Under the pieces are notes generated by a model. The model did not search any database, was not told the DNA's origin, and saw only the letters and a list, made by a program, of their open reading frames with translations. From an uncultured Erysipelotrichaceae bacterium (GTDB taxonomy: Bacteria; Bacillota_I; Bacilli_A; Erysipelotrichales; Erysipelotrichaceae), in contig CATJXY010000017.1 in the NCBI GenBank assembly GCA_949744505.1, positions 1 to 64,000 on the forward strand: a stretch of 64,000 nt of DNA, read 5' to 3'. A program made the position numbers and the translations under genes. Below are positions 1 through 64,000 of this stretch, piece by piece (positions within the stretch are counted from its first letter, which is position 1; every line of letters starts with the position of its first letter).

Positions 1-110
1 GCCAGACCGTCTTGGTACGCTGGGAAGCGTAGCCTAGAGCTGAGCCCCTAGTGGGCGATTACCTAAAAACCACCAGCTAAGCTGGTGGATATTTATTTTT
101 AAAATAGTTA
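1..110 (+). other. Possible 3' end of a structured RNA or IS200/IS605-type element
   Basis: The first 68 bases have no open reading frame and contain short GC-rich complementary blocks (tacgctgggaagcgta; gagcccctagtgggc). They are followed by a perfect 8-bp hairpin, CCACCAGC-taa-GCTGGTGG at 70-88, and an AT-rich stretch ending in TTTTT. This resembles the tail of a stable RNA with its terminator, and also the omega-RNA plus subterminal palindrome at the right end of IS200/IS605 TnpB elements. The 5' part lies outside the window, so the identity is a guess. Confidence 0.3.
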
Positions 111-131
111 AAAATAAGAAGTGAAACTGAG

Positions 132-167
132 ATAAAAACCGCCATCAAAACGTTTCTATATGGCGGT
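132..167 (-). terminator. Terminator of the small ORF/XRE operon
   Basis: Inverted repeat ACCGCCAT (138-145) and ATGGCGGT (160-167). Read on the minus strand the stem is followed by TTTTT, as expected for an intrinsic terminator just downstream of the 33-aa ORF. Confidence 0.7.
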
Positions 168-204
168 AGTATATAAATATGTATAAGTTGTAAGTGTAAT
201 TTAT

Positions 205-306
205 TTATTTCTTTTCTGCTTTCTTGTTTTTATCCCACCAAGTACCTGCTAATGAGCAAGATTCTTCAATTGTTAAAAATACAAGCAATATAAGCCAAAA
301 TTCCAT
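205..306 (-). CDS. 33-aa hydrophobic small protein downstream of XRE regulator
   Basis: ATG at 306 with a strong ribosome binding site (AAGGAGAAAGAAAC before it) and TAA at 205-207. The product begins MEFWLILLVFLTIEES, giving one short hydrophobic segment (about residues 2-13), and ends in a lysine-rich tail (DKNKKAEKK). It starts 15 bp after the stop of the XRE-family membrane regulator and is followed by a terminator, so the two are probably co-transcribed. I recognise no family. A single-pass small membrane peptide acting with the membrane-bound regulator is a reasonable inference only. The good ribosome binding site and the position between two genuine signals are the main support. Confidence 0.6.
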   Translation of the reverse strand: MEFWLILLVFLTIEESCSLAGTWWDKNKKAEKK

Positions 307-321
307 GTTTCTTTCTCCTTT

Positions 322-909
322 TTAATTAGTTAAATGTCGGTAAATTAAAATTACAATACTATATACAATAAGTGCAATCAAACCGGCTCCTAATGCATAT
401 ATAATTTTTTGGTATTTTCTTTTTCCTATTTCTTGTTGTGTTTCATCGTGAGTTAATTGTTTTCCATCAACAAAGGCCAGAACTTCTTTGTATGTTTGAA
501 TGTCATATTTCTTTTTAAACTTTTCAATTCTGCTTGCTGTATAAAAAGATATTGCAAACAAGCATAACCAAATAGCAATTCCTATGTACCCCTCAACACA
601 AAATAAAGGATAAGCACTTACTGTTATGATTATTAATTCGACTAGGAAAACATTACCCATCCTATTGAATTTGTTGATTGTTGTTTTTTCAACAATCTCT
701 CTCATCTCCTTTATATCTTCTTTCATAAACTCATCTAAAGATACATTAAAGATATTAGATAAGGCAATTAAGCTTTTAATATCAGGGCAACTTTTATTTG
801 TTTCCCAGTTTGAAATAGTTTGTCTTGAAACAAATATTTTAAGAGCGAGTTCTTCTTGAGAAATTTTTTGTTGTTCCCTATATTTCTTGATTTGTACTCC
901 AATATCCAT
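322..909 (-). CDS. XRE-family transcriptional regulator with membrane segments
   Basis: 195 aa. Residues 5-62 form a typical XRE/Cro helix-turn-helix (QISQEELA-type helix 2, VSRQTISNWE recognition helix). This is followed by a charged linker and three hydrophobic stretches at about 87-105, 108-126 and 169-191. HTH proteins of this layout are common in Firmicutes and probably tether a DNA-binding domain to the membrane; their signals are mostly unknown. The ATG at 909 lacks a strong ribosome binding site but the HTH starts right after it. The gene is followed on the same strand by a 33-aa hydrophobic ORF. Target genes cannot be told from the sequence; autoregulation is likely but not shown. 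Confidence 0.85.
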   Translation of the reverse strand: MDIGVQIKKYREQQKISQEELALKIFVSRQTISNWETNKSCPDIKSLIALSNIFNVSLDEFMKEDIKEMREIVEKTTINKFNRMGNVFLVELIIITVSAYPLFCVEGYIGIAIWLCLFAISFYTASRIEKFKKKYDIQTYKEVLAFVDGKQLTHDETQQEIGKRKYQKIIYALGAGLIALIVYSIVILIYRHLTN

Positions 910-1145
910 CTTGAATCTTCTCCTTCATTGTAATTGAATCTGCATTTCTTGTCTGTCAAAAGTCTTTGACATTGCTTTTATTTGTGTCTAAATAATTTTA
1001 CATCGCTTAAAATTGATTCTTCCCGAGTAATTATAGCTTTTCTGTATAAGTTATACAATAAAATCAATTCTTTTATAAATTAGAAAGAAAGTATCACTGG
1101 ATTAATATAAAATGAATCACTATAATTAAATTGGGAGGAAACAAA

Positions 1146-2585
1146 ATGATTCGATGGGGAATATTAGGAGCCGGGAAAATTGCGACTCGCTTTGCGGCAA
1201 GTTTAGAACAAGAACCAAATAGCATCTTGAAAGCTATTGCTGTTCGTAAAGAGGAAAAAGCAAGACAATTTCAAGAAAAGTTTGAAGTAGAAAAAATTTA
1301 CTTGGATTATGATGCTTTAATTGAAGATGAAGAGATTGATGCCATTTATTTATCTCTTCCTCATGGGCTTCATAAAGACTGGGCAATCAAAGCACTTAAA
1401 GCCCATAAAGCGGTACTATGTGAAAAACCGGCCACATGTTCTCATGAAGAGATGAAAGAAGTTGCCAAAGCGGCAAAAGAAAATAATTGTCTTTTCATGG
1501 AGGCAATGAAAACAAGATTTGTGCCTCTTTATGAGGACATCAAAAAATTGATTCATGAAGGAACGATCGGGAAGATACAACGTATTGAAAATAGTTTTTG
1601 TTCGTTGGTATCGGAAAAAGGAATTCAAGATTCCTATTTGAGCGATCCGATTCAAGGTGGCTGTTTGTTAGATACAGGGATTTACTGTGTGAGTTGGATT
1701 GATGATCTTATAAATGAAAAGGTTACTTTAAGTAAAGTTTATACCAATATAAAAAATGGAGTTGATTATTATGTTAAAGCAATTCTACATTCCGAATCGC
1801 AAATAACGATTGAAATAGAAGTAGCCTTAGATCGCAAAAAGCCAAGGAATATGATTATATTCGGGGAAAAAGGACGCATTGAAATAGTTGAACATCATCG
1901 TACACAAGAAATCAAAGTAATTACCGAATCCACTCAGAAAGAGATTAAGAAACCGTATGTTGTAGATGATTTTTATGGGCAGATCCATCATTTTACAGAA
2001 TGCTTGATGAATCATAAGATGGAAAGTGAAATCATGCCTTTATCTTCTTCCGTGAATTGTGCCAAAATATTGGATATGATTAAAGCAGGATTTACTCAAT
2101 ATGATGAAAATGATTTAAGTATTTTAAGAAAACAGGAAGAAAGGCTTCAATTTGAAAGCTTTGGTTCAAAACAAGCACTTGAACTGGGAAAGATCATCAT
2201 TGAAATAGCACACGAATATGATCGGGAAGTTGCAGTGCAAATTGTCAGAGAAGCTGATGAGGCAACGATATTTCAATACTTAATGGACAGCAAGTCAGCT
2301 CGAAATCTTGATTTTATGGCAAGAAAAAGAAAAGTGGCATTGGCATGTCAACATTCAAGTGTATATGCAGCCATTGAAATGAAAAAAATCGGAAGAAGAC
2401 CGGACTATTTAGAAGCTGGTTTATCCGCAGCCGGGGGTGCATTTCCGATTCGTGTAAGTGGAAAATGGATTGCAACACTTTTAATAAGCGGACTTCATGA
2501 AGGAAAAGATCATGAATTATGTGTGCGAGCTTTAAGCAAATATTTACAAGTAGAATATCCTGATTTCCCTAAAGCCCTTATATGA
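1146..2585 (+). CDS. Gfo/Idh/MocA oxidoreductase fused to UPF0303/HbpS-like domain
   Basis: 479 aa. I start at ATG 1146, 8 bp after GGGAGG; an upstream TTG in frame overlaps that ribosome binding site. The N-terminal Rossmann fold has GILGAGKIA at residues 5-13 and the CEKP motif near residue 94 that is typical of Gfo/Idh/MocA NAD(P)-dependent sugar or diol dehydrogenases. The usual substrate domain runs to about residue 320. Residues about 321-479 are an added domain resembling UPF0303 (GlcG/HbpS-like, sometimes labelled heme-degrading), with ARKRKVALACQHSS, GGAFPIRVSG and SGLHEGKDHEL blocks. The two families are usually separate proteins, so this looks like a true fusion in one uninterrupted frame. 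The substrate is unknown. The gene stands alone between an upstream AT-rich leader and a terminator. Confidence 0.85.
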   Translation: MIRWGILGAGKIATRFAASLEQEPNSILKAIAVRKEEKARQFQEKFEVEKIYLDYDALIEDEEIDAIYLSLPHGLHKDWAIKALKAHKAVLCEKPATCSHEEMKEVAKAAKENNCLFMEAMKTRFVPLYEDIKKLIHEGTIGKIQRIENSFCSLVSEKGIQDSYLSDPIQGGCLLDTGIYCVSWIDDLINEKVTLSKVYTNIKNGVDYYVKAILHSESQITIEIEVALDRKKPRNMIIFGEKGRIEIVEHHRTQEIKVITESTQKEIKKPYVVDDFYGQIHHFTECLMNHKMESEIMPLSSSVNCAKILDMIKAGFTQYDENDLSILRKQEERLQFESFGSKQALELGKIIIEIAHEYDREVAVQIVREADEATIFQYLMDSKSARNLDFMARKRKVALACQHSSVYAAIEMKKIGRRPDYLEAGLSAAGGAFPIRVSGKWIATLLISGLHEGKDHELCVRALSKYLQVEYPDFPKALI

Positions 2586-2600
2586 TACAGAGAATAAGAA

Positions 2601-2640
2601 AAAGGCTATAAAAGATTCCTTTCTTTTAAAGCCTTTATTT
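2601..2640. terminator. Bidirectional terminator between convergent genes
   Basis: Stem 2601-2614 against 2623-2636 (one mismatch) with T-rich tails on both strands. It overlaps the stop of the minus-strand NUDIX gene, which ends at 2606, so it can end both transcripts. Confidence 0.7.
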
Positions 2641-3151
2641 TTAGTGCCATAGCAATTGTTTTCCCATCTGTAATTTCACCGATCAAAACTTTTTCAATCA
2701 GCTTATCAAATGACATGCAGGAAAGTTCCAAAAATTCATCCGGTTCCAAGCTTTGACCAACCAAGGTCAGATCATCCGCATAATACATGTAGATGCGCTC
2801 TTGTAGATAAGCTCCGGTCGGAACAAATTCACCGATGAATACGAGTTTCCCGGCAACATAACCGGTTTCTTCCATTAACTCTCTCTTTGCACAATCACGA
2901 GGATCTTCTCCTGGGGCTAATTTTCCGGCTGGGAATTCGACCATGCTTCTCTGCTGACCATAGCGATACTGTGTGACTAAATAAACATTATTGTTTTCAT
3001 CGAATGCGGCAACACAAGCCCCACCCGGATGTTCGATCAATTCTCTTGTAACAATATCTCCATTAACAAGTTGAACTGAGTCTTTTCGAACATTAAAAAG
3101 GTTCCCGTTAAGAATTGTTTTTTTAACAAGCGTTTTTTCTTTTAATTCCAT
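2606..3151 (-). CDS. NUDIX hydrolase, ADP-ribose pyrophosphatase type
   Basis: 181 aa, the usual length for the ADP-ribose/ADP-sugar pyrophosphatase branch of the NUDIX superfamily. The Nudix box is complete at residues 76-98 (G76, E82, R90-E91, E94-E95, G97), giving the divalent-metal-binding loop-helix-loop. The upstream ELIEHPGGACVAAF block and the downstream VPTGAYLQER region match NudF-like proteins that hydrolyse ADP-ribose to AMP and ribose-5-phosphate. The gene is monocistronic and converges on the oxidoreductase gene. The exact substrate cannot be fixed by sequence alone. Confidence 0.88.
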   Translation of the reverse strand: MELKEKTLVKKTILNGNLFNVRKDSVQLVNGDIVTRELIEHPGGACVAAFDENNNVYLVTQYRYGQQRSMVEFPAGKLAPGEDPRDCAKRELMEETGYVAGKLVFIGEFVPTGAYLQERIYMYYADDLTLVGQSLEPDEFLELSCMSFDKLIEKVLIGEITDGKTIAMALKIKALKERNLL

Positions 3152-3227
3152 ATTTTACTCCTTGGTAATATTGATAAATATATTATACCCCAATTCTGAT
3201 TATTTTCATACAATTTTCTATTTCCTC

Positions 3228-3256
3228 TTGAAATGGAGTACGCTCCATGTTTTAAT
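3228..3256 (+). promoter_or_regulatory. Putative promoter with MerR-type dyad in the spacer
   Basis: TTGAAA (3228-3233) and TTTAAT (3251-3256) are 17 bp apart, and the spacer carries ATGGAG-tacg-CTCCAT (3233-3248), a dyad placed as MerR-family regulators bind. It lies directly before the MerR-type gene, so autoregulation is likely. If TTTAAT is the true -10 the leader would be only a few bases, so the exact -10 is uncertain. Confidence 0.5.
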
Positions 3257-3271
3257 TAAAGGGGTGATAAC

Positions 3272-3652
3272 ATGAAGGTTTCAGAATGTTCAAAAAGAAG
3301 TAATACGCCAATTGATACAATTCGATATTATGAGAAAATAGATCTTTTGAATGTGGTAAAAGAAGAACACAGTCAGAAAGATTACAGTGAAAAGGACGTT
3401 GAACGGTTGTGTGAGATAGCAATCTTGAAAAAGACAAATCTTTCGTTGGAAGAAATAAAAGAGTATTTGAAAGCTAAAGATACGATTGAATCTATGATGT
3501 CGGGACAGTTGGATTTTGTGCGTATCAAAGAAAGCTTAGCCATTTTGAAAACCTTGAATGATAAGCTCGGTGAAGAAAAGAATGATTTATTGGCAGCACA
3601 AAATACGATTGAGGTAGCCATGAATTCATTGAAAGAAAATCTTCTCCGTTAA
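3272..3652 (+). CDS. MerR-family transcriptional regulator
   Basis: 126 aa. Residues 2-25 match the MerR winged-helix start (VSECSKRSNTPIDTIRYYEKIDLL), followed by a wing and a long helical dimerisation region at about 60-120. The protein lacks the paired cysteines of metal-sensing MerR proteins, so it probably belongs to the stress-sensing or small-ligand branch. The ATG at 3272 follows AAGGGGTGATAAC. A dyad in the promoter immediately upstream fits autoregulation. It is the only gene in its transcript before a terminator at about 3700, so its other targets are unknown. Confidence 0.85.
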   Translation: MKVSECSKRSNTPIDTIRYYEKIDLLNVVKEEHSQKDYSEKDVERLCEIAILKKTNLSLEEIKEYLKAKDTIESMMSGQLDFVRIKESLAILKTLNDKLGEEKNDLLAAQNTIEVAMNSLKENLLR

Positions 3653-3665
3653 TAAGGATTGAAAA

Positions 3666-3700
3666 AGAGTATTAACAAATGAAAGTTAATACTTTTTATT
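3666..3700 (+). terminator. Terminator after the MerR gene
   Basis: AGTATTAAC (3668-3676) and GTTAATACT (3685-3693) form a perfect 9-bp stem followed by TTTTTATTT. Confidence 0.8.
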
Positions 3701-3833
3701 TAGTGATAAAATGAATAGAAACCAAATGTTGGCAAGGATCGATTTCTTTTAATCTTTTAAACAAAGAAAGATTATGTTAAACTAAATACAGGTTTTATTC
3801 TGGTAATACTTAAATCAAGGAAAAGGTGAAAAG

Positions 3834-4463
3834 ATGAGACGAGGATGGTTTATAACTTTTGAAGGACCGGATGGAAGTGGAAAGACAACCGTTTCTACTT
3901 CTGTGGTAGAGAAGCTGAAAGAATTTGGTTATGAAGTAGTTTATACAAGAGAGCCGGGTGGAATTGATATTGCGGAACAAATCCGTCGTGTCATATTGGA
4001 TCCGAAAAATACGGCAATGGATGCAAAAACAGAAGCACTGTTGTATGCGGCAAGTCGTCGTCAACATCTTGTGGAAAAAGTTCTTCCTGCTTTAAATGAA
4101 GGGAAAATTGTAATCTGCGATCGTTTTGTAGACAGTTCTTTGGCCTATCAAGGGGTTGGAAGAGATTTGGGAATCGATGAAGTTTACTCAATTAATCGTT
4201 TTGCCATAGAGGATGTGATGCCGGATAAAACAATATATTTGAATTTGAGTGCTGCGGAAGGGCTCAGTCGTTTATCAAATAGAGAGTTCAAAGACAGATT
4301 GGATCAAGAGAAGATCGATTTTCATTTGAAAGTGGTGGATGGCTACAAACAGGTGGTTGAAAAATATAAAGACCGCATGGTAATCATCGATGCATCAAAT
4401 GAAGTAGAGAAAGTGATACAAGATGCTTTCGAAGCTGTTATGAATGTGGTAAGAGTCCGATGA
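3834..4463 (+). CDS. tmk: Thymidylate kinase
   Basis: 209 aa, the usual length. P-loop GPDGSGKTT at residues 11-19, TREPGG near 42-47, the DR-containing block CDRFVDSSLAYQG, and an arginine-bearing LID region (RLSNREFKDRLDQE) identify dTMP kinase, which phosphorylates dTMP to dTDP for DNA synthesis in the cytoplasm. Start ATG at 3834 follows AAAAGGTGAAAAG. It is the first gene of a tightly packed operon and its stop overlaps the holB start by 4 bp (ATGA). This tmk-holB-ricT-rsmI order matches the Bacillus tmk-region cluster, with the small genes in between missing. Confidence 0.95.
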   Translation: MRRGWFITFEGPDGSGKTTVSTSVVEKLKEFGYEVVYTREPGGIDIAEQIRRVILDPKNTAMDAKTEALLYAASRRQHLVEKVLPALNEGKIVICDRFVDSSLAYQGVGRDLGIDEVYSINRFAIEDVMPDKTIYLNLSAAEGLSRLSNREFKDRLDQEKIDFHLKVVDGYKQVVEKYKDRMVIIDASNEVEKVIQDAFEAVMNVVRVR

Positions 4464-5452
4464 AAACAGAAGAATTGAGAAGCTTACAGCCAACTGTGAT
4501 TCGTATTTTAGAAAATGCATTGGCCTCTGATAAATTATCCCATGCCTATCTGTTTGTCGGGGAAAAAGGAACTTGTACAAAGGAATGTGCTACCTGGTTG
4601 ATTGGACAAGTCATTAATAAAGGGTTGAAAGCAGAGAGTGAGGAAGCAATCTCTAATTTGCGAAGACTTGAGGAAGGAACCTATGCGGATTGTATTGTTT
4701 TGGATGGAATCAGCAAGTCAATAAAAAAAGAAGAAATCTTAACTGTTCAAGAAAAGTTTTCCAAGACAGCGCTTGAAAAATCCGGATGGAAGGCATACAT
4801 ATTAGATGGAGTAGATAATGCGACAACAGAAGCATGTAACAGTCTTTTGAAATTCTTAGAAGAACCGCAACCGGATACATTGGCAATCTTAATTACTGAT
4901 AAGCAAGATCGTGTCTTACCGACACTTGTATCAAGATGTCAGACTTTAACATTCAGAACGCAACCGTTTGATCGCTGTTATGAAGAGTGTTTAAGTGAAG
5001 GAATAGATGAGACAGATAGCTATTTTCTTGCCCATCTTGTTCATAACAGTAAAATGGCTTTAAGACTTAGTGAAGAGGAAGCTTATCAAATTGCGGTAAA
5101 TTTAATGAAAAATTTCGTACAAGAATTCATAAAAGATCCGGAGTATGCACTTTTTCAAGTACAGAATGAAGGATACCAAGATAAGAACAGAAGTTTTGAA
5201 CGGGAAATTATGGCTTGGTTTGTTGAACTTCTATCTCTGTTTTATAGAGATTGCATCTTATCAAATGAATTAAAAAAAGGTTGGTATCAGGAAGCGATTG
5301 AAAATTCCAGAAAAGAAGGGTTACCGTTTGAATCTTTGATTCAGATTTGTTTGGAAGGAAAAGATAAACTACGGCAGATCAGTCTTAATCCGGAATTAGT
5401 TGTAGATGAAATGATCTTGAAAATGAAGGAGGTCAAAAAATGGAAGAAGTAA
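4460..5452 (+). CDS. holB: DNA polymerase III delta' subunit
   Basis: 330 aa. It has the AAA+ clamp-loader layout of delta' with a degenerate P-loop (VGEKGTCTKE instead of GxxGxGK), the DGVDNATTEACNSLLKFLEEP sensor-region block and the SRC motif (LVSRCQTLTF) that supplies the trans-acting arginine. As part of the tau-delta-delta' loader it helps open and load the beta sliding clamp. It is translationally coupled to tmk by an ATGA overlap, and the next gene, ricT, begins inside its last codons. Confidence 0.92.
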   Translation: MKTEELRSLQPTVIRILENALASDKLSHAYLFVGEKGTCTKECATWLIGQVINKGLKAESEEAISNLRRLEEGTYADCIVLDGISKSIKKEEILTVQEKFSKTALEKSGWKAYILDGVDNATTEACNSLLKFLEEPQPDTLAILITDKQDRVLPTLVSRCQTLTFRTQPFDRCYEECLSEGIDETDSYFLAHLVHNSKMALRLSEEEAYQIAVNLMKNFVQEFIKDPEYALFQVQNEGYQDKNRSFEREIMAWFVELLSLFYRDCILSNELKKGWYQEAIENSRKEGLPFESLIQICLEGKDKLRQISLNPELVVDEMILKMKEVKKWKK

Positions 5453-6393
5453 AAGAAATAACAGAAAATGGTGAAGAACAATCTGGACAGAGCACAGATT
5501 TTAAATACTATGTAAGTATTCGTTTTAAAAATACCAAAAAAGCGTATAGCTTTGGATGTAAAGAAGAGGATCAAATCCATTACGGTGATCATGTTGTCGT
5601 TGAAACCGCAAGGGGAATGGAGCTTGGAAAAGTAATCAGTGATGTAAGAGAAATCATCGCTCCTTTAAGCATTCCTTTAAAACCGGTACTTCGTAAAGCA
5701 ACAGAAAAAGATATTGAAGATGCGAAAATGAATGAAGACTTGGCAAAAGAAGCTCTTGTAAAGTGTCAGGAGTGTGTAAATCATCTTAAATTGGATATGA
5801 ATTTAATCAGTTCGGAGTATACATTGGATCGAGCCAAGATTATTTTTGTTTATGTTGCGGATGAGAGAGTTGATTTCAGAGAATTATTGAAAGAATTAGC
5901 CGCTATTTTCAAATGTCGTATTGAACTGCGTCAGATTGGTCCACGTGATAAAGCTAAAATTATCGGTGGAATCGGTCCTTGTGGAAATGAAACATGTTGC
6001 AGTCGTTTTTTGAGTGATTTTGATGTCGTTTCCATTAATATGGCAAAGAATCAGTTGTTGGCATTGAACATTCAAAAATTATCCGGTCAATGTGGAAAAC
6101 TGATGTGCTGTTTAAAGTATGAAGATGATTTATACAAAGAATTGAAAGAAGGTTTACCGAAGATGAATTCTCAGGTTGAATATGAGGGAAAGGTTTACCG
6201 AATTACATCCATGAATGTCATTAATCGAATCGTAAAGATTGAGAATAAAGAAACATCGTTATTTTTAAGTTTCGATGAAGCGATACAAAATGGTTTAAAA
6301 AAATTAGAACATAACAATCCAAATTCTAATAAAAAAGAAAATGGAAATGCTAAAAAGGAAAAGCAACACAATGATAAGGCAGAAAAGCTTTGA
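5440..6393 (+). CDS. ricT: PSP1-domain protein RicT (YaaT)
   Basis: 317 aa, starting at ATG 5440 after AAGGAGGTC and overlapping the holB end by 13 bp. The PSP1 domain covers roughly residues 20-230 and includes the conserved KIIGGIGPCG block. A cysteine cluster (PCGNETCCSRF and QCGKLMCC, about residues 180-225) matches the RicT residues that hold an iron-sulfur cluster in the RicA-RicF-RicT (Y-complex) of Bacillus, which promotes RNase Y cleavage of some operon mRNAs. The C-terminus is a low-complexity Lys/Asn/Glu tail (about 290-317), so the last ~30 residues are probably disordered. RicA and RicF are not in this window. Confidence 0.9.
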   Translation: MEEVKEITENGEEQSGQSTDFKYYVSIRFKNTKKAYSFGCKEEDQIHYGDHVVVETARGMELGKVISDVREIIAPLSIPLKPVLRKATEKDIEDAKMNEDLAKEALVKCQECVNHLKLDMNLISSEYTLDRAKIIFVYVADERVDFRELLKELAAIFKCRIELRQIGPRDKAKIIGGIGPCGNETCCSRFLSDFDVVSINMAKNQLLALNIQKLSGQCGKLMCCLKYEDDLYKELKEGLPKMNSQVEYEGKVYRITSMNVINRIVKIENKETSLFLSFDEAIQNGLKKLEHNNPNSNKKENGNAKKEKQHNDKAEKL

Positions 6394-7225
6394 GAATGAG
6401 TCTTCATGCCTATATCTTGTTGCAACTCCGATCGGTAATCTCAGCGAGATGAGTCCTCGGGCAATTGAAGTCTTAAAAAGTGTGGATGTGATTGCGGCAG
6501 AAGATACGAGAAATACAATGAAATTGTTGCGTGCGTTTGAGATTAAGACACATTGTATTGCCCATCACAGTTATAATGAAACTGAAAGTTCAGAAGGAAT
6601 TTTAAATCTGTTGAGAATTGGAAAAAATGTTGCGATTGTGACGGATGCCGGATATCCTTTAATATCAGATCCGGGTCAAGTTTTGGTTCAATTAGCCGCA
6701 AAAGAAGGGTTTAATATCATTCCGATTAGTGGAAGCAATGCAGCATTGGCAGCGCTTGTTGCATCAGGTCTATGTGCACAGCCATTTATGTTTTACGGAT
6801 TTCTTCCCGTTAAAGAAAATGATTGTCTTCATAAATTAGAAGAGTTGAAAAAAGTTCCTGTTACATTGATTTTCTATGAGGCTCCTCATCGCATAGAGAA
6901 AATGTTAAAGCGATGTTTGGAAGTATTGGGAGATCGAAATGCAACATTGGCACGTGAGCTAACAAAGAAACATGAAGAATTTCTACGTGGAACTTTAAGT
7001 GAGTTGATAGAGGTTGCCTCTGATTTAAAGGGAGAAATGGTAGTTGTAGTTGAAGGGGCTAAGATTGAGGAAGAAGTCAATATGTCTATGGATGAATTAC
7101 TTGAAGAAGTGGAACATTTCATTCATGAAGGATATAGGGTTAAAGAGGCTATAAAAGAAACGGCGCAAAAATTCAATGTTTCCAAGAATGAACTATACGC
7201 TGCTTATCATCAGAATCATAAATAA
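6371..7225 (+). CDS. rsmI: 16S rRNA (cytidine1402-2'-O)-methyltransferase
   Basis: 284 aa from ATG 6371, which follows AAAAAGGAAAAGCAACACA; another in-frame ATG at 6341 lies further inside ricT and lacks a better site. The tetrapyrrole-methylase fold is clear: YLVATPIGNLSEMSPRAIEVL at the N-terminus, AAEDTRNT, TDAGYPLISDPG (SAM-binding loop) and the IFYEAPHRIEKML motif. RsmI methylates C1402 in the ribosomal P-site. The product ends with a helix-turn-helix-like tail (YRVKEAIKETAQKFNVSKNELY), normal for the family. It is the last gene of the tmk operon and is followed by a strong terminator. Confidence 0.93.
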   Translation: MIRQKSFENESSCLYLVATPIGNLSEMSPRAIEVLKSVDVIAAEDTRNTMKLLRAFEIKTHCIAHHSYNETESSEGILNLLRIGKNVAIVTDAGYPLISDPGQVLVQLAAKEGFNIIPISGSNAALAALVASGLCAQPFMFYGFLPVKENDCLHKLEELKKVPVTLIFYEAPHRIEKMLKRCLEVLGDRNATLARELTKKHEEFLRGTLSELIEVASDLKGEMVVVVEGAKIEEEVNMSMDELLEEVEHFIHEGYRVKEAIKETAQKFNVSKNELYAAYHQNHK

Positions 7226-7269
7226 AGATACAACAGAGTACTGAAATGTACAAAGTTGTATCTTTTTTT
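7226..7269 (+). terminator. Terminator of the tmk-holB-ricT-rsmI operon
   Basis: AGATACAAC (7226-7234) pairs with GTTGTATCT (7255-7263), followed by seven Ts. Confidence 0.9.
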
Positions 7270-7382
7270 GAAAAGTAAACACGATTAGATGATGGATTTA
7301 AAAAGAATCTTGTCGTTATAGTTGTGAGTATAAGAAAAGCACCTATGGTTTATGATAGATGCTTAACCTTAATAAATTTTAC

Positions 7383-7415
7383 TTTCCCTTAAATACACAG
7401 CTGTTTTAAGGGAAA
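7383..7415. repeat. TTTCCCTTAAA inverted repeat downstream of fic
   Basis: Perfect 11-bp arms (7383-7393 and 7405-7415) with an 11-bp centre. The arms are the same sequence found in the two palindromes on the other side of the fic gene. It lies 20 bp beyond the fic stop. Confidence 0.75.
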
Positions 7416-7434
7416 ATGATATGGATGTAAGGAA

Positions 7435-8481
7435 TCATTTCAATCGAACATAACGAATCAACTTTCCGACACCCTCACGTTTTAGTTCACCGGCAGTCAC
7501 CATTTTTCTGAGTGCCCCCTCAATCGAACTGACACTTAAAGAAGGACACAATTCGCGAATATCCTGTTTGGTAAATCGTCCGATTTTGGTTTGTGTTGCT
7601 TTTCGAACCATATCGATGGCTGGAAGTTTTTTCTCTATAATAGCAAATCTGTCCTCAAAGTCTTTATAGGCGGCAAGAATAATACCGAGAATATACTTGA
7701 TGAAGGGAACAACATCTTCTGTACCCTCATGCCATTTGTGCTGTGACTGATTTAGAGCAGTATAATATAAGTCTTTATCTTTTGCGATTTTTGCTTCCAA
7801 AGAAATATATTTTCCTACATAAAATCCGCTGCGGTATAGAAGGAGTGTAGTAAGCAATCTACTAATTCTCCCATTACCATCATTGAATGGATGGATGCAC
7901 AGAAAATCATGAATAAAGATTGGAATTGCAATTAATGGTTCTAGTTCAAAATTTCCGATCACTCTGTTGTACTCTTCGCAGATTCTATCTAAAGCTTCCG
8001 GTGTTTCAAATGGTGAAAGAGGAGTGAATAGAGTTTCTGTATGTCCATCAGAATAGGTTGCACTGATATAATTTTGAACATTTTTTGTTTGTCCTGCCAT
8101 TGGATTATTCATGTGACTATACATGATTTTGTGTAGTTGCAGAATATAATTGCGTGAAATCGAAATAGTATCAAAGTTTTCATGAATGATATTTAAAACA
8201 TCACGATAACCTGCGATTTCCTGTTCATTACGATTTTTTGGAGCGGTTTTTTCATTAACCAATTGTTTGATACGCGTATTAGTGGTAACAATTCCCTCAA
8301 TTGCATTTGATGCTTCGGTACTTTGAATTTTTGCGATTTCAACTAACCTCTCCAATTCACTGGGACGTTGCTTTAGGTATAATTCCTGTTTGCCTACCTC
8401 TTTATATATGGCAGCGATATATCCGAGGATATCGGTATCCCATTTCTGGTCCTTAAAAGAGGAGTAATTGAATATTCTCAT
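7435..8481 (-). CDS. Fic-domain AMP-transferase with winged-helix tail
   Basis: 348 aa. The Fic core carries HPFNDGNGR at residues 197-205, a full match to the HxFx(D/E)GN(G/K)R catalytic loop, so the protein should be able to transfer AMP (or another nucleotide group) to a protein hydroxyl. An N-terminal helix has S58-xxx-E62-G63, the (S/T)xxxE(G/N) inhibitory motif of class II Fic proteins, which blocks the ATP site until relieved. The last ~70 residues look like a winged-helix domain (KIGRFTKQDIRELCPSLSVSSIEGALRKMVTAGELKREG). The ATG at 8481 follows a weak AAGG. Palindromes with identical arms lie upstream (8498-8532, 8551-8583) and downstream (7383-7415), suggesting self-regulation through the wing domain; this is inference. 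Confidence 0.92.
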   Translation of the reverse strand: MRIFNYSSFKDQKWDTDILGYIAAIYKEVGKQELYLKQRPSELERLVEIAKIQSTEASNAIEGIVTTNTRIKQLVNEKTAPKNRNEQEIAGYRDVLNIIHENFDTISISRNYILQLHKIMYSHMNNPMAGQTKNVQNYISATYSDGHTETLFTPLSPFETPEALDRICEEYNRVIGNFELEPLIAIPIFIHDFLCIHPFNDGNGRISRLLTTLLLYRSGFYVGKYISLEAKIAKDKDLYYTALNQSQHKWHEGTEDVVPFIKYILGIILAAYKDFEDRFAIIEKKLPAIDMVRKATQTKIGRFTKQDIRELCPSLSVSSIEGALRKMVTAGELKREGVGKLIRYVRLK

Positions 8482-8497
8482 TTCCTTAATTTTTATC

Positions 8498-8532
8498 CTT
8501 TCCCTTAAATTATAACTTAATTTAAGGGAAAG
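8498..8532. promoter_or_regulatory. Palindrome upstream of fic, copy 1 (candidate operator)
   Basis: CTTTCCCTTAAAT (8498-8510) and its exact complement at 8520-8532. The left edge reaches the fic ribosome binding region, so a protein bound here or an RNA hairpin formed here could block expression. Confidence 0.6.
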
Positions 8533-8550
8533 CTCAATCGATATGCAGAT

Positions 8551-8583
8551 ATTCCCTTAAAATATTATTTAAAATAAGGGAAT
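8551..8583. promoter_or_regulatory. Palindrome upstream of fic, copy 2 (candidate operator)
   Basis: ATTCCCTTA (8551-8559) and TAAGGGAAT (8575-8583), sharing the TTCCCTTA core with copy 1. Only 18 bp separate the two palindromes. Confidence 0.55.
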
Positions 8584-8965
8584 TTAACTTGGGAAATAAT
8601 ATATTTTACTTATCGTATACAGAAATGTATAAAATTGACATTTAGAATTTCCATATAAAGATTAGTGTAATAAAGACTTTTTAAAAGGTATAATTTCTTG
8701 TATATTAAATTTGGTTATGCTTGTGTAGATGCCATGGGATTCTTACGATTAATCCTATAGAAATATACAGAGTAATAAGCACCATTTTGAAAATCAGTTA
8801 GATTATAGAGAAATTTTTCTTTTTATTCATCTTCAAATTCAAAAATTTCAGTTAGGAAAATGAATTCATTGATAATTGTTTTATTTAAAATTAAATAAAT
8901 GAAATTAAATTTTAATGAATTAGGTTCTATTTTATATAAAATTTAATTAAAAATAGTTATTTGTG
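8584..8965. other. AT-rich intergenic stretch
   Basis: About 380 bp between the fic upstream palindromes and the antitoxin promoter. It is very AT-rich with several TATAAT-like strings, and one of these on the minus strand is probably the fic promoter. I see no open reading frame with a credible ribosome binding site and no strong hairpin. Confidence 0.5.
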
Positions 8966-8993
8966 TTGTTTTCATTTCTTTTTTTAGTATAAT
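8966..8993 (+). promoter_or_regulatory. Promoter of the RelB/PIN toxin-antitoxin operon
   Basis: TTGTTT (8966-8971) and TATAAT (8988-8993) with a 16-bp spacer, 8 bp before AAGGAGG at 9001-9007. Confidence 0.65.
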
Positions 8994-9015
8994 AATAGTA
9001 AAGGAGGAATTAATA

Positions 9016-9309
9016 ATGGCACAAGCAACATTTAGTGTTCGTATGGATGAAGATTTAAAACGTCAATTTGATATTCTCTGTGCAGATTTCGGGATGACTG
9101 CAACTACTGCATTTAATATCTTTGCAAGAACTGTTGTTAAGGAGAGAAAAATTCCTTTTGAGATTCAGGCATCTGAGGAAATAACAAGAGCTTCTGGAAA
9201 GAAAGCTTTTTATGAATTGCGAGCTGAAGCAAAAAGGAACGGAATCCAAGATTTAACTTTGGATGAAATCAATGAAGAAATACAGCAGGCAAGAAATGGA
9301 GATAAATAA
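9016..9309 (+). CDS. RelB/DinJ-family antitoxin
   Basis: 97 aa. The N-terminus (FSVRMDEDLKRQFDILCADFGMTATTAFNIFARTVV) is a ribbon-helix-helix of the RelB/DinJ type, which dimerises, binds the operon promoter and neutralises a partner toxin with its C-terminal tail. The start follows AAGGAGG with an 8-bp gap. The stop codon at 9307-9309 directly touches the ATG of the PIN-domain toxin. Most RelB/DinJ proteins pair with RelE/YafQ toxins; here the partner is a PIN nuclease. Autorepression is likely but no clear operator was found beyond the promoter. Confidence 0.88.
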   Translation: MAQATFSVRMDEDLKRQFDILCADFGMTATTAFNIFARTVVKERKIPFEIQASEEITRASGKKAFYELRAEAKRNGIQDLTLDEINEEIQQARNGDK

Positions 9310-9720
9310 ATGGTTTACTATGCAGTAATTGATACAAATGTTCTCGTTTCTGCATTACTATCAAGCCATGACGATACAGCGACTGTTTTAATTCTTAATA
9401 AATTATTTTCCGGTGAAGTGATTCCACTTTTTAATAAGGAAATTTTAGAGGAATACAATGATGTTTTACATCGACCGAAATTTCATTTTTCAGAAGATAG
9501 GATCTATCTACTTCTTGAAACTATCAAAAAGTATGGGGAATATGTTGTATCGTCACCTACCGGAGAAATACTTTCAGATATAAAAGATTTGCCTTTTTAT
9601 GAAATTGTTGTTGAAAAGGATAATGCATATCTGATTACTGGTAATATGAAACATTTCCCGGTAAAACCATTTATTGTTACACCGAAAGAATTTTTAGATA
9701 TATTAAAAAAGAATAAATAA
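9310..9720 (+). CDS. PIN-domain toxin (COG1569-type endoribonuclease)
   Basis: 136 aa. The first acidic residue sits in AVIDTNVLVSALLS (D8), the second in EEYNDVLHRPKF (E44-E45 region), and the KDLPFYEIVVEKDNAYLITGNMKHFP block carries the third metal-binding position, with Asn rather than Asp in TGN, as often seen in this subfamily. PIN toxins are Mg2+-dependent RNases. It starts immediately after the RelB-like antitoxin with no gap, so the pair forms a toxin-antitoxin operon closed by a terminator at 9727-9754. Confidence 0.88.
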   Translation: MVYYAVIDTNVLVSALLSSHDDTATVLILNKLFSGEVIPLFNKEILEEYNDVLHRPKFHFSEDRIYLLLETIKKYGEYVVSSPTGEILSDIKDLPFYEIVVEKDNAYLITGNMKHFPVKPFIVTPKEFLDILKKNK

Positions 9721-9726
9721 AAACGG

Positions 9727-9754
9727 CATCTGTCAAATATGGCAGATGTTTTTT
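9727..9754 (+). terminator. Terminator of the RelB/PIN operon
   Basis: CATCTGTC (9727-9734) pairs with GGCAGATG (9741-9748; one G-U pair), followed by TTTTTT. Confidence 0.85.
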
Positions 9755-10177
9755 AAAACGTCTTTAAAAATATTCATGGTAGTATCTTTGTATTTTGGTT
9801 AACATTAATATATGGAGATAAAGAAGAATTAATCATTCTATTTTTATTTGAACCACTATTTAAAGTTTTATTATAAAATATTTATTATAATTTAAAATAT
9901 ACGGCAGTAGAAATCTTTGTAAAAAGAATTTGTTAAATGATTTATTGAGAGAGAGGTTATATTGATTAATTTAATAAGAGTGGATATTTAATAGCTTAGA
10001 ATTAGTAAAATAAGGAAAATTAACGATTAATTGTTGAGCTGAGTGAAAAATCATATGAAATTTAATAAAATCTTTAAGTTTTTCACTCTTTTTCTTTAGC
10101 TGTTTCTGTTAAAATAAGAACAGTCAACAAAGATTATTGAAGACCATAGTATAAAAGATTAAAGGAGTGGTAAGCTT
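9755..10177. other. Intergenic region, AT-rich
   Basis: About 420 bp without a credible gene. The only clear structure is the hairpin at 10041-10088, listed separately. A promoter for the glycosyltransferase operon should lie after it; GTTAAAATAAGAACAGTCAAC near 10108-10128 is a weak candidate. Confidence 0.4.
10041..10098 (+). terminator. Hairpin with T-rich tail
   Basis: GAGTGAAAAA (10041-10050) and TTTTTCACTC (10079-10088) are exact complements, followed by TTTTTCTTT. It lies about 80 bp before the glycosyltransferase gene, so it may end an upstream transcript or act as a leader attenuator. Confidence 0.55.
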
Positions 10178-11077
10178 ATGAAATCAATAAGTGTACTGAT
10201 ACCGGCTTATAATTGTGAAACGTCTTTAGCACGATGTCTCGATTCATTGGTGTATCAAAGCTACATTGATTTTGAAATTGTCATCGTAAATGATGGTTCA
10301 ACGGATAGAACTTTTGAGATAGCTAAAGGGTATGAGGAAGAATTTCCGGGACTGATTCGTGTTATTTCCCGGGAAAACGGTGGTGTCGGTCAAGCAAGAA
10401 ATACCGCATTGGAATATGCAAGGGGAGATGTCCTTTTCTTCATTGATGCCGATGATACATTAGAAGTCGATGCACTGGAAATCATGATGCGTGAATTTGA
10501 TAATAAAGAAGTTGATTGTGTTTGTGTGGGACATGATCTCGTATCTTCTTCGATGAATATTAAAAACCATGTTCTGACTAAGCGGATTTTAAATGGTGAA
10601 GAAGCTATGAAGCTATTATTGAAAGATTGGCAATTAAGAAATTATTGTTGGGGAAAATGCTTTAAAAAAGAACTGTTTGAAGGAATGTTTTTTGAGGGAA
10701 GATGCTTTGAAGATGTACGTCTTGTCCATCAAGTGATGATGCGGGCAAATAAAATCGTGATTCTTCCGGAAATTTTATATCATTATACGGTAGATCAAAC
10801 AACTTCCCTGACTTCTAAAATGGGGGCAAAGAAATTGGCAGAATGGATGGAAGCTTGTGTAGATCAAGCTCTCAACATTGTGAAAATATATCCGATTTTG
10901 TCAAAAGATGCGGCAAATATGATTCGGAAGAATGGAATGATCTGCATAGGGAGAATTTTGATGGATTTTTCATCAGATAAAAAAGAAAAGTCGGAAAGTA
11001 TGAAACGGGTTAATGAAAGCATTCGTTTCTCTAAAACTTTGAAAAATATAAAAGGAAGATTGAATACGGCAGATTAA
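10178..11077 (+). CDS. Family 2 glycosyltransferase
   Basis: 299 aa with a GT-A fold: ISVLIPAYNCETSLARCLDSL at the N-terminus, EIVIVNDGSTDRT (nucleotide-sugar binding), SRENGGVGQARNTAL, and FFIDADDTLE carrying the DxD-type metal motif. No transmembrane segment is evident, so it is probably a cytoplasmic enzyme acting at the membrane face, making a capsule, teichoic acid or glycolipid. The ATG at 10178 follows AAAGGAGTGGTAAGCTT. It lies 20 bp before a response regulator and histidine kinase on the same strand, so the three may be co-transcribed and the sugar transfer may be linked to envelope sensing. Confidence 0.88.
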   Translation: MKSISVLIPAYNCETSLARCLDSLVYQSYIDFEIVIVNDGSTDRTFEIAKGYEEEFPGLIRVISRENGGVGQARNTALEYARGDVLFFIDADDTLEVDALEIMMREFDNKEVDCVCVGHDLVSSSMNIKNHVLTKRILNGEEAMKLLLKDWQLRNYCWGKCFKKELFEGMFFEGRCFEDVRLVHQVMMRANKIVILPEILYHYTVDQTTSLTSKMGAKKLAEWMEACVDQALNIVKIYPILSKDAANMIRKNGMICIGRILMDFSSDKKEKSESMKRVNESIRFSKTLKNIKGRLNTAD

Positions 11078-11097
11078 GGAGTCAAGGGAGAGATTTT

Positions 11098-11799
11098 ATG
11101 GAAAAATACAGAGTACTTATCTGTGAAGATGATGTGGAAATCGGTAACGCAATAGAAGTTTATTTGAAAAATCAAGGATACGAAGTGTTGCGTGCTTATA
11201 ATGGTCAAGAAGGCTTAAATGTGATTGAAAGTCAAGAAGTGCATTTGGCAATTGTGGATTTAATGATGCCGGTTATGGATGGAATGACCATGATTGTAAA
11301 AGTCAGAGAAAATCATGATATTCCGTTAATTATTTTATCTGCGAAATCGGAAGAAGTGGATAAAATTCTCGGATTAAATATGGGAGCGGATGACTATATT
11401 ATTAAGCCATTTACACCCTTGGAACTTTTGGCAAGAGTACAATCTCATTTACGCCGTTATTCGATGATGTTAAATCTGAAAGAAGGAAACAAAAATCAAG
11501 AAGAGGTTTATATTGTAGGTGGTCTGGAATTGAATTGTGATACAAAAGAAGTTTTTCTAGATGGAATGCCAGTTAAGCTTACTCCGATTGAGTTTAAGAT
11601 TCTGCAACTTCTCATGAAAACACCAGGAAGAGTTTACAGTGCCGAAGAAATTTATGAAATGGTATGGAATGAAGAGGCAATCGCAACCGATACCGTTATG
11701 GTTCATATACGTAAAATCAGGGAAAAAATAGAAATGGATCCCAGACATCCTCGTTATTTGAAGGTGGTTTGGGGTGTTGGGTATAAAATAGAAAAATGA
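11098..11799 (+). CDS. OmpR/PhoB-family response regulator
   Basis: 233 aa. The receiver domain (residues 1-120) has the acidic pair in ICEDDVE, the phospho-acceptor Asp in AIVDLMMPVMDG (near residue 54) and the KPF motif. A C-terminal winged-helix DNA-binding domain (about 135-232) carries LTPIEFKILQLLMKTPGRVYS and DTVMVHIRKIREKIE. The gene overlaps the start of the kinase by 4 bp (ATGATG), so they form a classical pair. Target genes are unknown; the upstream glycosyltransferase is a candidate by position. Confidence 0.93.
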   Translation: MEKYRVLICEDDVEIGNAIEVYLKNQGYEVLRAYNGQEGLNVIESQEVHLAIVDLMMPVMDGMTMIVKVRENHDIPLIILSAKSEEVDKILGLNMGADDYIIKPFTPLELLARVQSHLRRYSMMLNLKEGNKNQEEVYIVGGLELNCDTKEVFLDGMPVKLTPIEFKILQLLMKTPGRVYSAEEIYEMVWNEEAIATDTVMVHIRKIREKIEMDPRHPRYLKVVWGVGYKIEK

Positions 11800-13904
11800 T
11801 GAAAACAAATAAAAAAAAGAAACTGTTTAGTTGGGTTTTAACGGTTTTTTCTTTAATCTTTCTCTGTTTTACATTCGTCACATCAAATCAAATTGAATTT
11901 AATTCCAATACAATTAAAGAAGATATTTATTCATCCTATGAGTTTCGTTCTCGTATAGAAGAAATCATGTTACAGATGATTCATCAAAGAAATCAAGAAT
12001 TGAACCCGAATATAGATTTGGCAAATAGTTTTCTAAAGATGGAAGGGGATATAATTACTGAATATGAATCCGATGAATACAATGGTTATATCTCAAAGAT
12101 TCTCGGAAATACGATTGAAGAAGACAACATTTGTGCTGTTTTGGTTGATGAGACGAATAAGATCACGATTTATCGTAATTTAGATGAAAGTTTGGGGTTT
12201 CCGAATCTGTCCGATAAGACAAATTATCAAGCATGGTTCAAAATCTCTCTTTCTCGATTCGGAACAATTTCGCAATCAAGTAATGTAACTTCTGTAAAAT
12301 TTTTATCACCAAAAGATTGGCTGACTAAAAATATGCCGAGTTTGTATTATGATGATATTGCGGTCAAAGACCAAGGAGAGCTTACTTTGTTTTTTGCAAT
12401 ACCAAATAAGTTGTCGGTAGATAATGATGTACTTGTAAATTTGATGGAGCAATATAAATATTATGAAGCAGAAAATAGTTTTAAAACATTTATGTGGGTA
12501 TGCTATATTGCCTGGATTGCCTTTACTCTGATATTCATTTTAAAAGAAGAACATCCGGTAATGGAAGAAGGACTGCGCCGATGTTACATGGAAGTAAGAG
12601 TTATCGTTGCGATTGTATTTATTGTATTTTTGAATTCGATACCGGAACAAGTAGTTTATTCTTATTTATATCCTTATGGAGAATCACATGAATTATTCTT
12701 GTTTATACTATTCTTTGTGGTAAATCTGTTAATGGCTTATGCGCTTGAATTCTGGTGTATAATCGGATGGCGAGAAGGATTCTCTTCCTTTTTTGGAAAG
12801 AGCTTTATCGTTAAATATTCAAATTCGATCATGGAGTGGATTAAGAATATTTTCCAAAAAATATATGATATTGGGGTAAGAGAATTTCAATTGGATTCAT
12901 CAGAGAGAACCATGCACTTATTGTGGATCTTTGTTGGGGCTAATATTATTGCATTGAGTCTTTTAATGGCAATATTCGGATGGATTGCGCCTATTATCTA
13001 TAGTTTGATTCTTTACTGGTTTATGATCAAAATCAGTAATCGTATCAATCATGATTACATGGTTCTTCAGAAAAATACAAGGAGAATGTCTGAAGGAAAG
13101 CTAAATGTTGAGATTACGGAAAATATGGGATTGTTTGAACCGATTCGTTATTTATTGGAACAGATACGAGAAGGATTTTTGAAATCTATAAATGAAGAAA
13201 CAAGAAGTGAACGAATGAAAAATGAATTGATATCCAATGTATCTCATGATTTAAAAACACCTCTAACTTCATTGATTTCTTATATTGATTTATTAAAAAA
13301 TGAAAAAGATGAAGAGAAGCAAAAAGAATATATTACAATCTTAGAAAGACAATCAATGCGTTTGAAATCGTTGATTGAAAGTCTGTTTGAAGTGTCCAAG
13401 GCAAATAGTGGAAATGTGAAGCTTGATATTATGGATGTTGACTTGGTAGCATTGATTAATCAAGCAATGTTTGAAATGTCACCTCAGATAGAGGCATCCG
13501 GCCTGCAATTTAAATGTGACTTTGATGAACCTAAGATCATTATGCCGTTAGATAGTGAAAAAACGTATCGAATAATTGAAAATTTGATATCCAATGCAAT
13601 TAAGTATTCACTTGAGGGTTCAAGAGTCTATTTACGTGTTTTAGATCAAAGCAATCGTGTTATCATTTCTATGAGAAATGTGTCTAAAAATGAAATTGAT
13701 TTCGATCCGAATGATATCGTAGAAAGATTTGTTCGTGGAGACAGCTCACGACATTCAGAAGGATCCGGATTGGGTCTTGCCATTGCGAAAGGATTTGCGG
13801 AAGCACAAAACGGGTCTTTGCAAATAAGAACGGATGGGGATTATTTCCAAGTACTTGTCACATTTAGGAAAAGTGATATAAATAACCAAAAAGAAAGTGT
13901 ATAA
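11796..13904 (+). CDS. Membrane sensor histidine kinase with multi-helix sensor
   Basis: 702 aa. TM1 is at about 9-27, followed by an extracytoplasmic domain of about 200 residues. A cluster of hydrophobic segments follows (about 230-248, 267-285, 298-320, 372-408), then a HAMP-like linker. The dimerisation helix has NVSHDLKTPLTSL with the phospho-His near 483. The ATPase domain has NLISNAIKYS (N box), the FVRGD F-box and GSGLGLAIAKGF (G box). The long N-terminus with several membrane passes is larger than usual kinases. Stimulus unknown; an envelope or antimicrobial signal would be a guess. It overlaps its regulator by 4 bp and is followed by a terminator at 13943. Confidence 0.92.
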   Translation: MMKTNKKKKLFSWVLTVFSLIFLCFTFVTSNQIEFNSNTIKEDIYSSYEFRSRIEEIMLQMIHQRNQELNPNIDLANSFLKMEGDIITEYESDEYNGYISKILGNTIEEDNICAVLVDETNKITIYRNLDESLGFPNLSDKTNYQAWFKISLSRFGTISQSSNVTSVKFLSPKDWLTKNMPSLYYDDIAVKDQGELTLFFAIPNKLSVDNDVLVNLMEQYKYYEAENSFKTFMWVCYIAWIAFTLIFILKEEHPVMEEGLRRCYMEVRVIVAIVFIVFLNSIPEQVVYSYLYPYGESHELFLFILFFVVNLLMAYALEFWCIIGWREGFSSFFGKSFIVKYSNSIMEWIKNIFQKIYDIGVREFQLDSSERTMHLLWIFVGANIIALSLLMAIFGWIAPIIYSLILYWFMIKISNRINHDYMVLQKNTRRMSEGKLNVEITENMGLFEPIRYLLEQIREGFLKSINEETRSERMKNELISNVSHDLKTPLTSLISYIDLLKNEKDEEKQKEYITILERQSMRLKSLIESLFEVSKANSGNVKLDIMDVDLVALINQAMFEMSPQIEASGLQFKCDFDEPKIIMPLDSEKTYRIIENLISNAIKYSLEGSRVYLRVLDQSNRVIISMRNVSKNEIDFDPNDIVERFVRGDSSRHSEGSGLGLAIAKGFAEAQNGSLQIRTDGDYFQVLVTFRKSDINNQKESV

Positions 13905-13942
13905 ATAAAATATACATGAAATAGAACAAATTAATTTTTGAG

Positions 13943-13975
13943 AAACAGCATAATTTTAATTATGCTGTTTTAGTT
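13943..13975 (+). terminator. Terminator after the histidine kinase
   Basis: AAACAGCATAATT (13943-13955) and AATTATGCTGTTT (13958-13970) are exact complements, followed by TAGTTTT. Confidence 0.8.
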
Positions 13976-14240
13976 TTAGAACCGGGTAAATAATTTTTAA
14001 GAGATTAAAGCCACCATTCTTTATATTCTCTGAATGAATGACGCAGTATCATAGATAATCAAAGTTATTCAAATGATATTTGTGTAACTATCATGAAAAC
14101 TCTGAGATATTTATAATGTAAAAAGATAATATTTATGTGTGAACTTTGATTAAAAAATTTTTTTAAAATGATAGCGTTTTCTTTAAAAAAACTACTGGAA
14201 CTATAAAAAAATAGAGGTATAATAAAGATGTTAATAGTTT

Positions 14241-14305
14241 TGTCATATAATGTCTGAATACGGCAGACAGTTTCTACATTCCACCATAAATGGAATACTA
14301 TGGCA
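14241..14305 (+). promoter_or_regulatory. Purine riboswitch aptamer, guanine type
   Basis: P1 arms are TGTCATA (14241-14247) and TATGGCA (14299-14305). P2 is GTCTG...CAGAC, J2/3 is the hallmark AGTTTCTACA, P3 is TTCCAccataaaTGGAA, and the UAUAAU element follows P1. The J3/1 segment reads TACTATG, so the base that pairs with the ligand is C, which predicts guanine/hypoxanthine rather than adenine. It sits 63 bp before the purine permease start. Downstream, CCTTTT (14311-14316 region) can pair with AAAAGG of the ribosome binding site near 14357, and ACTGTT/AACAGT (14321-14349) can form a competing hairpin, so control may act on translation; no terminator T-run is seen. Confidence 0.9.
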
Positions 14306-14368
14306 GATTCCCTTTTAGGGACTGTTGTGCTTGACAAATCTATAACAGTTCATAAAAGGAGGAACAAT

Positions 14369-15697
14369 ATGAAAAAAGTAGCAGAATTCTTCAAGTTCCG
14401 CGAGAGAGGGACATCTTTTGATGTTGAAGTAATTGCGGGTCTCACAACGTTTATGACAATGGCATATGTTTTGGTTTTACAGCCAAATGCAATTGTCGGT
14501 TTCGGCGTTCCTGAGTTGGTTGATGCCAGCGGAGTGCTTATCACAAAAGAAGCTATACTTGTAACGACCGCCTTAATTTCAGGTATTATTACACTTTTGA
14601 TGGCTTTCTATGCTGATATGCCATTTGCCTTGTCTTGTGGTATGGGAAGTAACTTTATTTTTGGTGGCTTGCTCCAAAGTGGATCAATGACATTCGGACA
14701 AGCAATGGGAATTACATTGATTTCAGGAATTGTCTTCGTTGCATTATCTGTATTGGGTATTCGTGATTTAATCGTAAGAATGATTCCGAAGAATATTAAA
14801 GTTTCAATCGGAAGCTGTATCGGATTCTTCATTGCTTATCTTGGATTGAAAAATTCAGGGATCTGTGATTTCTCAGCAGGACTTGCAATGGGTGATTTTA
14901 CACAGCCAACAGTTTTGGTTTCAATTTTCGGATTATTGCTGATTGCAGCTTTAACAGCATATAAAGTAAAAGGGGCTATGTTGATTGGTATCTTGGTCAT
15001 CACAGTGGTTTGTATTCCACTAGGAATTACTCAAGTTCCGTCTTCTTTGTTATCTGTACCATCATTTGATACAGTAAAAAATGTTATCGGAAATTTTGAT
15101 GTTACGACAATTTGGACAGCAGAAGGAATAATCTTGATGTTTGTTGCATTCTTCGGAGATTTCTTCTCAACATTAGGAACAGTATTAGGTGTTGCCGGTA
15201 AAGCAAAAATGTTGGATGAAGAGGGAAATCTTCCTAATATTCAAAAACCATTCTTGGTTGATGCAATCGGTACTTGTGTCGGTGCTCTTTGCGGATGTAC
15301 AACAGTTACAACTTATGTTGAATCAAGTTCAGGTGTTGAAGCCGGTGGTAGAACAGGATTAACCGCAGCTGTTACAGGTATCTTGTTTATCGTTATGATG
15401 TTCTTTGCACCACTTATTCTTATGATTCCTGATTGTGCAACAGGACCGGCTTTGGTTTTCGTTGGATTCTTGATGATCAGTGGATTTAAAGATATTGACT
15501 TTGATGACTTTACAGAAAGCTTCGGACCATTCGTAATGATCATGTTCGGTACATTCATGGCTAATATTGCAGCTGGTATCGCTTCTGGTATCTTGGCTTA
15601 TGTATTCATTAAAGTTGTTACAGGAAAGTTCAAAGATGTTCATCCGGGAATGTACATTTTGGCAATTCCGCTATTGATGTATTTCATTTATGCATAA
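14369..15697 (+). CDS. NCS2-family guanine/hypoxanthine permease
   Basis: 442 aa from ATG 14369, directly after AAAAGGAGGAACAAT. An upstream in-frame ATG at 14300 lies inside the riboswitch aptamer and is not the start. The protein is hydrophobic with about 13 membrane segments. It has the AzgA/PbuG-type N-terminus (FDVEVIAGLTTFMTMAYVLVLQPNAI), the GMGSNFIF segment and the TVTTYVESSSGVEAGGRTGLTA block. These permeases import purine bases with protons. A guanine-type riboswitch precedes it and adenine deaminase follows 14 bp downstream, so the operon imports purines and converts adenine to hypoxanthine. Confidence 0.93.
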   Translation: MKKVAEFFKFRERGTSFDVEVIAGLTTFMTMAYVLVLQPNAIVGFGVPELVDASGVLITKEAILVTTALISGIITLLMAFYADMPFALSCGMGSNFIFGGLLQSGSMTFGQAMGITLISGIVFVALSVLGIRDLIVRMIPKNIKVSIGSCIGFFIAYLGLKNSGICDFSAGLAMGDFTQPTVLVSIFGLLLIAALTAYKVKGAMLIGILVITVVCIPLGITQVPSSLLSVPSFDTVKNVIGNFDVTTIWTAEGIILMFVAFFGDFFSTLGTVLGVAGKAKMLDEEGNLPNIQKPFLVDAIGTCVGALCGCTTVTTYVESSSGVEAGGRTGLTAAVTGILFIVMMFFAPLILMIPDCATGPALVFVGFLMISGFKDIDFDDFTESFGPFVMIMFGTFMANIAAGIASGILAYVFIKVVTGKFKDVHPGMYILAIPLLMYFIYA

Positions 15698-15711
15698 GTA
15701 GAGGTTAAAAT

Positions 15712-17481
15712 ATGAAAATTCAAGTAAAAGATAAGAGAACTCTTTTGGCAGCTGCCAGAGGAGATATCCAATCAGATTTGGCTATTACAAATGCTCGTAT
15801 CGTGAATGTGTTTAATGGCGAAATCGCAAAAGGAACAGTTTATGTAAAAGATGGATTTATCGCGCATGTTGAATATGGTGAGGATAAGGTTGATGCAAAA
15901 GAAGTTGTTGATGCAAAAGAACAGTTCCTAATTCCGGGATTAATTGATTCCCATGTACATATTGAAAGTTCAATGATGACACCTCGTCATTTTGCTGAGG
16001 CAGTTATTCCTTGGGGAACAACCATGGTTATAACCGATCCACATGAAATCGGAAATGTATGGGGCATCGAAGGGGTTCAATACATGCACAATGATGGTGA
16101 TGATTTGCCAATGCGTCAATGTATTGATATTCCGTCTTGTGTTCCTGCTGTTCCGGGTTTGGAAAATGCCGGAGCTGATTTCTTGGCAGATTCTATTGCC
16201 GAATTGGCAAAGCTTCCTCGTATTACCGGACTTGCAGAAGTTATGGACTATCTTGCAGTTATCAATGGCGAAGATAGAATGATGGACATTTTGAATGTTG
16301 CCGAAGAAAACAATATTTATATGCAAGGACATGCACCGGTTGTAAGTGGTCGTATGTTAAGTGCTTATTTATCAGGAGGTCCATCAACCGATCATGAATG
16401 TCATATGAGTTCTGAGGCATATGAAAAATATCGCCAAGGGATGTTTATTGATATGCGTGATTCAAGTATGTGTAAAAATGTTCCGGCTATTTGGGAAGGT
16501 CTTAAGAATAGCCGTTACTTAGATCATTTATGTATTTGTACGGATGACCGTGAATCTGAAGATATTTTGACTCATGGGCATATCAATGATGTTGTACGCA
16601 ATGCTATTAAAAACGGTATGCATCCGGTTGATGCAATCCGTAGTGCAACATATAATACCGCTCGTGAAATCGGCATCAAACATTTAGGTGCGATTGCTCC
16701 GGGGTACGTTGCAGATATGGTAATGCTTCCATCTCTTGAAGAGATGAATCCTTCTCAAGTATATTTCGAAGGTAAAAAAGTTGCGGAAAACGGGAAATTA
16801 ACAGTGGAAATCCCGGAAAGAAGTTTTGAATTGGAAAAACGCAATTCTGTAAATGTTAAAGAATTAAGTGTAGAAGACTTTACGATCAAAGCTCCGATTG
16901 AAAACGGTAGTGTAAAAGTCAATGTATTATGCTTTGAAAACGGACTGAGTATTTTATCAAATGCAACGCCATACGATATTAAAGTAGTAGATGGAAAACT
17001 GGTATTAGAAGATCCACTCATGAAGTTTGTAGCCGTAGTCAATCGCTATGAAGGAAATGATAATATCGCTTTGCATGTTGTTAGAGAGTTTGGTTTGAAG
17101 AAAGGAGCTTTGGCTTCCACTGTTTCACATGATTCTCACAACTTAACAATCGTATTCGATTCACCTGAAAATGCACTTATTGCAGCAAATGAATTGAAAC
17201 GTGTCGGTGGTGGTATGACAGCAGTCGATGAAAACGGAAAGATTCTTCACACATTAGAACTTCCTGTCGGTGGCTTGTTGTCACTAAAACCTGCTAGAGA
17301 ATTGGCAAAAGATGCTGCTTTGATGAAAGAAGCAAACCGTGCAGTGGGATTGGATTTCCTTGAAAATCCACTTCTACGTATCGCTACATTAGCACTTCCG
17401 GTTGCACCGAATGCAAAAATGAGTGATATGGGATTAGTTGATGTTAATAACAAAGTCTTAATTCCATTGTTTGCAGATTAA
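15712..17481 (+). CDS. ade: Adenine deaminase
   Basis: 589 aa, the normal AdeC length. The amidohydrolase fold shows LIPGLIDSHVHIESSMMTPRHFAEA (metal-binding HxH), TTMVITDPHEIGNVWG, the GHAPVVSG block, ICTDDRES and the C-terminal DSHNLTIVF and GGGMTAVDENGK segments typical of this family. It deaminates adenine to hypoxanthine and ammonia in the purine salvage route. The start follows AGAGGTTAAA. It is co-transcribed with the NCS2 permease under the riboswitch and ends at a strong terminator. Confidence 0.95.
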   Translation: MKIQVKDKRTLLAAARGDIQSDLAITNARIVNVFNGEIAKGTVYVKDGFIAHVEYGEDKVDAKEVVDAKEQFLIPGLIDSHVHIESSMMTPRHFAEAVIPWGTTMVITDPHEIGNVWGIEGVQYMHNDGDDLPMRQCIDIPSCVPAVPGLENAGADFLADSIAELAKLPRITGLAEVMDYLAVINGEDRMMDILNVAEENNIYMQGHAPVVSGRMLSAYLSGGPSTDHECHMSSEAYEKYRQGMFIDMRDSSMCKNVPAIWEGLKNSRYLDHLCICTDDRESEDILTHGHINDVVRNAIKNGMHPVDAIRSATYNTAREIGIKHLGAIAPGYVADMVMLPSLEEMNPSQVYFEGKKVAENGKLTVEIPERSFELEKRNSVNVKELSVEDFTIKAPIENGSVKVNVLCFENGLSILSNATPYDIKVVDGKLVLEDPLMKFVAVVNRYEGNDNIALHVVREFGLKKGALASTVSHDSHNLTIVFDSPENALIAANELKRVGGGMTAVDENGKILHTLELPVGGLLSLKPARELAKDAALMKEANRAVGLDFLENPLLRIATLALPVAPNAKMSDMGLVDVNNKVLIPLFAD

Positions 17482-17490
17482 TAAAATAAT

Positions 17491-17529
17491 AAGAGGAAAT
17501 AGTCAGTAATGATTGCTTCCTCTTTTTTT
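17491..17529 (+). terminator. Terminator of the permease-ade operon
   Basis: AAGAGGAA (17491-17498) and TTCCTCTT (17517-17524) form a perfect stem followed by TTTTTT. Confidence 0.9.
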
Positions 17530-17618
17530 ATGTAATCTATGGGTAAAGTTAAATATTTTTCTATCGATTTACCCTTGTCATAACATTATAAAACATTCTA
17601 AATTTTTAAAGTCGATAA

Positions 17619-18500
17619 CTAGATTGATTTATCCAAGCGTTTCTTTGATAGATCGCAAAAGGTAGAGATCAATTCATTTTGATCTTTCGATCTCCATGCA
17701 AGGACTCGATTGACAAAATAACTGGAATTAATTGGGACATATCGAATGTCACTGTCTTCATTTACATTAATTGGATAAGGATAGATGGTAACTCCCAAAT
17801 TTTCTTTGACCATACTGATCGCAAGATTAGTGAATTCAACTTCTTTGACTTGTATTTTTCCACCATTTTCTTCAATTTCCGTAATCATCTTTTGAATCCA
17901 AGGAGCATCTTTTACAGATACAAATAAAGTATGATTATTCAGATCGATCGGATTAATGTATTCTTTTTTAGATAGTTCATCCTGAACATTGATAACACAG
18001 TAAAATTGACTTGTACTGATAAGAGAGGTACTTATTTCAGGATAAGGGATTGTCCGGCATAAATAGGTAAACATGATATCTACTGTTTTATAAATCAGTG
18101 GATCACAGCCATCCTTAAAAGAAACAGGAACCGGGATAAGTCTTACATTTGGATATTTTTTGTGAAAGGCTTCTTGTAAATAAGCATAATGATAAACGGC
18201 AACTTCAGCAGTAAGTCCTACATAAAAATAATTTTTCTTTTCATTAATTTCGATTGATTTCATTAAAATACTTTCATGAAGTTTCAAGAGCTTTTTAATT
18301 TCTTGAAGATAATATTCACCCGCTTCTGTTAACTCAACTTGGTGAGTGTTACGAAGAAATAAATTAAATCCAAGCTCTTCTTCCAGTTTCTTAATTTGAT
18401 AAGAAACAGCAGAAGGAGATAAATACAACTGGTTTGCAACCATGGAAAAGCTTTTTGTTTCTGCAAGTGCAATAAAGCATTCAATGTTTTTGGAATTCAT
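17619..18500 (-). CDS. LysR-family transcriptional regulator
   Basis: 293 aa. The N-terminal winged helix is typical (ECFIALAETKSFSMVANQLYLSPSAVSYQIKKLEEELGF, residues 7-45), followed by a periplasmic-binding-like co-inducer domain at about 90-290. The gene is divergent from the Tat lipoprotein gene at 18608 with about 107 bp between the two starts, the usual LysR arrangement, so it probably controls that gene and itself. The effector is unknown. Confidence 0.9.
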   Translation of the reverse strand: MNSKNIECFIALAETKSFSMVANQLYLSPSAVSYQIKKLEEELGFNLFLRNTHQVELTEAGEYYLQEIKKLLKLHESILMKSIEINEKKNYFYVGLTAEVAVYHYAYLQEAFHKKYPNVRLIPVPVSFKDGCDPLIYKTVDIMFTYLCRTIPYPEISTSLISTSQFYCVINVQDELSKKEYINPIDLNNHTLFVSVKDAPWIQKMITEIEENGGKIQVKEVEFTNLAISMVKENLGVTIYPYPINVNEDSDIRYVPINSSYFVNRVLAWRSKDQNELISTFCDLSKKRLDKSI

Positions 18501-18607
18501 AATGTTTTCTCCTTGTTAAAAAAATTGCAAAGCTTATTAAAATTTTAGCATACTATTTAGAAAAATGTAAGGTATTATATTGTATATAACTCAGGGAGGA
18601 AATTGAA

Positions 18608-19549
18608 ATGAACGAAAAGAAGTTAAATAGACGCGACTTTTTAAAGGGTGTCGGTGCAACGGTTGCAGTTGCAGCTACAGGATCTCTTTTAAGTGGATGC
18701 GCACAGGAAAAGGAATGTGATCCATGTGAGACTCCGGCTTATGATCCAAGTGGATTAATTGATTATATGCATGAAAATCCAACTACTTGGATGTCAGTAG
18801 ATAACGGATATTGGTCAGATGATGTAGCAGATCAACCAACAGATGAAGAACTTAAGAAAATGTTGGATACAGCTATGTTGGCACAACTTGCAGTTCAATA
18901 CAGTGAAGTATACTGTGTTGTATTGAAAGATTATAAAGATCAGTTTGATGTAATTGGTGATTATTGGGATCATTCCGGAAAAGCGGTTGGTGCAAGTGTA
19001 ACAAACGGAACAGCAACAATCTTATTCTATGCAGATAAGATTCGCCCTCAAGAAGATCACGCTACTCAATATGGTGTTTATGTTGATGACAAAGGCGAAG
19101 AAAATGCTTATGGTGGATATTATCAACCTGCTCCAACTTCTGCTTATATGGATTCAGGAATTACAATGGGATGGCTTCAATTTGCAGCACATGCATTAGG
19201 ATATAATACACATATTTTCGGTGGATTATATGGTGAAGCAGCTGTTAACAGTCCAAATCAATACATTGAAGGAAAAGGATTAACACGTGGATGGGGATTC
19301 CCTCATAAATATGGTGAAGATATCAAGGTAATTCCACTAGATGGAAATATGAAATTGGTAGGAGCTATGGTTATCGGTAAGAGAAAAGCAGATGTTGATG
19401 CTACAACAGCAGCTTCTATGCATGCTCGTCCAAGCAACTACTCATTCTATGATGGTGTACCGGGAACATATGATCCGGCTGATGCACAAGGCGGAGCTTC
19501 TACAGATGCAGAGGCAGGTGCCACATCAAGTAGCGAAGAAGCTGAATAA
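18608..19549 (+). CDS. Tat-exported lipoprotein, nitroreductase-like
   Basis: 313 aa. The N-terminus carries the twin-arginine motif RRDFLKG (residues 8-14), an Ala-rich hydrophobic segment and LLSGC, a lipobox with Cys at about 31, so it should be folded in the cytoplasm, exported by Tat and anchored to the outer membrane face. The rest resembles an FMN nitroreductase: TDEELKKMLDTAMLAQLAVQYSE near the start and AAHALGYNTHIFGGL and KLVGAMVIGKRK near the end. Tat export fits a cofactor-loaded protein. The C-terminus is a Ser/Ala/Glu low-complexity tail. RBS GGGAGG precedes the ATG. The divergent LysR gene is the likely regulator. The enzyme assignment is moderate; substrate unknown. Confidence 0.65.
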   Translation: MNEKKLNRRDFLKGVGATVAVAATGSLLSGCAQEKECDPCETPAYDPSGLIDYMHENPTTWMSVDNGYWSDDVADQPTDEELKKMLDTAMLAQLAVQYSEVYCVVLKDYKDQFDVIGDYWDHSGKAVGASVTNGTATILFYADKIRPQEDHATQYGVYVDDKGEENAYGGYYQPAPTSAYMDSGITMGWLQFAAHALGYNTHIFGGLYGEAAVNSPNQYIEGKGLTRGWGFPHKYGEDIKVIPLDGNMKLVGAMVIGKRKADVDATTAASMHARPSNYSFYDGVPGTYDPADAQGGASTDAEAGATSSSEEAE

Positions 19550-19565
19550 GTAAATACAAGAAATC

Positions 19566-19604
19566 GGATTTAATAGATGAAAAGTCTATTAAATCCTTTT
19601 TTTA
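19566..19604 (+). terminator. Terminator after the Tat lipoprotein gene
   Basis: GGATTTAATAGA (19566-19577) and TCTATTAAATCC (19585-19596) are exact complements followed by seven Ts. Confidence 0.92.
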
Positions 19605-19690
19605 AATTGAAACACCCAAATATAAAATGTATCCTGTTCAAATTTCAGGTATATTTCAAGATTGATGAATCTTTATTTTAAAATAAAATA

Positions 19691-19721
19691 TTGACATTAT
19701 AATGATAGTTTCGTTATAATG
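19691..19721 (+). promoter_or_regulatory. Promoter/operator of the RelB-YafQ operon
   Basis: TTGACA (19691-19696) and TATAAT (19715-19720) are 18 bp apart. CATTATAA (19695-19702) and TTATAATG (19714-19721) form an inverted repeat that overlaps both elements, a natural site for the ribbon-helix-helix antitoxin to repress its own operon. Confidence 0.75.
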
Positions 19722-19750
19722 TACATATAATAGTTGTGGAGGTGTACTTA

Positions 19751-20023
19751 ATGACTACAAATTTAAATGTTCGCACAGACAAAGAGTTAAAGGAAGCAGC
19801 AGAAAAATTATTTGAAGAACTTGGTTTTAATATGACGACTGCAATCAATATGTTTTTAAGACAGTCTGTAAGAGAAAATAGACTGCCGTTTGAACTTACT
19901 ATGAATGTTCCGAATCCAGTTACAGTTGCAGCAATTGAAGAAGGAAGAAAATTAGCATATGATAAAAGTGAAAAGGGATATCATTCAACAGAACAATTAA
20001 AGAAAGCATTTGAAGAAATATGA
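19751..20023 (+). CDS. RelB/DinJ-family antitoxin (YafQ partner)
   Basis: 90 aa from ATG 19751, which follows GTGGAGGTGTACTTA; an upstream GTG at 19736 overlaps that ribosome binding site. The N-terminus is a ribbon-helix-helix (NLNVRTDKELKEAAEKLFEELGFNMTTAINMFLRQSV) and the C-terminal tail should wrap the toxin. The stop overlaps the toxin ATG by 4 bp, so the pair is translationally coupled. The promoter carries an inverted repeat suited to autorepression. It is related in type to the RelB-like antitoxin at 9016, but that one is paired with a PIN nuclease. Confidence 0.92.
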   Translation: MTTNLNVRTDKELKEAAEKLFEELGFNMTTAINMFLRQSVRENRLPFELTMNVPNPVTVAAIEEGRKLAYDKSEKGYHSTEQLKKAFEEI

Positions 20024-20361
20024 GTTATCGATATGAAGTGAAGATGACAACTCAATTTAAAAAGGATTTAAAATCGGCAAAAAAGCAGGGAAAAAATATA
20101 AATAAACTATTAAGTGTCATCGAAAAAATTGCCAGTTTAGAAGAGTTGGAATCTAAATTTAGAGATCATAGCCTAAGTGGCAATTATTCCGGATGCAGAG
20201 AATGCCATATAGAGCCTGATTGGTTATTGATTTATGAAATAATTGATGAAGTATTAGTTCTTATGCTTAATCGTGTCGGGAGTCATTCTGATTTGTTTAG
20301 AGTATTTATGGGCATATACTTGAGAGAGTTGAAATTTATTTTTGACTCTCTTTTATTATAG
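20020..20361 (+). CDS. YafQ/RelE-superfamily mRNA interferase toxin
   Basis: 113 aa. It has the YafQ pattern: TTQFKKDLKSAKKQGKN near the N-terminus, DHSLSGNYSGCRECHIEPDWLLIYEI in the middle, and RVGSHSDLF near the C-terminus with the catalytic His. Such toxins cleave mRNA in the ribosomal A site. YafQ proteins usually end just after HSDLF; here the frame continues about 18 residues (RVFMGIYLRELKFIFDSLLL) through a terminator-like hairpin at 20324-20350. A lost stop codon or a small frameshift near 20300 is possible, though the core is intact. Confidence 0.88.
   Translation: MSYRYEVKMTTQFKKDLKSAKKQGKNINKLLSVIEKIASLEELESKFRDHSLSGNYSGCRECHIEPDWLLIYEIIDEVLVLMLNRVGSHSDLFRVFMGIYLRELKFIFDSLLL
20324..20355 (+). 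terminator. Terminator overlapping the end of the YafQ-type gene
   Basis: GAGAGT (20324-20329) pairs with ACTCTC (20345-20350), followed by TTTTATTAT. It lies inside the last codons of the toxin frame, which supports the view that the frame is longer than the ancestral gene. Confidence 0.6.
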
Positions 20362-20771
20362 TAAATAAAGTGAATTATAGTATAATTCAAAATAATATAG
20401 AATTGATTGTTAGAAAAAGGTTTTAGGTTCGAAAAATGACATTCAAGAAGTTAAAAAAGCTTTATAATGCATATGAAATGGTACTTATTATTACAAAACT
20501 GATGGAAGGGGATTCTTAATATAAGAGGAACATGTGATTCATAATGTAAACCATGCTTAATATCAAACAATTTTTTTCATATGAACTTTGCTTGTATTAA
20601 AGGTTTATCGTATATAGCTTTTAGTACAGAATCAATTAGTAGCATTTATTTTAAAACTTTCAAAATTAGCATTGGCAAATAAATTGATTAGTAATATAAT
20701 ATTAGTGATGTAGCAATAACTTTGTTATATTAAGAATTATTAAATTGCCTGTTTGGCGCGGAGGAAAGAAA
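20362..20771. other. AT-rich intergenic region
   Basis: About 410 bp with no supported gene. A 27-codon frame at 20436-20519 exists but has a weak ribosome binding site. Several TATAAT-like strings (for example AATATAATATT near 20695) could serve the lipoprotein gene. Confidence 0.4.
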
Positions 20772-21236
20772 ATGAAAAAAATTCTTATGGCACTTTTAGC
20801 CTGCTTATTAATTGCCGGATGTTCATCTAAAGAAGCAAAAGAAGAACATGCTTCATGTGTAATTGAACAAGCTGGACTTATGACAATGGATGTTGATTTC
20901 TCTGCAAAGAATGATGAAATCACAGAAATGGTCATGAAGATCACAATTGATTCAAGTCTTTTTGGTGGTGTTGACTTCTCAACTATGGATGATGAAGCAA
21001 AGGGACAAGTCAAAGATGCTATGTTGGAACAATTGGGAATCAGTGAAGACACAAAAGGCTTGACAACTGAAGTTGACTTTACAGATACTATGGTTGTTAC
21101 AGTAGGAATCGATCTTAATACAGCAAGTAAAGAAGATCTAAAGAAAATCGGTTTAGATATCGAAAATACAGATATGAGCTTCAAGAGATTGTTGGAAGAT
21201 TCTGAAAAAGAAGGATATACTTGTACAAAGAAATAA
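20772..21236 (+). CDS. Small secreted lipoprotein, YehR/DUF1307-like
   Basis: 154 aa from ATG 20772, which follows GCGGAGGAAAGAAA; an in-frame ATG at 20745 gives an extra nine residues but no better site. The signal peptide is short (MKKILMALLACLLIAGC) with the lipobox IAGC, so the protein is anchored after residue 16. The mature part is acidic with alternating beta-strand-like stretches (TMDVDFSAKNDEITEM, GLTTEVDFTDTMVVTV). The shape resembles the YehR/DUF1307 lipoproteins of Firmicutes; I hold that family call loosely. It is followed by a terminator. Confidence 0.75.
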   Translation: MKKILMALLACLLIAGCSSKEAKEEHASCVIEQAGLMTMDVDFSAKNDEITEMVMKITIDSSLFGGVDFSTMDDEAKGQVKDAMLEQLGISEDTKGLTTEVDFTDTMVVTVGIDLNTASKEDLKKIGLDIENTDMSFKRLLEDSEKEGYTCTKK

Positions 21237-21243
21237 GTGAATT

Positions 21244-21268
21244 AAAGGAGGAAAAACCTCCTTTTTTA
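21244..21268 (+). terminator. Terminator after the small lipoprotein gene
   Basis: AAAGGAGG (21244-21251) and CCTCCTTT (21257-21264) form a perfect stem followed by Ts. Confidence 0.88.
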
Positions 21269-21348
21269 TTTAGTAAAATCAATAATATTTTTTTACTTTG
21301 ACAGGAATGATACAATATACCTATCAAATTAGTTTGATTAGGAGGAAT

Positions 21349-22256
21349 ATGAAAAAAATACTTGTAACCGCGGGACTGTATTTGTCAGTAGATATATAGC
21401 CGAATATTATGTGAAGAAAAACTATGATGTCACTGTACTCAATCGAAATACCAAAGAACAATCTAAAGGAGTAAAACTGATACAAGCAGATAGACACGAT
21501 CTTGGTGAGATTTTGCGTGATTATCATTTTGATGTGGTCATTGATACGGCTTATACTTCTGCTGAGATTGAAGAATTATTGGATTCATTGGGAAGCTATG
21601 GAGATTATATTTACATTAGTTCAAGTGCCGTATATCCTGAGCAAACACCTCAACCTTTTAAAGAAGAATCACACTTGGGTACAAATAAATTCTGGGGAAA
21701 ATACGGGATTGATAAAATAGAAGCAGAAAAAGTATTATTAAAAAGAAATCCAAATGCATATATTCTCAGACCTCCTTATTTGTATGGAGAAATGAATAAT
21801 GTTTATCGAGAAGCATTTGTTTTTGATTGTGCGTTATCAGATAGAAAATTTTATTTGCCAAGAAATGGAGAGATGAAATTACAATTTTTTCATATTAGTG
21901 ATTTATGTCAATTTATCGATATTCTTTTAGAACATAAACCATCACAACATATTTTTAATGTAGGAAATAAACAAGTGATTTCTATTCGTGAATGGGTTGA
22001 ACTTTGTTACCGAGTTGTGGGGAAACAAGTTGAATTTGAAAATGTCTATAAAGATATTGAACAAAGAAACTATTTCAGCTTTTATGATTATGAATATCAA
22101 CTTGACGTTTCAAAACAATGTGAGCTGATGCTTGAGACGTTACCCATACTTGAGGGACTAAGAAGATCGTTTGAATGGTATAAAAAGAATAGGGAAAAGG
22201 TAAATAAAAAACCATACCTTGAGTATTTAGATAAAAATATTGGTTGTAAGAAATAA
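21349..22256 (+). pseudogene. NAD-dependent epimerase/dehydratase, frameshifted at codon 7
   Basis: ATG 21349 with an AGGAGGAAT ribosome binding site opens MKKILVT, then meets a stop after 16 codons. The other frame continues as GTVFVSRYIAEYYVKKNYDVTVLNR and runs open to 22256. The sequence ACCGCGGGACTG at 21367-21378 looks like ACCGGCGGGACTG with one G lost, which would restore the VTGGTVFV dinucleotide-binding motif. The remainder is a normal extended short-chain dehydrogenase: ISSSAVYPE, YGIDK (the YxxxK pair), ILRPPYLYGE and FFHISDL. Such proteins act on nucleotide sugars or nucleotides. Either the gene is broken by one deleted base, or the base was missed in sequencing. Confidence 0.85.
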
Positions 22257-22257
22257 G

Positions 22258-23670
22258 TTATTCTATTATTCCAAGTGAAATTTTTAATTCCAATATACGT
22301 AAAACAGATTCATTAATGCGTTCCTCTGTAATTTTACCTTGTTTAACAGCTTCAATTACAGCAGGAATTTGAACTTCAAAATCTGTACAGCATAACAAAT
22401 CATTTCCTGCCAGAACAGCTTGAACTGCAATGTCTGCGTCTTCTGCAAAATCTCGTATTCCCTCCATAGCTAAGTCATCTGTAATGATAACTCCACTGAA
22501 TTTCAAATCTTCTCTTAGAATTCTGTGTACTTCTAAAGATAGGGAAGCAGGATTTTGATTATCTATGCAAGAAACGACATTGTGAGAAATTAATATAATA
22601 TTGGCCCCGGAGTCAATGCCTGCTTGAAAGGGTAAAAAATCTGAGTTTATGAATGTCTCATAAGAGCGATTATCATAAGCAATTCCGGTGTGAGTATCTA
22701 CATTATTACCATAACCTGGGAAATGCTTTAGGACACTTCCCATCCTTTCTTCGGACATAGTTTGTACAACGAATTGTACATAAGCAGATGTTTGTAATGC
22801 ATCTTTTCCAAAACTTCGCTCATAAATGAAATCATCGGGATCTTGTGAAATATCACATACCGGTGCAAAGTTTAAGTTGATTCCTAAACTATGTAATAAT
22901 TCACATTTTTCATGAGTGTCGCTTTTAATCAAATCAAAGCCACCCTCTGCATAAAGCTCTTGGGAAGAGTAAAACGGGACTGAACGTAAATTAGGATTTG
23001 TACTGATTCGGTTTACCGGTCCACCTTCTTCGTCTACACCGATAAACATCGGAATATTCGTAACGCTTTGATAACTTTGTATGGTTTGGACAATCTCATC
23101 TTTTGTTTTATTTAAAAAATCCCGTCCAAAAAGGAGATAACCACCAAAATAATATTCCTTTACTTTTTGAACAGTCTCTGTTTCAGGGCAACGGACAATA
23201 AACATCTGTCCAACTTTTTCTTCTAATGTCATGTTGCTTAGGATCTCTTGTGCTTTTTGTGCTGCAACGGTTGTTGTATTCGTTTCTGTAATTTCTGTTT
23301 CATCAGGTGGTGCTATATCATTCTCTGAATCCCGATCGGTAACTGTAATTGATAAGATCTCTACTTTTTGTGTTGATACATTCAAAGCCAGTTTGCCGCG
23401 ATATGTGATTGTAACCGAATTACCGATAATCAGACCGGTTTTCTCGGTTGAAATATGTATATTTTCAGTATTAAAATGATATTCAAACTCATCTTCTCCT
23501 TGGACAGTTAAAGTGTTCATGGTGGCATCTTTTACGATACCTCGAAGCTCGTATGTCATATTACCTGTACTATTTATAGTAGAGAGTGCGATACTCGTAC
23601 ATGCAATAAGCAAAACTACCACAAAAAAAATAAGCAATTCGGTTTTTCCGGTCTTCTTTTTTTGTTTCAT
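22258..23670 (-). CDS. Glycoside hydrolase family 3 beta-N-acetylhexosaminidase
   Basis: 470 aa from ATG 23670, which follows AGGAGGGCCGT. The N-terminus has a signal-anchor (about residues 12-32), then a short beta-rich region (to about 125) and the GH3 barrel. Family motifs are GQMFIVRCPE, GVDEEGGPVNRI, APVCDI, KHFPGYGNNVDTHTG with the His of the catalytic dyad, and GVIITDDLAMEGI, which holds the nucleophile Asp. NagZ-type enzymes remove GlcNAc from peptidoglycan fragments or other glycans. The enzyme should act outside the cell. It ends within 2 bp of the pseudogene stop on the other strand and shares that boundary. Confidence 0.92.
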   Translation of the reverse strand: MKQKKKTGKTELLIFFVVVLLIACTSIALSTINSTGNMTYELRGIVKDATMNTLTVQGEDEFEYHFNTENIHISTEKTGLIIGNSVTITYRGKLALNVSTQKVEILSITVTDRDSENDIAPPDETEITETNTTTVAAQKAQEILSNMTLEEKVGQMFIVRCPETETVQKVKEYYFGGYLLFGRDFLNKTKDEIVQTIQSYQSVTNIPMFIGVDEEGGPVNRISTNPNLRSVPFYSSQELYAEGGFDLIKSDTHEKCELLHSLGINLNFAPVCDISQDPDDFIYERSFGKDALQTSAYVQFVVQTMSEERMGSVLKHFPGYGNNVDTHTGIAYDNRSYETFINSDFLPFQAGIDSGANIILISHNVVSCIDNQNPASLSLEVHRILREDLKFSGVIITDDLAMEGIRDFAEDADIAVQAVLAGNDLLCCTDFEVQIPAVIEAVKQGKITEERINESVLRILELKISLGIIE

Positions 23671-23871
23671 ACGGCCCTCCTGATAATTCTTACAATATAA
23701 CAGATAATTGTAGAGAATGAAAAATTTAAATATTTCTGTATTTATATAATTTTCAGTATAATAAAGAATATACATTTTTCAATAAATTTTTTTACTTTTT
23801 CATCTCGATTTCATTATAATGCAAAACTCTGAAAATGCAATTCTTATAAGATTTCAAAAAAGTCAACCAAT

Positions 23872-23910
23872 AAAAAAAGTATCTTCTGTAGTCTTATACA
23901 AAAGATACTT
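23872..23910 (-). terminator. Terminator of the DUF3592 gene
   Basis: AAGTATCTT (23877-23885) and AAGATACTT (23902-23910) are exact complements; the minus-strand tail is TTTTTTT. Confidence 0.85.
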
Positions 23911-23915
23911 ATCTT

Positions 23916-24389
23916 TTAAAATGCACCTAAGATTTGCATGATTGAGGAAACAAGCATATTGAATGTCATAAAACCTACAATAACAGTTCCTACTAAATAG
24001 CTTGTACGGCTTTTTTGTAATTGTTTTCTGAATTCTTCTACAACACAACATGTTGGATCATTTGGGACATAGTGAATGTCACATGTTCCGCCAATTCGAT
24101 AATAGCCACTGTTCTTCTCAGCATAATTTATTGCGGAAGTATACTCTTTTCCATCAACAACATAAGAAACGACCGGATATTCATTTGTCCATCTGAATGA
24201 ACGATTGCGTCTACTGACTTTTACAAGTTCTTTAATCGATCCGCGAACTAAACCTGTCATTTCTCTTTCACGGTTTAAAATGGCATTGATGCTTTTGTAC
24301 TTACGGAATAATAGCCACGTGATAAGAGCAAATGCCAATGCAATAACTAGAAAGATGACTCCCATTCCCAGTAAATCACTGTTTTTCAT
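23916..24389 (-). CDS. DUF3592-type membrane protein
   Basis: 157 aa. A hydrophobic segment at about 8-28 is followed by an RKYKS region, a soluble middle with the DUF3592-like pattern (YPVVSYVVDGKEYTSAINYA ... YRIGGTCDIHYVPNDPTCCV), and a second membrane segment at about 130-152. RBS GGGAGG precedes ATG 24389. DUF3592 proteins have no established function. The gene is monocistronic with its own terminator. Confidence 0.75.
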   Translation of the reverse strand: MKNSDLLGMGVIFLVIALAFALITWLLFRKYKSINAILNREREMTGLVRGSIKELVKVSRRNRSFRWTNEYPVVSYVVDGKEYTSAINYAEKNSGYYRIGGTCDIHYVPNDPTCCVVEEFRKQLQKSRTSYLVGTVIVGFMTFNMLVSSIMQILGAF

Positions 24390-24514
24390 TTAACTTCCTC
24401 CCTTATAACAGTACATTTTTAATCTTATTACATTTGTATTGCTTTTTCAAGATTCAAATTTTGTTTTTTTATTAACTAATAAAATTACTTATATAAATTT
24501 AATTTTACACAAAT

Positions 24515-24542
24515 ATAAAAGATGAACTAGTTCATCTTTTAT
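24515..24542. terminator. 28-bp perfect palindrome, terminator of esterase operon
   Basis: ATAAAAGATGAA and its complement flank a CTAG centre. The minus strand reads a stem followed by TTTTAT, just past the esterase stop. Confidence 0.8.
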
Positions 24543-24545
24543 AGA

Positions 24546-25298
24546 TTAATATCCAAGTTTTTCTAAGAAATAAGGCATTTGAATAAACCACCAAGGCCAA
24601 TCGTGGGCAACATCCATTCCCCAAATATCAACCCAAGCATGAATCCCTTTTTGATCCAACACTTCTTTTAGTTTATATGTACTTTCCAAAAGAGGACCTT
24701 CCCAATCCCCTTGGCCACAACAAATTACGATTTGATTTTTGTTATAAAGGTCCATATACCAGTGATCGGATGGTAAATTATTTAAATAGTGGATTGGACT
24801 GTTGTTGTAGATATTTTCATCCATATAGCCTTGAATAAACATATCTGCATTATAAGCACCGCTCAATGAAATGACTCCGTCAAAAATATCCGGTCTTCTG
24901 AAAAAGAGATTTGCAGCATGCATTCCACCCATGCTTGCACCGGCGGCTAGTAATCCATGAACACGATTTTGATTTTCACTATTAATTTCAAAGACTCGTG
25001 GACAGAATTCATCCATGATATAGTGTACCCACTTTTCCATCATTTCTCCGACATAGCGTTTATCCCAAGTTGGATTGACCCATGTTTCATCATCGATACT
25101 ATCTGGGCAGAAAACTTGGATTCTTCCTTGTTCAATAAAATCAGATAAAGCATCGACCATTTTAAAATTTTCAAAATCATAGAATCGACCACTCTGACAG
25201 GCAAACCATACAACCGGTTTTCCTCTTGTACCATATACTTTAAATTCCATATCACGTTGAAGGGAATGACTGTATTCTCTATAATAACGTATTTCCAT
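24546..25298 (-). CDS. Serine esterase, COG4947-type alpha/beta hydrolase
   Basis: 250 aa. The nucleophile elbow GASMGGMH (Ser near residue 126) and a C-terminal VAHDWPWW histidine identify the alpha/beta-hydrolase fold; the WVNPTWDKRYVGEMMEKWVHYI block is typical of the esterase-like family. No signal peptide is present. It lies 8 bp after the ATP-grasp gene on the same strand and is probably co-transcribed; this pairing is seen in other genomes from my memory of the family. The substrate is unknown. Confidence 0.82.
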   Translation of the reverse strand: MEIRYYREYSHSLQRDMEFKVYGTRGKPVVWFACQSGRFYDFENFKMVDALSDFIEQGRIQVFCPDSIDDETWVNPTWDKRYVGEMMEKWVHYIMDEFCPRVFEINSENQNRVHGLLAAGASMGGMHAANLFFRRPDIFDGVISLSGAYNADMFIQGYMDENIYNNSPIHYLNNLPSDHWYMDLYNKNQIVICCGQGDWEGPLLESTYKLKEVLDQKGIHAWVDIWGMDVAHDWPWWFIQMPYFLEKLGY

Positions 25299-25306
25299 GA
25301 GTCCTC

Positions 25307-26494
25307 CTAAGCTTTTTCCTGAACAAATCTGATGAAGTCTTCAACCTCATTATATTCATCAAAATTACATACAAACATTTGATTTCCCATAACCAGAGAA
25401 AAGACATCCGGCATTCTGACATGCATTTTTAAATTAGATTGATATTTCTCTAAAATTTCGTCTTCGGTATGAACATAGTTTTTATTATCTTTTCTTCCGG
25501 CATAGGTACAGTAGAAATGTTGTTTATTCAAGTCAACATTGCATTGATTGAAAGCGACCATATCCGCCCAGATTTGATAACAGTCAACACTATTCGCAAA
25601 GTTGATCATATCCGGTGTATAGCCTCCTGCCGGTCGCATATTTACTTCTAAGGCAACATAATCTCCAACTTCGCCTAATTCTTCTTTGGCAGTATTCAGA
25701 CGGAAAAATTCAAGGTGGAAGAAACGACTTTTCACACCAAAAGCTTTAATTGTTTTATGACCGATTTCACGTAATTTTTCAGGAAGTTCTTTGCATGTAT
25801 AATAAGCCACATCCGTATCATCTAAAACGACGTCCATGATTGGTGGAGTGACATTGCTTGTTTCAAAAAGAACATTGCTTTCGTTATCACAGACACCATC
25901 ATATGTGCAAATAATGCCATCGATAAATTCTTCCATGATATATTGAACATGTGGAAGATTGTTGTAGAATGCTTCAAAATCTTCATCATTATTTAATTTA
26001 TAAGTATCAGCTGCACCGACACCGATATTTGGTTTCACGATAACCGGATAGCCGACTTTTTTAATAAACGCTTTACCGGCTTTTTCCGTAGAAACCATGT
26101 GATGACGAGCAACCGGAATACCGGCAAGTTTGTAGTATTTTTTCATCGCTTCTTTACTTTTGATAGAACCTATTTTATCGTTCCGGTATCCTGTTGTGAT
26201 GTTAAATTCGGTTCTTAATGCGGCATCTTGTTCAAGCCAATATTCGTTATTACTTTCAAGCCAATCGATTTTGCCGTATTTCCATGTAAAATAACCAAGG
26301 GCTCTTACCATTTCATCATAATTTTCAAGGCTGTTTACCTGATAATGATCATTGATGGCATTTCTTAATTCTGGGGCAAGATTCTCAACATTGTTATCGG
26401 TAATTGCTAAAACATTCACTCCGTTTTTTTTCAAGCGATCACAAAAATTCCAATACGCTTCCGGGAAATGAGGACTGATAAATACAAAGTTCAT
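25307..26494 (-). CDS. ATP-grasp ligase of unknown substrate
   Basis: 395 aa. The N-terminus is a Rossmann-like domain (FVFISPHFPEAYWNFCDRLKKNGVNVLAITD). The ATP-grasp fold follows, with GYPVIVKPNIGVGAADTY (glycine-rich loop), the EEFIDG block and the metal-binding EVNMRPAGGYTPD. Such enzymes join a carboxylate to an amine or thiol through an acyl-phosphate. The esterase gene starts 8 bp after it, suggesting that the two act in one pathway, perhaps making and cleaving the same amide or ester. No nearby gene tells the substrate. Confidence 0.85.
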   Translation of the reverse strand: MNFVFISPHFPEAYWNFCDRLKKNGVNVLAITDNNVENLAPELRNAINDHYQVNSLENYDEMVRALGYFTWKYGKIDWLESNNEYWLEQDAALRTEFNITTGYRNDKIGSIKSKEAMKKYYKLAGIPVARHHMVSTEKAGKAFIKKVGYPVIVKPNIGVGAADTYKLNNDEDFEAFYNNLPHVQYIMEEFIDGIICTYDGVCDNESNVLFETSNVTPPIMDVVLDDTDVAYYTCKELPEKLREIGHKTIKAFGVKSRFFHLEFFRLNTAKEELGEVGDYVALEVNMRPAGGYTPDMINFANSVDCYQIWADMVAFNQCNVDLNKQHFYCTYAGRKDNKNYVHTEDEILEKYQSNLKMHVRMPDVFSLVMGNQMFVCNFDEYNEVEDFIRFVQEKA

Positions 26495-26625
26495 AATTTT
26501 TTCTCTCTTTTCTATTTTTATTATTTATTTTTTGTTTTGTTAATTTAATTTTAGCATAGGGTCCTTTTCTTTTCAACGAGGCGATAAAATTTAAGATGAA
26601 AACAAGGGGTAAAAAACTTAGACTA

Positions 26626-26662
26626 TATAAAAAAGGATGCTTCATATGGTTGAAACATCCTT
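26626..26662 (-). terminator. Terminator of the Tat flavoprotein gene
   Basis: Arms at 26633-26644 and 26651-26662 (one G-U pair on the RNA), followed on the minus strand by TTTTTT. Confidence 0.85.
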
Positions 26663-26680
26663 TGATCTTGTGTTTTTTAA

Positions 26681-28261
26681 TTAGTTATCGATTTCAGATT
26701 TTGTCCAAGTAACAGCTTTTACATCTCCACGTGTTTCTGTGGCAGCATTGATTCCGGCAATCTTACCGAAGATCATAGCTTGCAACAAACCGTTTCCTGA
26801 CATGTAAGCAGCACCGTCTCCACTTGAGAATCCTTCTGTACATCCACCGGCAGCATAGAGTCCTTGAATGACAGAACCATCAGCTCTTAATGGGTGTGCG
26901 GCAACGTCTGTAGCAATACCCCCTTGAGTATGGCGGATTTCTCCGGTAATCTTCAATGCATAGTAAGGACCATCGAAGTTGGCAGGAAGTTTTGTACGGT
27001 TGAATACATCTTCTCCTTTTGTGATTCCTTCTTTATAGGCATTGACTGTTTTTGTCATAGTTGCAGCATCAACACCGATTGCAGCAGCAAGTTCTTCTAC
27101 AGTATTTCCTTTAAATACGATACCTGCTTCATCCCAAGTTTGGAAGTTAGCACATTTTTCAGCTTGAATATCTGTAAATGTCAAATAGCAGATATGATTT
27201 GTTTGAGCAAGGATGTGTGGAGTTAATTCAGAATATCCACCATATTCGTTACAGAAACGTCTTCCTTGTTCATTGATAAAGATAGCTCCGTTGTTTGCCA
27301 ATCCCTGATCGCTTGTTGTATCGTTGTCAACATTGTGGAAAGCATATCCTTGGTAAGCACCCATACAAGCTAGTTCTGCACCAAGTTGTTCACCCCATTT
27401 GATCCCTTCTCCGGTAGCACCGGCAGCGACGATTTTAACAGCTGGGACAGCTTCAGGGCAGTATTTTTGAAGCATTTCTTCATTGTTTCCGAATCCTGAT
27501 GAAGCTAGAACAACATTTTTGGCCTTTAATGCGAATGCTTTACCCGCATCATCTTTACCATAACATCCGATAACTGTATCTCCTTCTAAAAGAAGACCTT
27601 CAACAGCTGTAGATAGTTTAACAGTGATAGATTCCAAACTGTTTAGATGTTCGATCATCTTTGTAGTCATACCTTGTCCACTACCTTCTGCAAAGTGCAT
27701 ACGATGAGCAGATTGACCATAGTACAATGAATCCATAATAGACCAATTGACACCCATGCTCTTTGTCCATTCGATCATATCTTTTGCGTTTTCACAAACT
27801 GTATAAACTAATTCTTCACGGACACTGTAGTTATTTGGACGAAGAATATCTTGAGCATTTGCACCGACTGTATCGTCTGTTTCGCCATAAGCAATCTGTT
27901 CTTCTGTTCCTGTTGCCGGAATCTTTCCACCGGAAAGAATTGTTGCACCACCTAGGTATCCGACTTTTTCCATAATAATTACATTAGCCCCTTTTTCAGC
28001 AGCAGCGATTGCAGCACAAATTCCTGCACCACCTCCACCGATTACGGCTACATCAGCTTCCCATGCATCCATAGAAGCAACATCAACATTACATAAACCA
28101 GTATTACTTGTTGCGTTATAATCAACTTTTTGTTCCGGTTGATTATTATCGGATGAAGAAGAGTTGTTTGAGCAACCTCCTAAAACTCCCGCAACGGCAG
28201 CAGTCGCAACAGCAGCTGCTGATCCTTTAAGAAAATCTCTTCTTGAAATAGAATTTTTCAT
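26681..28261 (-). CDS. Tat-exported FAD-dependent reductase, fumarate-reductase-like
   Basis: 526 aa. The signal has RRDFLKG (residues 6-12) and a lipobox-like LGGCSNN with Cys at about 30. The mature protein is a FAD_binding_2 flavoprotein: DVAVIGGGGAGICAAIAAAEKGANVIIMEK (FAD), GATILSGGKIPATG, GFSSGDGAAYMSGNGLLQA and HTQGGIATD with the active-site His. The family covers fumarate, urocanate and related extracellular reductases; the FMN-binding domain that often accompanies them is absent here. The gene stands alone. Together with the Tat lipoprotein at 18608 it suggests extracellular flavin-based redox chemistry. Confidence 0.87.
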   Translation of the reverse strand: MKNSISRRDFLKGSAAAVATAAVAGVLGGCSNNSSSSDNNQPEQKVDYNATSNTGLCNVDVASMDAWEADVAVIGGGGAGICAAIAAAEKGANVIIMEKVGYLGGATILSGGKIPATGTEEQIAYGETDDTVGANAQDILRPNNYSVREELVYTVCENAKDMIEWTKSMGVNWSIMDSLYYGQSAHRMHFAEGSGQGMTTKMIEHLNSLESITVKLSTAVEGLLLEGDTVIGCYGKDDAGKAFALKAKNVVLASSGFGNNEEMLQKYCPEAVPAVKIVAAGATGEGIKWGEQLGAELACMGAYQGYAFHNVDNDTTSDQGLANNGAIFINEQGRRFCNEYGGYSELTPHILAQTNHICYLTFTDIQAEKCANFQTWDEAGIVFKGNTVEELAAAIGVDAATMTKTVNAYKEGITKGEDVFNRTKLPANFDGPYYALKITGEIRHTQGGIATDVAAHPLRADGSVIQGLYAAGGCTEGFSSGDGAAYMSGNGLLQAMIFGKIAGINAATETRGDVKAVTWTKSEIDN

Positions 28262-28424
28262 TCTTTCTTTCCTCCTCGTGAGAATTATATCATATACTTC
28301 ATGATGTACAAGTGAATGAGTGAAAAGACAAAATTTTATCTCTACTAATTAAAAATTATTCCCGTTTAACGGGAATAAATGACGTATTTTCCAAATTTTG
28401 GATTATTTTGTAAGGATTACGATA

Positions 28425-28457
28425 ATAAAAAGGATTTCTATTTTTTTAGAAATCCTT
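28425..28457 (-). terminator. Terminator of the ABC/peptide operon
   Basis: AAGGATTTCTA (28430-28440) and TAGAAATCCTT (28447-28457) form a perfect stem; the minus-strand tail is TTTTTATTATC. It overlaps the end of the 29-aa ORF. Confidence 0.9.
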
Positions 28458-28535
28458 CCAGTCATTTTCTCTTTTTTTTAAAAGAATGATGAGTGCTCCT
28501 ACAGCGATCATTCCTGTTAAAATGAATTTTTTCAT
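28446..28535 (-). CDS. 29-aa membrane peptide coupled to the ABC permease
   Basis: ATG 28535 overlaps the permease stop codon as ATGA, and GAGGAAAAAAT just before it is a good ribosome binding site. The product begins MKKFILTGMIAVGALIILLKK, a single membrane helix with basic flanks, and ends ENDWKDF. The overlap and the terminator directly after it indicate that it is translated from the same mRNA as the permease. I know no named family; a small accessory subunit of the transporter is an inference. Confidence 0.65.
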   Translation of the reverse strand: MKKFILTGMIAVGALIILLKKRENDWKDF

Positions 28536-30511
28536 ATTTTTTCCTCTACAATTTTAATATAAGCATGTGCGGTAAGCTTATAAATACAGGCATAAATTAA
28601 TACGAAACAGAATGTGATGATTAATGCGCAAAGGAAATATTGTTGAACAGAACCAAGGGCAATAGCGGATAGAATCTTTTTTACCATCGGATAGGCGAAG
28701 CAAGTATGAATGATAGCGGTAAGAAGCGGTAAGAAGAAGACCATTAATACCTGATCATTAATTGTCTGCTTAACTTCTTTTCTATCCATTCCGACTTTTT
28801 GTAGAATTTCGAATCGTTTTTTATCTTGGAATCCTTCGGTAATCTGTTTATAGTAAATAATTAAGACAGTTGCCATCATGAATAAGGATCCTAAGAAAAT
28901 TCCCAAGAAAAGAAATCCGCCATACAAAGCCATTACATCTTCACGATTAACTTCTTTGTCTTCTCCGTAATACCATGAATTACTTCCTTCTCTTTCTTCA
29001 AAGTTTTCAGTTAAGGTTATAAGAGATTGAGTGATTGAATCGACAGTTTTTCCTAAACTCTCACCGGAATCCATACCGATATAGTAACTAAGATCGGTGT
29101 CTTTATTAATATTCAATGAATCTAATTGACTGTCATCGATTACGACATAGTAAGTACTACTTATATCTGCATAATCTCGTCCAACCACAAAGGGAGTATA
29201 ACGAATATCTTTTACTTGAAATGTTTTTCCTCTTAATGTCAATTCTTGAAGATTGACAGAGTGATATTTTTCATAGAGAAGTATTTCATTTTCGGATAAA
29301 GAAATGCTTTGATTTGTCATTTTATTGAAAGAAGAAAGTGGGAGTACAGTAATTCCTAAGTATTCTTCGTTAAACAAATGATTTAAAGTTTGGATTTCAT
29401 CGGATTCCATAAGATAATCATAAAAAGTATAAGATACTAAATTATCTACACCCCCATTTTTTTCTATTTCATTTTCGATAGTAGAATAAATGGATTCTCT
29501 TTCATTTGCGGAATAATTCCTAAAGTAATAGCCGTAATCATTCGGATAGCGGTTGCGTATATTGCGGTCAACCCCTAAATAAATGGTTAGTGTACTATTG
29601 AGAATAACTAAGACCATGGTTGAAAGGATACAAATATTTCCAAGTCCGACAGCGTTTTGTTTCATGCGGTAAATTAATCCGGATAAAGAAACAAAGTGTT
29701 TAGATTTGTAATAATAGTGTTTATTTTTCTTGAGCAGTTTCAAAAAAGCAATACTTCCCGATGTAAAGAGGCAGTATGTTCCGATAATGACAAGGAATAC
29801 GGCAACAAAGAATAATAAGACTGCATTAATAACATCTTTTACTGTTACTGCCATATAATATCCCGAAATTAGGGAAATAAGACCAATCAAAGTGATAAGA
29901 ATATTGGATTTCGGTTCTTTTTCACCTTCGTTTTGAGCGTGAATCAAATCAATTGGATTCTTACGAACAACATTGATTACATTTGAGAATATTGTAATAC
30001 ATAAAATTGTGCCGAAAATAGCAGTTGTAGAAATAATAGATTGAATACTGATACTGAATCTTGCGGCTTGTGATACATGCATTAGTTTAAACAATAACAT
30101 CAGCATTGCTTTGTTAAATAAGATTCCAAGAAAAAGTCCTATGATAAGAGATAAAAGAAACATCAAGCAGCTTTCTAATATGACCATCATGCATACATGA
30201 CTTTTTTCCATTCCCAAAACGGTATAAAGTCCTAATTCTTTTTGTCTTTGATTGATGACAAAGCGGTTTGTATAAAGTAAAAATACAACAGAGAAGATCG
30301 CAATGACCATCAACCCAATTACCATATAGCTTTGAATATACTGAGCTCCCCACATTCCTTCAATGTTGTCACGGATAGCGGAAACATTGTAAGTCATCAT
30401 GATCGTTCCAATACAAGTCAGAATATAGGGAAAGGTATAACGGGAATTTTTTTTGATGTTTTGACGGGCAAGCTTAAATAAGATTGGCTTATTCAATTTC
30501 ACCACCCCCAC
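28532..30511 (-). CDS. BceB/FtsX-type ABC transporter permease
   Basis: 659 aa with the BceB layout: about ten membrane segments with a large extracytoplasmic domain of roughly 200 residues between the seventh and eighth (starting DRNIRNRYPNDYGYYF). The first TM region carries GTIMMTYNVSAI and the C-terminus YPMVKKILSAIALGS. BceAB transporters release or shield lipid II-bound peptide antibiotics and also signal to a partner kinase. The gene overlaps its ATPase by 23 bp and is followed by a coupled 29-aa membrane peptide. Confidence 0.9.
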   Translation of the reverse strand: MGVVKLNKPILFKLARQNIKKNSRYTFPYILTCIGTIMMTYNVSAIRDNIEGMWGAQYIQSYMVIGLMVIAIFSVVFLLYTNRFVINQRQKELGLYTVLGMEKSHVCMMVILESCLMFLLSLIIGLFLGILFNKAMLMLLFKLMHVSQAARFSISIQSIISTTAIFGTILCITIFSNVINVVRKNPIDLIHAQNEGEKEPKSNILITLIGLISLISGYYMAVTVKDVINAVLLFFVAVFLVIIGTYCLFTSGSIAFLKLLKKNKHYYYKSKHFVSLSGLIYRMKQNAVGLGNICILSTMVLVILNSTLTIYLGVDRNIRNRYPNDYGYYFRNYSANERESIYSTIENEIEKNGGVDNLVSYTFYDYLMESDEIQTLNHLFNEEYLGITVLPLSSFNKMTNQSISLSENEILLYEKYHSVNLQELTLRGKTFQVKDIRYTPFVVGRDYADISSTYYVVIDDSQLDSLNINKDTDLSYYIGMDSGESLGKTVDSITQSLITLTENFEEREGSNSWYYGEDKEVNREDVMALYGGFLFLGIFLGSLFMMATVLIIYYKQITEGFQDKKRFEILQKVGMDRKEVKQTINDQVLMVFFLPLLTAIIHTCFAYPMVKKILSAIALGSVQQYFLCALIITFCFVLIYACIYKLTAHAYIKIVEEKI

Positions 30512-31256
30512 TTGTTAAAATTGTTAAGGTATCTGAAATTTTTTGATAGAATTTCTCAGTTGTGAGCGATCCACGGTAGAGCTGATAGAAAATCTCACCA
30601 TCTTTGATGAACATAACTCTTTTTGCATGACTGGCAGCTTTGACGCTGTGAGTAACCATCAATATTGTTTGTCCGTCTTTATTGACTTCTTCAAACATTT
30701 CCAATAAAGAGTCGGTACTCTTTGAGTCCAAAGCACCGGTTGGTTCATCTGCCAAGACGATTTGTGGTTTTGTGATTAAAGCTCGAGCAACGGCGATGCG
30801 TTGTTTTTGTCCACCGGAACATTCATAAGGATATTTGTTGATAATATCTTCAATAGCAAGTTTTTTAGTCAAAGGTTTGATACGCTCATTCATTTCTTTA
30901 ACACTTTTTTTAGAAAGAACAAGCGGAAGCAGGATATTATCCTTATTGTTAAATGTATCTAATAAGTTAAAATCCTGAAAGACAAATCCGAGGTTCTCTC
31001 TTCTGAAAGCAGCCATGTCTTTTTCTTTTAACTTAGTCAAGTCATTGCCATTCAATAAGATTTCTCCTCCACTTAGTTTATCTAAGGTGGCCAAGATATT
31101 CAAAAGTGTTGTTTTTCCTGAACCGGATTCACCCATGATGGCAACATATTCTCCTTCTTCAACTGAAAAGTTGATATTCTTTAAGGCATGAACCTGTTGA
31201 TTTCCAAATCGGGCTGTATATGTTTTTTTACATCTCTTTACTTCTAATAAACTCAT
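30489..31256 (-). CDS. BceA-type ABC transporter ATPase
   Basis: 255 aa. Walker A GESGSGKTT (about 40-48), signature SGGQKQR and Walker B IVLADEP are all present, with FQDFNLLDTF in the Q-loop as in BceA/MacB/LolD ATPases. It starts at 31256 after AAAAAGGAGATGTAAAA and its end overlaps the permease start. It powers the transporter for peptide antibiotic resistance or sensing. The two-component genes sit immediately upstream with their own terminator at 31296-31323, so the ABC operon has a separate promoter probably controlled by the response regulator. Confidence 0.93.
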   Translation of the reverse strand: MSLLEVKRCKKTYTARFGNQQVHALKNINFSVEEGEYVAIMGESGSGKTTLLNILATLDKLSGGEILLNGNDLTKLKEKDMAAFRRENLGFVFQDFNLLDTFNNKDNILLPLVLSKKSVKEMNERIKPLTKKLAIEDIINKYPYECSGGQKQRIAVARALITKPQIVLADEPTGALDSKSTDSLLEMFEEVNKDGQTILMVTHSVKAASHAKRVMFIKDGEIFYQLYRGSLTTEKFYQKISDTLTILTSGGGEIE

Positions 31257-31283
31257 TTTTACATCTCCTTTTTATGCTACTAT

Positions 31284-31323
31284 TATAAAAAAAGATAAGA
31301 GGACTCTCCATCGAATCCTCTTA
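31284..31323 (-). terminator. Terminator of the BceRS-type operon
   Basis: TAAGAGGA (31296-31303) pairs with TCCTCTTA (31316-31323); the minus-strand tail is TCTTTTTTTAT. It separates the two-component genes from the ABC genes. Confidence 0.8.
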
Positions 31324-31361
31324 CAGTTTTCTCTTTATTTCTTACACTTTTGTAAGTCAGA

Positions 31362-32357
31362 TTAATCTTTGAGTGTTTCTTTATGATATAGATCAATACG
31401 AATTGTAGTCCCTTGGTTGATTTCGGATTCAATTTCTATCTTATTGTGCAAACGATTCAAGATTTGTTTAACCAAATAAAGTCCGATTCCGGTTGCCTTT
31501 TTATCAAAGCGGCCGTTATATCCGGTAAATCCTTTTTCAAATACGCGAGGAAGATCTTGTGATGAGATTCCGATTCCGGTATCTCGTATTGTAAGAATTT
31601 GATTTTGATCCATGTGAATGGTTATTTCTCCGCTCATTGTATATTTTAAAGAATTTTGTAATATTTGTTCAATGACGAATTGAAGATATTTTTCATCACT
31701 TAAAACAGTCGGAGCATGGATATCTACTTGAATCTTGATGTTTTTCAAAATAAAACTTTTTGCGTTTTTGCGAATAGCACTGCGTACAATTTTTTCGACG
31801 TCTACTTGAGTGATGACCAGATCATTTTCATATTCATCCAAGCGAATCATTTGTAAGATCATATCAAGGTAATGTTCGATTTTTATGCATTCTAAAAGCA
31901 AGGTTTCCCGCTCTTGAGTTTCACTGTTTTCAATTAAAAGCTTCAAGGCAGAAACGGGAGTTTTGATTTGATGGATCCAACAAGTTAAAACTTCACTTTT
32001 TTCTTCTTGAGCTGAGCAGGTTGCGCTTTGAATTTCTTTAATTTGAGCCTCCATTTTTTCTAATGCTTCTTTAAACATTAGTTCTTTCGGATTGTTTGAA
32101 ATCGGTATTGAAGAAATATCAACGTCATCTTGAAGTAAAAGAGATTCCATCAAGTCTAACTTTTCATTGCTTCGCTTATAGTCAAGTAATCCCAATACAA
32201 ACAAAGTTCCGATGAAAAGACAAGGAATATAAAAAATCAAGTCAATCGGGTAAGCATAAATGAATCCCAACAGCATATTTAAAATTAAAACAGAGGATGC
32301 GAAAATTAAGAAAGAAAGTCTGTATTTAAAATATCGCTTAATCTTTCCAAACAGCAT
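31362..32357 (-). CDS. Intramembrane-sensing histidine kinase, BceS-type
   Basis: 331 aa from ATG 32357, preceded by AAAGGGACTTGGTT; a longer frame opens at 32393 deeper inside the regulator gene. The N-terminus has two membrane helices separated by only a few residues (about 13-33 and 37-57), the form of BceS-type kinases that lack an external sensor and read the state of their ABC partner. The dimerisation helix has CWIHQIKTPVSALKLLI with the phospho-His, and the ATPase domain has NSLKYTMSGE and GIGLYLVKQIL. Overlap with the regulator is about 20 bp. Confidence 0.9.
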   Translation of the reverse strand: MLFGKIKRYFKYRLSFLIFASSVLILNMLLGFIYAYPIDLIFYIPCLFIGTLFVLGLLDYKRSNEKLDLMESLLLQDDVDISSIPISNNPKELMFKEALEKMEAQIKEIQSATCSAQEEKSEVLTCWIHQIKTPVSALKLLIENSETQERETLLLECIKIEHYLDMILQMIRLDEYENDLVITQVDVEKIVRSAIRKNAKSFILKNIKIQVDIHAPTVLSDEKYLQFVIEQILQNSLKYTMSGEITIHMDQNQILTIRDTGIGISSQDLPRVFEKGFTGYNGRFDKKATGIGLYLVKQILNRLHNKIEIESEINQGTTIRIDLYHKETLKD

Positions 32358-33015
32358 AACCAAGTCCCTTTTTTGTGCGTATGAAGTTTTCAAGCCCTAA
32401 TTGTTCGCATAATTTACGTAAACGATTGATATTAACTGTGAGTGTATTATCATCGATATATTCATCAGATTCCCAACATTTTTCAATTAAAGTGGTTCGG
32501 CTGATTACGGTTGATGGTTGCAACATAAGGGTTTGAAGAATCTTAAATTCATTTTTAGTTAATTCTACGCTTTGATTGTTGTAGGAAAGAACCATTTCAT
32601 TTAAGTCAAGAGTTACATCGGAAACTTTTAATTGATTTAATTCATTTTTAAAATCATAGGTTCTTCTTAATATTGCTTGGAGCTTGGCAGTGACAATATC
32701 CAAATCAAACGGTTTTGTGATAAAATCGTCGCCTCCCATTTGAATGGCCATCACCAAAGACATTTTATCATTGGCACTGGAAATAAATATTAAAGGTACT
32801 CGTGAAATTTCACGAATCTGATTACACCAATAAAATCCATTATAATAAGGAAGGACAATATCCATGCAGACAAGATCCGGAGCAAACTCATTAAACTCTT
32901 CCATAACATCTTTAAAGTTGTGGACAGTACGACAGTTATAATCCCATTTTTCAAGATGTTGTTTTAAACCATCGGCAATAATTTGGTCATCTTCTACAAT
33001 TAAAATTTTGAACAT
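32338..33015 (-). CDS. BceR-type response regulator
   Basis: 225 aa from ATG 33015, preceded by AAGGGTGAGAAC; an in-frame TTG/ATG further upstream would add 16 unlikely residues. The receiver has VEDDQIIADG, the phospho-acceptor in VCMDIVLPYYNG and the ITKPFD lysine; the C-terminal winged helix has LTKNEFKILQTLMLQPSTVISR and DDNTLTVNINRLRK. It is the first gene of the pair with the BceS-type kinase. It should activate the ABC operon in response to cell-wall-active peptides. Confidence 0.92.
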   Translation of the reverse strand: MFKILIVEDDQIIADGLKQHLEKWDYNCRTVHNFKDVMEEFNEFAPDLVCMDIVLPYYNGFYWCNQIREISRVPLIFISSANDKMSLVMAIQMGGDDFITKPFDLDIVTAKLQAILRRTYDFKNELNQLKVSDVTLDLNEMVLSYNNQSVELTKNEFKILQTLMLQPSTVISRTTLIEKCWESDEYIDDNTLTVNINRLRKLCEQLGLENFIRTKKGLGYAVWKD

Positions 33016-33304
33016 GTTCTCACCCTTAGTAAGTATACCATGATTTTCTGTCGGTGGATTCATTTTTGTGTCTTCGGTTTCTTAATTTTTCATTAGTAGT
33101 TGACTACAGTGATGAATGATCTATTTGGAGCTAAAAATAATCAGATAAAAATATCTTGATAAGTTTTAATTTGGGGAATAATCTTTATATGACATGATGG
33201 GGTCGTTTTGTAAGGGTTGGTTGACAGATTTCCATGGATAGATGGTAGCAATGCAACTGCTTGTTTTGTTACAATAGCAACATAAAAGAGAGGGGCATAT
33301 ATAA

Positions 33305-33709
33305 ATGAATATAGCAGATAGAATACAATATTTAAGAAAGAGTAAAGGAATATCTCAGGAAGAGCTTGCGGATAGAATAGGTGTTTCCAGGCAAGCTGTT
33401 TCAAAATGGAAAAGTGAACAAAGTACGCCGGATGTGGAAAAAATAATTCTTATGAGCGAATTGTTTAATGTCACAACGGATTATATTCTTAAAGGAATAG
33501 AACCTGTTTCTATTGCGAATAAAGAAACTATTAAATCTTTGTATTATGGATTTATGATGATCTGTGCAACCATAGCCGGTATAGGGTCTTTCAGTGCGAA
33601 TCGATTTCATAATTATGAGTGCTTTTTGATTATGTTAGGCGGAGCAATCGTTGGACTTGGAATGGGGTTTATTTTTCAAGCGATAAGTAGTTTGTTTAAA
33701 AGAAAATAA
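33305..33709 (+). CDS. XRE-family regulator with two membrane helices
   Basis: 134 aa. Residues 2-60 form an XRE HTH (IQYLRKSKGISQEELADRIGVSRQAVSKWKSEQSTPDVE), followed by two hydrophobic stretches at about 78-96 and 104-126. GAGAGGGG precedes ATG 33305. It lies divergent from the Bce-type regulator genes with about 290 bp between, and may respond to the same membrane stress. A hairpin (CTTGTGC at 33758-33764, GCACAAG at 33772-33778) lies downstream. Confidence 0.87.
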   Translation: MNIADRIQYLRKSKGISQEELADRIGVSRQAVSKWKSEQSTPDVEKIILMSELFNVTTDYILKGIEPVSIANKETIKSLYYGFMMICATIAGIGSFSANRFHNYECFLIMLGGAIVGLGMGFIFQAISSLFKRK

Positions 33710-33786
33710 AAGTTCATTAAGTTAAATAAGATATCATTGAAACGCATAGGGAATTGACTTGTGCGTTTTTTGCACAAGCGTTCAAG

Positions 33787-33811
33787 AAAAAAGGTCTAGA
33801 TAAACTAGACC
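33787..33811 (-). terminator. Terminator of the GntR gene
   Basis: GGTCTAG (33793-33799) and CTAGACC (33805-33811) form a stem; on the minus strand TTTTTTC follows. Confidence 0.82.
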
Positions 33812-33816
33812 GAGAA

Positions 33817-34557
33817 TTATTCCAGAGTTTTTTCAATTGTATCGCCTTTGTAAGTGAGTGTCATATCTTGTGTGATTGAGAAATCGTCACAGATGAAATA
33901 ATGATATGTAATTTCTACTAACTCTTCTCGATACCAATACACCGTCTGTTTTAACAATGGAATTGCATCTGTCTGCAATTTTTCTTGTTGATCGGATGTT
34001 GCAGCAGTTGCACATATTTCGATATGACTTTTTTCTCTGAAAATCTGTTTTGACTTCAATAATTCACTAAAGGAACCATTGAGATCCAAAGGATTGATTT
34101 CAGGTAAAACATCAGCACTAAAATATGTATAACTAATACAGATCGGACGACCATCTGCATATCTCAATCGCTCAAAATAATGAAGATAATCAGCGTGCTT
34201 AAACAAGGAGCGATACGGGTGATCAAGGTTTGATGTTTTGATAAGGGAATATTTGAGAAGTTCTGTTTTTGAAACGAAACCGGCACGTTTCATTAATTTT
34301 GTGAAACTCTCATGAATTGCAAGTGATTTTTTGATTGTCGGTTTTTCACTTGCTACAAAGCTTCCCCGTTTTGGATAACGCACAATATACCCATCGATCA
34401 TAAGCTGGTTCATTGCTTTGTTATAAGTCAGATAACTAACATTGAACTGCTCTTCAAACCATTCTTCTTTTGGCAATCGTTGATTCGGTAACAGATGCCC
34501 ATTTAAAATTTCTTCTTTAATGTAATCGTAAATTTTTTTATATTTTATCTCTGCCAT
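33817..34557 (-). CDS. GntR-family regulator, HutC/UTRA type
   Basis: 246 aa. The N-terminal winged helix (KYKKIYDYIKEEILNGHLLPNQRLPKEEWFEEQFNVSYLTYNKAMNQLMIDGYIVRYPKRGSFVA, residues 4-68) is a normal GntR HTH and the rest is a UTRA ligand domain (HYFERLRYADGRPICISYTYFSADVLPEI). ATG 34557 has no ribosome binding site, and TATAAT on the minus strand (34564-34569) ends only 6 bp before it, so the mRNA may be leaderless. The palindrome near the -10 matches one in the PTS promoter opposite, so this protein probably represses both. Sugar phosphates usually bind UTRA domains. Confidence 0.9.
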   Translation of the reverse strand: MAEIKYKKIYDYIKEEILNGHLLPNQRLPKEEWFEEQFNVSYLTYNKAMNQLMIDGYIVRYPKRGSFVASEKPTIKKSLAIHESFTKLMKRAGFVSKTELLKYSLIKTSNLDHPYRSLFKHADYLHYFERLRYADGRPICISYTYFSADVLPEINPLDLNGSFSELLKSKQIFREKSHIEICATAATSDQQEKLQTDAIPLLKQTVYWYREELVEITYHYFICDDFSITQDMTLTYKGDTIEKTLE

Positions 34558-34562
34558 GCATT

Positions 34563-34574
34563 TATTATATACTA
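34563..34574. promoter_or_regulatory. GntR -10 region with operator-like palindrome
   Basis: TATTATATACTA overlaps the minus-strand TATAAT (34564-34569) and differs by one base from the TAGTATATACTA found at 34762-34773. A regulator binding both would repress its own gene and the PTS genes. Confidence 0.6.
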
Positions 34575-34743
34575 TTTGAATGGAAAAATAAAGAAATACA
34601 TATAAAATAAATGAAAAAATAATTATTTTTGTAAAAAATGGAAGATATTATCTGGAATAATGCTATTTGGACAAGTAAAACAAGCTGTTAAATAATTTTT
34701 TGCATTTTAATGTATATTATATTTTAATTTTAAATATATTATA

Positions 34744-34773
34744 TTGACTAATTATTTTATATAGTATATACTA
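34744..34773 (+). promoter_or_regulatory. PTS operon promoter with GntR operator
   Basis: TTGACT (34744-34749) and TATACT (34767-34772) with a 17-bp spacer. The perfect 12-bp palindrome TAGTATATACTA (34762-34773) covers the -10. Confidence 0.7.
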
Positions 34774-34816
34774 AATTCACGAGATCTCTTACATTATTAT
34801 AGGAAAAGGAGGGTAT

Positions 34817-35608
34817 ATGGAAGTATCTATCATTCAGATTATTGCAATTTGTTGTGTGGCGACTATTGGTATTTTAGACCAATTTGCGACTCAGCTCGGA
34901 TTTTATTCACCATTGTTTTCAGGAACACTCACAGGTTTGATTTTAGGCAATATTGAAATTGGATTAAGTGTTGGGGCAACATTACAATTAATGTCATTAG
35001 GTATGGCTCATTATGGTGGAGCGACAATTCCGGATTATTTCTCAGCATCTATTTTAGGAACAGCGTATGCAATTATGTCTAATCAAGGAGCTGAATATGG
35101 AATCGGTTTAGCAATTCCGGTTGCATTGTTACTGACACAACTGGATATTTTGGCTAGAATGAGTCATTCAATTTGTAAGCATCGTATGGATCAAGCTATT
35201 GAACAACTCAATTTTAAAAAAATCTTATCATGGCATATCTTCGGAGCAGCTACATGGGCATTATCGAGGGTTCTTCCGGTTTTTGTCGGATTGGCATTTG
35301 GAGAAGCAATCATTTCATTGATTAATTCATTTTTACCGGGATGGCTTATGAATGGATTGTCGGCAGCCGGAGCAATATTGCCGGCTTTAGGAATAGCAAT
35401 TTTGTTAAGATATTTGCCGGCAAAACAAGAATTTGCATATTTTATCATTGGCTTTGTTTTGATTGCTTATTTCGGTAGTATGATTTCAATTTTAGGTGTT
35501 GCTTTGGTTGGTTTGGCGTTAGCACTTTTAAGATGGAAAATGATTCAAAAAGAAACTGTTTTTGAGATGGGGAATGCTTATGAAAACGAGGTGGAAATCG
35601 ATGAATAA
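34817..35608 (+). CDS. Mannose-family PTS IIC component
   Basis: 263 aa and very hydrophobic. It has the EII-Man IIC signature GATLQLMSLGMAHYGGATIPDYFSASILGTA and about eight membrane segments. It forms the transport channel with IID for sugars of the mannose/sorbose/N-acetylgalactosamine group. GGAGGGTAT precedes ATG 34817. IID overlaps its last codons and IIB follows, but no IIA gene is in the operon, so IIA must be supplied from elsewhere. The divergent GntR gene is the likely regulator. Confidence 0.92.
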   Translation: MEVSIIQIIAICCVATIGILDQFATQLGFYSPLFSGTLTGLILGNIEIGLSVGATLQLMSLGMAHYGGATIPDYFSASILGTAYAIMSNQGAEYGIGLAIPVALLLTQLDILARMSHSICKHRMDQAIEQLNFKKILSWHIFGAATWALSRVLPVFVGLAFGEAIISLINSFLPGWLMNGLSAAGAILPALGIAILLRYLPAKQEFAYFIIGFVLIAYFGSMISILGVALVGLALALLRWKMIQKETVFEMGNAYENEVEIDE

Positions 35609-36398
35609 GATCAGTGAAAAAACATTAAAAAAAGTAATTTGGAGAAATATGTTTGCATTGCAATGGTCTTGGAATTATGAAACCATGCAAGGTTCAGGAT
35701 ATGGGTGGGTTGTGCTACCTGTATTACGTGAATTATATAAAGATGATGATTTGAAAAAAATGTTACATACTGAAAGTTCTTATTTCAATACCACTCCGGT
35801 AATGTCACATTTGATTGTCGGTGCAGATTTAGCGCTTCAAGAACAATTTGGCATGGATAGTGAAGAAACAATCATTGGATTAAAAACTGGATTAATGGGA
35901 CCTTTTGCCGGAATCGGAGATACTATTTTCTTGACAATTTATCGTGCCGTATTCTTCTCGATTGCCGCTTATTTGGCACTATCCGGTACAGCAATCGGTT
36001 TACTTATTCCGATTATTTCGGGAATTGGTATTATTGCGATTCGTTACCACTTCACGATGTATGGTTATAAAAAAGGAAAAGAATTAGCGGAATCATTTGG
36101 GAATTCACTTTCTAAAATAACAGAGTGTGCGGCTGCATTAGGATTGACAGTAGTAGGAGGATTAATCCCTTCTGTTATAAAGTGGAAATTCAATTTGACA
36201 TTCCTTATCGGTGAAAAAGAATTCATCGTGCAAGAATATCTGGATAAGATTATGCCGGGATTAGTACCGTTGTTAATTGTTGGGCTAAGTTATTGGTTAT
36301 TAGGGAAGAAATGGATGAATTCTACGAAATTAATTTTTGTACTTTTAGCACTGGGTCTTTTGTTAGGGAACTTAAAACTTTTATTTGGATTGGAGTAG
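35601..36398 (+). CDS. Mannose-family PTS IID component
   Basis: 265 aa from ATG 35601, which follows GAGGTGGAAATCG within the IIC gene and overlaps the IIC end by 8 bp; an earlier in-frame ATG lacks a site. The N-terminal VIWRNMFALQWSWNYETMQGSGYGWVVLPVLRELY and the GLMGPFAGIGDTIFLTI block are diagnostic of EII-Man IID. It works with IIC in the membrane. Confidence 0.93.
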   Translation: MNKISEKTLKKVIWRNMFALQWSWNYETMQGSGYGWVVLPVLRELYKDDDLKKMLHTESSYFNTTPVMSHLIVGADLALQEQFGMDSEETIIGLKTGLMGPFAGIGDTIFLTIYRAVFFSIAAYLALSGTAIGLLIPIISGIGIIAIRYHFTMYGYKKGKELAESFGNSLSKITECAAALGLTVVGGLIPSVIKWKFNLTFLIGEKEFIVQEYLDKIMPGLVPLLIVGLSYWLLGKKWMNSTKLIFVLLALGLLLGNLKLLFGLE

Positions 36399-36407
36399 GT
36401 GAAAAAA

Positions 36408-36881
36408 ATGGGTATTGTACACGCAAGAGTTGATGAACGATTAATTCATGGTCAAGTTGCAATGGTTTGGTGTCGAGTGACAAACTGTCAGCGAATCGTT
36501 GTCGCAAATGATGATGCAGTAAAGAATAAAATGCTGGCAAATGTTTTGGTGATGTCAAAGCCTGCCGGTATCAAGCTCTCGATTTTATCGCTTAATAAGA
36601 CGATTGAAAAATTTGAAACTAATTTTTACGGTGATGAAAACATATTATTAATTACAAAAACAATTGATGATATGAAAGCATTGTATGATCGTGGATTAAA
36701 GATTTCTTCTTTTAATGTCGGTAATGTTGCCGGGAAAAATGATAGTATTATGATTAAAAAAAGTGTATGGTTAACAAATGAAGAAATTGAAGTTTTGCGT
36801 GATTTGATGAGTAAGGGAGTTATGATAACGGCACAAATGCTTCCGGATGAACCCAATTGTTCTATTGAGTCTTATTTATAA
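36408..36881 (+). CDS. Mannose-family PTS IIB component
   Basis: 157 aa from ATG 36408, for which AGTAGGTGA is a better site than the GTG at 36399. The active-site region RVDERLIHGQV holds the phospho-accepting histidine (about residue 12). DDAVKNKMLANVLVMSKPAG and EEIEVLRDLMSKGVMITAQMLPDE are family-typical. It passes phosphate from IIA to the sugar; the IIA partner is absent from this operon. Confidence 0.92.
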   Translation: MGIVHARVDERLIHGQVAMVWCRVTNCQRIVVANDDAVKNKMLANVLVMSKPAGIKLSILSLNKTIEKFETNFYGDENILLITKTIDDMKALYDRGLKISSFNVGNVAGKNDSIMIKKSVWLTNEEIEVLRDLMSKGVMITAQMLPDEPNCSIESYL

Positions 36882-36934
36882 TATGATAACCGATAAAAAC
36901 GATTAGACTCAATTATAGTAGAATGGAATAGTAA

Positions 36935-37000
36935 AAAAGCTGTAACTTTTATAGAATGTTTCTTTTAATGAAATTTTCTATTGTTACAGCTTTTATTTTT
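36935..37000 (+). terminator. Terminator of the PTS operon
   Basis: AAAAGCTGTAAC (36935-36946) and GTTACAGCTTTT (36983-36994) are exact complements with a long loop, followed by ATTTTT. Confidence 0.78.
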
Positions 37001-37071
37001 AATTCCATTGATACAGCATCAGAAAAGTTATCCACTATTTTAGTGGCATTCCTTTGAACGATATCGAATGT

Positions 37072-37533
37072 TTATTTTAAAATCACATTCCAATTGTCAT
37101 TTTCAACTTCATAGATGAATTCAGTCAAATCTTCTTTTTCAAATACGGATAAGAGTTCTTCGAAGTCATCGACTGTTTGATAATCGGAAATATGATCTCT
37201 ATCTATCCATAAGACTTCACCTTCTTCAGAAGATTGAAGGTAGCCCTCAAATTCATCTGTTTTAAACAGAAATACGAGATATCGTCCATTTTCAATAGGA
37301 AATTGTTTGATTCCACAAAGGTGTGGATGCTTGATACTTAATCCTGTTTCTTCTTTCATTTCACGGATAACGGAATCTATAATGGATTCTCCTTTTTCAA
37401 CATGACCTCCCGGCAAAGCATAACCGTGCCACTTTTTGGAAGTTCTGTTTTGTAAGAGTATTTTGTTATTTTGATATATAAGACATAGTGTTGTCAGTTC
37501 AACCTTTTCAGTTCTTCTCATTTGTGTTCTCAC
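37072..37533 (-). CDS. MutT-like NUDIX hydrolase
   Basis: 153 aa. The Nudix box is complete (GGHVEKGESIIDSVIREMKEETGL, about residues 43-66: G, E, REMKEETG). The N-terminal LCLIYQNNKILLQNRTSKKWHGYALPGGHVE and length resemble 8-oxo-dGTP diphosphatase-like (MutT/YjhB) proteins, but the substrate is not certain. The ATG at 37533 has no strong ribosome binding site. It is monocistronic. Confidence 0.82.
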   Translation of the reverse strand: MRTQMRRTEKVELTTLCLIYQNNKILLQNRTSKKWHGYALPGGHVEKGESIIDSVIREMKEETGLSIKHPHLCGIKQFPIENGRYLVFLFKTDEFEGYLQSSEEGEVLWIDRDHISDYQTVDDFEELLSVFEKEDLTEFIYEVENDNWNVILK

Positions 37534-37590
37534 TTTCTTTAAACCTGTTTAATTTTAACATAAAGAAAGTGAAGAATAAATTGTTAGTAT

Positions 37591-38010
37591 TTAATCAATA
37601 GGTATGAAATGTTTTTGTTTGGATTTATCTTCTGTTTCGGCAGGGAATTCAACGGTAAGTTCTCCATTTTCAAAACGAGCTTTGATATCTTCCTGTTTGA
37701 TGGATTCTCCCACAAAAAATTTTCTTGAACAAGTCCCGAAATAACGCTCTTGATGAATGAACTTTCCGTTTTCATCTTTTGTTTCATTACTTGATGTGCG
37801 ACTGGCCTCAATGCGGAGCGTGCCATCTTTGAGTTCAAGTTTGATATCTTCTTTTTTATATCCCGGAAGTTCCATGTTCAGTGTATAGTTTCCATCTTTT
37901 AAACGAATATCGGTTTTCATCAATTGATTGGTTGTCGATAGAGAATTTTTTGTGCCAAAACTGTCTGTGAATTCATCTTCAAATAAATTGAATCGTGGTA
38001 TTAATTTCAT
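37591..38010 (-). CDS. Hsp20/alpha-crystallin small heat-shock protein
   Basis: 139 aa from ATG 38010, which follows GAAGGAGGTAATATTG; an in-frame ATG 39 bp earlier lacks a site. Residues about 35-130 form the alpha-crystallin domain (TDIRLKDGNYTLNMELPGYKKEDIKLELKDGTLRIEA, GTCSRKFFVGESIKQEDIKARFENGELTVEFP). The C-terminal HFIPID approximates the IxI anchoring motif. It is an ATP-independent holdase that binds unfolding proteins. I did not find a CIRCE element. Confidence 0.9.
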   Translation of the reverse strand: MKLIPRFNLFEDEFTDSFGTKNSLSTTNQLMKTDIRLKDGNYTLNMELPGYKKEDIKLELKDGTLRIEASRTSSNETKDENGKFIHQERYFGTCSRKFFVGESIKQEDIKARFENGELTVEFPAETEDKSKQKHFIPID

Positions 38011-38305
38011 CAATATTACCTCCTTCTTTATTAGTATAATTTTTTGCATAAAAGATATTCTTAATATTAATTACCAATTTACGTTAATTTTTCTTTATTA
38101 TCCCATAAGTTCACAAATGTTAGAATGTCTCATATTTACGGATTTTTTTAACTTTTCAACAATGATATAGGGAAGTTTCCGGAACCGTATTTTCTTATTC
38201 TTGCAATGCTTCAAGCTTATCTGATGGTTTTTGGCAACATGACAAGGACAACTAAGTGTAATTCGTTGCAGGAATCAAGAAAAAAGTAAATCTTTTTTTG
38301 TCAAA

Positions 38306-38340
38306 TTAAAAAAGCTCTTACAAAATATAGATTTTGTAAG
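38306..38340 (-). terminator. Minus-strand terminator downstream of the surface protein
   Basis: CTTACAAAAT (38317-38326) and ATTTTGTAAG (38331-38340) form a perfect stem with TTTTTTAATTT after it on the minus strand. The only gene reading toward it is the surface protein ending at 38553. Confidence 0.7.
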
Positions 38341-38479
38341 AACTAATGGAATAGCATATTTTGTTGTGGTTGATAAGCTATAAAAGGGAGCTTGCGAATA
38401 TTGTTTTGTATTTAAGATGTTCCATGTGGCAAGATTCCTCTTCAATGCATCATTTTATTAAAGCTTTAATTTTGTTTTA

Positions 38480-38528
38480 TTGGAAATCGTGCTGATGTAT
38501 TCCTCTGACGTCGGTACACGATTTCCAA
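38480..38528. repeat. 12-bp inverted repeat after the surface protein gene
   Basis: TTGGAAATCGTG (38480-38491) and CACGATTTCCAA (38517-38528) are exact complements around a 25-bp loop. It lacks a clear T-run, so it may be a first hairpin protecting the mRNA end. Confidence 0.55.
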
Positions 38529-38552
38529 AATATCTTTTATGTCCTTTTATAA

Positions 38553-40874
38553 TCAATCCCTGTTTTCTTTTAGCTTCTTCTCTGTGATTAGAAGAATACC
38601 GAATGCTGATAATACAGCTGTTATACCCCACAAGAAAAGATTTGTTGCATCGCCTGTTTGAACACCGATCTGTTCGTTATTGCCTTTTTCCGGTTTGCTT
38701 GGTTCATCCGGTTTATCCGGAATTAACGGTGTATCTTTTTCTTTTACAGTAACGGTAATCGTTCTTGTACTTGAAGCTCCTTTACTGTCGGTTACTTTGT
38801 AAGTTACTATGTATGTTCCTGTCTTTGTTGTATCTACGGTATTTTCCAAGACTTCGATTACATTTGTAAGGTCACCATCTTCTTTATCAGAAGCAGTAAC
38901 ACCGTCTAATGGATTGAATGTATCTCCGATTGGAAGTGTTTTATCACTTGCATTGATTATAGGAAGTTCATTTGGTTCTTCTATTTTCGGATTGACAGTC
39001 AAGGTAATTTCAATGTCTGTTACAGTATTATAATTAACTGTATCTGTTGGTGTATATGTTACTTTGAATGTATTTATTCCGACATTTCCAACAGAAGTTG
39101 TTAGAGCATCCTGCCATGTAAAATCATCTGGAAGTTTTACATCTGCAAGTGTTTGCCCGACAGTTGCAATCAAGCCGGATGGTACATTATACATTGGGGT
39201 AGCCTTACTGATTGTGAACTCTTTCCAATCAGTTTCTGTACCTTTATAGCTATCATTTTCTGCAACGATTGCTTTCACTCGATATGTTCCTACATTTATT
39301 GGAGCGGTATCAATATCTTTCCAGTCATTACCGTCTTTTGCTTGATACGAGAACACAGTGTTTCCTGCACCTTCTGTAACGGTATAATCATTTGGTGATA
39401 ATGATGTAGCTTTACCATCATAGGTTTTATCTAATTTGAAATCGCCTTTGAATGAAATAGTGCTATCAGCTTTTTCTGTTGCTGCCGGTAAAGTGATAAT
39501 CACGTCACTTGTTGGCGTACCCAATATAGTCAACTGTGTATTGCTATCTCTTGTTACACTGATTCCATTTGAACTTGGAACAGTATAATCTGGTGGGAAA
39601 TAATAACCACTATCGGCTATTACGGTAATATTTGATATTGCACCAATTAAATTACTTTGCACAGCATTATTGGATGTGACACTCATATTCTGATCGGTAT
39701 TGACTTTAATGTTATACCCGTTTCCTTGCTGTGTTATTTCCGTTGCATAAGTGATATTGTCCGCTGTCATTTCTAGCCATATTTTACAATTATCAAAGTC
39801 AGCTAATGTATTGCTCATTTCATTGGCAAAGACTATATCACTATTTGATACTTTCTTTGCCCATGCACCATCTTTATTCTGTACTACAAGATAAGTATTC
39901 TCATTTACAACATCTGTTACAGCGATACTTTGTTTTAATTTACTAAGGATTGCAGTTCCAAGTACATTTTCTGTCTGATATCGTAGTGTAAAAGCACCAC
40001 TTCCATCAACTATTTGCAATGTCAACTCCCCTTCTGATGAAACTGCTGGCACAGCCGATGCAAAAATCACAGATGACAGATTTAATTCAAAAGCAGGCGT
40101 CAAATCATGAATATTATTAACAAGCCCATGATCCACATAACCTTTACTCTGCCAAGTGGTCAGTGCACCATTATAAGAATCATAATTAGTAGCCATATTA
40201 GGCGTGCGAAGCCAAATATCACGCTTACTTTCCCAGTAAGCATTATCTACACGAAGTCCCTCATTTAATTTTTCTAAGCTGTTTGCTCCTACGGTAATAT
40301 ATTCATCACGAGTCTTTTCAGCATTGGCAAGATATAGTTTATCTCTTGTAGAATATACACTATTATTCAATGAATCTACCGTATAAATTGTTGTCTCATT
40401 CATCAATTTTTGTTCAGTTTTTGAAAAATAGGAATCATCTGTTTCCATATCTTTTAGCTTTTTCCTAATCCTACTGGATCCATAATGGTTTGGATAGACT
40501 TCGGTAATCATTATATCCTCTGGGTAAGTACAATTCCAGTTTATATCATATTGTTTATTATTAATGTAATCAACTTCAAAAATTGCATTAAATAAGAGTC
40601 GCTTTGCCGCAAACAATGTTATACTATCTCCACCTTGATTTCCTGCAATCCACCATTGTTGTTTGTTTTTTCCAAAATAAACTTTTGCGGCTTTTGTTTC
40701 TCCGTCAGTGTCGTCAGTATTGAATTTTTTTAAGTCATCTATAGTTGCAAACTGTGTATCATCTGGAAGTTCCGATGCATGAACTGGTGTACTAAATTGT
40801 GTAAATGCTGTTATTGTCATTACTGTCGTGAGTAGCAGAGCATTAACTTTCTTTTTGAATTTCCTTTGTTTCAT
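38553..40874 (-). CDS. Sortase-anchored multi-domain surface protein
   Basis: 773 aa. A signal peptide (cut after VHA, residue 33) is followed by a domain with the DIWLRTPNMATNYDSYNGALTTW pattern seen in DUF6273-type Firmicute surface proteins. Repeated beta-sandwich domains follow (SFKGDFKLDKTYDGKATSLSPNDYTVTE, about 490-560) and an Ig-like DUF5011 domain (LPIGDTFNPLDGVTASDKEDGDLTN, about 645-715). The C-terminus is a Pro-rich spacer, VQTGD (about 738-742), a membrane helix and a basic tail; VQTGD is a variant of LPxTG. It should be displayed on the cell wall. Just upstream on the minus strand is a serine recombinase. Confidence 0.82.
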   Translation of the reverse strand: MKQRKFKKKVNALLLTTVMTITAFTQFSTPVHASELPDDTQFATIDDLKKFNTDDTDGETKAAKVYFGKNKQQWWIAGNQGGDSITLFAAKRLLFNAIFEVDYINNKQYDINWNCTYPEDIMITEVYPNHYGSSRIRKKLKDMETDDSYFSKTEQKLMNETTIYTVDSLNNSVYSTRDKLYLANAEKTRDEYITVGANSLEKLNEGLRVDNAYWESKRDIWLRTPNMATNYDSYNGALTTWQSKGYVDHGLVNNIHDLTPAFELNLSSVIFASAVPAVSSEGELTLQIVDGSGAFTLRYQTENVLGTAILSKLKQSIAVTDVVNENTYLVVQNKDGAWAKKVSNSDIVFANEMSNTLADFDNCKIWLEMTADNITYATEITQQGNGYNIKVNTDQNMSVTSNNAVQSNLIGAISNITVIADSGYYFPPDYTVPSSNGISVTRDSNTQLTILGTPTSDVIITLPAATEKADSTISFKGDFKLDKTYDGKATSLSPNDYTVTEGAGNTVFSYQAKDGNDWKDIDTAPINVGTYRVKAIVAENDSYKGTETDWKEFTISKATPMYNVPSGLIATVGQTLADVKLPDDFTWQDALTTSVGNVGINTFKVTYTPTDTVNYNTVTDIEITLTVNPKIEEPNELPIINASDKTLPIGDTFNPLDGVTASDKEDGDLTNVIEVLENTVDTTKTGTYIVTYKVTDSKGASSTRTITVTVKEKDTPLIPDKPDEPSKPEKGNNEQIGVQTGDATNLFLWGITAVLSAFGILLITEKKLKENRD

Positions 40875-40949
40875 CTTGTTTTCATCTTCCTTTCAATTTA
40901 AATTAGGATATTCACTTTAAGATAAAAAGATAGGAAGTTAAAAAGTGGG

Positions 40950-40980
40950 CATGGCACAAAAAGCAGACATTTTGTGCCGA
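40950..40980 (+). repeat. CATGGCA hairpin repeat, copy 1
   Basis: CATGGCA at 40950-40956 starts a perfect stem: GGCACAAAA (40953-40961) with TTTTGTGCC (40970-40978). A related copy lies at 41065-41095. Confidence 0.6.
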
Positions 40981-41064
40981 GTGTGGTATCATTTAATGTA
41001 GGATGATAAAGGATAAAAACAGAGGGTTTAAATGTGAATCAGTACAAAAAAAATGAATTTTAGA

Positions 41065-41095
41065 CATGGCATAGAAAGTCTACTTTTTTATACCG
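41065..41095 (+). repeat. CATGGCA repeat, copy 2
   Basis: CATGGCATAGAAAG followed by a T-rich arm and ACCG, in the same order as copy 1 with several base changes. It lies 5 bp past the recombinase stop, 115 bp from copy 1 in direct orientation. Confidence 0.55.
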
Positions 41096-41099
41096 TTTT

Positions 41100-41705
41100 C
41101 TATATCTTTTGTTGCTGATAACGCTCTATCCACCTTGCAAATGTGGTGTGATGAGCTTTTAATCGTCGCCCGCCCTCACGCATGCTGATTTCCCCGGTTT
41201 CCCATAGTCGATAGATTTCTTCAAATTCTTTCGGGAAATCATGTTTGGGTCTTCCGAATCGAATGCCTTTTTCTTTGGCAATTCGTATTCCTTCTGCTTG
41301 TCTTTGTTTTGTATTCTCTCGTTCAATCTGCGCAACATAAGAAAGTATCTGCAATACCAGATCCGCTATAAATTTTCCCGTAATGCCGTTCACTTGGTTT
41401 CTGGTATCAAGTAAAGGAAAATCCAGCACAATCAGTTCAATATCCTTTACTTTTGTCAGATAGCGCCATTGTTCTAATATCTCATCATAATCACGACCCA
41501 GACGGTCTATGGACTTAATATAAAGCTCGTCGCCTGCTTTTAATTTTCTCACTAGCTTTTGATAATTCTCTCGTTCAAAGTTTTTTCCGGACTGTTTGTC
41601 AATAAACATTTGTTTTTGCGTTAAGCCCGAACCTAGCATGGCTTCTACCTGTCTTGCTATATTTTGGTCTTTACTTGAAACTCGGATATATGCGTATTTT
41701 GCCAT
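41100..41705 (-). CDS. Serine recombinase of the resolvase/invertase family
   Basis: 201 aa from ATG 41705, preceded by AAAGGAGGAATTTTTATT; the longer in-frame start 93 bp upstream lacks a site. The catalytic Ser is in YIRVSSKDQN (about residue 10), with RLGRDYDEI and the ERENTKQRQAEGIRIAKEKGIRFGRP segment of small serine recombinases. The C-terminal 45 residues form an HTH (MREGGRRLKAHHTTFARWIE). It could invert, resolve or excise DNA. Repeated hairpin motifs just downstream and a 12-bp inverted repeat around its own start (41718-41729 and 41777-41788) are candidate sites. Confidence 0.9.
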   Translation of the reverse strand: MAKYAYIRVSSKDQNIARQVEAMLGSGLTQKQMFIDKQSGKNFERENYQKLVRKLKAGDELYIKSIDRLGRDYDEILEQWRYLTKVKDIELIVLDFPLLDTRNQVNGITGKFIADLVLQILSYVAQIERENTKQRQAEGIRIAKEKGIRFGRPKHDFPKEFEEIYRLWETGEISMREGGRRLKAHHTTFARWIERYQQQKI

Positions 41706-41717
41706 AATAAAAATTCC

Positions 41718-41788
41718 TCCTTTGTTATTATTTACAAAAGAAATTATAATCACGGTATTAGAATAAAAAATGAATAAATAACAAAGGA
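41718..41788. promoter_or_regulatory. Inverted repeat around the recombinase promoter
   Basis: TCCTTTGTTATT (41718-41729) and AATAACAAAGGA (41777-41788) are exact complements. The left arm covers the recombinase ribosome binding site, so this may be an operator or a crossover site. Confidence 0.5.
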
Positions 41789-41790
41789 AA

Positions 41791-41814
41791 GTGTGCATTT
41801 TTAAGCCTGCACAC
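41791..41814. repeat. Hairpin next to the recombinase gene
   Basis: GTGTGCA (41791-41797) and TGCACAC (41808-41814) form a perfect stem. On the minus strand it is followed by TTTCC, so it may end transcription of the remnant ORF. Confidence 0.5.
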
Positions 41815-41824
41815 TGTTATAAAT

Positions 41825-42157
41825 CTAGCCTATAATCTTCCGGTTGCTACCCTTATGTAATACTAACTCAAACTGTGATACCTGTCTTGCCTTTGCCTGC
41901 TTGTTAATAAATCTCGTGGCAACAAATACGGGATTGACTAATTCAGAATAGAGATAATTCTTACCGATAGGTTCAAGTGTATTTCTCAATGCATAATAAG
42001 CAAGCTCATTTTTTGTGGTTGTTGAGTAGAGATTGAAGAATATTCCTAAAAATGCGGTTACATCGGTTTTTATCTTATATCTATTCTTGATATCGAAACG
42101 GATGTGTTTTTGATGTGACTCTCCATATCTCGGGCAATTTTTTATATCAAAGCCCAA
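41825..42157 (-). pseudogene. Unrecognised ORF remnant next to the recombinase
   Basis: A 110-aa frame starting with TTG at 42157; the frame opens a little further upstream with no good ATG. It encodes a mix of charged and aromatic residues (RFDIKNRYKIKTDVTAFLGIF, KNYLYSELVNPVFVATRFINKQ). I do not recognise a family. The lack of a start and ribosome binding site, and its position beside a recombinase, suggest a leftover piece of a mobile element gene. It could also be non-coding. Confidence 0.3.
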
Positions 42158-42348
42158 TCTGTAATCGTGTTTTAATATTGCTAAGTCCTTAAATATGCCG
42201 TAAAATCAATAGGTTTGATAGAAAGTTGAAATAAATGATTTTTATAAATTCTTAAATAAGTTAAGAAATATTTAAGTGATACCCCTTATTAATTATTTGC
42301 ATTGAAGTGTCGATTGGTTTAAAATTAAAAAAGTCAGGAGGGAAAGCG

Positions 42349-43683
42349 ATGTTAAATGATATTATTGTAGCAATATCAACGGCACTTCAAGATGGAGCCA
42401 TTTCCATTGTTAGACTTTCGGGTGAAGGGTGTATTGAACTTGTTGACAAAGTTTTTACTGCTGATTTGATTCAAAAAGAAAGTCATACGATGACATATGG
42501 ATTTATCTTTGATCCAATAGATCATCAAGAAATTGATGAATGTCTTGTTTCTGTCTTTAGAGCACCGAAGACTTTTACCAGAGAAGATATAGTGGAAATA
42601 AATTGTCACGGTGGAAAAATGGTGACACGACGGGTGTTAAATGTGTTACTGGCATCAGGTGCTCGCTTAGCGGAAAATGGTGAGTTTACAAAAAGGGCAT
42701 TTTTGAATGGAAGGATAGATTTAACTCAGGCGGAGGCAATCAATGATCTGATTGTTGCAGATTCCTCCAATCAAATTAAAATGGCACTTCATCAAATCAA
42801 GGGAAGTGTTCAAAAACTTCTTGATCCGTTAATCAAAGAGCTATTAGACTTAATTGCCCATATTGAAGTGAATATAGATTATCCGGAATATGAAGATATA
42901 GAGCAATTAACAAATGAAGTCGTACTTCCGATGGCAAGAGGATTGGCAGAGAAGCTGAATGAATTGGTAAAAAAGGCAGAAAGTGGAAGAATCATCAAAA
43001 AGGGAGTTAAAACGGTTTTGGTCGGAAAGCCGAATGTTGGGAAAAGCAGTCTTTTAAATGCTTTACTGGAAGAGGAAAAGGCCATTGTTACCGAAGTGGC
43101 AGGAACGACAAGAGATCTTGTGGAAGGAGTCATTCATTTAGAGAATATCACGCTTCATTTGATTGATACTGCCGGAATTCATGAAACAGAGGATGTAGTT
43201 GAAAAGATCGGAATAGAAAAAACAATCAAAGCACTTCATGAAGCAGAATTGATTTTAGTTATTTTGGATGCATCCAAACCGCTTGATGAGGAAGATGAAC
43301 ATTTGTTGAAAATAACAGAAGGAAAAAATCGAATTCTTATACATAATAAGTGTGATTTGGTAAAAGGGAATGAAGAATATTGTTGTATTAGTGCTGCATC
43401 CAATCAAATTGAAGCATTGCTTCAAGAGATTAATAGACGGTATGAGAAGCATGCCATTATCTGTGATGAAGATACATTAAATAATGATCGACAGATTGCT
43501 TTGGCTTATCAAAGCAGACAATATCTAAATCAGGCTATTGAATCATTAGAAAATGGTTTTGAATTGGATTTGGTAACGATTGATTTACAAAATGCATATT
43601 TTAGTTTAAAGGAAATTTTAGGAGAAGCCTCACGAGAAGATTTGTTGGATTCGCTGTTTAAGAATTTCTGTTTAGGAAAATAG
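42349..43683 (+). CDS. mnmE: tRNA uridine-5-carboxymethylaminomethyl GTPase MnmE
   Basis: 444 aa from ATG 42349, after CAGGAGGGAAAGCG; an upstream in-frame start at 42307 lacks a site. The N-terminal formyl-THF-binding domain is followed by a G domain with GKPNVGKSSLLNALL (G1), AGTTRD (G2), DTAG (G3) and NKCD (G4), and it ends with CLGK, the catalytic C(I/L)GK motif. With MnmG it modifies the wobble uridine of some tRNAs. In many Firmicutes mnmE follows jag; here jag is about 15 kb away and the neighbours differ. Confidence 0.95.
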   Translation: MLNDIIVAISTALQDGAISIVRLSGEGCIELVDKVFTADLIQKESHTMTYGFIFDPIDHQEIDECLVSVFRAPKTFTREDIVEINCHGGKMVTRRVLNVLLASGARLAENGEFTKRAFLNGRIDLTQAEAINDLIVADSSNQIKMALHQIKGSVQKLLDPLIKELLDLIAHIEVNIDYPEYEDIEQLTNEVVLPMARGLAEKLNELVKKAESGRIIKKGVKTVLVGKPNVGKSSLLNALLEEEKAIVTEVAGTTRDLVEGVIHLENITLHLIDTAGIHETEDVVEKIGIEKTIKALHEAELILVILDASKPLDEEDEHLLKITEGKNRILIHNKCDLVKGNEEYCCISAASNQIEALLQEINRRYEKHAIICDEDTLNNDRQIALAYQSRQYLNQAIESLENGFELDLVTIDLQNAYFSLKEILGEASREDLLDSLFKNFCLGK

Positions 43684-43703
43684 ATGCTGAAGGAGAAATA
43701 AAT

Positions 43704-44138
43704 ATGAAATTAACTACAAGAAGAATTTTGGCAACATTAATTGATATGACTTTGATCGGACTTCCGGTTGGAATCATCAGTACAGTCTTTGGTATTATCA
43801 AATGGATCATGAGTTTTATCCCGGTAGTGAAATGGTTTAGATGGATCTTTCATTTGGGATCTTCATGGTTTGTTGTACCATTTTGTATCTATGAAATTGT
43901 TTGCTTAGCATGCTTTGGTACAACTGTGGGAAAAGCGTTGATGAGTGTGGGTGTGGAAGAGGAAAGCGGAGCAATGACTATGCGTTTATCCACAATTATT
44001 ATCAGAAGTGTATTCAAAATGATTACATTCCAATTCTGTGCACCATTATTACTTTTGGTTTCTCTTTACATCATGTTCAAAGATCCTGAAAAGAGTTTGC
44101 ATGATGTTTTAGCGGGGACATGTACATGGCTAAAATAG
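43704..44138 (+). CDS. RDD-family membrane protein
   Basis: 144 aa. The start (RRILATLIDMTLIGLPVGII) has the Arg-Asp-Asp-like pattern of RDD proteins, with three to four hydrophobic segments (about 10-30, 45-70, 100-125) and the TVGKALMSVGVEEESG motif. RDD proteins are small membrane proteins, some acting as ion transporters. It lies 20 bp after mnmE and overlaps tatD by 13 bp, so the three genes probably form an operon. Confidence 0.85.
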   Translation: MKLTTRRILATLIDMTLIGLPVGIISTVFGIIKWIMSFIPVVKWFRWIFHLGSSWFVVPFCIYEIVCLACFGTTVGKALMSVGVEEESGAMTMRLSTIIIRSVFKMITFQFCAPLLLLVSLYIMFKDPEKSLHDVLAGTCTWLK

Positions 44139-44896
44139 GGTGGATCGATAGTCATTGTCATATTTTCAGTGATGAATATCGGGATTGTTTTGATGAGGTC
44201 ATCAAGCGTGCGGAAGAAAATCAAGTAGTACAGATGTTAGGGATTTGTTGTACGATTGAGGAATGTGAATGGGCACTTTCGATGGAGAAGAAAGATGAAA
44301 TTGATATTGCGGTGGGATTCCATCCAAGTGATATCAAGGTGGCTTGTAATTGGGAACGTTTAGAAGAACTTACAAGAGATCCTCGAATTGTAGCAGTCGG
44401 AGAAATCGGCCTTGATTATTATTGGGATAAGGATAACAAAGAACAGCAGAAAGAGGCTTTTATTCGTCAAATTGAGTTGGCAAATAAAGTGAATAAGCCA
44501 ATTATTGTACACAGCAGAGATGCAATGCAAGATACGATTGAAATTTTGATGCAGCATTCCTGCAATAGAAAAGGAATTATTCATTGTTATAGCGGAAGTG
44601 TGGAGTCGGCAAAGATTCTTTTAAATTTAGGTTATACGATTTCTTTTGCCGGTCCGGTTACATTTAAAAAAAGTGTGACTCCGAAAGAAGTTGCGACGAT
44701 GATTCCACTTGATCGAATTTTAACGGAAACAGATTGTCCCTATATGACACCGGAACCGTTTAGAGGAAAAAGGAATGAACCAAGCTATGTGCCGTATACT
44801 GCCAAAAAGGTATGCGAATTGAAAAATTTGGAAGAGGAAGCCTTTCAAAAGGCTTGTTTAGCGAATTATCAGGCACTCTTTCATTCTGAAAATTAG
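44126..44896 (+). CDS. tatD: TatD-family metal-dependent DNase/hydrolase
   Basis: 256 aa from the second ATG (44126), for which GCGGGGAC is a better-spaced site than for the first (44120). The metal-binding residues are in WIDSHCHIFSDEY, VGEIGLDYYW, PIIVHSRDA and the C-terminal LTETDCPYMTP, which define TatD. The family has DNase activity in repair and DNA turnover. In Bacillus the homologue (yabD) is next to the 3D-domain gene yabE, as it is here. Confidence 0.93.
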   Translation: MAKIGWIDSHCHIFSDEYRDCFDEVIKRAEENQVVQMLGICCTIEECEWALSMEKKDEIDIAVGFHPSDIKVACNWERLEELTRDPRIVAVGEIGLDYYWDKDNKEQQKEAFIRQIELANKVNKPIIVHSRDAMQDTIEILMQHSCNRKGIIHCYSGSVESAKILLNLGYTISFAGPVTFKKSVTPKEVATMIPLDRILTETDCPYMTPEPFRGKRNEPSYVPYTAKKVCELKNLEEEAFQKACLANYQALFHSEN

Positions 44897-44947
44897 ACAA
44901 ATAGACGAAACTATGATAAAATGCCAACACATTGAAAGGAGATCTGC

Positions 44948-45808
44948 ATGAGAAAAGAAAAAATCCTTGCAGCAGTGTGTGTTACTGTTTACTCTTTGGT
45001 TTCACTGATTCGCCCTCAAAGTACGAAAGGGTCCGTTGATTTAGCTAAACAAATCAATGAAGAAGCGGTTGCATCACTTTCTATGGAAGCAAAGGGCAAT
45101 GTTGTTTATCAACAAGAAACAACGATAACAGAGTCCGCTGATGGACTACCGAGCATTTTTCAAGAAACAGATGAAGTCGTAGAGGGTGGATACGATTGGG
45201 TTATTAATAAAGTCAGTGATCCGCAATCGGGATATATGATCAAAACATACAGGTTAGTTTATGATGATAAAGGAAATCTTTTATCTAAAACTTTAATGAG
45301 CGATGAAACGATTGTTCAAGATCCGATACCGGCTATTTACAGTAATGGTCAAAAAATAGAACCGGGGGCAACATATACATCGAGTCGTTCAACAGCATAT
45401 GGAGTTGACTGTGCTTTATGTAGCGGAAGAGATACCGGTGTTGGTTCAACCGCATCGGGAGTTCGAGTTTCCACAACAGCAGTATTACAGGATAACGGTG
45501 AATGGTTGGATGGTATCACATATGAAGGCTATTATATTATTGCCACAAGTCAAAGTATTCCGCTTTGTACAGTAGTGAAAATTGAAGATCATTCTTATTC
45601 CGGGTATGGATTGACAGCAGGAGAACCTTTTGAGGCAATTGTTTTGGATCGAGGTGTTGGAGGTTCTGCAATTGATTTATTTGCCGGAAGTGAAGTCAGT
45701 GGAGAATTAACAAACGGTAGAAATCGTACGCCGAAGATTACGGTGTTGAAAATGGGAAGTCTTTATACCAATGAACTTGGACAAAGGGCTTGTAGAATCG
45801 AAGATTAA
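44948..45808 (+). CDS. Secreted G5/3D-domain cell-wall protein
   Basis: 286 aa. After a signal sequence (about residues 1-22) there is a G5-like segment (about 80-140) and a C-terminal 3D domain (about 150-280) with the three conserved Asp positions in YGVDCALC, GVRVSTTAVL and IVLDRGVGGSAIDLFAG. YabE-type proteins of this shape are thought to cut peptidoglycan. It lies 51 bp after tatD, but the intervening sequence has its own ribosome binding site (AAAGGAGATCTGC). Confidence 0.85.
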   Translation: MRKEKILAAVCVTVYSLVSLIRPQSTKGSVDLAKQINEEAVASLSMEAKGNVVYQQETTITESADGLPSIFQETDEVVEGGYDWVINKVSDPQSGYMIKTYRLVYDDKGNLLSKTLMSDETIVQDPIPAIYSNGQKIEPGATYTSSRSTAYGVDCALCSGRDTGVGSTASGVRVSTTAVLQDNGEWLDGITYEGYYIIATSQSIPLCTVVKIEDHSYSGYGLTAGEPFEAIVLDRGVGGSAIDLFAGSEVSGELTNGRNRTPKITVLKMGSLYTNELGQRACRIED

Positions 45809-45816
45809 AAAAGATG

Positions 45817-45906
45817 GCTGTTAAAATGATATATCTACTAAAATCGCACCAAGAAACCAAATGTGTGTCTATGGTGGCAAGATTGTATCGTTTTAACAGC
45901 TTTTTA
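45817..45906 (+). terminator. Terminator after the 3D-domain gene
   Basis: GCTGTTAAAA (45817-45826) and TTTTAACAGC (45891-45900) are exact complements with a 64-base loop, followed by TTTTT. Confidence 0.75.
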
Positions 45907-46029
45907 TAATTAAATTGGGATTATAACCCGAAAAACTACTTAAAAACAGAAAGTTTTTATTGATTTTCGGTAAAAAATTTTGGGCTTTAGATAATTTTTT
46001 GATATACTGATAATGAGGGAGAAGATTGT

Positions 46030-47229
46030 ATGATTGTTAGACCTCACTATATGGATTTGTTGAAAACTTATCGTAATGTCCCGTTGGTGAAAATTCTTGC
46101 CGGTATCCGTCGCTCTGGAAAATCTACGATTCTGGAAATGCTTAAAAATGATTTGATTAATAACGGTATCCGTACTGATCATATTCTTTCAATGCGGTAT
46201 ACCTCAGAAGAATTTTATGATGGAATGACCGATAAAGACATGTACCATGGTATTATGGAGCAGATAACGGATAGTGGAAAATATTATCTTTTGCTTGATG
46301 AAGTGCAGGAAATAGTCGGTTGGGAAAAAGCTGTCAACAGCTTGCTTGAAAATGCTGATACAGATATTTATGTAACAGGATCCAATTCAAAGCTGATGTC
46401 AAGTGAAATATCCACGTATTTAAGTGGACGCTATATTACAATTCCTGTATTTACATTATCTTTTTGTGAATATATAGAGTTTAAGAAAGACAGAGGATGT
46501 ACACCGAAAGAGCTTTTGTCTGAGTATATCCGCATGGGCGGATTCCCGATTGTTGCACTGAACAATTTTGATGATAATGCAGCCTATCAGATTGTTGAGG
46601 GTATCTATCATTCTGTTATTATAAGCGACATAACCAAACGACACAAGATCACAAATTTTGATCTGTTTAACCGTGTGGTAAAGTATGTTGTTGAAAATGT
46701 CGGAAAAACTTTTTCTGCGAACGCTATCGTGAAATTTATGAAAAGTGAAGGAAGATCTCTTTCCATTGAAACGGTGTATAACTATTTGGAATGGTTGGAA
46801 AAGGATTTTGTAATCTATCGATGTCAGAGATATGATATGCAGGGGAAATCTGTACTGAAAACGCAAGAAAAATTCTATCTTGCGGATCCTTCTCTCAAAT
46901 ATTGTGTGATGGGTTTCAACCCGAAATCGGTTGCTGCAATGCTTGAAAATATTGTATACTTTGAATTACGTAGAAAGGGCTATGAAGTCTATATCGGTAA
47001 GAACGAAACAAAAGAAATCGACTTTGTTGCGGTAAAACGGGATGAACGCATTTATGTACAAGTGTGTCGTAATCTTCCGGAGGAATCTGATTGTGAGGTT
47101 GCCAACCTACTTGAAATCAAGGATCATTACCCAAAATATGTGGTAACACTTGATGAACTTGCGGCTGGGAATATCAATGGAGTCAAGATTATTCATTTGG
47201 CAGATTTTCTATTAAGGGACAAGTATTGA
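46030..47229 (+). CDS. DUF4143-type AAA ATPase
   Basis: 399 aa. The P-loop is GIRRSGKST (about residues 26-34), the Walker B region is YLLLDEVQEIVGWEKA, and VTGSNSKLMSSEISTYLSGRYI (sensor) is typical of the AAA_14/DUF4143 group. The C-terminal half carries a DUF4143 nuclease-like domain (NIVYFELRRKGYEVYIGKNETKEIDFVAVK). Members are often accessory, in mobile or defence settings, but most functions are unknown. GAGGGAGAAGATTGT precedes ATG 46030. It is monocistronic. Confidence 0.88.
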   Translation: MIVRPHYMDLLKTYRNVPLVKILAGIRRSGKSTILEMLKNDLINNGIRTDHILSMRYTSEEFYDGMTDKDMYHGIMEQITDSGKYYLLLDEVQEIVGWEKAVNSLLENADTDIYVTGSNSKLMSSEISTYLSGRYITIPVFTLSFCEYIEFKKDRGCTPKELLSEYIRMGGFPIVALNNFDDNAAYQIVEGIYHSVIISDITKRHKITNFDLFNRVVKYVVENVGKTFSANAIVKFMKSEGRSLSIETVYNYLEWLEKDFVIYRCQRYDMQGKSVLKTQEKFYLADPSLKYCVMGFNPKSVAAMLENIVYFELRRKGYEVYIGKNETKEIDFVAVKRDERIYVQVCRNLPEESDCEVANLLEIKDHYPKYVVTLDELAAGNINGVKIIHLADFLLRDKY

Positions 47230-47462
47230 TTTTTTGGAAGTTTAATAGAAGCTCATTGAAATGAACTCAATTATTTAGATACAGAAAATTTAGTTTTAAA
47301 TTAAGGATTGGTTCTTGAATTATACAGAAGCTAGTCCTTTTAATTAAGGTTCTTTGATTATAATAATCAGTATAATTTTTTATTAATAAATTTTAATTGA
47401 AAACACTAGTATAAGATAACTACATCTATAAAAATAGCAGAAACATCATCGGAGGTTTATCT
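47230..47462. other. Intergenic region with a weak hairpin
   Basis: AATTAAGGATTGG (about 47300-47312) and CTAGTCCTTTTAATT (47331-47345) are nearly complementary and may end the DUF4143 transcript. Otherwise AT-rich with no gene. Confidence 0.4.
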
Positions 47463-47879
47463 ATGATTGATATACAAAACAAAGAAATTTGTCCTACATT
47501 AGATGAAATGGGTGAATATATTAGAAATTCAGTATTTTATCAGTTCTGTATAGATATTAAAACGAAATATAATTGTAAGGAAAAAATAGAATTCAGTTCT
47601 TGTAGTTGGGAATACGGTTGGAATGTTAAATTCAAAAAATCCGGAAAAAATCTATGTACAATATATCCGAGAGAGGGATATTTTACAGTATTGGTTGTCA
47701 TTGGAAATAAAGAAAAAGAAGCGGTTGAAGAAATGTTGAAAGAATGTACACCGGAATTAAGAGACATTTATAATCAAACAAAAGCGGGAAATGGTCAAAA
47801 ATGGTTAATGATCGATTTAGAAGATAAAGGAAAAATGGTTGCAGATGTCTTGCGTTTAATTGATATTCGTAAAGGATAA
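47463..47879 (+). CDS. DUF3788-family protein
   Basis: 138 aa. The block IEFSSCSWEYGWNVKFKKSGKNLCTIYPREGYFTVLVVI is typical of DUF3788, and the C-terminal GQKWLMIDLEDKGKMVADVLRLIDIR matches the same family. The function is unknown; it is a small soluble protein. The start follows CATCGGAGGTTTATCT. The adjoining minus-strand DUF2200 gene ends after it. Confidence 0.8.
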   Translation: MIDIQNKEICPTLDEMGEYIRNSVFYQFCIDIKTKYNCKEKIEFSSCSWEYGWNVKFKKSGKNLCTIYPREGYFTVLVVIGNKEKEAVEEMLKECTPELRDIYNQTKAGNGQKWLMIDLEDKGKMVADVLRLIDIRKG

Positions 47880-47884
47880 TAAAA

Positions 47885-47899
47885 GCCTCTTTAAGAGGC
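47885..47899 (-). terminator. Terminator between convergent DUF3788 and DUF2200 genes
   Basis: GCCTCTT and AAGAGGC flank one base. The minus strand has TTTTATTAT after the stem. Confidence 0.65.
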
Positions 47900-47914
47900 G
47901 GTTAATTAGTTGGG

Positions 47915-48265
47915 TTATTTTCTTAAAATTTTTTCCATTGTCTTTCCTTTAGCAAGTTCATCAACCATTTTATCTAAACATCTGGTCAATTTGATGATAG
48001 GATCTTCGATGTTTTCAACACGAATTCCACATATCGTGCCTTTGACCATAGTATGGTTGGGATTGATGCATGGAGCATTTTCAAAGAATGTTTTATAATC
48101 AACATCATTTTGAATCTGCTGTGCTAATCCATTTTCATCATACCCAGTTAGCCACAGTATGATTGTATCTACTTCTTGTTTGGTACGATTTTTTCTTTCT
48201 GCCTTTTGGATAAGTAATGGGTATACTTTTGAAAATTTCATTGTATAAATTTTATTAGTTTCCAT
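47915..48265 (-). CDS. DUF2200-family protein
   Basis: 116 aa from ATG 48265, which follows ATGGAGGATCTGTTT; an upstream start gives only five extra residues. KVYPLLIQKAERKNRTKQEVDTIILWLTGYDEN and the PIIKLTRCLDKMVDELAKGK tail are diagnostic for DUF2200, a family of small soluble proteins of unknown function that is often acquired. Its start lies on the minus strand next to the broken nitroreductase. Confidence 0.82.
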   Translation of the reverse strand: METNKIYTMKFSKVYPLLIQKAERKNRTKQEVDTIILWLTGYDENGLAQQIQNDVDYKTFFENAPCINPNHTMVKGTICGIRVENIEDPIIKLTRCLDKMVDELAKGKTMEKILRK

Positions 48266-48371
48266 AAACAGATCCTCCATAATTTTATTTATTTCGAAGA
48301 AACATAAATTTTTAAATATAACCGATGATTTTTGCCGAAATTCTTAATTGTAAGATAAAGGAAAGAACTTT

Positions 48372-49127
48372 TTAATTTAACGTATATGTAGCAGTTAGAT
48401 TTTTTTCATTATCGACATTTTCTTCACTATATAAATTTCTTTTAAATTTAATATTACTTTTATTTAAACATAATTCTAAAAAGCATAAGAAAATTCCAAT
48501 ATCTATTTGATTATAATATTTAACCATATCTCGTGGCATAATTCCTCTTTTTCCCGGTTTTCTATATCTATAAACTTTAAGTTCATTTTTAGAAGAATCG
48601 ACAATCCATGGTTGAGTATTACATGCACTTGGAGCAAATCTTACTATATTTGCTATATCCATATAATAATCTCCATTCCATATTTCCGATAATTCTTTCC
48701 TTTTACTTTTATACATATCTTTTCTGAACTTAGTTTCATCATCTATTTTTGCTATTGCAATCATGATTATAAAGTCTAAACCATCTAATTGTTTTTCTTC
48801 AACTTTACCTATTCCAAACTAGAGAGTTCCAATGTTTTTAGATACTAAATATAAATCCAATTGTTCACCGATATAGCCGATATTTTGAAGATAGTTATCT
48901 TTTTTTTCAGAATATAGTAAGATACAATACTCTTGTCCTCTCTTACAAGTTGTAGAATCTTTAACTATTTTCATTTTGATTTTAATATTATCCAGTAATG
49001 GTTCGAATGAATTAAATTCTTTTTCTATTTCTTTAATTTCCTCATCTGGTATACGATCATTTCCACTATTTCTAAATAAATGAAATGACTTCCTTTTAAA
49101 AATCATATTGTATAAATTCTTTTTCAT
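48372..49127 (-). pseudogene. Nitroreductase-family gene interrupted by an in-frame stop
   Basis: The reading frame from 49127 opens MKKNLYNMIFKRKSFHLFRN and runs to NIGTL. It then meets TAG (48819-48821) and continues in the same frame as FGIGKVEEKQLDGLDFIIMIAIAKIDDE to the stop at 48372, 252 codons in all. Nitroreductases of this type normally have Trp there (GTxWxG), and TGG to TAG is a single base change. The downstream half has the FMN-binding region RFAPSACNTQPWI. No frameshift occurs, so a point mutation, read-through of the stop, or a sequence error are the options. Confidence 0.82.
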
Positions 49128-49163
49128 TTGATTTCTCCTATAAATCGGTATTTGCCGCTATTT

Positions 49164-49856
49164 TTATTCTTTATCGGGTACTTGTCCATTATGTTTTTTC
49201 CATTGACATTCTGTCATTTCCATATTACTAAATGTTGCCGTGAATGACGAGTTTTCAGGACTGCAAGCATATATACCAAACTTAATATTATCTTTAGCGT
49301 TAAATATATGACATATTCGCATTTGCTTATATATGTTACCATCGACAGAACATTCTATACAAAAATCATCTTCTCTTCTACTTAAACGATACCACATGGC
49401 TTTTATTGAAGCATCTATTTCTGTTGTTGCCCAATCAGAATAACCATTATTGGTTACAACACTACCTAAATGTTGAAATTTATCATTTTCATACTCTATT
49501 GAGCCTTTTAACCAATTTTCACTATTCAAATAAATCACAATTCCACATTGGTCAAAACGATGCTTACTATCAAACTCGGTTTTGACTATAAATGAAAAAT
49601 ATTTTTCTTCTGTTTCCATCTGCAATACCGGGGCATTATCATTTCTGAAATGATAATATGTTCTTTGCCATAAATCGGTATTTGGTTCAGTGGTAATTGT
49701 AATCTTATTATTACTTATGACATAATCTTTTGGTTTTCTAGTCCATTCTAATTTAGTAATATCAAATTTCATATTTTTAATATCCTCTATAAACTCGGAA
49801 TTTATCTTTTCGTTCAACATCATTATAGCATAATCTCGTATGTAGTGAGTTTTCAT
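49164..49856 (-). CDS. DUF1349 (concanavalin-like) protein
   Basis: 230 aa. KLEWTRKPKDYVISNNKITITTEPNTDLWQRTYYHFRNDNAPVLQME and GIVIYLNSENWLKGSIEYEN are hallmarks of DUF1349, a lectin-like beta-sandwich that may bind carbohydrate. The open frame starts at ATG 49856, but a better ribosome binding site (GAGGATATTAAAAAT) precedes an internal ATG at 49772, where the conserved domain begins, so the true protein may be 202 aa. The GNAT gene ends 3 bp upstream and both are probably in one transcript. Confidence 0.82.
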   Translation of the reverse strand: MKTHYIRDYAIMMLNEKINSEFIEDIKNMKFDITKLEWTRKPKDYVISNNKITITTEPNTDLWQRTYYHFRNDNAPVLQMETEEKYFSFIVKTEFDSKHRFDQCGIVIYLNSENWLKGSIEYENDKFQHLGSVVTNNGYSDWATTEIDASIKAMWYRLSRREDDFCIECSVDGNIYKQMRICHIFNAKDNIKFGIYACSPENSSFTATFSNMEMTECQWKKHNGQVPDKE

Positions 49857-49859
49857 TTC

Positions 49860-50372
49860 TTATTTTTCTTTATAATAACATTTTAAATCGAGAATTCCAT
49901 CACGAGCATGTTTTAAAGCATTTTTTTTGATTCCTTCATAAGTGAAACCGAGTTTTTTGATTAAATTCTCTGATGATTTGTTGTAGGGAAAATGACTGAC
50001 CGTGAACATCTCGACTTTCCCCTTTTCAAAATAATCGTTTATTAAATTATTAATTGCTTCATAGGCATAACCTTGATGACGGTAATTTTTATTTAAGACA
50101 AATCCCAATTCATAAGTTAAAACAGCACGATCCGCATCTTGTAGGTTGATAAGTCCGATTAATTTGTTTTCGTTTTTTAATATGATTCCAACTCTTCTTT
50201 GGTGTAAAAATAGGTTCATTAATGAGTAGAATTTATCATCCTTTATAGAGTAAGCATGGAAACCGCCGTCATCCAAACATGTCTCTTCATCCGAAATGAT
50301 TTCAAAGATATCGTTGAAATCAGTAGAATTTAGTTTTCTTAAAATTAATCTGGGTGTTTCAAGTATATTCAT
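49860..50372 (-). CDS. GNAT-family N-acetyltransferase
   Basis: 170 aa. ILETPRLILRKLNSTDFNDIFEIISDEE, YELGFVLNKNYRHQGYAYEAINNLINDYF (acetyl-CoA loop RHQGYA) and ENLIKKLGFTYEGIKKNALKHARDG identify a RimJ/RimL-like acetyltransferase that moves an acetyl group from acetyl-CoA to an amine. The substrate is unknown. AAAGAGGGATTCACT precedes ATG 50372. Confidence 0.88.
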   Translation of the reverse strand: MNILETPRLILRKLNSTDFNDIFEIISDEETCLDDGGFHAYSIKDDKFYSLMNLFLHQRRVGIILKNENKLIGLINLQDADRAVLTYELGFVLNKNYRHQGYAYEAINNLINDYFEKGKVEMFTVSHFPYNKSSENLIKKLGFTYEGIKKNALKHARDGILDLKCYYKEK

Positions 50373-50494
50373 AGTGAATCCCTCTTTCTTATTTATAAGT
50401 ATAGCATTTATTTTTTTATTATCTTTATATTTATTTAATTCTTGCGTGTTTTTGATGGTTGAGGTATGCTAAAAGCATAGAAAGAAGGGTGCTT

Positions 50495-51643
50495 ATGAGT
50501 GAAAGAATAGAGCGGTGTTTAGACAAAATCGTTGAAGCCGGACTGGATGGAGTTTTATTTGCCGGTGGAGCAAATTTACAATATGTTTCTGAATGTAACG
50601 ATCTCTTTTGGCAGAGAAGTTGTATGAATAATATCGGTGGAAGATTGAGTTCTAAGATATTACCGGAATGTTTGTTGTTTATGGATGATAAGGGGAATAG
50701 AACAGTGATTTGTATTCCTGTTTTAAAGGATTGTTTTTCATCATTGAAAGTTGTTGTTTCTTATATGGATCAAATGGAAGATACATTATCTAAGATTGTT
50801 CGAGGTAAAAAAATCGGAATCGGAAGTGATTGCGAAGCTTGGTTAAAGGAAACATTAAAAGAAGTAGATCCGCAAATCGAAACCGTGGATGCGGAATGCT
50901 TATTCCATGATCTTCGTTCTATTAAATCTAAAGAAGAGATTGAATTGATGAGAAAAATTGCCAAATTTACAGATGAAGCCGTATTATATGCAGTAAATCA
51001 TTTAAAAGAGGGAATGACTCAATTCGATGTGGAACAGATGCTTATGAATTATGGTTTAGAGCATGGTATCCAAGATTTTTCTTTTCCGCCTACGGCAGGA
51101 TTTAAGACCCGTCTTACATTCACAAAGGAAGAAAATTTTGTCTTTTCTCGTGATAGTGTCTTAGTTCCGCAAACAGCGATTGCGTTTGATGTGGGCTATA
51201 TGAATAAGGGATATTGTTCAGATTGGGGCAGAACGGTTTATTTTGGCAAAGCACCGGAAAAAATTAAAGCAGGTTATGCGGCACTTCAAGCCGGACAGGT
51301 AAAAATGGTATCACAAATTGTACCATATAAAACTAATGTAAATGAGCTTTATGATTTTGTGATGAAAGAGGTGGATCGTCTTGGTTTTAAGGAAGTTCTT
51401 CGCTTTGTGGATACCGGATCGCTTGGTCATCAAATCGGAATTGACTGTCACGAATTTCCAATGATCAATCGTCAAAGTGATGCAATTTTAAAACCGGGTA
51501 TGATTTTCTGTTCTGAGCCGAAGATGATGTTTGATAATGAGTGCTATATGAGAGTGGAAGATATGATTCTTGTAACGGAAACGGGAGCGGAATTTTTAAC
51601 TAATTTTGATCGCAGTCTATTTGAGATTGAAGTAAAAAGATAA
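50495..51643 (+). CDS. M24-family Xaa-Pro peptidase
   Basis: 382 aa from ATG 50495, after AGAAAGAAGGGTGCTT; an upstream in-frame start at 50459 lacks a site. The pita-bread fold shows the metal ligands in AFDVGYMNKGYCSDWGRTV (two Asp), LGHQIGIDCHEFP (His), IFCSEPKMM (Glu) and MRVEDMILVTE (Glu). The N-terminal creatinase-like domain covers about residues 1-140. It should cleave N-terminal residues before proline or act as a related aminopeptidase in peptide turnover. Confidence 0.9.
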   Translation: MSERIERCLDKIVEAGLDGVLFAGGANLQYVSECNDLFWQRSCMNNIGGRLSSKILPECLLFMDDKGNRTVICIPVLKDCFSSLKVVVSYMDQMEDTLSKIVRGKKIGIGSDCEAWLKETLKEVDPQIETVDAECLFHDLRSIKSKEEIELMRKIAKFTDEAVLYAVNHLKEGMTQFDVEQMLMNYGLEHGIQDFSFPPTAGFKTRLTFTKEENFVFSRDSVLVPQTAIAFDVGYMNKGYCSDWGRTVYFGKAPEKIKAGYAALQAGQVKMVSQIVPYKTNVNELYDFVMKEVDRLGFKEVLRFVDTGSLGHQIGIDCHEFPMINRQSDAILKPGMIFCSEPKMMFDNECYMRVEDMILVTETGAEFLTNFDRSLFEIEVKR

Positions 51644-51673
51644 TGAATATTGAAATCTGTGCTTGTAAGATAA

Positions 51674-51702
51674 ATGTAGACAAAAAAAGTCTACATTTTT
51701 AA
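51674..51702 (+). terminator. Terminator after the M24 peptidase
   Basis: ATGTAGAC (51674-51681) and GTCTACAT (51689-51696) are exact complements, followed by TTTTTAATTTT. Confidence 0.88.
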
Positions 51703-51829
51703 TTTTAAAGAAAAAAGAGAGGGTATCAGAGTTTTAATTGATGAATAAATTATTCATTAGGATAAATGATTTGTAAATATTTACATCAATTGTGATGCAT
51801 GGTAAAATCAATGAAAAGGGGAGAAGATT

Positions 51830-53179
51830 ATGGCAAAACAAGGAACGTTAAAGCTGACAGAAGGGAATATAAAGAAACAAATTCTTTTATTCATGTGGCC
51901 GATTTTATTGTCGAATATTTTTCAACAGTTTTATAACATAACAAACTCCATGATTGTAGGAAATTATATCTCTAAAACAGCACTCAGCGCTGTCAGTGCA
52001 ACAAGTTCTATTTGTAATGCTTGTAATTCTTTGTTTTTCGGTTTAGGAACCGGAGCAGGTATTATTTTAGCTAATTATTTTGGTGCTCAAAAAGAGGATA
52101 AAGTAAAGAGAGCCATTGATACAAGTTTGGTTTTTGCGATTGTCGGAGGCATTTTATTGACAATTGTTTCAGAATTATGTGTTCCTTTTTTGCTTCAGAT
52201 TACAAATGTAAATGCGGAACTGTTTGAGATGGCACAGAGTTATCTCAGAATATATTTTCTAGGAAATACCGCAGTATTTATGTATCAGATGGGATTCTTT
52301 ATTTTGCGTTCTTTAGGGGATTCCAAGCATCCGCTTTATTTTTTAGTGTTATCCAGTGTCCTTAATTTAACTTTGGGAATATTCTTTGTAAGAGTTATGA
52401 ATTTTTCTGTCATGGGTACTGCTTTGGCAACAATTATTTCACAATTTATTGTTGACTTCTTCTGTTTGAGACTTTTATTTAATTTGGATAAAAGTATTCG
52501 TTTTGATATAAAAAATATTCAGTTTGATTGGAAGATTGCCAAAAGAATTTGTTCATTGGGAATTCCTGCCGGAATTCAGAACATGATGATTTATGTAAGT
52601 AGTATGGTAATTCAATCTTATATCAATGTGTTCCCGAATGAAACGATTGCCGGGATCGGTGTGGCTGAGCGCGTTTCGGTTTTTTCTCAGATTCCGATGA
52701 ATGCGATTGCTACTGTAACGGTGAATATGGTTTCTCAAAATATGGGAGCGCAAAAATATGAAAGGGCACAAGAAACAGTAAAGATCAGTTTACGTATGGC
52801 CAATGTTATTACACTTGTATGTAGTGTAATCGTATTTTTTACGGCAAGTTTTTGGGTACAGTTGTTTAATAAAGATCCGATGGTTGTAAAATGTGGAAGT
52901 GATATGATTCGATTGATGATATTCAGTAATATTCCACTTGCATGGTCGCATATTTATCATGGTGCGATAAGGGGATCGGGAAATGTTAAAGTGCCGATGT
53001 TCAATGCGGTAATGAGTCAATGTGTTGCACGATTCTTGTTTGTTTTTATTGGATTACAGATTTTCTACGATGTGCGCATTCTTTATGTGTCCGGTGCTGT
53101 CGGTTTTACTTTGGCAGGAATTTTTGCGGCACTTTACTTCCGTCATAGTTCTTGGGCCAAGCAGATAGGGCTAAGATAA
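51830..53179 (+). CDS. MATE-family multidrug efflux pump, copy 1
   Basis: 449 aa with twelve membrane segments in two halves, typical of NorM/DinF-like MATE proteins that export drugs with Na+ or H+. FMWPILLSNIFQQFYNITNSMIVGNYI and the second-half GIPAGIQNMMIYVSSMVIQS are family patterns. GGGGAGAAGATT precedes the ATG. The next gene but one (53658) is a close paralogue, the two sharing most of the sequence from end to end, so this is a tandem duplication. Confidence 0.92.
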   Translation: MAKQGTLKLTEGNIKKQILLFMWPILLSNIFQQFYNITNSMIVGNYISKTALSAVSATSSICNACNSLFFGLGTGAGIILANYFGAQKEDKVKRAIDTSLVFAIVGGILLTIVSELCVPFLLQITNVNAELFEMAQSYLRIYFLGNTAVFMYQMGFFILRSLGDSKHPLYFLVLSSVLNLTLGIFFVRVMNFSVMGTALATIISQFIVDFFCLRLLFNLDKSIRFDIKNIQFDWKIAKRICSLGIPAGIQNMMIYVSSMVIQSYINVFPNETIAGIGVAERVSVFSQIPMNAIATVTVNMVSQNMGAQKYERAQETVKISLRMANVITLVCSVIVFFTASFWVQLFNKDPMVVKCGSDMIRLMIFSNIPLAWSHIYHGAIRGSGNVKVPMFNAVMSQCVARFLFVFIGLQIFYDVRILYVSGAVGFTLAGIFAALYFRHSSWAKQIGLR

Positions 53180-53212
53180 ATGGTAAGCATCTTTAAATAA
53201 AGTTGATAGGAT

Positions 53213-53264
53213 ACCTCTAAAGGAAACAAACTAAATATAAGAGTATGTTACTTTAGAGGTTTTT
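53213..53264 (+). terminator. Terminator after MATE copy 1
   Basis: ACCTCTAAAG (53213-53222) and CTTTAGAGGT (53251-53260) are exact complements, followed by TTTT. Confidence 0.85.
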
Positions 53265-53657
53265 AAAATATTATGGGATTATTTTAATAGTATAGATTTT
53301 GCTTATTTTGTTCTCGATGGATAAAAACAGAATTTATACGAATTTTCTATTTTTTGTATTATCTGTTTTAAAAAAATGCTCATCTTCATTTTCAAATAGT
53401 AAACTGCACAATTATAAAAAAACATCAATTTTGTGATTATAAATCGAGAAAGATTTTAAATTTATGAATTATTACGGGTTTAATTCGATTCTGAATATAA
53501 TCTTCTATCGATAAGTTTCTAAATACTAATATTTTGTATAATTTCAAAGTTGTTTTGGCAGTGCTTTTTTATTTTTTGGAAATGAGGAGTTCTTCCGTAA
53601 TAAATATGTACATTAAAATTTGAAAATGTTAAACTACCTATAAAGGGAGGAAGAAAA
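53265..53657. other. AT-rich intergenic region between the MATE genes
   Basis: About 390 bp with no supported gene or strong hairpin. Several TATAAT-like strings lie near its end and may serve MATE copy 2. Confidence 0.45.
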
Positions 53658-55010
53658 ATGGCAAAACAAGGGACATTGAAGTTAACAGAGGGAAGCATTA
53701 AGAAACAAATTTTGTTATTTGCTTGGCCGATACTGTTGTCAAATATATTTCAACAGTTATATAACATAACAAATTCTATGATTGTAGGAAATTATATTTC
53801 GAAAACAGCGTTGAGTGCTGTCAGTGCAACGAATTCGATTTGTAATGTTTATAACTTTTTGTTTTATGGTTTGGGAACAGGTGCAGGAATTGTTGTAGCG
53901 ACTTATTTTGGAGCACAGGATGAAAAGAATATCAAACAGGCAATTGATACCAGTTTAACTTTTGCGATAGGCGGAGGAATTTTATTAACGATTCTTTCTG
54001 AATTGTGTATTCCGTTTTTATTGCAAGTGACAAATGTGAATGCAGATCTGTATGCGATGGCACAGAGTTATTTGCGTGTCTATTTCCTAGGAAATACGGC
54101 TGTGTTTATGTATCAGATGGGATTCTTTATCTTACGTTCTTTGGGCGATTCTAAACATCCTCTCTATTTCTTGATTTTATCCAGTGTTATTAACCTTGTC
54201 TTGGGAATTTTCTTCGTAAGAGTGATGAATCTGTCTGTAATGGGAACTGCCTTGGCAACGATCATTGCTCAGTTTGTGGTTGATTTTTTCTGTTTACGAT
54301 TATTGTTTAACTTAGATAAGAATATTCGTTTCGATATAAAAAATATTCAATTTCATTGGGATACCGCAAAAAGAATTTGTTCTTTGGGAATCCCTGCCGG
54401 AATTCAAAATATGATGATTGCAATCAGCAGTATGATGGTGCAGTCTTATATCAATGCTTTCCCGAATGAAATTATTGCCGGAATCGGTGTGGCTGAGCGT
54501 GTAGCTGTTTTTGCCCAAATTCCGATGAGTTCTATTTCTACCGTGACAATTAATATGGTTTCACAAAATATGGGAGCACAAAAATATGAAAGAGCTCAAG
54601 AAACAGTCAAATTAAGTATTCGTATGTCAAATATTGTAACTTTAGTGTGTTGTATCGCTGTTTTCTTGACTTCTGAATTTTGGGTTCAATTATTTAATAA
54701 AGATCCTCTGGTTGTAAAAAGCGGGAGTGATATGATTCGGTTTATGGTCTTTAGCTTTATTCCGCTTGGCTGGTCTCATGTTTATCATGGAGCGATAAGA
54801 GGATCGGGAAATGTTAAAGTGCCGATGTTAAATGCGATTATGAGTCAGTGTGTTGCACGATTCTTGTTTGTCTTTATCGGATTACAGATTTTCTATGATG
54901 TGCGTATTCTTTATGTGTCAGGGGCAGTAGGATTCACTTTGGCGGGAATTTTTGCCAGTCTTTATTTCAAATACAGTTCTTGGACAAAGCAAGTTGGGTT
55001 GAGGTCTTAA
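53658..55010 (+). CDS. MATE-family multidrug efflux pump, copy 2
   Basis: 450 aa, twelve membrane segments. It matches copy 1 over its whole length, beginning with the same MAKQGTLKLTEG and sharing the central QSYLRVYFLGNTAVFMYQMG and C-terminal DVRILYVSGAVGFTLAGIFA blocks. Most differences are conservative. GGGAGGAAGAAAA precedes the ATG. A hairpin CTTGTA (55015-55020)/TACAAG (55030-55035) lies after the stop. Confidence 0.92.
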   Translation: MAKQGTLKLTEGSIKKQILLFAWPILLSNIFQQLYNITNSMIVGNYISKTALSAVSATNSICNVYNFLFYGLGTGAGIVVATYFGAQDEKNIKQAIDTSLTFAIGGGILLTILSELCIPFLLQVTNVNADLYAMAQSYLRVYFLGNTAVFMYQMGFFILRSLGDSKHPLYFLILSSVINLVLGIFFVRVMNLSVMGTALATIIAQFVVDFFCLRLLFNLDKNIRFDIKNIQFHWDTAKRICSLGIPAGIQNMMIAISSMMVQSYINAFPNEIIAGIGVAERVAVFAQIPMSSISTVTINMVSQNMGAQKYERAQETVKLSIRMSNIVTLVCCIAVFLTSEFWVQLFNKDPLVVKSGSDMIRFMVFSFIPLGWSHVYHGAIRGSGNVKVPMLNAIMSQCVARFLFVFIGLQIFYDVRILYVSGAVGFTLAGIFASLYFKYSSWTKQVGLRS

Positions 55011-55189
55011 TAAACTTGTATTGACGAGGTACAAGAATCGGATAATGAAAAACTTTTCGAATATATCATAAATACAGTATAAGAAAAAAGGATATTTAGG
55101 TCATGACGACTGTAGGTATCTTTATTATGTCAGTATTGAAATCGAAGAAGACCGGTAAATGATATTGTGCAAATGAATGAAAAGTTCAT

Positions 55190-55218
55190 TTGACAATGGA
55201 ATTGAAATAATGTATGAT
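55190..55218 (+). promoter_or_regulatory. Promoter of the type III toxin-antitoxin locus
   Basis: TTGACA (55190-55195) and TATGAT (55213-55218) with a 17-bp spacer, a near-consensus vegetative promoter directly before the RNA that precedes the toxin. Confidence 0.85.
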
Positions 55219-55224
55219 GAATAT

Positions 55225-55292
55225 ACTAAAAGAGTAATCGTATGATTACTTATAGGAAAAACCCTTGCCTTTAAGTAGGGAGATTTAAAACG
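55225..55292 (+). ncRNA. Candidate ToxI-like antitoxin RNA
   Basis: About 70 bases lie between the promoter and the terminator. A hairpin AGTAATC-gtat-GATTACT (55233-55250) is followed by a block with CCCT (55262-55265) and AGGG (55277-55280), which can form a small stem with single-stranded A-rich flanks. Type III antitoxins have the same position, promoter then RNA then terminator then toxin, and usually hold two or more tandem repeats of about 35 bases. I see no clear tandem repeat here, so if functional it would be a single or highly diverged unit. Confidence 0.6.
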
Positions 55293-55323
55293 AAAACAGG
55301 ATGTAGTGATATGTCCTGTTTTG
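55293..55323 (+). terminator. Partial terminator between antitoxin RNA and toxin gene
   Basis: AAAACAGGA (55293-55301) and TCCTGTTTT (55314-55322) form a perfect stem. Type III loci use such a leaky terminator to keep toxin mRNA well below antitoxin RNA. Confidence 0.85.
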
Positions 55324-55338
55324 TTATAAAGGAGAAAA

Positions 55339-55836
55339 ATGGGGAAAAACGAAACTTTAAAATTTTATACAATCAAAGAAGATTACATAGAGTATTTAAG
55401 TAGATTTGATAGTCATGTCAGTTGGAATAAAGATCAAAAAAGACCTTATGTGGGGATAGTATTAAGAATAGAAAAGTATTTGTATTTTGCACCATTGTAT
55501 TCATATAAAGTGGGATATGATAAATATAAAGATAATCCCAGTTTTATTAGAGTAGAAGATAGAAAAGGGAAAAAAGTATCGATTATAAGGTTTGCAGAGA
55601 TGATTCCTGTTCCTAAAACAGCTATACAATTATTAGATTTTAATAGTAGAGGGAAAAAATATCGAGATTTACTACAAGCAGAAATAGATTTTATAAATGA
55701 TAATAGAAATGCAGTATATTTAAAAGCAAAAAAAATATATAAGAATGTCATTCAAATAAAAGTGCCGTTTTTTATTAGTATTTCATGTGATTTTGAGTTA
55801 TTAGAACAAAAATCAAAAGAATATTTTGAAAAATGA
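55339..55836 (+). CDS. ToxN/AbiQ-family type III toxin (endoribonuclease)
   Basis: 165 aa, the usual size. The N-terminus LKFYTIKEDYIEYLSRFD, the RPYVGIVLRIEKYLYFAPLYSYK block, the RFAEMIPVPKTAIQLLDFN centre and the KVPFFISISCDFELLEQKSKEYF end follow the ToxN/AbiQ pattern. In ToxN the loop APLTSPK supplies active-site Ser and Lys; here it reads APLYSYK, so Ser and Lys are kept but the Thr is replaced. The enzyme cuts RNA and is held inactive by its antitoxin RNA; such systems also give phage resistance. AAAGGAGAAAA precedes ATG 55339, 16 bp after the terminator stem. Confidence 0.85.
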   Translation: MGKNETLKFYTIKEDYIEYLSRFDSHVSWNKDQKRPYVGIVLRIEKYLYFAPLYSYKVGYDKYKDNPSFIRVEDRKGKKVSIIRFAEMIPVPKTAIQLLDFNSRGKKYRDLLQAEIDFINDNRNAVYLKAKKIYKNVIQIKVPFFISISCDFELLEQKSKEYFEK

Positions 55837-55928
55837 AAACCAAAAATAAAATATAGATATATTTATAATGGTGATAGAAATAACTTAAGATATTATCATA
55901 AATAAATTATGATGAATTCGGTTTCGTC

Positions 55929-55957
55929 TTGACAGATAAAGATTTGTTTAATATAAT
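55929..55957 (+). promoter_or_regulatory. Promoter of the rpmH-rnpA-yidC-jag cluster
   Basis: TTGACA (55929-55934) and TATAAT (55952-55957) with a 17-bp spacer, an ideal vegetative promoter, 57 bp before the rpmH start. Confidence 0.85.
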
Positions 55958-56014
55958 ATAACAGCAATTGCTCATTATTGTATAAAAATTAAATAGAACT
56001 GGAGGTGGCTCACC

Positions 56015-56149
56015 ATGAAAAGAACATATCAACCGAGCAAAAGAAAACACCAAAAAGTCCACGGATTTAGAGCCCGTATGAAAACGGTTGGAGGGCGTAG
56101 AGTCTTAGCACGCCGTCGTAAGAAAGGCAGAAAGTCATTGTCGGCATAA
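56015..56149 (+). CDS. rpmH: 50S ribosomal protein L34
   Basis: 44 aa, too short for most gene finders: [20 protein letters not shown] then [24 protein letters not shown]. It is the universal basic L34 protein of the large ribosomal subunit. GGAGGTGGCTCACC precedes ATG 56015. It is followed by a small hairpin and rnpA in the normal order. In many bacteria dnaA lies just upstream in the opposite direction; here a toxin-antitoxin locus does. Confidence 0.97.
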
Positions 56150-56152
56150 AAA

Positions 56153-56177
56153 GTCACCCACTGAGGTGATTTTTTTA
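56153..56177 (+). terminator. Attenuator-like hairpin between rpmH and rnpA
   Basis: TCACC (56154-56158) pairs with GGTGA (56165-56169) followed by seven Ts. It probably lowers rnpA relative to rpmH expression. Confidence 0.75.
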
Positions 56178-56193
56178 TTAAAAAGAGGTTTTC

Positions 56194-56565
56194 GTGAAAA
56201 AGAAAAACAGAGTAAAGAAAGCACAGGAATTTCAGACAATAATCGGCAATCGATGTTTTGAATCCTGCAAGAGTATGGCTGTCTATGTCAAAGAAAGAGC
56301 GGAAGAGGAAACACGAATCGGAATTTCCGTATCGAAAAAGATGGGATGTGCTGTAGAGCGAAACAAAATCAAAAGACAACTTAGAATGATGATTCATGAG
56401 TGTATTTTGATTCATGATGATTTGGATTACATTATTTTAGTTCGTGCAGGATTTAAAGAACAATCTTATCAAGAAAACAAAAAAGACTTGGAAAGATGCG
56501 TAAAAAAAGTTAAAATAAGAATAAGGTTGCGACAAAATGAGGAGATCAAAAATGAAAAAGTATAA
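56194..56565 (+). CDS. rnpA: Ribonuclease P protein component
   Basis: 123 aa with GTG start at 56194 after AAAGAGGTTTTC. The basic RNR motif region (VERNKIKRQLRMMIHE) and RIGISVSKKMGCAVERN are diagnostic of RnpA. It binds the RNase P RNA and helps remove 5' leaders from pre-tRNA. It overlaps the yidC open frame by a few codons, and the two are co-transcribed. Confidence 0.95.
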   Translation: MKKKNRVKKAQEFQTIIGNRCFESCKSMAVYVKERAEEETRIGISVSKKMGCAVERNKIKRQLRMMIHECILIHDDLDYIILVRAGFKEQSYQENKKDLERCVKKVKIRIRLRQNEEIKNEKV

Positions 56566-57421
56566 AAGTAAATTCCTATTGGTAGCAGGGGCAATCCTGA
56601 TGCTGATGTCTATGACAGGATGTAAGAACCCAACAGATGCAGAGGGGAATGTCAAATTAATTACAACAGCTTCAACATTTGGTGAAGTATTTAAAGAAGA
56701 TAACTGGTTCCAAGGATTGTTTGTTTATCCGATGTCTCAGGCAATGAATTATCTTGCCCCGATCATCGGTGCTGTTGGAGCAATTGCGGTTGTTACCGCA
56801 TTGGTTCAGTTAATTGTCTTTTTATTGACAAGGAAATCAACAGTTGCTTCACAAAGAATGCAATTGATTCAACCTGAAATGCAGAAAATTCAGAAAAAGT
56901 ATGAAGGAAAGAAAGATGAAGTATCACAAATGAAGATGGCTCAGGAAATGCAGGCTCTTTATAAAAAATATGATATCAATCCATTATCTTCATTCAGCAT
57001 GCTTTTACAACTTCCGATTATTTTTGCAATATTCTTGGCAGTACAGCGATGCGATGCAATTGTTCATGGTTCATTCTTAGGATTGTCTTTGGAACAAAGT
57101 CCATGGAACGGAATGAAAGAAGGACAATGGTTATACATTGTTTTATTCGGAGTGATGATCGTAGCACAGATGGCCTCTATGATGTTGCCACAATGGCTCG
57201 CAAAACAGAAAGCAATGAAAGCCGGAAAGAAAGCACCAGATAAGAATCCGATGATGAGTAGTATGTATATGTCAATGGGATTGATTTTGCTTATCTCTAT
57301 TATGTGGCCAACTGCAATGGTTGTTTACTGGATCGTTTCATCCCTTGTTAATATTATTAAGACTTTATCAATTCAAATGCTTTATCTTGATAAAGATCCG
57401 GTTGGTAAGAAAGGAAAGTAG
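56552..57421 (+). CDS. yidC: Membrane protein insertase YidC/Oxa1
   Basis: 289 aa from ATG 56552, which follows GAGGAGATCAAAA; an in-frame ATG at 56537 overlaps that site. The signal peptide has the lipobox SMTGC (about residue 23), as in Gram-positive YidC proteins. The core has five membrane helices with PLSSFSMLLQLPIIFAIFLAVQR and the conserved arginine in the groove, and RMQLIQPEMQKIQKKYEGKKDEV in the cytoplasmic loop. It inserts and folds membrane proteins, alone or with SecYEG. Confidence 0.95.
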   Translation: MKKYKSKFLLVAGAILMLMSMTGCKNPTDAEGNVKLITTASTFGEVFKEDNWFQGLFVYPMSQAMNYLAPIIGAVGAIAVVTALVQLIVFLLTRKSTVASQRMQLIQPEMQKIQKKYEGKKDEVSQMKMAQEMQALYKKYDINPLSSFSMLLQLPIIFAIFLAVQRCDAIVHGSFLGLSLEQSPWNGMKEGQWLYIVLFGVMIVAQMASMMLPQWLAKQKAMKAGKKAPDKNPMMSSMYMSMGLILLISIMWPTAMVVYWIVSSLVNIIKTLSIQMLYLDKDPVGKKGK

Positions 57422-57429
57422 TTTTATCC

Positions 57430-58047
57430 ATGAAAAAGTATACAGGAAAGAATTTAGAAGAAGTATTGGAACTCGTTGCAAATGAAAAAGGTGTTTCTAA
57501 AGAAGAACTCACATATGAAGTATTAGAAGAGAAAAAAGGAATCTTGGGAATCGGAGCTTCAGTGACGATTCAGGCATATTGCCTTAATGATGTCAAAGAG
57601 TTTATTTTCGATTATTTGGGAAATTTCTTTACTAATTTGAATCAGGATATTGAAATTGAGATTTTGCAAAATGGAGAAGAATTTAAAGTTGTCTTAAATG
57701 CTGAAAATAATGCGATTCTTATCGGAAAAGGCGGACAAACTTTACAGGCAATTAATACAGTTGTAAGAGGCGCTGTAAATTCTCATTTTAAAAGAAGATT
57801 TCATCTTTTAGTCGATGTCAATGGTTATAAAGATGATCGTTATGCAAAAGTAAAATCAATGGCTATTCGTGTTGCTAAAACAGTTCAACGCACAAAAGTA
57901 GATGCTTTACTTGATCCAATGCCAAATGATGAAAGAAAGGTAATCCACCAAACACTATCACAAATGAAGAATATTCGTACGGAGAGTGAAGGGGAAGGAA
58001 AAAACAGAAGGCTTAGAATTCTCTATGATGGGAAAGACTCTGAATAA
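57430..58047 (+). CDS. jag: RNA-binding protein Jag/KhpB
   Basis: 205 aa with three parts: a Jag N-domain (1-50, KKYTGKNLEEVLELVANEKG), a KH domain with the GxxG loop in ILIGKGGQTLQAINTVV (about 95-115), and an R3H domain (VDALLDPMPNDERKVIHQTLSQMKN, about 155-205). It binds RNA and affects cell-shape and division genes in other Firmicutes. It lies 8 bp after yidC, in the classical order. A terminator follows directly. Confidence 0.93.
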   Translation: MKKYTGKNLEEVLELVANEKGVSKEELTYEVLEEKKGILGIGASVTIQAYCLNDVKEFIFDYLGNFFTNLNQDIEIEILQNGEEFKVVLNAENNAILIGKGGQTLQAINTVVRGAVNSHFKRRFHLLVDVNGYKDDRYAKVKSMAIRVAKTVQRTKVDALLDPMPNDERKVIHQTLSQMKNIRTESEGEGKNRRLRILYDGKDSE

Positions 58048-58056
58048 TTAAATCTT

Positions 58057-58090
58057 AAAGGAAGGACGTAAAAATCCTTCCTTTTATTTT
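58057..58090 (+). terminator. Terminator of the rpmH-jag cluster
   Basis: AAAGGAAGGA (58057-58066) and TCCTTCCTTT (58075-58084) form a perfect stem, followed by TATTTT. Confidence 0.9.
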
Positions 58091-58099
58091 GAAGATTGC

Positions 58100-58166
58100 A
58101 AAAAAGTGTTACTAATGAAAAAATAATCGTTTTTTGTACAAAAAACCTGTCTAATAACACTTTTTT
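58100..58166. repeat. Nested inverted repeats before the adhesin gene
   Basis: Outer arms AAAAAAGTGTTA (58100-58111) and TAACACTTTTTT (58155-58166) enclose an 18-bp perfect palindrome GTTTTTTGTACAAAAAAC (58129-58146). It may act as a second terminator or as DNA bound by a regulator. Confidence 0.6.
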
Positions 58167-58240
58167 TAAAAACGAGATTTCATTCATCTTGACCTGAATC
58201 ATGTATGTATTTATAATAAAAAAGCATTACTAATGAAAAA
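58109..58240 (+). promoter_or_regulatory. Direct repeats flanking the adhesin promoter
   Basis: TTACTAATGAAAAA occurs exactly at 58109-58122 and again at 58227-58240, the second just after the predicted transcription start. They may be operator sites. Confidence 0.5.
58189..58217 (+). promoter_or_regulatory. Promoter of the adhesin gene
   Basis: TTGACC (58189-58194) and TATAAT (58212-58217) with a 17-bp spacer. Confidence 0.75.
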
Positions 58241-58283
58241 TTGATGGCGATTTGATCTGTGCTATATAAAAGGAGGCGCGAGT

Positions 58284-61200
58284 ATGAAAAAAGATATTTT
58301 AAATCGTCTTATTCACAAGGGCTCTATTTGTGCTTTGTGTTTATTTATGGTTTTCTCAGCGTTGCAAATAAATGTGTTTGCGGAAAATGAAGAGGAAACA
58401 GGATTGTGTGAACATCATACGGTTCACACAGATGAATGCGGGTATCAAGAAGGGTCAGAAGAAATTCCGTGTAATCACATATGTGATGAAGAATGCTACG
58501 AAATTGTTATAGATTGTGTGATGGACGATCAAAATGATGGAATTGAATCTACAGAAGAGAGTTTAGAACATATCTGTACAGAGGAAAGTGGATGTATTAA
58601 AAAGGTAAATAATTGTGTTCATGTGCATGATGAAACATGTGGATATCAAGTGGCTATAGAACCTTCCCCTTGCAACTATGTTTGTACTGAATGTATCCAA
58701 GATGCGAAGGTTGTTTCTTCTTGGAAATGGGTGGATCCTGAAGAAATGTTGGTATGGGATGAAAATTCTCGTATTTGGGGACTTGGACTTCCGGGAACGA
58801 ATGCAGATAATCTTTTGACAGGGGAGCTTTTGAGTGAATTCTTGCCAAAAGAAGTTGAAGTGGAAATGAAGAATGGGGATGTAAGAATTCTTCCGTTAAC
58901 TTGGGATCTTTCTTCCTATCCTTTTGCCGGTGCATGGAGCGGTACTTATACAGTAACAGCTTCTATTCCGGATGAATTTGTATTAAGTTCAGATGCAAGT
59001 TCTCTTTGTGTTGTCATTTCTTTGGGTGGCGGAACAACAATGGCATTGCTTACAGAAGAACAGTTAAAAAGTCATATTGTTTCCGATGTGGTCTCAGAGA
59101 TTGACGGAGTACAAGTTAATTTGTTTGATTATTGGGTCTTGACTGAAAATCCAAAAGCTCCAAACGGAGATATTTTGACTAAGTCAGATAGGCATATTCG
59201 TCAAAAACCGAGTGCGTGGGGTAATACAGCGAATTATTCTGCTTCAGCGGATTGGTGGAATGGTATCAACAAGAATCATTTACTTATTTTTGGTGATGGT
59301 GTAATTCATGCCGGTTTGTGGAATAAAGGGGCAGGAGAAGGAACGGATTATGGTTTGGCTTATGCCGGTATGGAAGGAATAGTGCAACCGCTACTAGAAG
59401 ATGGATATCCGCTTGTGAATACTTCATTAGCTAGAAAACTTCTTAATGGGATAACAGATCCGACTGATCCGAATTATCGTAATTATGAATTGATCGGTGA
59501 TTATAAACTTGCCGGAGATCATATTAATTCTGCACAGATAGGCGGTGCTTATCCAAATGAGGGAAGCGATATTCAGAATTTAAGCAATACATTGATTTCT
59601 CTTTGGGAAAACGGAACAGGGAAAAGTATTGCTACAGGAAAAGAATCTTTAGCTTATCTATTTGATCCGAATGTTGAAGACACGTATAAGAAAACATATC
59701 AAAATATTTTGGGATTATTCCAGATTGATGATGATGGATATTATTACTATAATATGCGAGAGAATTTTGCGGAATTTAAGCAAGAATCTAGTGCAACTAA
59801 AAATGGTAATAGTGATGGTCGTTTTGTTTTATATGATGCTCCTGCAACATTGCGTTCAGATGGCACAAATAGTGTCGGAAACTTTTTTCCATTTAATAAA
59901 GGAACAGAAGTATTTGACGGAATAGCGGCAGATGGATCTTTGACGAGTGCGGTTGCTTGTTCGAGCAATGCGGTCAATCACCATATGGGAATGACGGTCA
60001 ATGTAGATTTCCGTCAGCCGATCAATGGAATGATCAATATGGGAGCACAGAATAGACCAATGACATTTAGCTTTTCCGGAGATGATGATGTTTGGATTTA
60101 TATTGATGATGTTTTGGTATTGGATCTGGGTGGAGTGCATAGTGAAATCTATGGTATCATTGATTTTGCGAGTGGAAATGTTTTAATCGGACAGAGTTTT
60201 AAAACAAAAGGAATCCCTGATTATGATCCGCAGCATCCGGAAAATACGGAAGATCTTGTTTCAATGACGACACTTCGCGAACTTTACCGTGCTGCCGGAA
60301 AAGAAAATGAAATGAATTGGAATGGAAATACATTTGCCAGTAACAGTGACCATCATTTAAAAATGTTCTATTTGGAAAGAGGAAATTATGATTCCAGTCT
60401 TTCATTAAGATTTAACTTACAGCCTCGTTTATATCAACAAATTAAAAAGGTGGATCAGAACGGAGATCCGATCAATGGGGTTGAATTTAAACTGTATGAA
60501 GCAAAAGTTGAACAAACAGAGTCAGGAACAAGTTATTCAATCAAAGATGAAACAAAACCTCTTGCGACTTTAGTTACAGGAAAAACAGCATTGAATGAAG
60601 AACTTGAAAAAGGAAATGCTTTATTTGAAGAAATGGATTCTTCCGGAGCATATCGACCGTTTAATTTTGCGGATAGATGGAATGATGAAGGGATTAAATA
60701 TTATATATTAAAAGAACAGAATACACCGAAAGGATATCGTCCGATTCCGGTTGATATCATTTTGGAATATAATCCGGAGTCAACGATGTTAAGAGTTGTC
60801 AATCGGTATATTACAGGGGCTTATGCAAGTTTTACATCAACAATTACCGGAAACAGCAAGATTACTTATGGTAGTTTTGATACAGGTTCCGGGGCAATTG
60901 AGCCAAGTGATGTAAATGTAACCGAGCAAAAACAAAAAGATGGTTTGGTTATTGCGATTCCGATGATGTGGCAAGAAAATTTCGGCGAAAGCGGAAAATG
61001 GACAGCTTTGTATGGAAGTAATACCGGTGGTTTGGGGGCAATTACTCCTCAAGATAGAACCGCTGTTTCTTGGCGAAAAGCTGTATTAACTGCTGTTTTA
61101 CATCAGTGTTCGGATGAAAATGAAAGAACACCAAGCTGGTATTTATCTTGGAATGATGAAACGAAGCGATTGGAAGGAAGTTTGAATGATTTACCTGGAA

Positions 61201-63155
61201 GAGCTGATCGATATCAGTTAAATAATACAGTTGATCCGGATATGAAAATGGTTTATATGTTGATTGACCCGGAGGTCTTTACGACATTAAACATCAAAGA
61301 AACGACTGCTGAAGGTCGTTATGAAGCATTAGGAACTTATGTTTTGAATCGCTTGAATAATGGTGATTCAATGGATCAGATTGTGGATACGATTTATCAA
61401 ATAAAACCAGATCCTATAGCAACAGGGGATGGATTTGATACACGTGGAATTAGCTTTTTGAACGTAGATCAGTTTATACGAAACTTCCGTTCGTTGATCT
61501 ATATCCCGAATGAACAAAGAGAATTGCGAGTTTGGAAAATCGATCAAGATGGGAAAGGGCTTAACGGGGCAGAATTTTCACTATATGATAATCCTGAATG
61601 TAAGGGTACTCCGGCAGCGGTTGGAACAACGGATACAGTAGATGGATTAGATGGTACTTTAATTTTTGCACCATATGACCATACTGCACACGGACATGCT
61701 AAAATGGAGTGGGCTTCTTCTGCCAATGAAGTGTATTATCTGAAAGAAACAAAAGCACCGGATGGATATGAAGTCAATCCGGAAGTGGTTCGGGTTATTG
61801 TCGGAATTTATTCTATTTATGCAGACGCAGGAAAAGCAGATGATGGAATTAAGGTCATGGCCGGAGTTGGTAAATTGACACAAACCATGGTTAAATATGC
61901 AGCGGACGAAAATGTTAATATTACACTTCGAGATATTACTGCCGTTGCACAAAGTCAAAATAGTGGTCAATTTGATTTGAACGGATGGAAAGATATCTGT
62001 TTGGATGGAACACAAGTAGAGCGAATCATGAATCTTCATTATGGTATCAATGCCATGGTGGATTATGGTTTACATGATGAAGATGGTGGTAAAAACTTAT
62101 ATCCGTTCTTTGTGGCAGATACCGGATTTATTCGTGCTCGTGTTGAACAAAACTATGATGCACTTAAAAATACACAAGAGTTAAATGGTGCTAAGCCGGC
62201 TTATACTGATGATGATACAAATAATGCAAGTAAAGATTATGTAGAAGAAGATATAACAAGTTTGTTTAGCTTATTGAATATAGTAGTCGTTACGGATCAA
62301 AGCAAAGTTGAGACAAGAACCGGACAGTTGATGGTTGGTAAAAAAGTGCTTGGTAGTGGATTGACGGAAAGTGATTATACACGTAATTTTGATTTCAAGA
62401 TCACTTTGAAAGATAAAGCAGGAAATCCATTGACCGGAAAATATTATTTCTACGGAACTGACAAATCCGGATATTTAGAAAGCGGTGAAGTCATTCCATT
62501 CCACCATGATGAAAGTATTATAATCATGGGTATTCCGGAAGGAACGACTTGGAGTGTTGAAGAGCTAAATCATGAAGATTGGTTTGTAAATCCGGAAAGT
62601 GGAATTTTAAAAGGAGAAATTCTTTATAACCAAACAGCAGAGGCCTCTTTTATCAATAGTAAAACAAAAGAAGTATTTGAAAATATCGGAAATTTATCTG
62701 TTAGAAAAACTGTTGAGGGAGATAAAGGAGACTTAAATAAAGAATTTACCTTTACGATTGTCTTACAACAAGAAAACGGTGCAACATTACCACTGTCATA
62801 TTCTTATGAGGGTGATAAGCAAGGAACTTTGAGAAGTGGAGATCAAATAACTTTAAAACATGGGCAGAGTATTACAATCAAAGGATTGCCGGCCGGTACA
62901 AAATATACAGTTACAGAGGTAGAGGCAAATCAGGATGGTTATTCAACATCTATTTACAATGCAATCGGAGTTATTGAGAAGAATAAAACTGCTGAAGCTT
63001 CTTTTGTGAACAGAAAAGGAGTTGTGACAACGGATAAAGGGACAGATGTTCCGGATACCGGGGATCATTCTCATACCAGAAGCATGAGTTATTTGTTTAT
63101 ACTTTCAGCTATTTGCTTGAGTATCTTAACAATGAAGAAAAAGAAATTTATTTAA
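58284..63155 (+). CDS. Giant sortase-anchored adhesin with fibro-slime and Cna-B domains
   Basis: 1623 aa. A signal peptide is cut after VFA (residue 33). Residues 40-145 contain Cys/His-rich motifs (VHTDECGY, HVHDETCGY). A fibro-slime/PA14-like domain (about 450-715) follows, with FSFSGDDDVWIYIDDVLVLDLGG. Two Cna-B domains start with IKKVDQNGDPINGVEFKLYE (about 720) and LRVWKIDQDGKGLNGAEFSLY (about 1080). Two DUF7601-like beta-domains follow (about 1347-1450 and 1470-1575). It ends with VPDTG (residues 1589-1593), a membrane helix and KKKK. It is a wall-linked adhesin or pilus-like protein; no pilin-specific sortase gene is next to it. GGAGGCGCGAGT precedes the start. Confidence 0.88.
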   Translation: MKKDILNRLIHKGSICALCLFMVFSALQINVFAENEEETGLCEHHTVHTDECGYQEGSEEIPCNHICDEECYEIVIDCVMDDQNDGIESTEESLEHICTEESGCIKKVNNCVHVHDETCGYQVAIEPSPCNYVCTECIQDAKVVSSWKWVDPEEMLVWDENSRIWGLGLPGTNADNLLTGELLSEFLPKEVEVEMKNGDVRILPLTWDLSSYPFAGAWSGTYTVTASIPDEFVLSSDASSLCVVISLGGGTTMALLTEEQLKSHIVSDVVSEIDGVQVNLFDYWVLTENPKAPNGDILTKSDRHIRQKPSAWGNTANYSASADWWNGINKNHLLIFGDGVIHAGLWNKGAGEGTDYGLAYAGMEGIVQPLLEDGYPLVNTSLARKLLNGITDPTDPNYRNYELIGDYKLAGDHINSAQIGGAYPNEGSDIQNLSNTLISLWENGTGKSIATGKESLAYLFDPNVEDTYKKTYQNILGLFQIDDDGYYYYNMRENFAEFKQESSATKNGNSDGRFVLYDAPATLRSDGTNSVGNFFPFNKGTEVFDGIAADGSLTSAVACSSNAVNHHMGMTVNVDFRQPINGMINMGAQNRPMTFSFSGDDDVWIYIDDVLVLDLGGVHSEIYGIIDFASGNVLIGQSFKTKGIPDYDPQHPENTEDLVSMTTLRELYRAAGKENEMNWNGNTFASNSDHHLKMFYLERGNYDSSLSLRFNLQPRLYQQIKKVDQNGDPINGVEFKLYEAKVEQTESGTSYSIKDETKPLATLVTGKTALNEELEKGNALFEEMDSSGAYRPFNFADRWNDEGIKYYILKEQNTPKGYRPIPVDIILEYNPESTMLRVVNRYITGAYASFTSTITGNSKITYGSFDTGSGAIEPSDVNVTEQKQKDGLVIAIPMMWQENFGESGKWTALYGSNTGGLGAITPQDRTAVSWRKAVLTAVLHQCSDENERTPSWYLSWNDETKRLEGSLNDLPGRADRYQLNNTVDPDMKMVYMLIDPEVFTTLNIKETTAEGRYEALGTYVLNRLNNGDSMDQIVDTIYQIKPDPIATGDGFDTRGISFLNVDQFIRNFRSLIYIPNEQRELRVWKIDQDGKGLNGAEFSLYDNPECKGTPAAVGTTDTVDGLDGTLIFAPYDHTAHGHAKMEWASSANEVYYLKETKAPDGYEVNPEVVRVIVGIYSIYADAGKADDGIKVMAGVGKLTQTMVKYAADENVNITLRDITAVAQSQNSGQFDLNGWKDICLDGTQVERIMNLHYGINAMVDYGLHDEDGGKNLYPFFVADTGFIRARVEQNYDALKNTQELNGAKPAYTDDDTNNASKDYVEEDITSLFSLLNIVVVTDQSKVETRTGQLMVGKKVLGSGLTESDYTRNFDFKITLKDKAGNPLTGKYYFYGTDKSGYLESGEVIPFHHDESIIIMGIPEGTTWSVEELNHEDWFVNPESGILKGEILYNQTAEASFINSKTKEVFENIGNLSVRKTVEGDKGDLNKEFTFTIVLQQENGATLPLSYSYEGDKQGTLRSGDQITLKHGQSITIKGLPAGTKYTVTEVEANQDGYSTSIYNAIGVIEKNKTAEASFVNRKGVVTTDKGTDVPDTGDHSHTRSMSYLFILSAICLSILTMKKKKFI

Positions 63156-63159
63156 AAAT

Positions 63160-63208
63160 AAGACCGAGATATATTCACAAGGCAAATTGTGATAAGTCCG
63201 GTCTTTTA
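63160..63208 (+). terminator. Terminator after the adhesin gene
   Basis: AAGACCG (63160-63166) and CGGTCTT (63199-63205) enclose TCACAA/TTGTGA (63175-63192), then TTTTAT. Confidence 0.82.
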
Positions 63209-63276
63209 TAGTTTTCGAATAATTTGTATGGCTTATGAATCCTTAAGTAAATAAAGATAAGTTCGAGTAAATGTGT

Positions 63277-63282
63277 TATAAT
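63277..63282 (+). promoter_or_regulatory. Extended -10 promoter of the GyrI-like gene
   Basis: TATAAT at 63277-63282 with TG at 63274-63275, one base before it; no clear -35 is seen. Confidence 0.5.
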
Positions 63283-63308
63283 GATTTCACTTTTCAGGAG
63301 GAAAAAAC

Positions 63309-63944
63309 ATGTCATTTGATTATAAAAAAGAATACAAAGAGTTCTATATGCCAAAAAATGTTCCGAATATAATTGAGATTCCGCAAATGAATTATCTTGC
63401 GGTAAGAGGAAAAGGAAATCCGAATGAGGAAAACGGAGAATATAAGCATTCAATTGGTTTGTTGTATGCCATTGCGTTTACGATTAAAATGAGTTATAAA
63501 GGAACACATAAAATTAATGGATATTTTAGTTATGTTGTACCGCCACTCGAAGGTTTTTGGTGGCAGGAAAATATAAAGGGGATGGATTACAACAGAAAGG
63601 ATGATTTGCAGTTTATATCTATTATAAGACTTCCTGATTTTGTGACAAAGAAAGATTTTGACTGGGCTATTGAAGAAGCGACAAAGAAGAAAAAACAAGA
63701 TTTTTCAAAAGTTGAATTTTTAACCTATAATGAGGGAGTTTGTGTTCAGTGTATGCATATGGGGTCTTATGATGATGAGCCTGCAACTGTTAAAGTAATG
63801 CATGAATACATAGATCAACAAGGATACGAATTGGATATAACAGATACAAGATTTCATCATGAGATTTATTTAAGTGATCCAAGAAAATGTGCTGTACAAA
63901 ACTTAAAGACGGTAATTCGTCATCCAATCAAAAAAAGAGTATAA
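63309..63944 (+). CDS. GyrI-like small-molecule-binding protein
   Basis: 211 aa. IIEIPQMNYLAVRGKGNPNEENGEYKHSIGLLYAIAFTIKM and the C-terminal SYDDEPATVKVMHEYIDQQGYELDITDTRFHHEIYLSDPRK match the GyrI-like domain found in SbmC-type proteins and AraC/MerR effector domains, here without a DNA-binding part. The protein is probably a stand-alone ligand-binding or hydrolase-like protein; its ligand is unknown. CAGGAGGAAAAAAC precedes ATG 63309. A strong terminator follows. Confidence 0.85.
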   Translation: MSFDYKKEYKEFYMPKNVPNIIEIPQMNYLAVRGKGNPNEENGEYKHSIGLLYAIAFTIKMSYKGTHKINGYFSYVVPPLEGFWWQENIKGMDYNRKDDLQFISIIRLPDFVTKKDFDWAIEEATKKKKQDFSKVEFLTYNEGVCVQCMHMGSYDDEPATVKVMHEYIDQQGYELDITDTRFHHEIYLSDPRKCAVQNLKTVIRHPIKKRV

Positions 63945-63952
63945 TCAATATA

Positions 63953-63995
63953 AAATACCCTTTTGTAACAAACGAGGTGTTACAAAAGGGTATTT
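63953..63995 (+). terminator. Strong terminator after the GyrI-like gene
   Basis: Eighteen-base arms (63953-63970 and 63978-63995) are exact complements around a 7-base loop. Confidence 0.9.
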
Positions 63996-64000
63996 GTGTT

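What the first reader, a model, noticed from the sequence alone, without database searches (positions are those of the whole stretch)
7383..8583. Fic gene bracketed by three matching palindromes
Inverted repeats with a TTCCCTTA core lie 20 bp after the fic stop (7383-7415) and twice before its start (8498-8532, 8551-8583), one touching the ribosome binding site. The protein has a C-terminal winged-helix domain, so it may bind these sites and control its own gene, or the repeats may mark the ends of a small mobile unit.
Basis: partly seen in the sequence, partly recalled or inferred. Interest (0 to 1): 0.6.

Follow-up and report, generated by a model that had tools for sequence, protein, structure and literature searches.

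The report
Self-repressing Fic gene with three operators
The three matching palindromes are, with good confidence, landing sites for the Fic protein's own DNA-binding tail, so this horizontally spread, possibly anti-phage enzyme probably switches off its own gene; related Fic genes each carry their own version of the same-shaped site.

Summary
Three 31-nt palindromes, TTCCCTTA-N15-TAAGGGAA, flank the fic gene, and they are the only ones in the 1.85 Mb genome. About 90 relatives (at least 70% identity) from other bacteria keep the same site, mostly 18-19 nt before the start codon. Two thirds have a second site 52-53 bp further upstream, and about a quarter have a third ~20 nt after the stop.

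The proximal site sits on a conserved promoter: the -10 box lies inside it and the -35 box just before it. The full upstream site in the family is a symmetric array of four half-sites at offsets -20, 0, +23 and +43. More distant Fic-winged-helix genes (34-65% identity), including plasmid and phage copies, often carry same-shaped sites with different letters. Those letters track the winged-helix domain better than the Fic domain. One genome with two Fic paralogues has a private site for each.

The best reading is direct self-repression by the Fic protein, as shown experimentally for Yersinia CccR. The repeats do not mark the ends of a mobile element, although the gene does move between bacteria. 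The downstream operator's role and the Fic target are unknown. All evidence here is computational.

The parts
7435..8481 (-). fic gene, 348 aa: class II Fic domain plus C-terminal winged helix
   Evidence: Pfam Fic 3e-17; AlphaFold pLDDT 92; structure matches to Fic proteins
8500..8530 (.). O1, proximal operator, 31 nt; arms perfect over 8498-8532; covers the promoter spacer, -10 and likely start site
   Evidence: conserved in 90 of 92 relatives
8552..8582 (.). O2, distal operator, 52 bp upstream of O1
   Evidence: 60 of 92 relatives, offset 52-53 in 58 of them
7384..7414 (.). O3, downstream operator, 20 nt after the stop codon
   Evidence: 25 of 91 relatives
8532..8537 (-). -35 box TTGAGC
   Evidence: TTGAC conserved at this place in relatives
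8509..8514 (-). -10 box TATAAT, inside O1, 17 nt from the -35
   Evidence: conserved in relatives
8481..8488 (-). accessory half-site R' (TAAGGAAA, 7 of 8), running into the start codon
   Evidence: sequence; family profile at +42/+43
7428..7434 (-). degenerate accessory half-site TTCCTTA before O3
   Evidence: sequence; family profile at -20 of O3
7337..7364 (-). intrinsic terminator of fic, after O3
   Evidence: similar hairpin after O3 in several relatives
7444..7620 (-). winged helix, residues 288-346
   Evidence: model; operator covariation
7495..7533 (-). third (recognition) helix, residues 317-329
   Evidence: model
7867..7893 (-). Fic motif HPFNDGNGR, residues 197-205
   Evidence: translation; invariant or nearly so in 52 homologues
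8293..8310 (-). inhibitory motif SNAIEG, residues 58-63
   Evidence: translation; S58, E62 invariant and G63 nearly so

Best explanation
The palindromes are operators read by the C-terminal winged helix of the Fic protein itself. A Fic dimer binding O1 covers the -10 box and start site and shuts off its own promoter. O2, about five helical turns upstream, and accessory half-sites 20 bp outside O1 would make binding cooperative. O3, between the stop codon and the terminator, would be an auxiliary site (looping to O1/O2, or a block to antisense transcription). The result is a low, self-limited level of an autoinhibited AMPylating enzyme, probably a toxin-like or anti-phage factor of the SoFic/CccR kind. 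Shown by sequence: the sites, their uniqueness, their conservation on the promoter and their covariation with the winged helix. Inferred: binding, repression, cooperativity, the O3 role and the enzyme's biological job.
For: Only three sites in the genome, all at fic. O1 in 90 of 92 relatives, O2 in 60, O3 in 25 of 91, at fixed distances. O1 overlies a conserved promoter with 17-nt spacing; 62 of 73 representatives have both boxes in place. Extra half-sites mirror each other about O1 and carry each subfamily's own letters. Operator letters follow the winged helix and not the Fic domain: partial Mantel r 0.37, p 0.0005, versus r 0.06. Paralogues in G064 have private sites. Same design on plasmids and phages. 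Experimental precedent: CccR (PMC9755527).
Against: No binding or expression data. Roughly 40% of distant representatives show no clear 31-nt palindrome. Shared ancestry is only partly removed in the covariation test, and some single Fic-domain columns also score. A few close relatives have weak or no site (L049, L005). O3 is absent in about three quarters of relatives, so it is not essential.
Confidence: 0.87

Rival explanations
1. The repeats mark the ends of a small mobile unit carrying fic.
For: The gene moves: copies at 91-95% nucleotide identity sit in unrelated flanks and fic is absent beside rsmI in 27 relatives. Here the repeats do lie on both sides.
Against: Only 25 of 91 relatives have a downstream copy. 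Homology ends do not coincide with the repeats; no target-site duplication seen. O1 and O2 are fixed on the promoter, and the letters change with the winged helix. No recombinase in the unit.
Confidence: 0.04
2. The palindromes are bound by another regulator of the host, not by Fic.
For: No binding experiment was possible; promoters are often controlled by separate factors.
Against: Sites occur only at fic in the genome and travel with fic across classes of bacteria, plasmids and phages. Letters covary with Fic's own winged helix. No shared neighbouring regulator gene.
Confidence: 0.06
3. The palindromes act as RNA hairpins, such as terminators or mRNA stability elements.
For: Perfect inverted arms could fold; O3 lies in the 3' untranslated region.
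Against: O2 lies upstream of the promoter and would not be transcribed from it. No T-tract follows the repeats, and a separate terminator follows O3. Only 3 copies in the genome. No Rfam match. Fixed 15-nt spacer with a variable interior.
Confidence: 0.03

Closest known systems
CccR of Yersinia pseudotuberculosis (PDB 7XUX; PMC9755527)
   Same: Class II Fic plus C-terminal HTH; represses its own gene by binding an inverted repeat near -35/-10. Sequence match E 7.7e-9 and fold match.
   Different: Its operator is AGATAATCAT-N26-ATGATAATCT, 46 nt; here a 31-nt core plus outer half-sites and a downstream operator. CccR is a secreted effector in a T6SS cluster; no such setting here.
SoFic / Sofic anti-phage proteins (PMC12249575; PADLOC SoFic)
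   Same: Single class II Fic protein with a C-terminal domain; PADLOC SoFic model E 3e-39; fold matches 3eqx, 3zcn.
   Different: Below the NCBIfam SoFic cut-off (58 versus 550 bits). No downstream AS1-like antitoxin gene fits before the terminator. No operator was found described for Sofic.
CbFic2 of Coxiella burnetii (PMC10628234; PDB 8CIL)
   Same: Class II Fic with C-terminal wHTH that binds DNA; DNA binding stimulates activity.
   Different: No specific DNA site known; random DNA was used. 17% identity in the fold match.
Fic protein of Bordetella bronchiseptica (PDB 8UQU)
   Same: Closest solved sequence, E 1.8e-72 over residues 27-346; N-terminal domain fold matches.
   Different: No paper holding the entry code was found in the library; its DNA site was not examined here.

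Membership tests
Fic (Fido) AMP-transferases, class II | Fic motif HPFx[D/E]GN[G/K]R | tested here: met
   HPFNDGNGR at residues 197-205; motif present in 179 of 189 homologues
Fic (Fido) AMP-transferases, class II | Inhibitory [S/T]xxxE[G/N] motif N-terminal to the Fic core | tested here: met
   SNAIEG at residues 58-63; motif in 186 of 189 homologues
CccR-type Fic autorepressors | Class II Fic domain plus C-terminal HTH | tested here: met
   Model shows a C-terminal winged helix; matches to 7xux
CccR-type Fic autorepressors | Inverted repeat over its own promoter | tested here: met
   O1 overlies -35/-10
CccR-type Fic autorepressors | Same operator geometry (10-nt arms, 26-nt spacer) | tested here: not met
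   8-nt arms with 15-nt spacer; CccR values from PMC9755527
CccR-type Fic autorepressors | Binds the site and represses the gene | not testable with these tools
   Needs gel shift and reporter assays
CccR-type Fic autorepressors | Secreted through a T6SS cluster | tested here: not met
   Immediate neighbours are rsmI and a RelB/PIN pair; only the near surroundings were examined
SoFic anti-phage system | Match to the PADLOC SoFic model | tested here: met
   E 3.1e-39, residues 18-294; PADLOC's own thresholds were not applied
SoFic anti-phage system | NCBIfam SoFic equivalog cut-off | tested here: not met
   58 bits against a cut-off of 550
SoFic anti-phage system | Downstream small antitoxin AS1 (47 aa) | tested here: not met
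   Terminator lies about 70 nt after the stop, too short for such a gene; AS1 from PMC12249575
SoFic anti-phage system | Protection against phage | not testable with these tools
   Needs a phage challenge
Mobile element bounded by inverted repeats | Homology between copies ends at the repeats | tested here: not met
   Ends vary, commonly inside or outside the repeats

The most novel reading that the evidence does not exclude
Fic-winged-helix proteins form a large family of private, mutually orthogonal autorepressors with one shared operator geometry (four half-sites at -20, 0, +23, +43) and a diversifying operator code, in which nucleotide or AMPylation state changes DNA binding, so that the enzyme's activation also derepresses its own gene: a one-protein defence switch.
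Probability: 0.25. Interest if true: 0.75.

Novelty: new variant of a known kind. Interest (0 to 1): 0.52.

Why it matters
CccR was presented as set apart from other characterised Fic proteins, and for Sofic and CbFic2 no specific DNA site is known in the papers read. If this is right, operators on the gene's own promoter are a common property of Fic-winged-helix proteins and can be read from sequence alone. That gives predicted DNA targets for many Fic subfamilies and a natural set of matched protein-operator pairs for studying recognition. It also suggests how a potentially toxic AMPylating enzyme can spread between hosts as a single self-controlled gene, and gives a handle on what releases repression.

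Tried and rejected
Mobile-unit reading: flank comparison of 72 loci; repeats do not mark homology ends. RNA element: no Rfam hit. Regulon: no further good sites in the genome. Paper searches for PDB 8UQU and for winged-helix Fic papers found nothing. Census of 117 flanking ORFs found no shared partner; the commonest families, Resolvase among them, were in only 4. Palindromes without an intact fic: two family genomes (L116, L122) and five viral contigs (L193, L196, L199, L200, L203). By eye L122 looks like a terminator hairpin; some viral ones may be chance or cut contigs; not resolved. Close relative L049 (82% identity, changed third helix, no TTCCCTTA site) hints at a specificity shift but its operator could not be defined.

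Full report
Check of the observation. The three palindromes are real and exact: TTCCCTTA, 15 nt, TAAGGGAA, at 7384-7414, 8500-8530 and 8552-8582. They are the only such sites in the 1.85 Mb genome, with zero in the reversed-pattern control. Allowing three mismatches adds only 3-mismatch sites, and the total stays below the control.

The gene. The ORF 7435-8481 (-) encodes a 348-aa Fic protein (Pfam 3e-17) with intact HPFNDGNGR and the class II inhibitory motif SNAIEG. AlphaFold on 52 homologues gives mean pLDDT 92, with a C-terminal winged helix (helices 288-297, 305-311, 317-329; strands 333-336, 343-346). Pfam gave no hit for that domain, so the model is the main evidence for it. Sequence and structure matches: B. 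bronchiseptica Fic 8uqu, SoFic 3eqx, CccR 7xux, CbFic2 8cil.

Conservation. 80 relatives at 77-87% identity were fetched from named genomes, with more from the genome search. Of 92 distinct loci at 70% identity or more, 90 have O1, mostly 18-19 nt before the ATG; 60 have O2, 58 of them at offset -52 or -53; and 25 of 91 have O3, mostly 19-21 nt after the stop (a site was counted at up to 4 mismatches in the 16 arm positions). The family logo shows TTGAC at -7 and TAtaAT at +16 relative to O1, a 17-nt promoter spacing. In the window this is TTGAGC-17-TATAAT. So O1 covers the promoter core. Arms are conserved and interiors vary: O1 0.93 versus 0.59, O2 0.84 versus 0.41, O3 0.93 versus 0.43. The sites were picked by a threshold on the arms, so this contrast is partly by construction. 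Across 273 family genomes, exact matches occur in 12, always with spacer 15, and in 10 of them at fic or a fic remnant.

Four half-sites. An offset profile finds two more half-sites around O1, a forward one at -20 and a reverse one at +43, exact mirror images about the O1 centre. In subfamilies with other operator letters the reverse site at +42 to +44 carries the subfamily's own letters in about 15 of the 20 or so loci of 50-70% identity, even where the ATG lies at +61 to +66. So it is not merely a ribosome site. O3 has the -20 half-site too (mean 6.4 of 8). The window copy keeps the +42 site (7 of 8) but not the -20 site of O1.

Covariation. Many distant homologues (34-65%) carry same-shaped palindromes with other letters: TTCTCCCA, TTCTCCTA, TTCTCACA, TCTCGTA, TCGTCCA, TTCATCCA, ACTACCTA, (A/T)CTGCATA and more. 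33 of 59 representatives have a 31-nt palindrome versus 0.9 in shuffles; neighbouring odd spans are also high because longer palindromes nest. Among 43 representatives below 80% identity, operator distance follows winged-helix distance when Fic distance is controlled (r 0.37, p 0.0005) but hardly follows Fic distance when winged-helix distance is controlled (r 0.06). By region the mean signal is highest in the HTH helices and near zero in the Fic domain, although single Fic-domain columns also score. Shared ancestry is not fully removed by this test. In ten genomes, sites with 0-1 mismatch for two operator classes lie at the matching fic, apart from one (G127:C82) whose surroundings I did not check; G064 holds both classes, each only at its own gene. 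Plasmid and phage copies show a related design, for example Lactobacillus kefiranofaciens pWW1 and a Caudoviricetes phage with the gene between terminase and portal.

Mobility. Homology between copies, even at 91-95% nucleotide identity, commonly ends about 150-180 bp upstream and about 28 nt downstream, not at repeats. Flanking genes are mostly unrelated. In 27 relatives with rsmI, nearly all with yaaT nearby, fic is absent beside rsmI. The gene moves, but the repeats are not its ends.

Mechanism. Best reading: dimeric Fic binds O1 through its winged helices and occludes the promoter; O2 and the accessory half-sites add cooperativity. CccR gives the experimental precedent (PMC9755527): autorepression, footprint on a palindrome near -35/-10, dimer required. 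O3 sits before the terminator in the window and several relatives and is more frequent where the next ORF is convergent (16 of 25 versus 17 of 66; Fisher p 0.0013, not corrected for ancestry). That fits a block on antisense transcription; looping is another option; neither is shown. The enzyme's task is inferred: Sofic protects against phage (PMC12249575; PADLOC match) and CccR AMPylates FtsZ.

Novelty. A Fic-helix-turn-helix autorepressor is known. New here are the family-wide operator geometry, the diversified operator letters tracking the winged helix, the mirror-image accessory half-sites and the downstream operator. I found no paper describing these in the library searched, which lacks most subscription journals.

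Noticed in passing
window 9016-9720: RelB/DinJ-family antitoxin gene followed directly by a PIN-domain gene, a likely toxin-antitoxin pair next to fic. A plasmid fic (L225) also has a RelB/DinJ antitoxin as neighbour.
   Followed up: no
L123 (G169), L124 (G171), L116 (G035): Operators that survive beside broken fic genes (G169, G171) or with no fic match in the genome (G035).
   Followed up: partly
L049 upstream of fic: An 82%-identical relative with a changed third helix (SSIERSLRKLV) lacks the TTCCCTTA palindrome; possible natural specificity change.
   Followed up: partly
L230 (PV036453.1) 3001-4074: A Caudoviricetes phage genome carries a fic relative between terminase and portal genes, annotated as hypothetical protein, with its own operator upstream.
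   Followed up: partly
L169, L172, L180, L205, L206, L208: Relatives in the same class read TGA inside fic, as expected of lineages that recode TGA; read with code 4 here.
   Followed up: no
L022, L021: MAG records named Alistipes and Spirochaetales hold copies at 83% identity; transfer or binning error, not resolved.
   Followed up: no
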